The translations under genes were made by a program, and so were the position numbers. DNA of 32,900 nt from a virus: IMG/VR virus record IMGVR_UViG_3300003690_000210, positions 1 through 32,900 of that record; one strand, given 5' to 3'. Under the pieces are notes generated by a model that made no database searches, was not told where the DNA came from, and saw only the letters and a program-made list of their open reading frames with translations. This document shows positions 1 through 32,900 of this stretch, piece after piece (within the stretch, counting starts at the first letter, position 1; every line of letters starts with the position of its first letter).

Positions 1-1179
1 GGACCCTACGCCGCGTGGGGCGTGTCATTGTTCTGGGGACTCTGGGCGGCGAAGCATGATCGCCCGAAACTTGACACGGCGCTCACCTGGATCGCCGGGT
101 GGGGGGTGGACTATGTGCGAGTCTTGTCTATGGTGGGTAGTCAACCCTACTGGCAAGGACGCGAGATTGATCCACGCTGGTCGGACTACACCGAGACACT
201 GTGCCATCTCCTCGATGCGTGCTGGGAGCGGCGCGTGCGTGTGCAGGTCGTGTTGTTTGCCGATGCCCAAGTGATGATGCCTGATCAGGCTGATCGGTTG
301 GCATGGGTAGACACGATGATTGTGCATTTGGAGACACGACGCCATGCCATCCAATTTGTGGAGATCGCGAATGAAAGCAATTTGAACGGGATCGATGATG
401 CGAATTTGGCAGCGTTGACTCGACGTTGGATGTCGCGCAGCACAATCCCCATCGCCCCCAGTTCGCCTGATGGGGGAAATGCAGAAGAAAGTATCAATCG
501 TTTATTCAGAGAACAAGATATTACAGCCGATCTCTTGACACCACATTTTGATCGACGCATCGACACCATCGACGGATATTATCGGCCCGTGCGCCAGCCG
601 TGGGAGGTGCAGTTCTACAACACCCCAACGACCGTCTTCACGAACAACGAACCCATCGGTCCTGGCTCATCGGGCGCAACCGAGATGGATGGGAATCGCC
701 TGGCGATGGCGATGGCGACGACCTATATCGCGGGCGGTGCGGCCTACGTTTTACACAGTGCGGCGGGCGTGCGTGGTGATGTGCCGTTTGACGAGGCTAT
801 CTCCGATGAGGTTATGGGCGCCATGGAAACCGTCCATGATCTCATCCCTGGCGATCTCGCGAATGGACATCGACAAAATCACCACTGGAGCGGTCACCCG
901 TATAAGGGCATCGCTGATCAGATTTGGCCCGAGACACACGAATCGGGAGTCGTGCGGGCCTATGCCTCGGAAACGGCGGGCGAGTACTGGGTAGGGGTGA
1001 TGGGGCTCAAGGGTCAGCTGGACATCGAGGCCCGCTGGGGCATGCAGATCGCGGTCTATAGTATGGAGGATGGGCATCACCTCGATCTGGTGATCCTGGA
1101 GAAAGGTCGATCCTGGATATTCCATGAAAACGACACACGAGATTTCCTGCACCGCGTCTCCCCGAGGATGAACGGGTAG
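1..1179 (+). CDS. Tail-associated glycoside hydrolase-like protein (5' partial)
   Basis: The frame is open from base 1, so the gene probably starts outside the window; a GTG at 22 is the first possible internal start but has no ribosome site. The protein looks like a TIM-barrel clan GH-A glycosidase. Counting from the GTG, a strand ending in EIANESN places a Glu at 118 in the usual acid/base position (Asn-Glu after strand 4). A later strand, VFTNNEP, places Glu210 where the nucleophile of strand 7 would be. Trp and Tyr residues are common, as in sugar-binding clefts. It sits directly before a tail protein (2-nt gap), so a virion-borne enzyme that cuts host surface polysaccharide is the likely role. 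The family number cannot be fixed by eye. Confidence 0.6.
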   Translation, partial: GPYAAWGVSLFWGLWAAKHDRPKLDTALTWIAGWGVDYVRVLSMVGSQPYWQGREIDPRWSDYTETLCHLLDACWERRVRVQVVLFADAQVMMPDQADRLAWVDTMIVHLETRRHAIQFVEIANESNLNGIDDANLAALTRRWMSRSTIPIAPSSPDGGNAEESINRLFREQDITADLLTPHFDRRIDTIDGYYRPVRQPWEVQFYNTPTTVFTNNEPIGPGSSGATEMDGNRLAMAMATTYIAGGAAYVLHSAAGVRGDVPFDEAISDEVMGAMETVHDLIPGDLANGHRQNHHWSGHPYKGIADQIWPETHESGVVRAYASETAGEYWVGVMGLKGQLDIEARWGMQIAVYSMEDGHHLDLVILEKGRSWIFHENDTRDFLHRVSPRMNG

Positions 1180-1181
1180 TC

Positions 1182-3221
1182 ATGGCCTACCCGATCCAGA
1201 CGCAGGTCTTCACCGTCTTCCTGGGCACCCAGGAGGGGATTCACTCGGTGGCGCTGCCGTCGATTTACTCCTCGTCGGGGTCCCGGAACCTCTGGATTGA
1301 CAAGCTCGGTCGGGCGAAGAAGATCCTCGGCTACGTCAAGCAGAATTCCTCGGCGGTCACGACCAACACGGGCGGTTCGGCGACCATGCTGCGCGGGCTC
1401 CGGGCCTACCGGAAGACCAACAGTGACGGCACCTTCACACGCCAGTTGATCGGGGTCTTCGATGACGGGAGTGACGAGTACGAACTCTGGTACAGCACCG
1501 ACGACGGGGTGAACTGGACGTTCATTGTCGATTTCGGCAGCGGCTCGGTGGAGTCCATTCCAGATTTCGCGCAGGTGGACAATACACTGTTCTTCTCCAA
1601 CGGCGTGGTGGCGCCCCGTGCCTGGAACGGCTCTGCGCTCTCGACCGCCGGACCCACGTCCCAGTCTCCGACCCCGACCGCCGCCGTCAACACCGACAGT
1701 GGGCAACTCAACGGGTCCTATACCTGGAAGCTCGTCAGCGTGGACGGCTCCGAGACACGCACTGCCGGGTCCGCGACCTCGAATGTCATCCAGCTCCAGA
1801 ACGAACAGGCCGATCTCTCCTGGTCGGCGGACAGCAACACCGATATCACGGGCTACGAGTTCTACCGAACCACCGGGACCGGCACGAACTTCTACTTCGT
1901 CACGTTTATTGACGGACGCACGACCACGTCCTATACCGACAATGCGTCCGACCTGGACATCCTCGCCAACCGCCTCCTGGAGGAACACGGTGATGCACCG
2001 CCCAGCGGCGCGTACCTCTGCGAACCCCACAAGCAGCGACTCTGGTGGGGACGCACGAACACCTATCCGCGTCGGATTCAGTGGTCCGACCCCGGCCAGC
2101 CCGATCAGGTGGGGACGAATAACTTTCTCGATTTTACCGATCAGAGTTCAGTGGGGGACCTCCTCACCGCGCTTCATGGGGATTTCGAGGGAATGCTGGT
2201 CGCTTTCCAGGAACGCTCCATCTGGACGGTCTCGGGCACCGGACAAATAGTCTCCGACATCATGGACTGGGTGCGCACCAAGTCCAACGCCGTCACGGGG
2301 ACGGTCTCGCAGTCGTCGGTGGTACGGATACCTGCCGGCGCGGTCTACACCGACCCTTCGAGCGGACAGGTCACGACCAACCGGGTGATGCTGGCTTACT
2401 TCACCCCGATGGGCGACATCCGACTCTTCGACGGCAACAACGACACCATCATCTCGACGCCGGTCAAGGAGACGCTCCAGACGTTTCTCTATGCCCAGCG
2501 GACGAAAACCCACGCGGTCCATGACATCGAGAACGGGCATGTGGTCTGGTTCTGGCCCGGTCCCACCCCGGCGGGCGAGAACGCCGAATGCACGCAGGGG
2601 GTGGTCTGGAACTACCGCTGGGGCGTCTGGTATGTGTGGCCCACGATGCCGATGTCGGCGGCCACCACGGTGGACACCGCAACCGATACCCAGGTGATCG
2701 TCACGGGTGAAGCGCAGACGGGGAAGGGCGGGTTCGCCTACAAATTCTTCAGCGGGGATTCGTTCGATGGGGACAATATCCCGGCTCGGTGGATCACCAA
2801 GGTGCTCTACGGGTCGGATGGGGACACCAACCTCATGGCGTTCATCAAACGCTGGCGGTGGCTGGACATCATCGCCGAGGCGGACACCGATGTCACGCTC
2901 ACCGTGGAGTGGATGAGCGGGAGTTCGTCGGATGATGCCGTGAGCCGGGGTGCGGCGAGTCGGTCCCTGGTTGCGGTGGGCTTGCAGCTCATCACCGCTG
3001 ACAGCAACGGGATCGAGACCTCCGAGGGCAGCGACATCGTGGTGCCCTATGAATCGGTGCAGAAGATCATCAATCTGGAAGGCACCAACGGAGACTACAT
3101 CCAGGACGTGGGGTGCCGTATTCGCATCAGCGACGATGCGGCGGATGGCAGCTGGAGCCTGGAGGGCATGACGCTGGGGTATCAGGTGCTGCCTGGCGCG
3201 ACACGGAGGTTACAGAGCTGA
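1182..3221 (+). CDS. Large tail structural protein with Fn3-like region
   Basis: This 679-aa protein is rich in beta strand, Gly, Thr, Ser and Trp and has no signal peptide. Residues about 160-255 look like a fibronectin-III-type module (PTPTAA, SYTWKLVSVDG, ITGYEFYRTTG, TTSYTDN). The following part (RLWWGRTNTYPRRIQWSDPG, then DLLTALHGDFEGMLVAF) resembles tail hub or stabilisation proteins of podoviruses such as the P22 gp10 and T7 gp12 group, but this is a resemblance only. It follows the glycosidase by 2 nt and its stop overlaps the next start (TGATG), so the genes are co-translated. Likely a neck or tail-tube component; the exact role is not established. Confidence 0.6.
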   Translation: MAYPIQTQVFTVFLGTQEGIHSVALPSIYSSSGSRNLWIDKLGRAKKILGYVKQNSSAVTTNTGGSATMLRGLRAYRKTNSDGTFTRQLIGVFDDGSDEYELWYSTDDGVNWTFIVDFGSGSVESIPDFAQVDNTLFFSNGVVAPRAWNGSALSTAGPTSQSPTPTAAVNTDSGQLNGSYTWKLVSVDGSETRTAGSATSNVIQLQNEQADLSWSADSNTDITGYEFYRTTGTGTNFYFVTFIDGRTTTSYTDNASDLDILANRLLEEHGDAPPSGAYLCEPHKQRLWWGRTNTYPRRIQWSDPGQPDQVGTNNFLDFTDQSSVGDLLTALHGDFEGMLVAFQERSIWTVSGTGQIVSDIMDWVRTKSNAVTGTVSQSSVVRIPAGAVYTDPSSGQVTTNRVMLAYFTPMGDIRLFDGNNDTIISTPVKETLQTFLYAQRTKTHAVHDIENGHVVWFWPGPTPAGENAECTQGVVWNYRWGVWYVWPTMPMSAATTVDTATDTQVIVTGEAQTGKGGFAYKFFSGDSFDGDNIPARWITKVLYGSDGDTNLMAFIKRWRWLDIIAEADTDVTLTVEWMSGSSSDDAVSRGAASRSLVAVGLQLITADSNGIETSEGSDIVVPYESVQKIINLEGTNGDYIQDVGCRIRISDDAADGSWSLEGMTLGYQVLPGATRRLQS

Positions 3222-3421
3222 TGGCTGGCAAATGGATTCAGAAGATGAAGGAAGGCCCCAATTTCAAGCCGGGGTCGTTCAGCGCCCAGGCAGAACGGGC
3301 CGGTGAGAGCACTGCGCAGTTTGCCACGGATGTTCTCAAGCCGGGGTCGGAGGCCACCACGAAAACTAAACGTCGGGCACATCTCGCGCAGACGTTCGGG
3401 AAGATGCGGAGACGGACGTAG
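3221..3421 (+). CDS. Small basic hypothetical protein (66 aa)
   Basis: The ATG overlaps the stop of the tail protein (TGATG) and a GGAGG lies 11 nt upstream. The protein is basic and probably helical (starts MAGKWIQKMKEG, ends KMRRRT). No family is recognised. Its tight position between tail genes suggests a minor virion or assembly protein. Confidence 0.6.
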   Translation: MAGKWIQKMKEGPNFKPGSFSAQAERAGESTAQFATDVLKPGSEATTKTKRRAHLAQTFGKMRRRT

Positions 3422-4339
3422 ATGCCACCAGTACGCAGGTCGTTACCGCCGCTGCAACCACGCTTCGATGTGGAGCGGCCAGAAGACTGGGAGCCAACAG
3501 CAGAAGAAGACCCCGGATTCTGGGAACTTGAGAGATGGCTGAATACAGCCAAGCGGGGGGTGAACACGGCTGCCGATTTCATGTTTGGGGAGACACAAGA
3601 GGACCAGGCACAGCAGGCGATCTCCGATCTCATGGGTGTTGGGGTGATGCCGCTAGGGAGTCGCTTGCGGTCGGCTGCATATCGAAGCAAAATGCTCAAG
3701 AGATTAATGTCGCAGATTACAGAGCTGGACCCTTCAACCGCACAAAATATGTTTAGACGCCTTACGGTAACACATCCACGGGTGATGGCAGCATTTCAAC
3801 ATGCTAAGGGTACTCTCCAGAGGGACCCAGAGTATACGCCAGCCTTTGTGCAGGAGGCAACGGCGAAGGGGACGCTGCCCCATCATCTGGGCCAATTTCA
3901 TGGGGGTCCCCCGTCGGAAGGATTGGTGCCAGGGTTAAGGAATGTACGTAGGAGGCCAGGAATTGATATAACACCTCCAGAGTGGTTGGCTGGCTCAAAT
4001 TGGGATCCACCGCCTGAAGTTCTTATGTCAGGGACCGCAGCACACGAAGCTACTCACTGGGCACAACTCCTAGGTGGACGGCAAGCAAAAAAAAGGTATG
4101 AGATTATGGATGAACTAGCGGAAGATATCGGCAACACCGTCGTCGAACCGCAGGCGTATATGAAGCGGAGGGGGACCCTGCGGCAAGCAGACAGGGAGAT
4201 CGTACGGGAGTTAGAGCGAGGCGCGGATTTTGCTGAGGGTAACCAGCTTCAGCGCACGTGGGTCGAGGACCTAGCTGACAGAAACACACCGGAGCCCTCA
4301 TTTATCCAAAGACTCCTGAGCCTACTCCCGAGACGCTGA
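3422..4339 (+). CDS. Zincin-like metalloprotease motif protein
   Basis: A 305-aa protein starting at the ATG right after the previous TAG. It carries a clear HExxH motif, HEATH at residues 208-212, followed about 20 residues later by Glu-rich helices (IMDELAEDIG) that could supply the third zinc ligand, as in gluzincin-type proteases. Residues 1-60 are Pro- and acid-rich. The gene is less GC-rich and has a more mixed codon choice than the tail gene before it, which may mean separate acquisition. A virion-packaged peptidase or a maturation protease is possible; no substrate can be inferred. One HExxH match can occur by chance, but the hydrophobic context (SGTAAHEATHWAQLLGG) is typical. Confidence 0.55.
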   Translation: MPPVRRSLPPLQPRFDVERPEDWEPTAEEDPGFWELERWLNTAKRGVNTAADFMFGETQEDQAQQAISDLMGVGVMPLGSRLRSAAYRSKMLKRLMSQITELDPSTAQNMFRRLTVTHPRVMAAFQHAKGTLQRDPEYTPAFVQEATAKGTLPHHLGQFHGGPPSEGLVPGLRNVRRRPGIDITPPEWLAGSNWDPPPEVLMSGTAAHEATHWAQLLGGRQAKKRYEIMDELAEDIGNTVVEPQAYMKRRGTLRQADREIVRELERGADFAEGNQLQRTWVEDLADRNTPEPSFIQRLLSLLPRR

Positions 4340-4872
4340 TGGCACGCAGCAACATTCCGCTGGACTTCCCCACCCCTGATTTTGCGCGGGTGCGGGAGGA
4401 GTCCGGGCCGGTCACCGAGCAGGCGATGCGGTCGTTATATTTCTCGGCGCTCGACACCAGACGCCGTCTGACGCGCATCCAGCAGGAACTGGGCTGGCGC
4501 GATGTCGCCTTTGCCGCCGGCAACTTCACCGCCAACACGGGAACCTGGACCGTGGCGAGTGCCGACCAGCAGCTCTACCAGTTCGTCAAGATGGGGCGTT
4601 TCATGGTGGCGAGCTTCTTTCTGGAGAACACCAGCACCGGCTCCGGGATGGGCAACCGGCTGACGATCACGCTCCCGCTGGGCATGGCCGCGAGCAACAC
4701 GACCTACACGGGACCGCTGACCATCCGGGGCGACATCGAGACCGAGGGCTACATCACGACCGGGGGCACCACGTCCCTCTACTGTTTTCGGACGGACCAT
4801 GCGGCGTGGCCGTCCAGCGTGACCAACGATCTGGACATCCGTGGCATGATTACGTTGCAGGTCACGCAGTGA
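4339..4872 (+). CDS. Putative minor tail / fibre protein
   Basis: This 177-aa protein has its ATG sharing one base with the previous TGA. A helical N-terminus (about 1-50, with REESGPVTEQAMRSLYFSAL) is followed by a beta-rich domain with many Thr, Gly and Asn residues (FTANTGTWTVASADQQLYQF, MVASFFLENTSTGSG). Such a helix-plus-beta layout is common in small tail-fibre or baseplate proteins. No specific family is recognised; the call rests on composition and location. Confidence 0.5.
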   Translation: MARSNIPLDFPTPDFARVREESGPVTEQAMRSLYFSALDTRRRLTRIQQELGWRDVAFAAGNFTANTGTWTVASADQQLYQFVKMGRFMVASFFLENTSTGSGMGNRLTITLPLGMAASNTTYTGPLTIRGDIETEGYITTGGTTSLYCFRTDHAAWPSSVTNDLDIRGMITLQVTQ

Positions 4873-4887
4873 TACACTCTGGAACTG

Positions 4888-5439
4888 ATGGCTGAGATCC
4901 GCTTGCGCCCGTTTGAGCCAGCCGATTCCGAGGCGCTGTCGTTGTGGTACGGACATGACCAGAAGGGGATCGAAGCCATGATGGGGGTCCCGCTGCCGGA
5001 CCCGCTGGCCTGTACGCTAGCGTTCAACGACATTCTTCAGCGTCACGCCGAGAGACGGTCGATTTTCCTGATGGCACTGTGTGACGACCGCGCCATCGGG
5101 TGTGTGATTGTCAGCGATCTCTCACCGGAGTGGGACAAGGGTCGTCCCCATATTTACATCGTGCCCGAGGAACGCCGCCACAGTTTCGCGGTGGCCCGCG
5201 TGGGTGAGCACACGGCGCGACAGCTGGGCATCAGGCACTTCATGATCTCGGTTGACCCGGAGAACCGCCGGTCACTTCTGTTTGCCACACGTCTCGGATA
5301 CACGAAGATCCCGCATCTGATTTTGCGGAAGGAGTTGCCATTATGGACCCAGCCACAGCAGGATGGCTTGTCCCCCTTATGCTCGGTGGACTCGGAGCCG
5401 CTGGAGGTGCCCTCGGTTCAGGTGCAACAGGTAAGCTAG
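4888..5439 (+). CDS. GNAT-family N-acetyltransferase
   Basis: The 183-aa product starts like GNAT enzymes (IRLRPFEPADSEALSLWY) and contains strands around 60-75 (IFLMALCDDRAIGCVIV). It has the typical closing motif at about 130-150 (ISVDPENRRSLLFATRLGYTKI, corresponding to N-x-R/A-ll-Y-e-k-l-G-F). The acetyl-CoA loop reads RRHSFAVARVG and is not a perfect Q/R-x-x-G-x-G/A. The last roughly 30 residues overlap the next gene by 97 nt and look like extension rather than fold. A GNAT gene inside a tail block suggests modification of a virion protein or host molecule; the substrate is unknown. Confidence 0.75.
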   Translation: MAEIRLRPFEPADSEALSLWYGHDQKGIEAMMGVPLPDPLACTLAFNDILQRHAERRSIFLMALCDDRAIGCVIVSDLSPEWDKGRPHIYIVPEERRHSFAVARVGEHTARQLGIRHFMISVDPENRRSLLFATRLGYTKIPHLILRKELPLWTQPQQDGLSPLCSVDSEPLEVPSVQVQQVS

Positions 5440-6068
5440 GGGGCTACACTTCCGGTTCAAATATAGCTCCGCGCCGTTCCGATCTCTCGGGGACGCTGCT
5501 TGGTGACTATCAGCAGAAGCTGGATCAATTGACTGGGATCTATGCCGGACGAGCTGCACAGCCGGTCTCGATCCCGTACCCGGTGAACCCGGTCCCAGGA
5601 ATTGACCTGAGCAGGGTGGGTGGTTTCCGTGTCGGTCCCACGGCAGTGGACCAGGCACTCTATCGCGGGGAACTCCTGGGACGACCGGGACACAATATCG
5701 GAGCGGGACCGATAGGCTCTTATCCCAGTCCGGGATTTGCTGGAGTTCCCATTACCCCACAGCCGACACCGGCGCTGCCACAGGCGGGACAAGGACAACC
5801 GGAAATGATGGCGGCACTGGAGCTGCTAGGGGTGACTCAGGACCCGATTGGAAATCTGATGTCCGGTGGGATGTTTACCGGCTCCAGACCCTACCATCCC
5901 GGGAACGGCAACGGCGACGGCAACGGCGACGGCAACGGCGACGATAACGGAAACGGCGTACGTAGAAGGAGAAGAGTAGGATCAGGCGGGGGAACATCCG
6001 GTGATGAAGGTCCTGAGAGGCCACTGCCTCGAGACCGTGATGACCTACCAGATATTCCCACCCCCTGA
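5343..6068 (+). CDS. Gly/Asn/Asp-rich virion protein with hydrophobic N-terminus
   Basis: The start is supported by AAGGAG about 9 nt upstream of ATG 5343, inside the end of the GNAT gene. Residues 7-33 form a Gly/Ala-rich hydrophobic stretch (WLVPLMLGGLGAAGGALG) that could cross a membrane. The middle is Pro/Gly-rich. Near residues 186-205 is a GNGD repeat followed by a basic patch (VRRRRRVG) and an acidic Pro-rich tail. Together with the next genes it suggests an internal or ejected virion protein. No family is recognised. Confidence 0.55.
   Translation: MDPATAGWLVPLMLGGLGAAGGALGSGATGKLGGYTSGSNIAPRRSDLSGTLLGDYQQKLDQLTGIYAGRAAQPVSIPYPVNPVPGIDLSRVGGFRVGPTAVDQALYRGELLGRPGHNIGAGPIGSYPSPGFAGVPITPQPTPALPQAGQGQPEMMAALELLGVTQDPIGNLMSGGMFTGSRPYHPGNGNGDGNGDGNGDDNGNGVRRRRRVGSGGGTSGDEGPERPLPRDRDDLPDIPTP
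5902..5957 (+). repeat. Short tandem repeat encoding Gly-Asn-Gly-Asp
   Basis: A unit close to GGCAACGGCGAC repeats about four times inside the preceding gene and encodes (GNGD)n. It is in frame, so copy changes in multiples of 6 or 12 nt would only change the linker length. Confidence 0.85.
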
Positions 6069-6081
6069 AGGAGATTGAGCT

Positions 6082-7794
<1,713 letters not shown>

Positions 7795-7806
7795 CGAGAG
7801 ACCACG

Positions 7807-8193
7807 ATGATTCGCAGACCCCGCCCACAACCACAGCAGATGGCTACGCCGATGCGTCCCACGCCCTATGCCCCTCCACCAGGAGCGATGCGGGAACCCC
7901 CGCGTGTGGGTCCACGACGACCGGTACAGCAACGACCGGGGCGTCCTCCGATGGGCGGTGCTCCGCAGGTCCCCCCTATCAGGCAGCAGGCTCCACAGGG
8001 ACTTCAGAAGACATCACAACCACCATCTCCCGGTGAGCCCGTGCCGCCACAGGCTGCCCGTTCGCCCGTCACGGCACTGGACCCTGAAATACGCAGCGAG
8101 GGGGCGTGGACGGCGAATGCGCGGATTCCCGGTGTGGGGCAGAAGGGGTCGGAGCGCGGGGCGAGTAACGTGCGACGCCGGAGACTTTCATAA
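7807..8193 (+). CDS. Pro/Arg/Gln-rich small protein
   Basis: A 128-aa protein dominated by Pro, Arg and Gln (MIRRPRPQPQQMATPMRPTP...). The C-terminus is basic (NVRRRRLS). It is largely disordered by composition. It starts 12 nt after the previous stop, and its stop overlaps the next start (TAATG). Probably a disordered partner of the internal virion proteins; function unknown. Confidence 0.55.
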   Translation: MIRRPRPQPQQMATPMRPTPYAPPPGAMREPPRVGPRRPVQQRPGRPPMGGAPQVPPIRQQAPQGLQKTSQPPSPGEPVPPQAARSPVTALDPEIRSEGAWTANARIPGVGQKGSERGASNVRRRRLS

Positions 8194-8465
8194 TGACGGT
8201 ACGACGACGACTCGGTGGGACGCTGACTGGATTTTCCAAGGGAGCCCTGTCTGGTATCGGGATGATGAGGCAGCAGGAGCTACTTGAGGCGTTGCGGGGT
8301 CAAGGGACGGATGAACTGAAATCCGTCGGGGATCTTATTCCCGCAACTAATGTGGAACGCTTGAATCTATCTTCACTGCAACCTACTCCCGGTCTGGAAG
8401 ATCCAGCCGTGGATCAGAATTTGTTACGTTTACTGCGTGAGTTGGATCTGTTCAGCGGGAGATAG
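8193..8465 (+). CDS. Small helical protein with shared N-terminal motif
   Basis: A 90-aa protein translationally coupled to the previous gene (TAATG). Its start, MTVRRRLGGTLTGF, matches the pattern M-x-V-(R/K)-R-R-(L/I)-G-x-x-(L/M)-(T/S)-G-F also seen at the start of the next gene (MAVKRRIGAAMSGF). The rest is Leu-rich and helical. The shared N-terminus suggests duplication or a common targeting or packaging signal. Confidence 0.6.
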   Translation: MTVRRRLGGTLTGFSKGALSGIGMMRQQELLEALRGQGTDELKSVGDLIPATNVERLNLSSLQPTPGLEDPAVDQNLLRLLRELDLFSGR

Positions 8466-8468
8466 CTG

Positions 8469-10151
8469 ATGGCTGTCAAAAGGCGTATCGGTGCGGCGAT
8501 GAGCGGGTTTGTAGACGCTTTCCTGCCAGCGTGGCAGCAGCAGGAGTATCTCAAGCGGATGGAGCGTGGGGAAGCTCGCCTGTCGCGACGGGACCTTGCG
8601 GCTGATCTTACCGCTGAACAAGAACTCATGCGAAGCGATTATGGGACGGAGGACGATCTCGAAACGGCTATCTCACGGATTATCAATTTGAATCCAGGCG
8701 CCGACCCGGATACCGTACGACAAGCGTTGGAAGGTGCTATCCCCACTGAAGCGCAACGTGTGACAGGATTATATAAAGGACTTGACCCGCCCACGGCGCC
8801 ATATGTGACACAAGAATCCATTATGGCGCAAGGGGGTGATTTCGGGTTGTCTCCTGAAGCGTTCCAGCAAGCCGAATCGTTACCCAGCAGAAGCCTGATG
8901 GGCGTGCTTAAGGGGTATCCAGGCGCCGAGGTCCCGCCACCGTTGATGGAGCCACTGGAGATCGACGAGGAAGGACTCCCGTCCTACTGGGGTGAGGAGG
9001 TTCCCGAGATAACGGGGAGGTGGGGCGGTCCGGCAGCAGAACAAATTCAGGCGTTGCAGGCTGGCGGTCAACAAGCACAGCAAGCCGCCTGGGACGCACA
9101 GCAGAAGCGTGAGCTTTTGTATCAGCGAAAAGTTTCAGAGCAGGTGTTTAATATAGAAGGCGAACAGGCTGATGAGGAAACGCGGCGTGAAATCGCTCGG
9201 ATAACGGCGCTCGCTCCCGCGCAGACTCTTCTGGAGATGAAGAATCTTCGGGAACAGCTTCGTACCCGGATGGAGTTTACGAAGGAAGAACGTCTTGATC
9301 CTGATCTTCGAGAGGCAGTCTATGAAGATCAAAGACGACTCGCCTTAATGCAGGCGGTGCTGCTACGTGAGCCGTCGTTTTACCACCGATTCGACCCTGC
9401 CACACAAAAGCAAAGAACATTCATGGGCAGTTTTACACAGGAGGGGAACTTCAGGATTGAAGAAGTTGGAGCATTTGTCGGTATGCCCTACAGTCCTGCT
9501 CTACTCAAGGCTGATGACTGGCTGAAGGATTTACTAGTGAATCTCAGCATTGAGGGTACATTTGATCTGACCACTAAAGAAGGGATGGCCCTCTTTGTTG
9601 AGAGGGCGTCACAAACCATTCCTCGTGACCAAGCAATTAGTGTGGGGGCTAAGATAGCTGCTCAGGCGGGGGGGGGTGACCCACTTGGTCCTGGTCCGCC
9701 GGTGTCTGACGAGGTTTTGAACGCATTGGTGAACAAGTTCTATGCCGAGAGTCCACCGGTGGTGGTCTATGAGGATAGCCCAATGGGTCCACCGCCAAAT
9801 GTGCAGGGGGATTTGGCATTGCCGTACGATACATACGAGGACATCCTGGGGAGTGGGATGGGGAGCGGGGATGATGCCAATTTATTTGGGACGAGACAGG
9901 TGGCGCCGGGATTGAGCGATGCGACCATAAACCTGGGACGGATTGGTCGAATGATGAATAGGGTGTCGCCGAGATATGTGGAAGATTTCCTGGCTTCGGA
10001 AGGGGCGTCTGGTACCGTGTTAGATTGGTTGACGAACCAAACAGCCATTGATCCTCGGATAACTCGTGAAGTGATAGAATCCATGCTTTATAATCCAGAA
10101 GGTTATGAGTTGTTGGTGAACGCATGGAACTCGTCACAGGCGGTGCCCTGA
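8469..10151 (+). CDS. Large helical internal virion protein candidate (560 aa)
   Basis: It starts three nt after the previous stop, with GCGGGAGA as a likely ribosome site. The N-terminus carries the shared RRIGAAMSGF motif and a short hydrophobic segment (GFVDAFLPAW). Long charged, Gln/Glu-rich helices follow (about 185-300, with QALQAGGQQAQQAAWDAQQK). No catalytic motif is visible. Size, helicity and position after the tail genes fit a podovirus ejection or core protein (inference). Confidence 0.55.
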   Translation: MAVKRRIGAAMSGFVDAFLPAWQQQEYLKRMERGEARLSRRDLAADLTAEQELMRSDYGTEDDLETAISRIINLNPGADPDTVRQALEGAIPTEAQRVTGLYKGLDPPTAPYVTQESIMAQGGDFGLSPEAFQQAESLPSRSLMGVLKGYPGAEVPPPLMEPLEIDEEGLPSYWGEEVPEITGRWGGPAAEQIQALQAGGQQAQQAAWDAQQKRELLYQRKVSEQVFNIEGEQADEETRREIARITALAPAQTLLEMKNLREQLRTRMEFTKEERLDPDLREAVYEDQRRLALMQAVLLREPSFYHRFDPATQKQRTFMGSFTQEGNFRIEEVGAFVGMPYSPALLKADDWLKDLLVNLSIEGTFDLTTKEGMALFVERASQTIPRDQAISVGAKIAAQAGGGDPLGPGPPVSDEVLNALVNKFYAESPPVVVYEDSPMGPPPNVQGDLALPYDTYEDILGSGMGSGDDANLFGTRQVAPGLSDATINLGRIGRMMNRVSPRYVEDFLASEGASGTVLDWLTNQTAIDPRITREVIESMLYNPEGYELLVNAWNSSQAVP

Positions 10152-10152
10152 C

Positions 10153-12510
10153 ATGGATGCGTCAGATCCAATCGTCAGTTGGTCTGCGTTTGAGCTTGAA
10201 CGCCGGTTGAAACGAGCCGACACCCTCAAGGAGAAGGCAGCGGTATGGCGTGACGCCGACCGGGCGAGACGCGACCCGGAGTTCCTCGCCCGACTCGCCG
10301 AGATTGCCCAGAAGGGACGCTTCCAGAGCGGCGGATGGGGCGCTGCCCAGTGGGGCCTCGCGGGCGCGACGATGGCTCCGATGTTGCCCGTCGTGGGTGC
10401 GGCGTTGGGGCCGCTGGGGATACTCGGTGGCCTCGGTCTCGCCGGTCTCGGCGCCCTGAATATCAGGGAGGGGTTGCAGCGTCGAGCGGACGAGATTCCA
10501 GGCGCTGGGATGCAGATGGGGGTCGGGGCGCTGGATGTAGGGCTTCCCTTCGCTGGCAGGGCCACCCGATTGCTGAGAGGGTTGAGAGGCGCGAAATCGC
10601 TTCCGCCATCATCGAAATTCCCACCTCTGGCTAAACGTGGATTTAGCTACCCCATGGCAGGTCCACAACGAGCGACTCCTACGGCTCACCCCTTCTTTGC
10701 AGAAGCGGGGGTCCCCAAAACGCAGTATGCCGCTGGTGTAGGGGGTGCGTCGAGGGTCGCCAAGGAGGCGATGGAAGAAGGGTTGGGCCAGGTCGAATCA
10801 TGGCCCAATATGTGGAGAAGACTTGGCGGCTTACCCCCTTCAAGTCTGAGGCCAGGTGGAATCACGCCAGGGGTTGGAAGTGGAACCGTTGGGAAACCAA
10901 CGGCGTACATCGGAGATCCTCGCGTGCCAGCACTCGGGTTCCAGCCAGCGGTCAGATATTCTGGTGCCCCTTCTCCACCTTTTGGTCCACGAGTACAGAC
11001 GCAGCCACCCCCACGAGGAAGGCCCATTCGCGCAGGGGTGACACCGCTCCAGGAACAGAAGTTTCCAGTGCCCGAGTGGCTCAAGCGTGGGGAAGCTCCG
11101 CCGCCAGCCGCAGGCGCAGCGCCTCAACCAGTCCCAGCACCTGCACCTCTAGGGACACCTGTAGTGCGGCCAACCACCGCACCACGAGCAGCACCTGTAC
11201 CCCCGTCTCCACCACCCGCCGCCACAGGAGCTGCATACACCCTCCCGGCAGCATTGGCACGGGCGGCACCACGGTACAGAAATGCGACGTTGGCGTTCGA
11301 GTCGGACCTGGATAAAGCCCTGTACATTGTACGGAACAAGAAGACCCGATCAGCGGCAGATGAGAAGTTCATGGCGTCCCTACGGAAACAGTTTCCAGGG
11401 GAATCCGATGACGCGATTCGGGCGAAGGGGGACGCGGTCAATGCTCGGCTGAAAGGTCTCACACCAGATGACACAGGGAACATCGTGGTTCCCCACACGG
11501 CTGGCGCAGCGGCACGCGCTAGCAGAGCCGCAGTGCCACAGCCACTCCCACCCGCACCCACAGCCGCAGCCGCTACCGCAACTGGGGCGGCTGGCGCTCC
11601 CACCATGGGGATTGCAGGGGCCGTCACGAGAGTGGGGATGGGATTAGGGGAGGGTGTTGAATCCTCCCGCCTCAGACCGAGTCTTGACTGGTGGCTGGAG
11701 CGGATGAGTAAGACGAGGGACGTGACACCTGAAAATATGCCTGAACTCATGATGGCGCAGGCCCTGGGACGACCGGAAAGCGCCAAACTCTTGGCTCGGG
11801 GTGTCCCTGGGCGACCCCCCGCGAGTGGCAAGCTATATCGACCCTTAAAGGTGACGGGCAAGATTCGCGAAATGACGGCGTCTGACAAAACCATGGAAGG
11901 ACGCCGTCTACCAGGGTGGCGCGGGGCTGAAGAAGTGCTCGTGTCGGACACCAGTCACAGCGCCAACGAGTTCCTCGCCACGGTGACCAAGGCCGAGAGG
12001 GCCGCTGTCGAATCCGAACTGCTTACCAGCAAGCACATGCTATTCGCAACACGCTTCGGTGGCGTCAAGCCGGCAAAGGGATCAGAACACTACACGGAGT
12101 ATCTCCTCGGTCTGTCGGGGCTTGTGCTCAAGAACCGTGTGAAGTCGGCGACGAAGATTTTACAGGAGATGGGCCTTCTCACCCCTCAAATGGAGAGGCG
12201 CCTCGCAGAAGTGGCTGAAGAAGGCTACCAGCGGGCGCAGCACGGATTTGCGACGACTGGATTCCAAACACTTGACCCACGGGGTCTAGAGCCCTTGGTC
12301 GGAAAGCAGGTGGGATCCAGGTATCGTCCCCATCGTCAGCGTGCCGGGGCGGGTGCCACGGAAGCCGAACTGCGCCCGATGGGAGAGACCATGGTCAACT
12401 ACATCAACAGCCTGCAAAAGCTCTTGGGGTCTCTCGGGATGCTCTTCGCCAGCGTCTTTACTGCCGATCAACTGCTTCCACAGGGAGGTGCCCGTGCCGC
12501 CGTTGGTTAG
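10153..12510 (+). CDS. Large virion protein with glycine-rich hydrophobic segment (785 aa)
   Basis: The ATG lies one nt after the previous TGA. Residues about 55-115 form a long Gly/Ala/Leu/Pro hydrophobic stretch (GWGAAQWGLAGATMAPMLPV and onward) able to insert in a membrane. Residues 215-370 are Pro/Ala-rich and low complexity. The last 250 residues are a helical domain ending in another hydrophobic stretch (LLGSLGMLFASVFTAD). This fits a protein ejected to form a DNA channel through the envelope, as internal proteins of podoviruses do, but it is not recognised by sequence. The following gene starts inside it. Confidence 0.55.
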   Translation: MDASDPIVSWSAFELERRLKRADTLKEKAAVWRDADRARRDPEFLARLAEIAQKGRFQSGGWGAAQWGLAGATMAPMLPVVGAALGPLGILGGLGLAGLGALNIREGLQRRADEIPGAGMQMGVGALDVGLPFAGRATRLLRGLRGAKSLPPSSKFPPLAKRGFSYPMAGPQRATPTAHPFFAEAGVPKTQYAAGVGGASRVAKEAMEEGLGQVESWPNMWRRLGGLPPSSLRPGGITPGVGSGTVGKPTAYIGDPRVPALGFQPAVRYSGAPSPPFGPRVQTQPPPRGRPIRAGVTPLQEQKFPVPEWLKRGEAPPPAAGAAPQPVPAPAPLGTPVVRPTTAPRAAPVPPSPPPAATGAAYTLPAALARAAPRYRNATLAFESDLDKALYIVRNKKTRSAADEKFMASLRKQFPGESDDAIRAKGDAVNARLKGLTPDDTGNIVVPHTAGAAARASRAAVPQPLPPAPTAAAATATGAAGAPTMGIAGAVTRVGMGLGEGVESSRLRPSLDWWLERMSKTRDVTPENMPELMMAQALGRPESAKLLARGVPGRPPASGKLYRPLKVTGKIREMTASDKTMEGRRLPGWRGAEEVLVSDTSHSANEFLATVTKAERAAVESELLTSKHMLFATRFGGVKPAKGSEHYTEYLLGLSGLVLKNRVKSATKILQEMGLLTPQMERRLAEVAEEGYQRAQHGFATTGFQTLDPRGLEPLVGKQVGSRYRPHRQRAGAGATEAELRPMGETMVNYINSLQKLLGSLGMLFASVFTADQLLPQGGARAAVG

Positions 12511-13417
12511 TGGGTTCCGCGCCCTCCGCAAACTCGCCCCGCTCGTGGGGGGTGGGCTGGGAGCCACCTACGGGGCACAGACCGCCGAGGAGGGCGAGAG
12601 CCCCCTGGTGCGTGGACTGGGCTACGGCGCCCTGGGCGGCGCCCTGCTCCCGATGGGGGCCGGGGCGGTGGCGCGAGGATACCAGCGGGCCGGGGGTGGT
12701 GCCGCCGGCGTGGGTGGGGCGATCACCGACTACACCTACTTCTCCTTTCTCTCCTCTCCCGACACCATCGCCCGTGGGAGCTTCGGCGCCGTGGGCGGGG
12801 CCATCACGGCGGCGCTTGAGAAGGGGTTAGAAGGCGTCCTCACTCGGGACCTGAAGAAGATTGCCGATGGCACCCGCATCATTAAGTCGCTGGTGACGGA
12901 GGGACCGGGGATCTGGGGTCGGGCGGTCAAGGCAAACCCCGACGAATTTGCGCGGATGTATCGTCAGTACATGCCGTCTGAGCTTTCCAAGGACCCCACC
13001 GGCTTAGGGAGGTTGGGTGTCGAGCAGCACATGGGCGGCGTGGGCGTCGGCAAGTTCTTTGGTGGCCCGGACATGGCGGCGGTCAATGCGATGACCAAGG
13101 GGGGGTTCAGTCGTGCCGACGCGGCCCGCTACACCCACCCAGATTGCGCCCTTTGCCCGCGTCGGGCTGCTCGGGTTGGAGAAAGGACTCCAGCGGACAC
13201 CCATCGTGGGCAGTATCGCCAACCGTATGATGAAGACCGGGGCGACTCTTCCACAGCAGATCGCCCAGCAGAGTGTCGGCGCGGGCGCGGGAGTGCTCGG
13301 GTACAAGGCCGAGGACTGGTTGGGGATAGACCCGAGAGTCGGGATGGTCGCGGGACCCCTCGCCGGGGCGGCGTTTCTTCCTTTCCAGGCGGGACGAGAG
13401 ATCCGTCGTCAGCGTGA
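12494..13417 (+). CDS. Virion membrane-like protein, N-terminal part (frameshifted)
   Basis: The chosen start is GTG 12494, preceded by a strong GGGAGGTG (12483-12490) and overlapping the stop of the 785-aa gene by 17 nt. The real coding part runs to about 13135: Gly/Ala-rich hydrophobic segments (LVGGGLGATYGAQ, GYGALGGALLPMGAGAVARG) and a helical part ending GGFSRADAARYT. Beyond about 13140 the frame is Arg/Cys-rich and is only a shadow of the next frame, running to a stop at 13417. Moving one base forward joins it smoothly to QIAPFARVGLLGLEKG of the next entry, so the true product is probably one protein of about 580 aa from 12494 to 14234. Confidence 0.55.
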   Translation: MPPLVSGFRALRKLAPLVGGGLGATYGAQTAEEGESPLVRGLGYGALGGALLPMGAGAVARGYQRAGGGAAGVGGAITDYTYFSFLSSPDTIARGSFGAVGGAITAALEKGLEGVLTRDLKKIADGTRIIKSLVTEGPGIWGRAVKANPDEFARMYRQYMPSELSKDPTGLGRLGVEQHMGGVGVGKFFGGPDMAAVNAMTKGGFSRADAARYTHPDCALCPRRAARVGERTPADTHRGQYRQPYDEDRGDSSTADRPAECRRGRGSARVQGRGLVGDRPESRDGRGTPRRGGVSSFPGGTRDPSSA

Positions 13418-14234
13418 GCGTGGAGAGACGAACGTGGTAGGGCTCGTGTCCGAGTTGATCAAGGAGTCATCCCCGCTGGGCTTCCAGCCCGCCGCCCTCT
13501 TCCATACATCCGAGACCGAAGTCCCGCGCCGGTTTATCCCGGCAGGCGTGGCGGACATCGCGACCGCCCTTGACCCGGCCTTCGGACGTGAGCGTGGGGC
13601 AGCGGCTCTTGAGCAAGCGGCGCAGCGTGGGGAATACACCGGGCCGTTCCTCCCTAGCATCCTGGGGCGAGGCACAGGCGCGGCGATGGCACGACTCCCC
13701 GACCTCCGCGAGCAACTCCCGGAAACCTTTGCCCCGGTGAACATCTTCGGACAGCCACGCTACGCGGGTGCGCAGCCCCCCCTTCCCTTTATCGGACGAG
13801 CCTTGACGGGTGGGGGTCCGGTACGCGAAGCCCTGTCACGCACGATGTTCCCGGCGCTCCAAAGTGCCGAACCCCCCGCCATGAACCAGCTGGACCCGCT
13901 GATGGCGCAACTGGCGTCTCTCGGGATCAAGCCGGGGACGCCCACGGCGAACGTCACGCTGCCGGGGACAGGGCTCCCGCTGCAGCAGACCGCGCAGTCG
14001 GCAGCGGCAGTGCAGCGGTATCGCGGGCTCGCCCGTCAACTAGCGGCGAACATCGTCACGCAGATCCCGCAACTCCAGCAACTCCCAGACGGGCCGCAGA
14101 AGCAGTATCTGGCGCGACTCCTGATGGAGGAAATCCAGGGACGGATCAGCCGGGTGCTCAGTGCCGGTACACTCCCGATGTCACTCTCACAGGGGGCGCA
14201 ACTCCCCGCGCTCCTGGGGGGGCGTCGTCCCTAG
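13113..14234 (+). CDS. Virion protein, C-terminal part after frameshift
   Basis: The frame opens with a GTG at 13113 that has no ribosome site and gives an artificial start (MPTRPATPT). Genuine-looking protein begins at about 13140 (QIAPFARVGLLGLEKGLQRT) and continues for about 365 residues. The sequence is Gly/Ala/Pro-rich, with a membrane-like patch (VGMVAGPLAGAAFLPF) and a helical, Gln-rich C-terminus (ANIVTQIPQLQQLPDGPQKQ). It is best read as the continuation of the preceding entry by a +1 shift between 13099 and 13140. Its stop overlaps the end of the convergent minus-strand phosphatase gene by 48 nt. Confidence 0.55.
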   Translation: MPTRPATPTQIAPFARVGLLGLEKGLQRTPIVGSIANRMMKTGATLPQQIAQQSVGAGAGVLGYKAEDWLGIDPRVGMVAGPLAGAAFLPFQAGREIRRQRERGETNVVGLVSELIKESSPLGFQPAALFHTSETEVPRRFIPAGVADIATALDPAFGRERGAAALEQAAQRGEYTGPFLPSILGRGTGAAMARLPDLREQLPETFAPVNIFGQPRYAGAQPPLPFIGRALTGGGPVREALSRTMFPALQSAEPPAMNQLDPLMAQLASLGIKPGTPTANVTLPGTGLPLQQTAQSAAAVQRYRGLARQLAANIVTQIPQLQQLPDGPQKQYLARLLMEEIQGRISRVLSAGTLPMSLSQGAQLPALLGGRRP

Positions 14235-14690
14235 GGCCTGCCAGTGCTCGGCCATGAACGTGTTGAGTCCCCGTCCCGGACGGAAGCTCGCGTCCAGGGT
14301 CGTCATCAGGGCGGTCGCCTCCTCCCAGGTCTCCAGCGTGTGTAGCCGTCGCCAGCGTGCGACGAGCATGGCGAGGGTGGGGGCGCGTGATTCTCCCTTG
14401 TTGCAGTGGATCAGGATGTCGCGGGCGGCGTGGGTCTCGACAAAGGCCATGGCCGCGAGGAAGCTCTCGATCCTGAAGAGTGGCAGGGGGGGGTCGATGA
14501 GGTTCAAGAAGAGATCCCGCGCATCTTCCATGGCGAGGTAGTGGTCGTGGGTGGGGGGGAGCGATTTTGTGTAGCCCAGCCGCCGTCTGTGGCAGGGGTC
14601 CTTGCAGGCGTGGATCACCACGAGGCGGTCGGTGCCGGGGACGCAGTCTTTCCCGGCCCCCACCCAGATCCCGTCGAATAGCTCGCGCAT
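14187..14690 (-). CDS. Dual-specificity / tyrosine phosphatase-like protein
   Basis: A 167-aa protein from ATG 14690. It carries the signature HC-x5-R: HCNKGESR at residues 95-102, with catalytic Cys96 and Arg102, followed by the usual helix (APTLAMLVARWR). Asp66 (NLIDPP) is in a position to act as general acid. The N-terminal strand (IWVGAGKDC) and size fit the compact DSP fold. It could remove phosphate from host Ser/Thr/Tyr proteins, nucleotides or RNA ends; the substrate cannot be read. It is the last gene of the leftward operon, starting 2 nt after the small 48-aa gene and converging on the virion genes. Confidence 0.75.
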   Translation of the reverse strand: MRELFDGIWVGAGKDCVPGTDRLVVIHACKDPCHRRRLGYTKSLPPTHDHYLAMEDARDLFLNLIDPPLPLFRIESFLAAMAFVETHAARDILIHCNKGESRAPTLAMLVARWRRLHTLETWEEATALMTTLDASFRPGRGLNTFMAEHWQALGTTPPQERGELRPL

Positions 14691-14692
14691 CG

Positions 14693-14839
14693 CTACCGCC
14701 ACCGATGGTCGCGCACCCACTGTGTCGAGACCGACGCCATGTCCAGCCACTGCTCGTGCGCGGGCAGGGCGTGCCACCACGCCCACCACAGACACCGCAC
14801 CCGGAGACGCCCCAGGATCGCCATCGGATGGAGACTCAT
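14693..14839 (-). CDS. Tiny Trp-rich protein (48 aa)
   Basis: ATG 14839 overlaps the stop of the upstream gene (ATGA), and the TAG at 14693-14695 lies 2 nt before the phosphatase ATG, so the frame fills the gap exactly. The product has seven Trp residues (MSLHPMAILGRLRVRCLWWA..., ending DHRWR) and an amphipathic, basic character. No family is recognised. It could be a small membrane-associated lysis helper or a partner of the phosphatase (inference). Exact packing and coupling are the evidence that it is real. Confidence 0.6.
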   Translation of the reverse strand: MSLHPMAILGRLRVRCLWWAWWHALPAHEQWLDMASVSTQWVRDHRWR

Positions 14840-15177
14840 GCGGTCCCCCTGATATCCTCCACCACGGCCTCCAGCGCCGCGTGAGCGTTCCTGAGCGCCA
14901 CTTCTGCGTCGATCACCGCGCCAACCGCGTCGGTCAGCGTCTGGTTGTCCAGCAGATCGCGGTTGGTGGCGTCCTCGGCGATGGTGAGGAGGGTCCCCAC
15001 CAGGTCGATGGCCCGCTGGCGCTTGGTGGTACTGGGCTGATCGACCACCACGTCCTCGATCACCAGCACCGAGGTCGAGATGGCTCTGAGGATGGCACCG
15101 GCAGGACCGCTGATGAGGGGGACGAACGGAAGCAGTCCTTTGAGCACGCCGCCGAGTTTACTCCAGGGAAATCCCAT
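14836..15177 (-). CDS. Small membrane-associated phage protein (holin candidate)
   Basis: A 113-aa protein preceded by AAGGAGAG. Residues 8-45 are hydrophobic (LGGVLKGLLPFVPLISGPAG and onward), followed by a soluble helical part with KRQRAIDLVGTLLTIAE and an Asp/Asn/Ala-rich helix. Proteins of this build, with a short hydrophobic head and a helical tail, are common near phage lysis genes and are often called putative holins. There is no direct proof. It is coupled (ATGA) to the Trp-rich small gene. Confidence 0.5.
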   Translation of the reverse strand: MGFPWSKLGGVLKGLLPFVPLISGPAGAILRAISTSVLVIEDVVVDQPSTTKRQRAIDLVGTLLTIAEDATNRDLLDNQTLTDAVGAVIDAEVALRNAHAALEAVVEDIRGTA

Positions 15178-15198
15178 CTGCTCTCTCCTTGTCTGAGG

Positions 15199-15696
15199 TT
15201 ACCACTCGTGTCCGCACTGGGGGCAGACGGTCAGCTTCTTCGTTTTTCCCGGCCCAAGAAGTTCGCGCAGGGACATGGCAGACACCCCCGATGTCACCGC
15301 GTTCTCAAGCGCCGCACGGCGTTCCTCCGTGGGCAGCACGAGCGCCTCCCGGTGGTGCGACCAGGAGACCCCCTCCAGCCGGTCTTCCATCGGATAGGAG
15401 CGCGACACACGCGCGGCGGCGTGGAGCGTATGGATGCTCTTCCCCGTCAGATCCAGGGCCTGACTATACATCTCCCCCCAGGGTTGCTCTTCTCCGTAGA
15501 CGAGCAGGTCACCGAGTGTCCACAGTGTCGCATTACTCAGTTGCTGACAGCGTGACACTGCTTCGAGATAACTGTCAATCGTGATGTCGGCGTCGAGATC
15601 AATGATGGCCCCTTGTCGGGTGAGGTAGATCCCCTCCACCAGTTGCAGGCGTCGGGTGGTCTGGAGTTCGGCGGGGTCCGCGAGCAGCTCGTTCAT
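15199..15696 (-). CDS. Conserved-looking phage protein with C-terminal CxxC-H tail
   Basis: A 165-aa protein with AGGAGG before its ATG. It is helical, with ATLWTLGDLLVYGEEQPWGE, a motif like those of small phage DNA-binding proteins (LTGKSIHTLHAAARVSRSYP, then VSWSHHREALVL), and a C-terminal half zinc site CPQCGHEW. The central region has helix-turn-helix character (GKSIHTLHAAARVS). I do not recognise a named family. It sits between the membrane protein and the DUF1064 nuclease in the same operon. Confidence 0.5.
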   Translation of the reverse strand: MNELLADPAELQTTRRLQLVEGIYLTRQGAIIDLDADITIDSYLEAVSRCQQLSNATLWTLGDLLVYGEEQPWGEMYSQALDLTGKSIHTLHAAARVSRSYPMEDRLEGVSWSHHREALVLPTEERRAALENAVTSGVSAMSLRELLGPGKTKKLTVCPQCGHEW

Positions 15697-15704
15697 CTGT
15701 CCTC

Positions 15705-16034
15705 CTAGGTTTCGATAATGGTGATGCCGTACTGGGCCTCGACCCAGCGGCGCTTCAGTTTGTAGACCTGGGTGCGGACCCCCTTCACGTCCTCGACCAC
15801 GGTGGCCCCGGAGGGGATGTCCCGGTAGCGGAAGTCGGCGACATACTTCGCGGTCGAGACCAGCGAGCCGTCAGGGGTTGGCGTCATCAGGGGGAAGGTC
15901 GGCTGGAGTTCGATGTCCCTGATCTCCCCGGCTGATTCCAGCAGCAGCAGTTCGGTGTAGCGACGGGCTTCGCGTTTCGAGGCGAACCAGTGGCCGTGAC
16001 GCCACGTCCGCACCGCGTTGTACTTATGCATCAT
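15705..16034 (-). CDS. DUF1064 nuclease-like protein
   Basis: This 109-aa protein matches the DUF1064 pattern closely: KYNAVRTWRHGHWFASKREA at the start, the EIRDIELQPTFPL strand, then AKYVADFRYRD and VVEDVKGVRTQVYKLKRRWV, ending YGITIIE. The family belongs to the PD-(D/E)XK nuclease / resolvase group; Asp67, Asp82 and Lys84 are the likely active residues. A role in phage recombination or in resolving replication intermediates is expected. The start (MM, two ATGs at 16034 and 16031) lacks a ribosome site but overlaps the previous gene by 11 nt, so it is coupled. Confidence 0.8.
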   Translation of the reverse strand: MMHKYNAVRTWRHGHWFASKREARRYTELLLLESAGEIRDIELQPTFPLMTPTPDGSLVSTAKYVADFRYRDIPSGATVVEDVKGVRTQVYKLKRRWVEAQYGITIIET

Positions 16035-16221
16035 GGGATGATGAGCGTCGTGTGATGTCGGGCAAAATCCCGTCGCGCAGGGCCCGGAGCGCCTCGATCT
16101 TCGCCAGGATGATCAACTCCCGGTTGCCTTCCTCAGCCAGCTCCAGTTCGTAGGTCGAAATGGTCGCGTCGATGTCCGCGAGGATTGATTTTACGCTGCG
16201 TCGTGTTGTTGTTGTTGCCAT
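16024..16221 (-). CDS. Small helical hypothetical protein (65 aa)
   Basis: ATG 16221 follows an excellent AGGAGG and the previous stop. After a Thr-rich start (MATTTTRRS) the protein is one long charged helix (KSILADIDATISTYELELAE...). No family is recognised. Confidence 0.55.
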   Translation of the reverse strand: MATTTTRRSVKSILADIDATISTYELELAEEGNRELIILAKIEALRALRDGILPDITRRSSSHDA

Positions 16222-16503
16222 TTAGCCTCCTGTCAAGCGGTACCAGTTGAGTCCGGTCTGTTCGTCGCGCTGGTAACAGTCCACGGTGTAGCCCGCCTCC
16301 CTCAGATCGGAGAGTCGCCGGGTGTAGGAGAGTGCGAGACCGGCCAGCTCGCTGTTGGTGGCCGGTCCCTGCTGGAGCCTGGCGAGGATGGCGGCGCACT
16401 GTCGGCTGAGTCGGCGCTGCACCACCGGGCTGAAGGTCACCCCGGTCGGCCCGACATCGCGGCCCCGGAACTGTGGGAAGAGCGTCGGTTGTTTAGCAGT
16501 CAT
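16222..16503 (-). CDS. Winged-helix DNA-binding domain protein (93 aa)
   Basis: The ATG at 16503 is chosen because AGGAGG stands 5-10 nt upstream; the longer frame to 16563 adds Pro-rich residues with no ribosome site. After TAKQPTLFPQF the protein shows a winged-helix fold: helix QCAAILARLQQG, helix ATNSELAGLAL, recognition helix YTRRLSDLREAGY and wing VDCYQRDEQTGLNWYRLTG. Similar single-domain proteins are common in phage early operons and may regulate transcription or replication. Confidence 0.65.
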   Translation of the reverse strand: MTAKQPTLFPQFRGRDVGPTGVTFSPVVQRRLSRQCAAILARLQQGPATNSELAGLALSYTRRLSDLREAGYTVDCYQRDEQTGLNWYRLTGG

Positions 16504-16852
16504 CCTGCCTCCTGACCTGAACATCCCCGTCAGCCCCGTAGGGGGTGGTCGGGATGAGCACAATCCGGTGTGCCGTCACCTCACGGTGACATGTTGAGCA
16601 CAGCATCACGCAGTTCGAGGTGCTGAAGATGTCCTCGGGCGCTTTCCCCCGCAGCTGTGCTCTGGATGTGATCTCGTGCATCTCCAGTCGGCCCGCTCCG
16701 GGCAGCTGATCGCAGACGCGGCACCTGGGGTCTCGCCGGCATACCACGTCGCGTACCGCGCCGATGACAGCCGTCCTGTGCGCCTTCTTGTCTTTCCGCA
16801 CGAGGCGCTGGGGACGGGGCTTCGGGATCGCGATCATTGTCTTCGGACACAT
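16493..16852 (-). CDS. HNH endonuclease
   Basis: A 119-aa protein with two CxxC pairs (Cys44/Cys47, Cys85/Cys88) holding a structural zinc, MHE at 58-60 as first catalytic part, Asn80 and His89 (STSNCVMLCSTCHRE). This is the typical HNH layout. The basic N-terminus (KPRPQRLVRKDKKAHR) suits DNA binding. The start codon is unclear: ATG 16852 lies within an inverted repeat and no ribosome site is visible; ATG 16837 is an alternative. HNH genes are often placed next to terminase, but here it lies in the replication operon. Confidence 0.75.
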   Translation of the reverse strand: MCPKTMIAIPKPRPQRLVRKDKKAHRTAVIGAVRDVVCRRDPRCRVCDQLPGAGRLEMHEITSRAQLRGKAPEDIFSTSNCVMLCSTCHREVTAHRIVLIPTTPYGADGDVQVRRQDDC

Positions 16853-16885
16853 ATGGGCCAGATCACACGAAGTGTGTCCGAAGAC
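16839..16885. promoter_or_regulatory. Perfect 13-bp inverted repeat over the HNH start
   Basis: GTCTTCGGACACA at 16839-16851 and its exact complement TGTGTCCGAAGAC at 16873-16885 flank a 21-nt spacer. A smaller dyad CACAC-GAA-GTGTG (16864-16876) is nested at the right. The structure covers the HNH ATG at 16852, so it could hide the start in RNA or bind a dimeric regulator in DNA. Confidence 0.65.
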
Positions 16886-16923
16886 CAGGAGGGGACTGAC
16901 GCTGCGGAGGTAGTCATGGCAGA

Positions 16924-17943
16924 CTACGGCGACGTCTTGTCGCCAACAGCATCAGCCCCCACCTGGTCGTCGCCCTGCGTGACCCACGTAATCGTGACCG
17001 CCTCATGGCCGGAAGACTCCTGCGCCTCCTGGACAATCTGCGTGTAGTGCTTGGAGACCCACGCCGCGCTGACGACCTCGACCGTGATGGCCCCGTCCTC
17101 GTGCGCTATCTGCGTGGCGCCGCCGAACCAGTCACGGTAGCACCCCGCGTCCACCCGTTTCGCCACCTCGGCGCTGATGGCGTGCCAGATGGTGGTCTGC
17201 GTCGGTGGCGGCGGTTCCGAGTCCACCGACATGTGGTCCAACCACCCTTGCTCCGACAACCAGCGTGCCGCGTAGGGGATGTACTTGCCCGTGCGCTTCT
17301 CGATACGCCAGCGTTCCTTCGACCGCTCCAATCCGGCAAGGACGGCCCCGTACAGGTGTTGATCGGCCTCGGCTCCTGACTGTATCCAGCGGCGCAATGC
17401 CCGGTCTCGGGCGTGGCTCCTGGGATACTGCCGCCAGAATTCCACGAATCTGGGATACCGGAGAATCGCGTTGGTGTTTTTGGTTTTCGGAAGAGAGTAT
17501 TGTGTACGTGTACTTGTACTAGTACTAGTACTTGTACTACTCTCTCTCTGCGATCTGGCCGAAGGGGTAAAAATCCTGGGTCGATCAGCCACAATCGACC
17601 TCACAAACTCGGTGTCAGGATCGGGCTTGATCTCCGGGATCTGCACCGCCTCTTCAGGGGGGTCCGACCGCAGGCAGAAGCGCGGCGGCGTGGGCACCCC
17701 CTGGTCATAGACCTGTGGCAGTTTATGGAGGGCTCCCACCCGGATGAGCTGGCGCAGATACCCGTCGACGGTGTCCACGCCAACTCGCATGAGGACCGCC
17801 AGTTCGCTCTTGGCGGGCTCCGGTAGACCCGGCCCCCCGTAGAGCGCCGAGAGCAGCCCGTAGAGCCGCACGGCCTTTGGCGTCACGTCACTCAGCAGCA
17901 CCCACATGGGGATGATGCCGGGTCGATCTCCTTGCACCCTCAC
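16924..17943 (-). CDS. Phage replication initiator with wHTH and DnaA-N-like domain
   Basis: This 339-aa protein reads as three parts. Residues about 13-75 form a winged helix (VTPKAVRLYGLLSALYGG ... LMRVGVDTVDGYLRQLIRVG). Residues 162-236 hold the region common in phage replication proteins (FVEFWRQYP, then KYIPYAARWLSEQGW). Residues 251-312 resemble the N-terminal domain of DnaA (IWHAISAEVAKRVDAGCYRD, WF, ITVEVVSAAWVSKHYTQIV), a helicase-loading module. A Ser-Thr linker at 136-146 is encoded by a palindromic DNA repeat that may be the origin. The GTG start at 17943 overlaps the previous stop (GTGA); ATG 17907 is an alternative. Confidence 0.7.
   Translation of the reverse strand: MRVQGDRPGIIPMWVLLSDVTPKAVRLYGLLSALYGGPGLPEPAKSELAVLMRVGVDTVDGYLRQLIRVGALHKLPQVYDQGVPTPPRFCLRSDPPEEAVQIPEIKPDPDTEFVRSIVADRPRIFTPSARSQRESSTSTSTSTSTRTQYSLPKTKNTNAILRYPRFVEFWRQYPRSHARDRALRRWIQSGAEADQHLYGAVLAGLERSKERWRIEKRTGKYIPYAARWLSEQGWLDHMSVDSEPPPPTQTTIWHAISAEVAKRVDAGCYRDWFGGATQIAHEDGAITVEVVSAAWVSKHYTQIVQEAQESSGHEAVTITWVTQGDDQVGADAVGDKTSP
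17506..17548. repeat. TACTTG/TACTAG hexamer repeats with 16-bp palindrome (possible origin)
   Basis: Within the initiator gene, hexamers TACTTG and TACTAG repeat in tandem (17511-17539), with a perfect palindrome GTACTAGTACTAGTAC at 17516-17531 flanked by a (CT)n run. Iterons inside the initiator gene are how lambda-type phages place their origin, so this is a candidate origin. It may also be just a Ser-Thr codon repeat. Confidence 0.5.
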
Positions 17944-18542
17944 GACGTGGTCACCGGGGTGCGCTTCGTTGTGATTTTGCAGCCGGGTACGTCGAACAGG
18001 TCGGGTCCCTCCTTCTGCAGCACCCGGTTCAGTTCGACTTCGAGCGCCGCGATGACCCTGTCACCCGCGACAGACAGCGTGAGCCGTCCGGCGGCCAGTG
18101 CGGCAATGACCAGCGCCACGTTCGTTATGGAGACGCAATGCGTCGTGAGGATGTAGTGGCCCTTTGGCAGGCGTGGAGATTCGGGCACCAGGGTGGCCCC
18201 ACCGTTCGCGAGCGACTCCCTGGCAGCGTCTTCGCGGATGGCCTTCTGCTTCTCGTCCCACGTCACGATGAGCGCGGACAACCGGGCCTCGTACGGCGTG
18301 ATCTTGGCTAGCTCCGCTTTCTCGAGCGAGCGGATCTGCTTGGCGGCGTCGTTGACCGGACGCTTGATGGCCGTGAAGTGCGCCTTGATCTTGCGGCGCA
18401 GATCCTGGTACAGGCTCAGTGCCTCACTCGCTTTTGTGTACGATTCCTGGCCTCTGATCTGCGTGCGGTTGACGTAGGTCTCCAGCCCGAGACTCTCGGT
18501 CACGAGGTCGTCCGGGAGCTGGTGGGTGATTGCGATTGCCAT
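17940..18542 (-). CDS. Coiled-coil recombination-accessory protein
   Basis: The ATG at 18542 has an excellent AGGAGGT 9 nt upstream, so the 200-aa product starts MAIAITHQLPDD. It is mostly long charged helix (YTKASEALSLYQDLRRKIKA, then DAAKQIRSLEKAELAKITPY and DEKQKAIREDAA), ending with a small domain. Phages often place such helical proteins beside the exonuclease/recombinase pair, where some act like Gam. The exact family is not fixed. Confidence 0.6.
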   Translation of the reverse strand: MAIAITHQLPDDLVTESLGLETYVNRTQIRGQESYTKASEALSLYQDLRRKIKAHFTAIKRPVNDAAKQIRSLEKAELAKITPYEARLSALIVTWDEKQKAIREDAARESLANGGATLVPESPRLPKGHYILTTHCVSITNVALVIAALAAGRLTLSVAGDRVIAALEVELNRVLQKEGPDLFDVPGCKITTKRTPVTTS

Positions 18543-19059
18543 GATTTTGAACCTCCTGAAGGATGCCGAGAAAGGCCGTGCCGTCCGACACGTCCGAGTA
18601 CACACGGGTTTGATAGGTGCCGTCTTTGCGGATATAGATGCCGACGCGCTGACACGCTTGCCAGTCTTCGTAGAGCCCCATCGCGTATGCCGCAAGCTGG
18701 AGAGGGTCCGCAGCCCTCGGTAACCCCGTTTTAATATCGGCCACCACGTCATGCCCGCGAAGGGAGCCCACACGGTCACATATCCCGTGGTAGCCTAACT
18801 TGGGCGAGTCGAAGGGTGCTTCGATACGCTCCCAACTGGGACTCATCTCACGACTGAAGCTCCGGTAGGCATCGCACCAGCCAGCGATGTCCTCGTCGGG
18901 GCGTGGCTCCTGCCCGAGATCCAGCGCCTCGGTCCACGCATGGACCCGGTGTCCACGCTCCAGGGCTGCCGCTGGGACGAAAAACGCATCCCCGAATCGG
19001 TGCGCGAGGATGCGCGAGACCGACAGCCGGGTCTTCCAGGTCAGCCCTCGATGATCCAC
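18424..19059 (-). CDS. PD-(D/E)XK exonuclease (RecB/Cas4-like)
   Basis: A 211-aa protein from GTG 19059, which overlaps the recT TAG by one base. Motifs run in the expected order: His37/His40 near the start (RGHRVH), Glu80, Asp95 (GICDRVG), then ADIKTG with Asp108 and Lys110, and Gln121/Tyr125 (DPLQLAAYAMGLY). This is the RecB-type nuclease core that pairs with a Bet/RecT annealing protein in phage recombination. The last roughly 40 residues overlap the next gene by 119 nt and are Arg/Pro-rich, so the natural end may be near residue 172, with a mutation or an unusual extension after it. Confidence 0.8.
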   Translation of the reverse strand: MDHRGLTWKTRLSVSRILAHRFGDAFFVPAAALERGHRVHAWTEALDLGQEPRPDEDIAGWCDAYRSFSREMSPSWERIEAPFDSPKLGYHGICDRVGSLRGHDVVADIKTGLPRAADPLQLAAYAMGLYEDWQACQRVGIYIRKDGTYQTRVYSDVSDGTAFLGILQEVQNHGNRNHPPAPGRPRDRESRAGDLRQPHADQRPGIVHKSE

Positions 19060-19928
19060 TAGCCGTCCGTCCCTGCGGCGAAGTCGCAGATCGCGTCGTA
19101 GTTCGAGCGTTCGATCTGGCTACTGTGCGTGTATCCGTAGGTCGCGTCGATGTGGTCCGAGATCTCGTTGGGGTCACGACCGGCCTGCATCGTGATGGCG
19201 AACAGCCGCTTGGCCTGCTTCTCACTGATGAGCCTGCGCCCCAGGCTATCGGTGTCGGCCTGCCCGTTCCCTGTCCCTGTCCTGGGCTCGGTCATCGTGC
19301 GCGTAACTGGGGCGTCCTCACCCATCAGGGAGTCCGGGGGTGCCTCCTCGGGCAGCGGCGGCTCCTCATCCAGCACTGGACTCCCGAGGGTGGTTGTGGT
19401 GGTTGGTGCGGCGTAGACCGGCTCGGCTTGCTGCATCTCGTCGGCTGTATACAGCCCAGCTGTTTCCTGGGGAAATCCACGCCTGAGTGCGAGGGCTAAA
19501 CTACACTTCCCCAGCATGGCATAGGGCATTTTCATCCACATGGGGGCGCCTGCGCGAGGGAGATATTCCTCAAACCGGGCCGTCGCGGTGAACGCGCAGC
19601 GGTGTCCCTGCACGATGCGATACACCGTGGTGGTGGCGGAGTGGGGCCTGCCGTCCTCCTCGACGAAGACCGTGTCATCACTGCCCGCGTACGCGCCCGT
19701 CGCAGCTGCCTGCGAGAGGAGGAAATCGATGGATGTAATGGGGGTGTATCTGCCACCGACCTTCGTAAAATGCAGCTTTTTGTCCAGCGGGTGGACCCCA
19801 CGGCGCTTGCAGTCATAGAGAAATAGGTGCAGTTCCTCGTCAGTGGCATCCCTAGCGACAGTGCGTTTGATAAGCTCGATCTCTTTCTTGCTGACATTTG
19901 GAGCGGGGGTGAGTGCCTGTTCAGCCAT
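19059..19928 (-). CDS. Single-strand annealing recombinase, Bet/RecT family
   Basis: A 289-aa protein from ATG 19928 (AGGAGA upstream). Residues 10-170 match the Bet/RecT core: ATDEELHLFLYDCKRRGVHP with DKKLHF, the strand YTPITSIDFLLSQAAATGAY, the CAFTATARFEEYL strand and MWMKMPYAMLGKCSLALALR. An acidic Pro-rich linker (about 178-235) precedes a helical C-terminal module (SEKQAKRLFAITMQAG...). It anneals complementary strands made by the neighbouring nuclease, serving phage recombination and perhaps replication. A 20-bp palindrome lies just upstream, so it may be the head of a regulated sub-operon. Confidence 0.85.
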   Translation of the reverse strand: MAEQALTPAPNVSKKEIELIKRTVARDATDEELHLFLYDCKRRGVHPLDKKLHFTKVGGRYTPITSIDFLLSQAAATGAYAGSDDTVFVEEDGRPHSATTTVYRIVQGHRCAFTATARFEEYLPRAGAPMWMKMPYAMLGKCSLALALRRGFPQETAGLYTADEMQQAEPVYAAPTTTTTLGSPVLDEEPPLPEEAPPDSLMGEDAPVTRTMTEPRTGTGNGQADTDSLGRRLISEKQAKRLFAITMQAGRDPNEISDHIDATYGYTHSSQIERSNYDAICDFAAGTDG

Positions 19929-19983
19929 GTCTTCTCCTGGTGGTTGTGAACGGGGGTTGCAACGTAGTGTTGATATAGTTCAC

Positions 19984-20003
19984 TTTAGCAGTCGACTGCT
20001 AAA
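19984..20003. promoter_or_regulatory. 20-bp perfect palindrome, operator candidate upstream of recT
   Basis: TTTAGCAGTCGACTGCTAAA reads the same on both strands. On the minus strand a T-run precedes it and an AT-rich TATATC (a possible -10) follows about 11 nt after it. No T-run follows on the transcribed strand, so it is not an intrinsic terminator. It fits a dimeric repressor site controlling recT and the replication genes. Confidence 0.6.
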
Positions 20004-20012
20004 AAAGCAAGA

Positions 20013-20333
20013 CTAGTGGATGATCTCCGGGGCCTTGTCGTCCTCGTCCTGAGCCCAGTCGGTCATTTGCGCGATGAGATCAGCGATAAGTTCGTGTCGA
20101 AATTTGGGATCGTAGCATTGAAGGATTACTTCTGACAGGATATTCATCACGCCGCCGACGACGATGGGCGGGGCGAGGTCGAGGCGCATGGCGATCTTCC
20201 GCACCGAGTCGCGAAATCGCATCATTTGGCGCAGCTCGCTGAGATCGATCCCCAGCTCGGCTGCCACCTTCTCCAGATCGGCGCCGGACGGAGAGTCCGA
20301 CAGCCAGATGCGTGTCTTTGGTTTTGTTGCCAC
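20013..20333 (-). CDS. Hypothetical helical protein (106 aa)
   Basis: Starts at GTG 20333 with AGGAGAC 5 nt upstream. Basic N-terminus, then helices with a helix-turn-helix flavour (SGADLEKVAAELGIDLSELR), a hydrophobic helix (PPIVVGGVMNILSEVILQCY) and an acidic end. It could be a small regulator. No family is recognised. It sits between the lysis pair and recT. Confidence 0.5.
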   Translation of the reverse strand: MATKPKTRIWLSDSPSGADLEKVAAELGIDLSELRQMMRFRDSVRKIAMRLDLAPPIVVGGVMNILSEVILQCYDPKFRHELIADLIAQMTDWAQDEDDKAPEIIH

Positions 20334-20346
20334 GGGTGTCTCCTAG

Positions 20347-20607
20347 TTAGAGTGCTTGTAGATGGTCGTGGTCCGATTCTCGTATAAGACGCATGCCAAG
20401 TTGGCTCGCTCGTTTTCGCGCCTTCGCCAGCGGCGGCGTGGGGTTCGGGTGGTAGCCAATGTCGGCGGCCAAGAAGCTGAGATGGAGGCTATTCAGGTGG
20501 CCGCCGACACTGGCATTACGCTCGGGCGACCTGCCCCAGCTTGTAACACTCCCCCTCGACCAAGCCGCATAAGCCAAGAGACTCTCCGCGAAATCGATGG
20601 GGGTCAT
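20347..20607 (-). CDS. Minimal M15-type DD-peptidase (putative endolysin)
   Basis: An 86-aa protein with the zinc site of Hedgehog/DD-peptidases (M15A): SLHLSFLAAD with His42 and Asp49, spaced as in H-x6-D, then RESDHDH at 76-82 supplying Glu/Asp and His82. This fold cleaves D-Ala crosslinks of peptidoglycan. It is shorter than usual (about 120-150 aa) and lacks a wall-binding domain. It follows a two-helix membrane protein, an arrangement like holin-endolysin. The start ATG 20607 has no ribosome site. A TATACT lies 8 nt upstream, so a leaderless start is possible. Confidence 0.7.
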   Translation of the reverse strand: MTPIDFAESLLAYAAWSRGSVTSWGRSPERNASVGGHLNSLHLSFLAADIGYHPNPTPPLAKARKRASQLGMRLIRESDHDHLQAL

Positions 20608-20633
20608 GCCGGCCAGTATAATCTAAGAGGGAC

Positions 20634-20795
20634 CTAGTGATCGTCTTTCAGGTCCCCCTTAACCTGGACCGAGAATCTCGTCAGCAGCCCGGCCCCGTAG
20701 GCGCAGAAAATCCCAGCCAGCGGAGACCACTCCCACCCGGCTCCGACGATCGCAAGCCCGATGATTGCAAGAGGGACGGCTCCCAACGCCGACAT
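20634..20795 (-). CDS. Small two-helix membrane protein (putative holin)
   Basis: The 53-aa frame from ATG 20795 has GGAGG upstream and overlaps the previous stop (TGATG). It has two hydrophobic helices (AVPLAIIGLAIVGAG; PLAGIFCAYGAGLL) with a Trp-Glu-Trp turn and a charged tail (VKGDLKDDH). Size, topology and position just before the M15 peptidase fit a holin. The odd point is that it lies in the early leftward operon. Confidence 0.6.
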   Translation of the reverse strand: MSALGAVPLAIIGLAIVGAGWEWSPLAGIFCAYGAGLLTRFSVQVKGDLKDDH

Positions 20796-20938
20796 CACGC
20801 GTCCTCCGTCAGCGGGATCGGCACGCGCAGCCGCTCGCATTCGCAGCCGTTCGGCTGTCCGATGGGGAGGCCGCAGCCACCGCAGCAGGTCGGTGGTTCG
20901 TCGTCGTCGTCCGGTGGATCGATGGTGGGTTCAGGCAT
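20795..20938 (-). CDS. Tiny Cys-rich zinc-binding protein (47 aa)
   Basis: An acidic Pro-rich head (PEPTIDPPDDDDEPP) is followed by a cluster TCCGGCG ... GCEC that holds five Cys, enough for one zinc ribbon. The ATG has GGAGAA upstream and overlaps the preceding gene by 8 nt; its TGA overlaps the holin ATG. No family is known to me; a small nucleic-acid or protein binder is possible. Confidence 0.6.
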   Translation of the reverse strand: MPEPTIDPPDDDDEPPTCCGGCGLPIGQPNGCECERLRVPIPLTEDA

Positions 20939-21086
20939 CGGGGTTCTCCAGCATGGCGTAGTCTGGCTCTGTGGGCTCCCATCCGCAGGATGGGCAGCTC
21001 CACCATGGCGCCTTGTTCAGTGGGGTATCGCATTCCGGGCACTCCTCCGCCTGGTCTTCCGGTGGGTCCAGTGGTGGCTCACTCAT
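20931..21086 (-). CDS. Tiny zinc-ribbon protein (51 aa)
   Basis: The frame from ATG 21086 overlaps genes on both sides by 8 nt. It carries two classic knuckles, CPECD and CPSCGW, with 12 residues between them, a treble/ribbon zinc fold. Its acidic head (SEPPLDPPEDQAEE) resembles that of the next gene, so the two may be duplicates. Confidence 0.6.
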   Translation of the reverse strand: MSEPPLDPPEDQAEECPECDTPLNKAPWWSCPSCGWEPTEPDYAMLENPDA

Positions 21087-21339
21087 CGTCCAGCTCCTTG
21101 AGCAGGGCCGCTCCGTCCATCGGCCAGGGATGGCTACGCCAGATGGCTAGGCACAGCCGTTCCGCTTGGTCGGAATCCATAGGGACCAGCTCCCCGCCGC
21201 GCTCCTTGAGATCCTCCGCGTGTTCCGGCCAGGTCGACACGCTGACGCACCAGCGAAAACCGTGCGGGTATGCCGCCACATCGTAGGTGGCGTCCATCAG
21301 CGTCTTCACCAGCTCCAAGGTCATCATCTTCTCAGCCAT
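21079..21339 (-). CDS. Small hypothetical protein (86 aa)
   Basis: The ATG at 21339 has GAGGAGGAGG upstream; longer frames to 21495 are rejected because they cover no ribosome site. Mixed alpha/beta with several Trp residues (FRWCVSVSTWPEHAEDLKER) and an acidic C-terminus. No family is recognised. Confidence 0.55.
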   Translation of the reverse strand: MAEKMMTLELVKTLMDATYDVAAYPHGFRWCVSVSTWPEHAEDLKERGGELVPMDSDQAERLCLAIWRSHPWPMDGAALLKELDDE

Positions 21340-21364
21340 CCCTCCTCCTCTCGGTCGGTCTGTG

Positions 21365-21562
21365 TTAACAACAATCTGCACGGGGTTTTCTGTAACAGAG
21401 TCTCTCCTGCTTTTGGCGAGACTGCTCGAGCGCCCACTCGTCCTCTTCGAGTGCCGCGTCCTTCGCCTCAGCCTCACGCCGCGCCGAGAGCACACGGTAG
21501 ACTCGCTCGATCTGATCGTGCTGCTGCGCGATCTCCTGGGCCGTCTGCTCGTCGTTCTTCAT
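21365..21562 (-). CDS. Small coiled-coil protein (65 aa)
   Basis: ATG 21562 follows GAGGAGG. The product is a single charged helix rich in Gln, Glu and Ala (TAQEIAQQHDQIERVYRVLS) with a Cys-Cys end. It probably makes a dimeric coiled coil. No family is recognised. Confidence 0.5.
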   Translation of the reverse strand: MKNDEQTAQEIAQQHDQIERVYRVLSARREAEAKDAALEEDEWALEQSRQKQERLCYRKPRADCC

Positions 21563-21564
21563 GG

Positions 21565-21783
21565 TCAGTCCTCCTCGGTCAGGACGACCACCCACCGCCC
21601 GGCGTGGATGTCAGCCTGGTCTGCGTCGTCGCCTGTGCCCTGGGCCAGCAGCTCGGCTCGCGCACCAGCGATGGCGGCAAGCGCCTCCTGTGCGGTGGCG
21701 TAGGTGCCCATCGGTAGCTCGCCCACGCCGTCCGCACTACGCCATAGCAGTGCTACCCCCTTCTCTGCTCGCTGCCCACTCAT
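21565..21783 (-). CDS. Small hypothetical protein (72 aa)
   Basis: ATG 21783 overlaps the previous stop (ATGA). Product MSGQRAEKGVALLWRSADGV, then a helix (TAQEALAAIAGARAELLAQG) and a final strand (GRWVVVLTEED). Only a weak GGTGG stands upstream, so translation is coupled. No family is recognised. Confidence 0.5.
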   Translation of the reverse strand: MSGQRAEKGVALLWRSADGVGELPMGTYATAQEALAAIAGARAELLAQGTGDDADQADIHAGRWVVVLTEED

Positions 21784-22139
21784 CGAACCACCACGCCCCT
21801 GCGAGTCGCTCGCCAGCCTTGGATCGTCCAGCCGTAGCTGTAGATGTCCCACTCGGTGATGAACCCCTCCAGCTGCGCCAGCATCTCGACGTGCGCCTGG
21901 TCGTCGGCGGTCGTCTCCGGGTCATCCGGCTCGCGGTAGTCAACTCTGCCCGCCGCCGTGATCCACCGCTCGCCACTGGTGGAGCCTTGCCAGCACGACC
22001 AGCTCTCTGCCGCCAAGTGGCCGTCCGAGTAGAGCGTCACGTCCCAGCCTGCAGAGGTGCAGTCGGTCGGGTCGTAGGTCTGGGTCGAGGTGATCCGGCG
22101 GGTACTCAGCCTGGGTTGTCGCTCGCTCGTGTCTGCCAT
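21780..22139 (-). CDS. Small hypothetical protein with MADTSER start (119 aa)
   Basis: ATG 22139 has AAGGAGGAG upstream. The first residues MADTSER are shared exactly with the gene at 24061. The middle is beta-rich (WDVTLYSDGHLAAESWSCWQ) and the end is helical and acidic, then basic. No family is recognised. The 100-nt spacer in front of it is a relative of that at 23695-23794. Confidence 0.55.
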   Translation of the reverse strand: MADTSERQPRLSTRRITSTQTYDPTDCTSAGWDVTLYSDGHLAAESWSCWQGSTSGERWITAAGRVDYREPDDPETTADDQAHVEMLAQLEGFITEWDIYSYGWTIQGWRATRRGVVVR

Positions 22140-22239
22140 GGTTTCTCCTCCTTGGTCTGTCTGGGCGTTCGCTGCCCCCGCCACGGCGCCCCGTGAGACG
22201 CCCTGGGAGGGGCGGGGACCGGAGCCCCCGCCCTGTCTG
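22140..22239 (-). repeat. 100-nt intergenic repeat, copy 1, with hairpins
   Basis: It fills exactly the spacer between a TAG stop and the ATG at 22139. In gene direction it begins CAGACAGGGCGGGGG, forms a GGGCGGGG/CCCCGCCC hairpin (22210-22233) and a second GGGC/GCCC hairpin (22163-22177), and ends in AAGGAGGAG. Copy 2 at 23695-23794 has the same length and the same conserved ends, but a diverged middle. Confidence 0.7.
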
Positions 22240-22386
22240 CTAGGCTGTCCGCTGGAAGGCGAGCCCCTCGCCACGCCTCCACTTGGCCGCCTGACGTGTG
22301 GTCGGCTCGATCTGTGCCGCACGGCACGCAGCGCGGAACTGTGTGTCTGTCTCTGCGAATGTTGTATTTGTTACTCTGTCAGCCAT
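22240..22386 (-). CDS. Small basic protein (48 aa)
   Basis: ATG 22386 with GAGGAGGA upstream. Reads MADRVTNTTFAETDTQFRAA, then a basic helix-turn-helix-like end (EPTTRQAAKWRRGEG). It may bind nucleic acid. No family is recognised. Confidence 0.5.
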   Translation of the reverse strand: MADRVTNTTFAETDTQFRAACRAAQIEPTTRQAAKWRRGEGLAFQRTA

Positions 22387-22397
22387 GCGTCCTCCTC

Positions 22398-22424
22398 GTC
22401 TGGGCGTTCGGTGCCCACTCATCT
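22398..22424 (-). repeat. 27-nt leader repeat, copy 1
   Basis: Identical over 27 nt to 23159-23185. It contains GGGC-ACCGAAC-GCCC, a 4-bp stem with a 7-nt loop, about 10 nt upstream of the ribosome site of the small gene. Confidence 0.8.
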
Positions 22425-22485
22425 GCGTGACCGTCACAACGGGCGAGCCCCAGTGATCCGGGCTCGCCCGCTCGAGCTGTCACGC
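22425..22485 (-). terminator. Strong GC hairpin after stop codon
   Basis: CGGGCGAGCCC (22440-22450) and its perfect complement (22460-22470) enclose a 9-nt loop; an outer GCGTGAC/GTCACGC pair (22425-22431, 22479-22485) frames it and overlaps the upstream stop. No T-run follows, so it may be a weak terminator, a processing site or an RNA stabiliser. Confidence 0.55.
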
Positions 22486-22740
22486 TAGGTCGCGACGGGA
22501 CCTTGCGGAGTCTAGGCTTTGGTGGTCGAAGTCGACCACGGTTTGCAGGTTCTGGATTTGTTCATCCAGCTCGCCGATTCTATCGTCCTCGTCGTCCTCG
22601 TCTCGGGCGGTCCAGCTGTTGTCCGCTTCGATACGAGACCTGAGTGATTCGAGCTTCTCAATCGCAGCGTTCACGTCTCCCACTGCCTCATCATAGTAAC
22701 AACTCGGGGTCACGGTGCCGTCTTGGTTTGGGTAGATCAT
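22480..22740 (-). CDS. Acidic coiled-coil small protein (86 aa)
   Basis: ATG 22740 has GGAGG upstream and overlaps the previous stop (ATGA). After MIYPNQDGTVTPS the protein is one acidic helix (DVNAAIEKLESLRSRIEADN, then DDRIGELDEQIQNLQ). No family is recognised. Confidence 0.55.
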   Translation of the reverse strand: MIYPNQDGTVTPSCYYDEAVGDVNAAIEKLESLRSRIEADNSWTARDEDDEDDRIGELDEQIQNLQTVVDFDHQSLDSARSRRDLA

Positions 22741-22844
22741 GCCTGCCTCCGTTCTGCCGTTGATGTTGCCCTCGACGCCCGGTGACGGTCGGCGTTGGCC
22801 TTCGTGTGCATCCAGGTGATCAGGAGATCGGTCGCGAGGCTCAT
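22737..22844 (-). CDS. Tiny protein (35 aa)
   Basis: ATG 22844 follows AGGAGGAG and overlaps the previous TGA; its own TGA overlaps the next ATG. The product starts MSLATDLLITWMHTKANADR and ends in a basic Arg/Ala/Ser helix. It lies in a chain of ATGA overlaps, which supports real translation. Confidence 0.55.
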   Translation of the reverse strand: MSLATDLLITWMHTKANADRHRASRATSTAERRQA

Positions 22845-23074
22845 GTCTCCTCCTGTACGATGCGCTTCCATGTCACCCGGTCGCGTCGATATCTCGCGAC
22901 GATGACCGCTTCTTCGTGGAGCCGATCAGCGGTTCGTTCCACGTTGTCGCATTCGCCACAGACAGCCCCAGCCAAGTTCCACGCGATGTCCATCAGCGCG
23001 GCTTTGGACAATCGGTCGAGGTGTCGTTCGATGTCGTCCGGCACGAAAACCGGAGCCTTGGTGCCTAGTCTCAT
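22841..23074 (-). CDS. Small protein with CxxC (77 aa)
   Basis: The ATG at 23074 has AGAGGAC upstream and lies 5 nt after the stop of a 21-aa frame. Starts MRLGTKAPVFVPDDIERHLD, then a helix with CGEC (DIAWNLAGAVCGECDNVERT) and a basic end. Possible half zinc site. No family is recognised. Confidence 0.5.
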   Translation of the reverse strand: MRLGTKAPVFVPDDIERHLDRLSKAALMDIAWNLAGAVCGECDNVERTADRLHEEAVIVARYRRDRVTWKRIVQEET

Positions 23075-23079
23075 GCTGA

Positions 23080-23145
23080 TCAGTCCTCTCGCTCGTCTAC
23101 CGCTCGCTCGTCGTCTACTACCGCCGCTCGCTCGTCGTCTGCCAT
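23080..23145 (-). CDS. 21-aa acidic leader peptide with DDERA repeats
   Basis: ATG 23145 has one of the best ribosome sites in the region (AAGGAGGT). The 21-codon frame reads MADDERAAVVDDERAVDERE with one further Asp and stops 5 nt before the next ATG. Twice-repeated DDERA and the shared MAD start suggest a truncated cassette or a leader peptide that couples translation of the 77-aa gene. Confidence 0.5.
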   Translation of the reverse strand: MADDERAAVVDDERAVDERED

Positions 23146-23158
23146 GGTTGACCTCCTT

Positions 23159-23185
23159 GTCTGGGCGTTCGGTGCCCACTCATCT
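23159..23185 (-). repeat. 27-nt leader repeat, copy 2
   Basis: An exact copy of 22398-22424, directly after the stop of the DUF2958 gene and before the 21-aa frame. Includes the GGGC-ACCGAAC-GCCC hairpin. Confidence 0.8.
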
Positions 23186-23482
23186 CTATTGCTGCAACTC
23201 GCGCAGGGTCTGCGGCGTGTAGTGCCGGTCTCGCTCAACCGGCAGACCCAACTTGCCGCGAACAGCCATCAACTCGGTGAGGCTGAAATAGCCTAATTCC
23301 GCGCACCCTTGCCCGCTGTCCACGTATCCGAAGAAAGTGTCAACGCCGTCGTACTCCTTCGCGAACCACGTCCAGCTAGAATCCGGCGTGAAAAACTTCA
23401 CCGTGAACTTCGCGTTGGCGTCGCCGTCAGTGGCGTAGAGTGGCTGCAATACGGCGCGGTTGGCCTTCGTCAATAGCATCAT
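23186..23482 (-). CDS. DUF2958 protein
   Basis: A 98-aa protein that matches DUF2958 along its length: LLTKANRAVLQPLYATDGDA, KFFTPDSSWTWFAKEYDGVD, FFGYVDSGQGCAELGYFSL, TELMAVRGKLGLPVERD. The family is found on phages and mobile elements and its function is unknown. The ATG at 23482 overlaps the stop of the upstream gene (ATGA) and has GGAGGT upstream. Confidence 0.85.
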   Translation of the reverse strand: MMLLTKANRAVLQPLYATDGDANAKFTVKFFTPDSSWTWFAKEYDGVDTFFGYVDSGQGCAELGYFSLTELMAVRGKLGLPVERDRHYTPQTLRELQQ

Positions 23483-23694
23483 GGTTGTACCTCCACAGAC
23501 ACCGCGATCATTTCGGCTTGCTCGTGGTCGTTCTCGCAGTAGATTCTAGTTAGGTCTGACCCGACCCACACGCCGTCTGACATGACATCCTTACAGTCAG
23601 CGGAGAGGACGAGCTTGTCGAGATATTCTTCGCGTGTCGCCTGTATCCGCCCCCCGCAGATGGGGCACTCCGCTCGCTCGCTCGCTTGTGCCAT
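23479..23694 (-). CDS. Small zinc-knuckle protein (71 aa)
   Basis: ATG 23694 with GAGGAGGA upstream. Starts MAQASERAECPICGGRI; CPIC is the first knuckle, and later Cys (ADC, YCEND) with His may complete the site. The MAxxSER start is shared with neighbours. No family is recognised. Confidence 0.55.
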   Translation of the reverse strand: MAQASERAECPICGGRIQATREEYLDKLVLSADCKDVMSDGVWVGSDLTRIYCENDHEQAEMIAVSVEVQP

Positions 23695-23794
23695 GCGTCC
23701 TCCTCGGTCTGTCTGGGCATCAGTGCCCCCGCCCCAACGCCCGCAGGCGCTCGGGTGGAGGCACGGGGGCCGGAGCCCCCCCCCGCCCTGTCTG
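23695..23794 (-). repeat. 100-nt intergenic repeat, copy 2
   Basis: The same length and ends as 22140-22239: CAGACAGGGCGGGGG directly after a TAG, a G-rich/C-rich hairpin with CTCCGG in the loop, a second hairpin GGGCA-CTGA-TGCCC (23715-23728) and CCGAGGAGG before the ATG. It also contains a 9-C run. Confidence 0.7.
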
Positions 23795-24061
23795 CTAGAG
23801 GTTCTGTACGTCCACCGCCCAGTGTGCGATCTCATCGCGCACCTGGACGACCGTCTCGATCCGTGCGGCGTGTTCCTCGCTCGCTGGCGCCCAGGTGTCC
23901 GGCGAGACGTAGTAGTCTCGCTGATGCGGGCGCATCGCGCAGAGTGTCTCCAGCGCGGCGTTCAGGGCGCTGTACGCCGTTTGTGCGTCCTCGACCAGAC
24001 GCTGCCGACTACTGCCGTTCGGGTGGATGGTCGGGAGTGTTCGCTCGCTCGTGTCTGCCAT
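23795..24061 (-). CDS. Small hypothetical protein with MADTSER start (88 aa)
   Basis: ATG 24061 with GAGGAGAA upstream. Starts MADTSERTLPTIHPNG and continues as a helix with Ala, Glu and Leu (RLVEDAQTAYSALNAALETL). No family is recognised. The 93-nt gap before it (24062-24154) holds a GC-rich tract, a CCACGG/CCGTGG hairpin (24111-24125) and no convincing gene. Confidence 0.55.
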   Translation of the reverse strand: MADTSERTLPTIHPNGSSRQRLVEDAQTAYSALNAALETLCAMRPHQRDYYVSPDTWAPASEEHAARIETVVQVRDEIAHWAVDVQNL

Positions 24062-24154
24062 GGTCAGTTCTCCTCTGCGGTGGCGTAGCAGCACTCGTCG
24101 ATATCGTGCTCCACGGATACCGTGGCGCGGAGCTCGTGCCCCGCCCCGCCCCGC

Positions 24155-24409
24155 CTAGTACCAGTCCGGGTCCTCGCCGTCGTAGGTGCCGGGTCCGGCC
24201 AGCTCCTCGTAGTCGGCCCGCGTGCCCTGCCCCTCGGGGCGTAGGCCGCACTGGTCACGGAACCGTACGCGGGCGCACAGCTCGCACAGCACGCCCGCGT
24301 AGACGCCGTAACTGTACCGACGGTCGACCGTGTCGTTTCCGTGGCACCGCTCGCACCGCTCGTCATCTGACGGCTCGGTGATCGTGTCGTCCGGTCGCTC
24401 ATCTGCCAT
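24155..24409 (-). CDS. Small zinc-finger protein (84 aa)
   Basis: ATG 24409 with GGAGGA upstream. MADERPDDTITEPSDDERCE, then CERC ... CELC about 22 residues apart, forming a four-Cys zinc site around YSYGVYAGVL, and an acidic tail. A compact treble-clef or ribbon. No named family. Confidence 0.6.
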   Translation of the reverse strand: MADERPDDTITEPSDDERCERCHGNDTVDRRYSYGVYAGVLCELCARVRFRDQCGLRPEGQGTRADYEELAGPGTYDGEDPDWY

Positions 24410-24443
24410 GTGTCCTCCAGTGCTGCGCGGGAATGCGCCCGCC

Positions 24444-24480
24444 CGGACCGGCGTGGCACCGCGTCGGCCACGCCGGTCCG
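24444..24480 (-). terminator. Perfect 14-bp inverted repeat between genes
   Basis: CGGACCGGCGTGGC (24444-24457) and its exact complement (24467-24480) enclose a 9-nt loop, right after a stop codon and before the leader of the 84-aa gene. A second hairpin GCGGG/CCCGC (24427-24442) follows. No T-run, so termination is uncertain. Confidence 0.6.
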
Positions 24481-24492
24481 AACTGATGCACC

Positions 24493-25164
24493 TCACACTT
24501 TCCGTAGCTTGTCGGGTTGGAATGCCACGGTCACCGCCGGACCTTTACAGATGTCACAGGACCGCCCGCGCGACCCGTGGGTATAGCACTGGACCCCTTC
24601 AGACCACTGTGCCGGGCAGGGCACCACGCGGACGCCGTCGACGGTATACGCCTGCCGACTGGGGTGCCTCTCCGGGACCGCGTAGGCTGTGGCTGTGTAG
24701 CCTTGCGCCAGTGCTGCCGCGACGTCAGCACCGGAGTGGATCGACGCCATCACGCGGGCGCCGTGCCACGCTGAGTAGGGGACCGTCCGCCATGCGTGCG
24801 TATACGTCCACGCCTTCATGCCGCCCCTGGATTCATAGCGGACCATCGCCGCGCCGATCAGCCGGGCAGCCGAGACGGTCCGGCAGTCGCCAACGACGTG
24901 TACACGGAGGTCGCGGTTGCCCTTCAGACGGTCTATGCCGGCCGCTTCAAGCCGCGCAATCGCGACACTCGACGAGAGCGGGTTTGAGTTGAGCCGTCGT
25001 GTCGTATAAGGCTGCATGCCGATTGTCTCCGCGTAGCATCCCGCACCGAGGAGCTGACAGTCGGACGGACACGTTACTTGAGATACAGACGTCGCCGCAC
25101 ACGGTCCGGTCTTCCGATTGCGCGAGATCGCGACCACTGCGACGGGCGATCCTGAGATCTTCAT
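24493..25164 (-). CDS. Cys-rich phage protein of unknown function (223 aa)
   Basis: ATG 25164 overlaps the previous stop (ATGA); a GTG at 25176 would add four residues. The N-terminus has KTGPCAATSVSQVTCPSDCQ with GCYAE nearby, then LRVHVVGDCRTVSAARLIGA, KAWTYTHAWR, and C-terminal Cys pairs (CPAQ, CYTHGSRGRSCDICKG). Similar proteins occur in other phages (recalled, not searched). The Cys pattern suggests metal binding, perhaps an Fe-S or zinc site. The largest gene of the small-gene array. Confidence 0.6.
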   Translation of the reverse strand: MKISGSPVAVVAISRNRKTGPCAATSVSQVTCPSDCQLLGAGCYAETIGMQPYTTRRLNSNPLSSSVAIARLEAAGIDRLKGNRDLRVHVVGDCRTVSAARLIGAAMVRYESRGGMKAWTYTHAWRTVPYSAWHGARVMASIHSGADVAAALAQGYTATAYAVPERHPSRQAYTVDGVRVVPCPAQWSEGVQCYTHGSRGRSCDICKGPAVTVAFQPDKLRKV

Positions 25165-25478
25165 GCCTGTACCCACTTTGTGGTCCGCTTGTGGAGTGCT
25201 TTAGATCCGTAGTCGAGCTCGGCGCCTTTACTGTCGAGCATCGCGTCCAGGATCCACGGTCGACCCTTGCCGTACTTCGCGCTGGCTGTGTCGACCAGAC
25301 TCCGAAAACATGTCTCGCATACGACGCTGGCCTTGTGCTTCTCCGTGTCCGTAAATAGGATCGTCTTGCCCGTGTCGAGTACGTGCTGACAGTCCGGACA
25401 GAATATCGCCCGCTGGACTGCGTACCGCACCGCTTGCCGTGAGAGTGTACCTGCGAGCCTCTCGAGTAGATCTGCCAT
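25161..25478 (-). CDS. Small zinc-binding protein (105 aa)
   Basis: ATG 25478 follows AAAGGTGGAA. Basic helical N-terminus (MADLLERLAGTLSRQAVRYA), then CPDC and CETC about 25 residues apart for one zinc, and a basic C-terminus (SKALHKRTTKWVQA). No family is recognised. Confidence 0.6.
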   Translation of the reverse strand: MADLLERLAGTLSRQAVRYAVQRAIFCPDCQHVLDTGKTILFTDTEKHKASVVCETCFRSLVDTASAKYGKGRPWILDAMLDSKGAELDYGSKALHKRTTKWVQA

Positions 25479-25525
25479 GGTTCCACCTTTGGTTGCGCCC
25501 GGACTTGGGACCGGGCCGTGGTTTA

Positions 25526-25543
25526 CACGGGCCTGAGCCCGTG
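25526..25543 (-). terminator. Short 7-bp GC hairpin after stop codon
   Basis: CACGGGC and GCCCGTG with a 4-nt loop lie 8 nt after the stop of the 74-aa gene. A second hairpin GCCCGG/CCGGGC (25497-25516) precedes the next ribosome site. No T-run. Confidence 0.45.
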
Positions 25544-25551
25544 CCCTCACC

Positions 25552-25776
25552 CTACCCGATATGCCCATCCATCAGTAGTTCTTGTGCGCCGTAGACTGTA
25601 TCGCCACCGCAGTCCTCGCACGGGTAGCGCCTTGCGTCGGGCTCCGTCTGATACCGTTCCGCCCCGCAGGCAAGGCAGTACCCGATATCCTCAAGACTGG
25701 TACCGAGAATGATCGACGTGGGTACCTGTACCGTCCGGCCTTGCGTTGTTGTGAGTGTAAGTGTTTCTTCTGCCAT
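25552..25776 (-). CDS. Small zinc-ribbon protein, first gene of the leftward operon (74 aa)
   Basis: ATG 25776 with AAAGGAGAAACC upstream and a hairpin (25793-25808) before it. A beta-rich head (MAEETLTLTTTQGRTVQVPT) is followed by CLACG and CEDCG, a zinc ribbon. As the first gene after the control region it is probably transcribed earliest. No family is recognised. Confidence 0.6.
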   Translation of the reverse strand: MAEETLTLTTTQGRTVQVPTSIILGTSLEDIGYCLACGAERYQTEPDARRYPCEDCGGDTVYGAQELLMDGHIG

Positions 25777-25917
25777 GGTTTCTCCTTTGGTTGCGCCAGT
25801 CGCGGCGCCCTGCTAGGTTCTAGAGTGTCTTCCACCTTAACATGTTATCAATGCGTTATGCAAGCTGTGCTCAAGTGGAGGTGGCGCCCACGCACGATCT
25901 TGCCCTATCTCGGGTTC

Positions 25918-25978
25918 AGCTACCGAACACGCCGCTGGCCTGTACCGTGTTCAGGTTCGCGCACGGTCGTCGGTAGCT
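25918..25978. repeat. Nested inverted repeats, possible structured RNA or origin element
   Basis: Outer arms AGCTACCGA (25918-25926) and TCGGTAGCT (25970-25978) enclose inner arms GAACACG (25925-25931) and CGTGTTC (25946-25952). The two stems share two bases, so they compete or stack. It does not fold as a standard tRNA. Confidence 0.45.
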
Positions 25979-26097
25979 CGAGCTGAGATCCGCTCGAGAC
26001 TCGACGCAGCTCACTTCAACTTTACCTTGTAAAGTAGATGAGGTTGTCCAGACTCGGCCCAGCTGTAGACCCAAGCCGTACGACGGGGGGCGGATAA

Positions 26098-26116
26098 GGG
26101 GGGGGGGGGGGGGGGG
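26098..26116 (+). repeat. 19-G homopolymer tract
   Basis: An unbroken run of 19 G, with G6 at 26085-26090 and G5 at 26121-26125 nearby. It lies 53 nt before the rightward -35. It may form a G-quadruplex, vary in length, or mark a poorly resolved assembly position. Confidence 0.9.
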
Positions 26117-26168
26117 TAATAGGGGGAAACACAGCCGGGGGCGTTCCCACCTACGTTCCGTGGGCTGA

Positions 26169-26197
26169 TTGCCAACGCACTGCTACTATGTTATGGT
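26169..26197 (+). promoter_or_regulatory. Rightward promoter of the XRE/terminase operon
   Basis: TTGCCA (26169-26174), a 17-nt spacer and TATGGT (26192-26197), close to sigma-70 consensus and ideally spaced. Transcription would begin near 26204, just before the XRE start codon. Confidence 0.6.
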
Positions 26198-26216
26198 ATA
26201 TGCAATGGAGCGGATC

Positions 26217-26591
26217 ATGACGTATGGTGTGGTCACGGGTCCGGGGTCATTTGCGCAATTATTGCAGGACATGCGTGAGCGGGCTGGGTTAACGGTTGCG
26301 GAGGTTGCGGAGGGATTGGGTGTGAGTGCTGGGGCGGTGCATCAGTATTTATATCGCCAGCGTGGGGATGGGGGGACGAGTACGGTCAAGTGGTTAGTGC
26401 GATATGCGGCGGTATGCGGCTGTGACGTGAAGCTGGAATTTGCGGATGCGACGACGGGGAGGATGACAGATGGCAAGCGAACGCGGGCGCGATCTCACGT
26501 TGGAGGAGTCCGAGGCCTTCGCGCAGATGGTGTTATCGGGAGCGCCGGTGACCGACGCGGTGCGGTATTTCTGGGGCGACGGGGTGAGTGA
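26217..26591 (+). CDS. XRE-family helix-turn-helix regulator
   Basis: ATG 26217 has GGAG 6 nt upstream; ATG 26205 is an alternative and would be almost leaderless. The first 80 residues form an HTH_3 fold: SFAQLLQDMRERAGLTVAEV, AEGLGVSAGAVHQYLYRQRG, TVKWLVRYAAVCGCDVKLEF. The rest (about 45 residues) overlaps the next gene by 122 nt and is Arg/Gly-rich, so it may be read-through after a lost stop. Likely controls late or early transcription at the adjacent region. Confidence 0.7.
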   Translation: MTYGVVTGPGSFAQLLQDMRERAGLTVAEVAEGLGVSAGAVHQYLYRQRGDGGTSTVKWLVRYAAVCGCDVKLEFADATTGRMTDGKRTRARSHVGGVRGLRADGVIGSAGDRRGAVFLGRRGE

Positions 26592-26922
26592 GGCGGTGAT
26601 TGGGGATTGCGCGTGTCGATGGCCGGAGCAAGCGGAGGTACGTGTGGCGATCCGGCGGTTATCCGGGGGGGTCTCCTGGCATGAGATGGAGGATCCGAAC
26701 CGGATGGATGCGGCGTTGAAGAAGCATTACAACGAGCTGGCGTATTTTCTGTGGACGACGAATTACGTGGAATGTGACGGGACGCAGAAGGTGAAGGCGG
26801 ACACGTGTCGGAGTGCGATTGAGTCGAAAGTGGCGGGAATGGCGGGGAAGGAATCGCCGCTGGCGTCATTTTACCACGATCTCCTGCTGCGCTACGATGC
26901 CGAGAGTGCGAAAGTGCAATGA
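26470..26922 (+). CDS. Small terminase-like protein
   Basis: A 150-aa protein with GGGGAGG about 7 nt upstream of ATG 26470. N-terminal HTH-like region (LTLEESEAFAQMVLSGAPVT, DAVRYFWGDGVSEAVIGDCA) and a helical C-terminus (LKKHYNELAYFLWTTNYVEC and onward). Position two genes before terL, size and HTH head suggest the DNA-recognition subunit TerS, but no diagnostic motif exists for this family. Its stop overlaps the next start (ATGA). Confidence 0.5.
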   Translation: MASERGRDLTLEESEAFAQMVLSGAPVTDAVRYFWGDGVSEAVIGDCACRWPEQAEVRVAIRRLSGGVSWHEMEDPNRMDAALKKHYNELAYFLWTTNYVECDGTQKVKADTCRSAIESKVAGMAGKESPLASFYHDLLLRYDAESAKVQ

Positions 26923-27290
26923 GGCTGATCACGGACGAGGACGCCAGGAGAGCGCGTGCGGCGATCCGACTTGCCGAGGAGGTCCCGGTGCTGGATGGGG
27001 ACGATGACATCCTCTGGATCAGCAGTCAGGGGGGTCTGGACCCCCTTGATCTCTCGCACCAGGACGGGAGGCTCAAGCTGTCGTGCCCCGAGTGTCGGGC
27101 CTGGGCGCTGTATCGGATGGGGCAAGGCGAGCGATGCGTCGAGTTCAGTCATGAGGACGCCTGCTCGATTGGCGGGGTGTCGGCTCACCGGAGAGGGTCG
27201 ACGGGGACGAAGACCGACGTGAGCGCGACGACGGGGGATCGCGTTTTTCCTAGCAAAAGGCTCGATGTCGTACAGGCGGGAGACCCGTAG
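26919..27290 (+). CDS. Hypothetical protein with CxxC (123 aa)
   Basis: Coupled to the previous gene by ATGA. An acidic helix at the start (ITDEDARRARAAIRLAEEVP), strands around 30-55, then CPEC with later His/Cys (FSHEDACSI), which may bind zinc. The C-terminus is low complexity. Between TerS-like and TerL; function unknown. Confidence 0.55.
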   Translation: MRLITDEDARRARAAIRLAEEVPVLDGDDDILWISSQGGLDPLDLSHQDGRLKLSCPECRAWALYRMGQGERCVEFSHEDACSIGGVSAHRRGSTGTKTDVSATTGDRVFPSKRLDVVQAGDP

Positions 27291-27296
27291 ACGATC

Positions 27297-28865
27297 ATGC
27301 CCGTCACCCCTGTCCCAGTCCCGCTGCGCGACCGGCTCATCACCGAGTTTCGGCGCTTCATCTGCAAGAAGATTGAGTTTGTGCCCTTCACGCACCAGGC
27401 CGCGTGGTGGGCCACGACCGATGGACTTGAGCTGGTGGACGAGATCACCCGTCAGTCCATCAGTACGCAGGTCCGTGAGCCCTCGGGCGAGATTGTCACC
27501 AAGCATCTCGTGCCCCGTACGGCGGGACGCGCCAAGGTGGTCGCCGAACTCGGGGCGTACAAGTCCGGGAAATCTGCCGGCGCGGCCATCTGGGCGGCCT
27601 CCTTCGCGGCGGTCCCCAATGCGCGGGTCTTTCTCGTCGGGAACGAGTATGATATGTGCGCCCCGGAATTTGAGTACCTCCTGGACGCCATCTGCTCGGA
27701 ACGCGGGTTGAATCAGGCGTACCGATCCCTCCAGAACCGTCCCAAGGACGGACGCCTCTGGCTGGAACTGGAGAACGGCGCCCGTTTCGAGGCCCGGAGC
27801 TGGGAACGCGCCGAATCGCTCAAGGGCAAGGAAGTGGACGCCTATATCTACTGCGAGGCGTATCAGCTGCCGGGGATCGAGTGTTTCACCTCGGTGGCGC
27901 AGAATCTGCGGGCTCGCAAGGGTTATGCGGTGTTTCCCACCACGCCGGATCGGCCCTGGGTGGGGGTGTTTCACGAGCACGGCCACGATCATCCCGATTT
28001 TCCCGACTGGGTCTGCAAGTGCGGGATTGCCGCCACGGTGAACCCCTACAGCTTCGACCAGCGGGCGATGGACCGCGACCGGACACTCCTGACCCGCGAG
28101 AAATTCTCCATCGCCTATCTGGGCAAGCTCGGGGACTTCGTGGGCCGTGTCTACAACTATCAGCGCGGCGACCGGATCATCCGGGTCACCTCCCACCCGA
28201 ACCTGTGGCATACTCTCTTCGATGGTGAGACACGGAAGAATCTCTGTCTCCCGCCGGACTGGCAGATCGAGATCGGCGCCGATACCGGGACCTACTGCGC
28301 GGCCCTGACCGTGGCCGTCTCGCCCGAGGGGGCGGCACTGGTCGTCGACGAGGTGACCAACTACCGGTATGTCGCCCATACCCCGGAACTCGACCCCGAC
28401 AGCTCGATTCTCCGCTGGTGCGACGCGGTCCGGCGGATGGCAGATCGCTGGGGCGTCCGTCCGGTGGCCTGGGTGGACGCCAACTCGCAGTTCAAGGTCG
28501 AGTGTGCCCATCACGGCCTCCAGCTCCTCGCCAACCGGCGGGGACGCGAGGCCCGCACCGAGGCGGCACGCCAGTACTTCCAGCACAGCCAGATTGAACT
28601 CGCCCCGTGGCTCTCCATGCTGCCCTACGAGCTGGAACACGCGCAGTGGCCCGACCGGACCACCGCCGCCGGCAAGTACGAGCGGATCAAGGAACACGAC
28701 CATGTGCTGGACTGTCTCGAACACGTGCTCTCACGCCATCCGCGCGGGCGACTCATCAAGGAAGATCGGGCGACACCGATGCCGGGGAGTGTCCAGTGGC
28801 TGGGATCGCCGTTGCGGAAGCGCCGACCGCGTCCTGCCGCCGATCAACACCTGGGAGCCAATTGA
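27297..28865 (+). CDS. terL: Terminase large subunit
   Basis: The 522-aa product has a Walker A loop GAYKSGKS at 86-93 and a Walker B strand at 180-187 (VDAYIYCE) with catalytic Glu187. The usual Asp before that Glu is Cys186, which is odd. The C-terminal nuclease shows acidic residues Asp329 (IEIGADTGTYCAAL) and Asp394 (VAWVDANSQFK), then a DHVLDCLEH helix near 465. It cuts and packages concatemeric DNA into the prohead with the small subunit and portal. It starts 6 nt after the previous stop and ends in a TGATG overlap with the next gene. Confidence 0.88.
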   Translation: MPVTPVPVPLRDRLITEFRRFICKKIEFVPFTHQAAWWATTDGLELVDEITRQSISTQVREPSGEIVTKHLVPRTAGRAKVVAELGAYKSGKSAGAAIWAASFAAVPNARVFLVGNEYDMCAPEFEYLLDAICSERGLNQAYRSLQNRPKDGRLWLELENGARFEARSWERAESLKGKEVDAYIYCEAYQLPGIECFTSVAQNLRARKGYAVFPTTPDRPWVGVFHEHGHDHPDFPDWVCKCGIAATVNPYSFDQRAMDRDRTLLTREKFSIAYLGKLGDFVGRVYNYQRGDRIIRVTSHPNLWHTLFDGETRKNLCLPPDWQIEIGADTGTYCAALTVAVSPEGAALVVDEVTNYRYVAHTPELDPDSSILRWCDAVRRMADRWGVRPVAWVDANSQFKVECAHHGLQLLANRRGREARTEAARQYFQHSQIELAPWLSMLPYELEHAQWPDRTTAAGKYERIKEHDHVLDCLEHVLSRHPRGRLIKEDRATPMPGSVQWLGSPLRKRRPRPAADQHLGAN

Positions 28866-29104
28866 TGGATGAGGAGGTGGCGATTCGCCTGCTGATGCTG
28901 GACCAGAAGGTCGCCTTCCTGTTCCAGATTCTGTCCCTGACCAAGACCACCCCGGACGGGCAGCAGACGACCCGCTCGCTGGGACAGCTCTTCGAGGAGA
29001 CCCAAGCCCATGCCGTGGCTACGCAACAGCGTGTACCGGTGGCTCCAGTGGCCGCAACTGACAGCGGAGATGGAGGCGCTCCGGACCCGAGTGGACCTGC
29101 TTGA
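28865..29104 (+). CDS. Small hypothetical protein after TerL (79 aa)
   Basis: The ATG overlaps the terL stop (TGATG). The first half is a helix (MDEEVAIRLLMLDQKVAFLF), the second disordered, Pro/Ala-rich. Overlaps the next gene by 95 nt. May be a portal or head accessory protein; no family recognised. Confidence 0.5.
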   Translation: MDEEVAIRLLMLDQKVAFLFQILSLTKTTPDGQQTTRSLGQLFEETQAHAVATQQRVPVAPVAATDSGDGGAPDPSGPA

Positions 29105-29207
29105 TCGCATCGTGATGCAGCGTGACGAGCCGGAAGGCAGCGTCCGGGATGCCCCCGACCGCCGACACGGCGGACACTGGCCCGACGCCCATCTGGGATC
29201 ACAATAA
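29010..29207 (+). CDS. Small coiled-coil protein (65 aa)
   Basis: ATG 29010 has a strong GAGGAGA about 9 nt upstream within the previous gene. The helix LTAEMEALRTRVDLLDRIVM gives a coiled coil; the end is basic and His-rich. Its stop overlaps the next ATG (TAATG). The chain of couplings supports it. Confidence 0.5.
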   Translation: MPWLRNSVYRWLQWPQLTAEMEALRTRVDLLDRIVMQRDEPEGSVRDAPDRRHGGHWPDAHLGSQ

Positions 29208-29392
29208 TGCCGACCTACAAGAAGTTGGGTCTCACGCCGCCCCCTGGGCAGAGCCCCGATGCTGTCGTGCCGGGATCGTATGACGGGACAGAGGTGAAGA
29301 GAAAAGCCTTGCCGCTCAAGACATTTCAACGCACAGACACCCAACAGCCGGTGAGGCAGCCACGCACACGCCGTCGTCCACTCCCGCGTTGA
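29207..29392 (+). CDS. Small basic protein before the portal (61 aa)
   Basis: Coupled by TAATG. Starts MPTYKKLGLTPPPGQSPDAV; the C-terminus is a run of Arg and Pro (RTRRRPLPR). Probably disordered, DNA- or head-associated. No family recognised. Confidence 0.5.
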   Translation: MPTYKKLGLTPPPGQSPDAVVPGSYDGTEVKRKALPLKTFQRTDTQQPVRQPRTRRRPLPR

Positions 29393-29401
29393 GAGATCAT
29401 C

Positions 29402-31615
29402 ATGCCGAGTGATGCCGAACGCCTCGTCGAGTACACCACCGACTACAACCGCCTTCGAGCACAGAAGGCGCGAAGCACCGGGTCGGTCGAACTGCGTATC
29501 CTGGTGAACCTCGCCTTCATCTCGGGTGAACACTGGGTGGGCACGCGCAACCGGGTGCTCTTCACCCGCGCCCGTGACCCGAACAAGCTGCACCTGGTCT
29601 TCAATCTCGCCGCCCAGATGCTCTACAAGATGATGGGCCGGTTGAGCAGCATCGCCCCGGTGTTCAAGGCCCGATCCGACAAACAGGACCCGAAATCCAT
29701 CGCCAAGACCGATGTTGTCAACAAGCTCATCCGCGCTCTGGACGAGAAACTCGACCAGCCCTCACGAACCTGGGAAATCCTCTGGTGGATGGCAATTGGC
29801 GGCGTGTCGTTCGAGTACATCCCGTGGGTCAAGGACGCCACGATGGAACCGCTGCCCCGGTTCGATCCTGACACGAACGAGCTGATGTGGACCGACGTGA
29901 CGACCCAGGAAGAGATCCCCGAGTCCGAACGTCTCCAGCGTCTCGCGCAGGGTGCGATGAAGGAGCAGTTCACCGTCATCGAGGACATGGTCCTGGCCGG
30001 TGATGTCGGCAGCGAGACACTCAGTCCGCTCCAGGTCTTCGTGGACGCCTCGGTGCGTTCCATCCGCGATCTGGCTCCCGATCAGGCCGTCTATATTGCC
30101 AAGATTCGTACACTCGGCTGGATCAAGGCCAATTACGACGTGAGCGAGGAGACGCTTGAGAACCTGAAGAATGCCCGCGAGGTGCGGATTCTCTCGACCG
30201 ATCTTCAGCAGTTCGGCGACCCGACCGGCTCGGTGGCCCTCCAGGACCTGATTCCCCGCGTCCAGGGCAGCCTCAACCACACGGACCCCGATCTGTGCGT
30301 CGTGGTGGAACGCTACCAGCCGATGAGCCAGGAAAACCCCCGAGGGAAGTACACCGCGTTCGTGCCCGACGAGCAGGTGCTCCATCACGGTGACAATCCC
30401 TACGAGGACATCCCGCTGGTCGATTTCCACTGGTCGCCGACCACCACCAGCTTCTGGAACAACGACTACGTCTCGGATCTCATCGCCCCACAGCGATTCC
30501 TGAACAAGCGCCTCTCGCAACTCGGCGAGCAGGCGAACGCCTCCATCTACGGGGACGAACTCCTCGGACCCAGCCTGAAGCGGGAGGATATTCCGGCGGA
30601 TTATCCCGCGCCGATTGAAAACGGGCTCTCCGAGTCAGGCGTCAAGATGGTGCAGCGGCGCGATCCGCCCCAGCTTCCTGCCTGGTTCATGCAATCGGTC
30701 GATCTGACGCTGAAGCTGATGCGCGAGATTGCCGGCGGTGTGGATCTGTTCCAGGAACAGAAGTTTCCCGGACAGCTCCGTGGCCCGATGGCGGTTCCGA
30801 TGCTCCAGGAGATGATCGACTCCCAGTGGGGCAACCTCTACCAGCACATCGGCCAGCGGATGGCGCATGTCAAGGAGATGCGGGTCAACCGGGTGAAGGA
30901 ATTCTATCCGCCCTTCCGCACCCTCCATTACACCGACCGATCCATGCGCGACGAGGTGTTCATCTTTCAAACCTCCGATATTTTGCGCTCCGGGACCGAT
31001 TATTCAATCACCGTCGAGCGCGGGAGCCTGATTCCCGAGTTCCGCGCCCTCCGGGAAGCTCGCATCCGCGAACATCTGCAATCCCCACTCAGCGTGCTCT
31101 ACATGGATGAGCGGACAGGCAAGATCGACAAGGAAAAGATCGCCGCCGACCTGGAGATGGGCGATCTGGGCCGGGAGAGTCGGGAATCGACCTACCGGAA
31201 GCTCGGCATGTCACTGGTCGAGCGATTGTGGCAGGGACAGCAGATTCCCGAGCATTTACCGATGCCGTTCTGGAATCTGCGTGTGATCATGGACGAACTG
31301 GAGTCCGAGATGGCGACGACCGAGTTTCTCTCGGCGTCGGTCCCGCTCCAGGAGGGCTTCTTGCAATTCTGGAATCGTTGCCGCGCGATTCTCGTCGAGG
31401 CGTCCGAACGCCGTCAGAGCGGGATGCAGCAGGCCGAGATCCAGGGTGCTGTCGCCCAGGCCGCACAGCAAGCTGCCGCCAAGGCCGCTGCGGACGCGAT
31501 TGACGCTGCGCTCCAGCAATTCCAGGCCAGTTCCGCTATCGCCCCGCAGGCGCCCCAGGCCCTCGCCCAGGCTATGATGCAGAACCAGCCGACAGGACCG
31601 GAGCGACCCCAGTAA
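29402..31615 (+). CDS. Portal protein (P22-like)
   Basis: A 737-aa protein, close to the 725 aa of the P22 portal. It shows the helical wing start (FNLAAQMLYKMMGRLSSIAP), a conserved strand with Trp (WMAIGGVSFEYIPWVKDATM), the GxYTAFVPDEQVLHHGDNPY strand, the crown/wing segment (QRFLNKRLSQLGEQANASIY) and an Ala/Gln-rich helical C-terminus (about 665-725), like the P22 barrel. Twelve copies would form the DNA gate at the head vertex. It lies between small proteins and the scaffold, in the usual order. Confidence 0.85.
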   Translation: MPSDAERLVEYTTDYNRLRAQKARSTGSVELRILVNLAFISGEHWVGTRNRVLFTRARDPNKLHLVFNLAAQMLYKMMGRLSSIAPVFKARSDKQDPKSIAKTDVVNKLIRALDEKLDQPSRTWEILWWMAIGGVSFEYIPWVKDATMEPLPRFDPDTNELMWTDVTTQEEIPESERLQRLAQGAMKEQFTVIEDMVLAGDVGSETLSPLQVFVDASVRSIRDLAPDQAVYIAKIRTLGWIKANYDVSEETLENLKNAREVRILSTDLQQFGDPTGSVALQDLIPRVQGSLNHTDPDLCVVVERYQPMSQENPRGKYTAFVPDEQVLHHGDNPYEDIPLVDFHWSPTTTSFWNNDYVSDLIAPQRFLNKRLSQLGEQANASIYGDELLGPSLKREDIPADYPAPIENGLSESGVKMVQRRDPPQLPAWFMQSVDLTLKLMREIAGGVDLFQEQKFPGQLRGPMAVPMLQEMIDSQWGNLYQHIGQRMAHVKEMRVNRVKEFYPPFRTLHYTDRSMRDEVFIFQTSDILRSGTDYSITVERGSLIPEFRALREARIREHLQSPLSVLYMDERTGKIDKEKIAADLEMGDLGRESRESTYRKLGMSLVERLWQGQQIPEHLPMPFWNLRVIMDELESEMATTEFLSASVPLQEGFLQFWNRCRAILVEASERRQSGMQQAEIQGAVAQAAQQAAAKAAADAIDAALQQFQASSAIAPQAPQALAQAMMQNQPTGPERPQ

Positions 31616-31810
31616 TGCCCCAGAGGCGGTCGCCTCATCGTCGTGAGTGAGCACGTCGCGCTTGACAGTGGCCTCGACACGTTCGTATACTTCCACGACT
31701 GCCTGGGAACGGGTCTCAGCGGCGAATACGGGATCTGAGCACGTCGTGCGGCATTCGCCGGCAGGCGAACACACCACGCGACACTCGGCGACCACTCGAC
31801 GGAGAGTCAG
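31616..31810 (+). other. Intergenic leader before scaffold
   Basis: A 195-nt gap without a convincing gene. A GTG frame at 31647 runs on into the scaffold gene out of phase (stop at 31871) and has no ribosome site. It contains the promoter at 31662-31691 and a hairpin TTCGCC-GGCA-GGCGAA (31754-31769). Confidence 0.6.
31662..31691 (+). promoter_or_regulatory. Near-consensus sigma-70 promoter for scaffold and capsid
   Basis: TTGACA (31662-31667) is a perfect -35. After an 18-nt spacer, TATACT (31686-31691) matches the -10 at five of six bases. The start site would lie near 31698, giving a leader of about 112 nt before the scaffold ATG. Confidence 0.7.
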
Positions 31811-32644
31811 ATGGCAGAAGACTTTGGGGTCGATGCTCCCATCGAAGAGGTTGGTGGAGGCACCGAAGTAACACCTGATACTGGAGGAGACGCGGCAGAG
31901 GGTGGTGCATGGCCCGCCGATGTTCAAGCGGCCTATACCAAGAAAACCCAGGCGCTTGCAGACGAACGCAAACATTGGGACGGACAACGCGCCCAGCAGC
32001 AGGCACAGTTGCAGCAGTATGCCCAGCAGATTCAGCAGCAGGGCTACGCACAACAGCAGCAGCAGTACCAGCAGCAACAGCGCACCCAGCAGGGACAGCA
32101 GGGACAGCAACCGTCCATGCTGGATCAGCTTCGGCAGATGCCCTATCTTGATGGAAACACTGCCGCCCAACTGGCCGAACGGCTCGTCACGGAGGGAATC
32201 AACCCCCTTCAGGAGCAGCTTCGGCAGCGTGATGTCGCCCTGACCAAGCTCAACAAGGATTACAGCTCCTTGCGGGATTGGATGGGGAAGAACCAGGGGG
32301 TACAGGCCGAGCGGGACCTCGACGCACGCTTCGTGCAACTCCGAGACGAACACGGACTCCCCGACGAGGAGGTCATCAACGAACTCCTCAAGGATATTTA
32401 TTATTCCCATGAAGGGTCGGATCTGAACCAGGCGTATCCCGGCATGGCAGGAGACCGGATCAAGGGGTTGCGGAAGGCGTTTCGGGAGATGGACCGGCAG
32501 GAGGTGCTCAAGTCGAAACAGTCGCCATTCCCCGCGAAGGGGGGCGAGATGTCACCGACGAGCGGTGCCACAGGCGGGTATAAGACTCCACAGGAACGTA
32601 CCAACGAGTTGTGGCCCATGCTCAACCCCGGACAGAACGAATAG
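31811..32644 (+). CDS. Scaffold protein
   Basis: A 277-aa protein between portal and capsid, starting at ATG 31811. It has an acidic disordered head, Gln-rich repeats (about 60-100), long charged helices (QLAERLVTEGINPLQEQLRQ, LTKLNKDYSSLRDWMG) and a C-terminal part (AFREMDRQEVLKSKQSPFPA, then TNELWPMLNPGQNE) that may contact the capsid protein. This is the typical build and place of phage scaffolds, which guide prohead assembly. Confidence 0.75.
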   Translation: MAEDFGVDAPIEEVGGGTEVTPDTGGDAAEGGAWPADVQAAYTKKTQALADERKHWDGQRAQQQAQLQQYAQQIQQQGYAQQQQQYQQQQRTQQGQQGQQPSMLDQLRQMPYLDGNTAAQLAERLVTEGINPLQEQLRQRDVALTKLNKDYSSLRDWMGKNQGVQAERDLDARFVQLRDEHGLPDEEVINELLKDIYYSHEGSDLNQAYPGMAGDRIKGLRKAFREMDRQEVLKSKQSPFPAKGGEMSPTSGATGGYKTPQERTNELWPMLNPGQNE

Positions 32645-32646
32645 CC

Positions 32647-32674
32647 GCGTCTGCCCCTTCGAGGAGGCAGATGC
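32647..32674 (+). promoter_or_regulatory. Strong hairpin that holds the capsid ribosome site
   Basis: GCGTCTGCC (32647-32655) pairs with GGCAGATGC (32666-32674) with one G-U pair; CCT/AGG extend it to a TCG loop with one bulged A. The GAGGAGG (32661-32667) lies within the stem, so it may regulate capsid translation or stabilise the message. Confidence 0.6.
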
Positions 32675-32677
32675 GTT

Positions 32678-32900
32678 ATGGCAAGTACAAGTGATGTCAT
32701 CAATGCCCTGAAATACACCTATGGGACCGAGCAGGTCCTCTACCTGTTGAACCAGGAAGTGGTTTGCTGGAACATGTTCCAGAAGATGAGCAAACCGATG
32801 GGTGGACGTGGGCAGTTCATCCTCCCGATCATGACCAAGAATCCAGGGTCATGGGCCGGGATCGCCGAAGGGGGCGCTCTGCCCTCGAATCTCGACCCCG
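32678..32900 (+). CDS. Major capsid protein, 3' partial
   Basis: ATG 32678 lies 10 nt after GAGGAGG; the ATG at 32671 meets a stop within eight codons and is rejected. The visible 74 residues (MASTSDVINALKYTYGTEQV, then VVCWNMFQKMSKPMGGRGQF and PIMTKNPGSWAGIAEGGALP) look like the N-arm of a HK97-fold capsid protein, where polar residues and a GG-LP motif lead to the E-loop. The call also rests on its place after the scaffold. The rest lies beyond the window. Confidence 0.7.
   Translation, partial: MASTSDVINALKYTYGTEQVLYLLNQEVVCWNMFQKMSKPMGGRGQFILPIMTKNPGSWAGIAEGGALPSNLDP

Follow-up and report, generated by a model that had tools for sequence, protein, structure and literature searches.

The window analysed here is the whole stretch of 32,900 nt taken from an uncultured phage (IMG/VR record IMGVR_UViG_3300003690_000210), for which neither nucleotide nor TerL relatives were found in INPHARED. 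The phage encodes a RecT-like protein. The minus strand appears to carry an early operon that starts at 25776 and runs towards lower coordinates, in which small genes or coupled gene pairs would be parted by folding RNA spacers of 40-100 nt. Neither sigma-70-like promoters nor U-tract terminators (a GC stem followed by a U-run) were detected on this strand between 19.0 and 26.4 kb, the single terminator site being on the opposite strand; this is consistent with a single long transcript, and the host may use other promoter types. The beginning of the operon contains the following features.

25793..25808, minus strand: hairpin GCGCC/GGCGC before the Shine-Dalgarno sequence of gene 25776, with a 3′ flank, GCGCAACCAAAGG, equal to that of the twister
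25552..25776, minus strand: first early gene (74 aa), with homologues in loci L055, L010/L011 and L060
25499..25551, minus strand: predicted twister-P5 self-cleaving ribozyme (RF02684, 59.2 bits, full model 1-58)
25526..25543, minus strand: ribozyme stem P1, CACGGGC UCAG GCCCGUG, a perfect 7-bp stem in the model alignment
25524..25525, minus strand: predicted scissile U-A step beside P1, from comparison with the twister consensus in PMC5408937
25497..25516, minus strand: ribozyme stem P4 (extended) in the model alignment, which is the hairpin listed in the initial annotation
25161..25478, minus strand: small early gene (105 aa) 3′ of the ribozyme, with an ATGA overlap with the DUF7227 gene 24493-25164

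By sequence and structure, the leader of gene 25478 is a type-P5 twister and a member of RF02684. Its score in the Rfam search lies well above the gathering cut-off of 37.6 bits (E-value 8e-11), and a second model, made from the window copy and 27 phage copies, gives this segment 68 bits. The conserved core is present, comprising GAGGG, the UAA cleavage strand, CGGUCCCAAG-CCG and stems P1, P2 and P4. The type also has two long-range pseudoknots, T1 and T2, and the window copy has GGG within GAGGGC and CCC in loop L4. Stem P2 reads GGU/ACC; relative to GCA/UGC this is a compensated change, which other copies show too. The ribozyme occupies the stop-to-start spacer between gene 25776-25552 and start 25478, beginning directly 3′ of the TAG stop (25554-25552), with its P4 hairpin 7 nt before the Shine-Dalgarno sequence of gene 25478. 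Only one of about eight spacers in the window is a recognised ribozyme; there is no second twister in the window (next best 8 bits, filters off), and apart from the twister no ribozyme matched Rfam at E≤10 between 21.7 and 25.9 kb. Decayed twisters in the other spacers were considered and rejected, none exceeding 8 bits by the model. The other spacers are as follows.

24410..24492, minus strand: spacer before 24409, with a 14-bp hairpin (24444-24480), a short hairpin (24427-24442) and a closing GGUGC/GCACU pairing; z -3.7
24062..24154, minus strand: spacer before 24061, absent from the initial annotation, with several hairpins and an outer closing pairing; z -2.8
23695..23797, minus strand: spacer before 23694 including the stop codon, a predicted three-way junction and diverged copy of 22140-22242
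23146..23185, minus strand: short spacer before 23145, with only the GGGCACCGAACGCCCAGAC hairpin
22387..22479, minus strand: spacer before 22386, with an 11-bp hairpin (22440-22470) followed by the GGGCACCGAACGCCCAGAC hairpin; z -2.4
22140..22242, minus strand: spacer before 22139 including the stop codon, with a hairpin (22210-22233), a long arm and GGGCAGCGAACGCCCAGAC; copy of the 23694 spacer

Taken from stop to start, the spacers have a mean z of -2.05 (n=8), against -0.23 (sd 1.57) in 120 segments taken at random from the same strand, both relative to dinucleotide shuffles. Perfect stems of at least 7 bp are likewise enriched between 20.6 and 26.2 kb (9 observed versus 3.3 expected), with no enrichment in the rest of the window, and several spacers carry a stem of 8-14 bp directly 3′ of the stop codon. 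These long post-stop hairpins were overlooked by the initial annotation, as was the ribozyme. Two spacers start with TAGCAGACAGGGC, which resembles TAGCAGAGGGC, the sequence with which many phage twisters open.

The initial annotation had grouped seven short leader hairpins, and all seven are present at the listed positions on the minus strand together with their ribosome sites and ATGGCA or ATGGCT starts, although the hairpins lie 5-10 nt before the Shine-Dalgarno sequence and not 10-20 nt as had been claimed. These seven leaders do not form one single element. Their alignment mostly recovers sequence repeats without a common varying fold, and by themselves the hairpins do not exceed mononucleotide shuffles in strength, with p=0.01 for 25478 only and z close to 0 for several. 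The initial annotation saw one fold kept in spite of changing stems and loops, but this is wrong for four leaders (22139, 22386, 23145 and 23694), which are alike in sequence and have GGGC...GCCCAGAC in common; exact GGGCANYGAACGCCCAGAC occurs in the leaders of 22139, 22386 and 23145 (three matches, a number reached in none of 100 shuffles) and a variant of it in that of 23694. Leaders 25776 and 25478 share GCGCAACCAAAGG (repeat family D8). A recent duplication had been discounted, but at least two spacers, those of 22139 and 23694, are diverged copies with about 85% identity over some 100 nt. A model of this duplicated spacer run over 51 loci gave 105 and 102 bits for the copies themselves and an unconvincing 18.9 bits for the best outside match (L025). 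Nor is the layout universal: a short hairpin of this sort is missing at start 24061, an ATGGCA preceded by a spacer, and at the ATGGC starts 21339, 19928, 18542 and 16221. At just 21 codons, the ORF at 23145 may not be a real gene. Leaders other than that of 25478 match no Rfam family, and a pattern search of IMG/VR revealed no relative of these six; the GATGAG in leaders 22386 and 23145 was rejected as a hammerhead, the rest of the core being absent and Rfam giving no match.

Twister-P5 ribozymes are found in 59 IMG/VR phage contigs, in about 220 copies with a maximum of 20 per contig. These contigs derive from two exact-pattern scans (80 matches in 17 contigs and 141 in 42) and were all confirmed for RF02684, the counts being lower bounds. 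At least five copies are present in 19 contigs, and none of 14 control genomes has any. Among the first set examined (67 copies, 11 contigs) an ORF stop lies upstream of 64, within 6 nt in 53 cases, and a Shine-Dalgarno sequence plus start follows within 70 nt in 64; both flanks are present for 61, whereas at random same-strand positions both occur in 18.5% of cases and the tight version in 4.4%. Of the 66 copies in a second set, 59 have both flanks and 50 the tight version. Five arrays have a twister in 38 of 40 gaps longer than 25 nt and coupled gaps without one, and the genes downstream of array twisters are mutually unrelated. Across 28 copies, 94.5% of cells are paired, both sides change at 12 of 15 pairs and the covariation score is 0.646 versus 0.177 when shuffled. 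Such arrays have exactly the form of the cassette system for small genes that the initial annotation envisaged. A TerL relative (L034) carries a twister before a Shine-Dalgarno sequence and ATG in its early region, and no twister was found in 27 of the 28 related records searched. A BLAST search with two natural copies returned nothing convincing among named phage isolates.

Since this layout recurs at nearly every non-coupled gap in full arrays, the likely job of the ribozymes is transcript segmentation, with array twisters probably dividing one transcript into mRNAs of a single gene each. In the window phage, cleavage is predicted from sequence: the twister before 25478 would self-cut the transcript at the U-A step 25525/25524, leaving the upstream mRNA with P1 as its terminal hairpin and a 2′,3′-cyclic phosphate, and giving the downstream mRNA a 5′-OH and, immediately ahead of the Shine-Dalgarno sequence, hairpin P4. 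A polycistronic early transcript would in this way be divided into mRNAs of one gene or one gene pair, with hairpins protecting their ends and translation starting independently on each, and this segmentation would be the benefit to the phage. The window is a mixed array, in which one twister and other structured spacers occupy the same slot, and the non-twister spacers probably serve a similar end, as processing or end-stabilising hairpins, via other elements. The suggestion that the leaders are a selected RNA element, for example for processing, is accordingly upheld for 25478 and unproven for the other six. Against this reading stand the single recognised ribozyme among the window spacers and the lack of a twister in 27 of the 28 related records. 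Some relatives also apparently fill similar gaps with terminator-like hairpins (leaders of G007 and G008), so the slot does not have to imply ribozyme cutting. We consider it likely that an early operon with folded spacers, one twister-P5 and transcript segmentation is the right explanation, and quite improbable that spacers 22140-22242/23695-23797, 22387-22479, 24062-24154 and 24410-24492 are undescribed self-cleaving ribozymes, which would make a mixed ribozyme array cutting the early transcript between genes.

It is possible, although we doubt it, that host RNases process or stabilise the spacers, the 8-14-bp post-stop stems being 3′-protective or RNase III-type elements while the short hairpins guard new 5′ ends. 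Early mRNA of T7 is an example of RNase III-type processing with end-protecting hairpins, and the long perfect stems at 22210-22233, 22440-22470 and 24444-24480, the folding of the spacers above background and the lack of a U-tract, by which these stems are not classic terminators, would all suit this reading. However, typical RNase III substrates have longer stems than these, and a strong stem is not in itself a sign of processing. A rather unlikely explanation is that the short hairpins before Shine-Dalgarno sequences are GGGC...GCCCAGAC hairpins that bind a protein or control translation, or are inverted repeats acting as DNA, and that the twister is incidental. GGGC-N-GCCCAGAC precedes a Shine-Dalgarno sequence and start at four sites in the window and two in a related phage (G003), the only place where wider relatives of the non-twister leaders were seen, as short hairpins of this type; spacer 23145 and the G003 spacers hold this hairpin alone, and an AGAC outside the stem is conserved, as a recognition site would be. 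The motif lies near starts in 9 of 13 matches within 834 kb of loci, some being overlapping copies of the same site. Its core stem is invariant, however, and so offers no covariation supporting an RNA fold, a pattern search found it nowhere else in IMG/VR, and it leaves out 24409, 25776, 25478 and the long post-stop hairpins.

That the spacers are recombination joints for shuffling small genes, with a secondary RNA role as in T4 PeSL cassettes, seems improbable. The diverged copies at 22139 and 23694 do stand between unrelated genes and the RecT-like protein would fit, but clear duplication is confined to one spacer, the spacers revealed no early promoter, and array twisters vary in sequence while keeping their pairs, which recombination joints would not require. 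Least probable of all is ordinary GC-rich intergenic DNA with chance hairpins, in which ATGGC and a Shine-Dalgarno sequence are a common start context. Most leader hairpin energies do equal those of shuffles and ATGGC starts are common in relatives as well, but the E-value of the twister, the repeated motif, the spacer z and a stem enrichment confined to 20.6-26.2 kb argue against chance, which for 25478 is already refuted.

The layout had been thought to lack a named equivalent, but twister and hammerhead ribozymes in phages, T4 PeSLs and the SAS/ESAS of cluster K mycobacteriophages are parallels. The natural role of twister ribozymes has been called unclear (PMC5408937), and where they lie near phage genes their role is given as unknown (PMC10085705, PMC4604425). 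Clustered hammerheads in prophages flank genes, cut polycistronic RNAs of about 2 kb in vitro and, as Perreault et al. (2011, PMC3088659) proposed, may divide long phage transcripts into mRNAs of one gene each; in haloviruses HF1/HF2 an early-region hammerhead lies 13 nt before a start, with a mapped 5′ end within 3 nt of the cut (PMC3088659). The likeness is that several self-cleaving ribozymes flank single phage genes, although the window has one and the arrays are in other phages. Hammerheads are, however, a different ribozyme class, whereas the twisters occur one per gap and abut the upstream stop, in arrays far longer than the hammerhead clusters. T4 PeSLs, too, are small stem-loops that recur between small early genes, but they are described as promoter-terminator cassettes (Arbiol 2010 and Comeau 2014, as cited in PMC4503421), and neither component was detected on the minus strand of the window at 19.0-26.4 kb. 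SAS/ESAS likewise place repeated motifs and inverted repeats just before small non-structural gene starts; SAS is a fixed 13-mer, GGGATAGGAGCCC, containing the Shine-Dalgarno sequence, and the authors doubted that ESAS form RNA hairpins (PMC3203893). The window motif differs in sequence and lies upstream of the Shine-Dalgarno sequence, and GGGATAGGAGCCC is absent within 3-7 nt of the start in the window leaders. The literature consulted describes neither a twister set between stop and Shine-Dalgarno sequence within an early operon of a phage nor phage contigs with arrays of as many as 20.

A twister-P5 in almost every non-coupled gap, abutting a stop and leading to a ribosome site, turns co-transcriptional cutting into single-gene mRNAs into a concrete hypothesis that can be tested. 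Should the remaining folded spacers of the phage cut as well, new ribozyme classes could be sought in this slot, by the strategy that earlier yielded pistol, hatchet and twister-sister. Among bacterial genomes the twister pattern is found in seven MAG contigs, and three of those genomes have 2-4 twister-P5 copies each.

The leader of the minus-strand gene starting at 25478 contains a type-P5 twister self-cleaving ribozyme (25499-25551, Rfam match to RF02684, E 8e-11). The ribozyme begins on the base directly following the upstream gene's stop codon, whose last base is 25552. A model trained on 27 phage copies and the window copy scores 68 bits at this site and gives no twister match above 8 bits in the rest of the window, so no other leader can be recognised as a twister. 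The window is a mixed array containing one new member of the known twister-P5 family, and the novelty claimed for the leaders in the initial annotation was overstated.

Features of the window
25499-25551, - strand: twister-P5; P4 is the GC hairpin first noticed in the 25478 leader, and P1 is the long stem before P4
25525/25524, - strand: predicted cut of the twister-P5, between these bases
22210-22233, 22440-22470, 24444-24480, 25526-25543: long perfect stems shortly after stop codons
24493-25164: DUF7227 gene
23479-23694 and 23186-23482: small early proteins, a weak match, below cut-off, to restriction alleviation protein Lar and a clear DUF2958 protein
Early region, - strand: RecT-like, exonuclease and replication genes
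TerL and portal, + strand

Small phage genes in ribozyme-punctuated arrays are the wider pattern. Searching IMG/VR twice with exact patterns yielded 59 contigs, every one of which contains RF02684 (80 matches in 17 contigs and 141 in 42, counts that include some matches under the gathering score). At least five copies are present in 19 contigs, with a maximum of 20 in a 90-kb contig; others hold 15 and 14. Placement is strict: 61 of 67 twister-P5 copies have an ORF stop upstream and a Shine-Dalgarno sequence plus start downstream, and in 53 the stop is within 6 nt, as compared with 18.5% for random same-strand positions and 4.4% under the tighter criterion. In a second set of 66 copies the corresponding counts were 59 and 50. 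Across five arrays a twister occupies 38 of the 40 gaps longer than 25 nt, and tight gaps carry none. Contigs with 5-20 copies (L100, L101, L102, L103, L091, L104, L105, L106 and the contigs behind L122, L129 and L139) have, where examined, approximately one twister per non-coupled gap, adjoining the stop codon and followed by a Shine-Dalgarno. For example, L100 has 11 small genes (53-239 aa), nearly all direct neighbours and each with a twister upstream, and the next ribozyme mostly overlaps the stop codon or begins a few bases after it. The genes in these arrays show no kinship to one another and are mostly without known function; covariation in the twister stems is strong.

In type P5, P1 stays loop-closed, so that the upstream RNA would end in hairpin P1 after the cut and the downstream RNA would start near hairpin P4, a few bases ahead of the ribosome site, as judged from ribozyme anatomy. 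Cutting would supply every gene with a separate, end-protected mRNA. The same proposal has been made for prophage hammerhead clusters, for which cleavage of native polycistronic RNA of ~2 kb was shown in vitro (PMC3088659). Twister and hammerhead ribozymes are known to be enriched in the vicinity of phage genes and of other ribozymes (PMC10085705; PMC4604425). No description of twister-P5 arrays in phages was found in the open-access literature, a search outside which the original twister paper lies. Neither a promoter nor a U-tract terminator was found inside the minus-strand window spacers, in a search that other host promoter types would escape.

All seven leaders initially described (22139, 22386, 23145, 23694, 24409, 25478 and 25776) are present, although their hairpins lie 5-10 nt from the Shine-Dalgarno rather than 10-20 nt. 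The suggestion of RNA processing holds for one of them, the twister-bearing 25478 leader, whereas their uniformity had been exaggerated: three match one 19-nt pattern, of which 23694 is a variant. By energy alone most of the hairpins only equal shuffled sequence, but full stop-to-start spacers are more folded than random same-strand segments (mean z -2.05 versus -0.23), and long perfect stems cluster in the leader-bearing part of the genome only. The spacers before 22139 and 23694 are copies of one ~100-nt spacer; the genes flanking these two are not paralogous, which indicates that the spacer was copied independently of the genes.

The spacers before 24409, 24061, 23694, 22386 and 22139 have predicted folds closed by pairing between near-stop and near-Shine-Dalgarno sequence. 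In both predictions, for the 22139 and the 23694 copy, a long arm of diverged sequence extends from a three-way junction; retention of the junction despite this divergence is only suggestive, with two sequences whose aligned pairs are out of register. These non-twister spacers may act as hairpins in RNA processing or stabilisation, may bind proteins, or may be undescribed ribozymes. The related phage G003 also has the short AGAC-tailed hairpin, without the long stem. ACGAGCGAGCG repeats immediately follow ATGGCA in three window genes (- strand 24052, 23135, 23111, 22130); similar ACGAGC repeats in G003 (L068, about 10960-11000 and 10750-10780) precede the hairpin and are not in genes.

A TerL search gave 50 relatives, none of them from the isolate collection; several relatives retain part of the early gene content between 25776 and about 14200. 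One TerL relative, G010, has a weaker twister-P5 (L034 299-357, 38.5 bits) in the same setting, ahead of a Shine-Dalgarno and ATG; it has changes in core bases and may have decayed. In G007 and G008, some Shine-Dalgarnos are preceded by hairpins with U-runs; similar slots are therefore occupied by different elements. Terminator-like hairpins with U-runs stand directly ahead of early-gene Shine-Dalgarnos in the TerL relatives at L016 (5687, 2503) and L021 (7896). The 39,088-base contig of G003 has a repeated end sequence (L035 left end, L068 right end), suggesting a complete, circularly permuted genome. The window itself, at 32.9 kb, is one entire IMG/VR virus record. The divergent region separating its early and late genes contains 19 consecutive G residues (+ strand, 26098-26116), which could be a true homopolymer or an assembly artefact. 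A 20-bp perfect palindrome, TTTAGCAGTCGACTGCTAAA (19984-20003), precedes the RecT gene (19928) on its upstream side and is likely to be an operator for a second early transcript.
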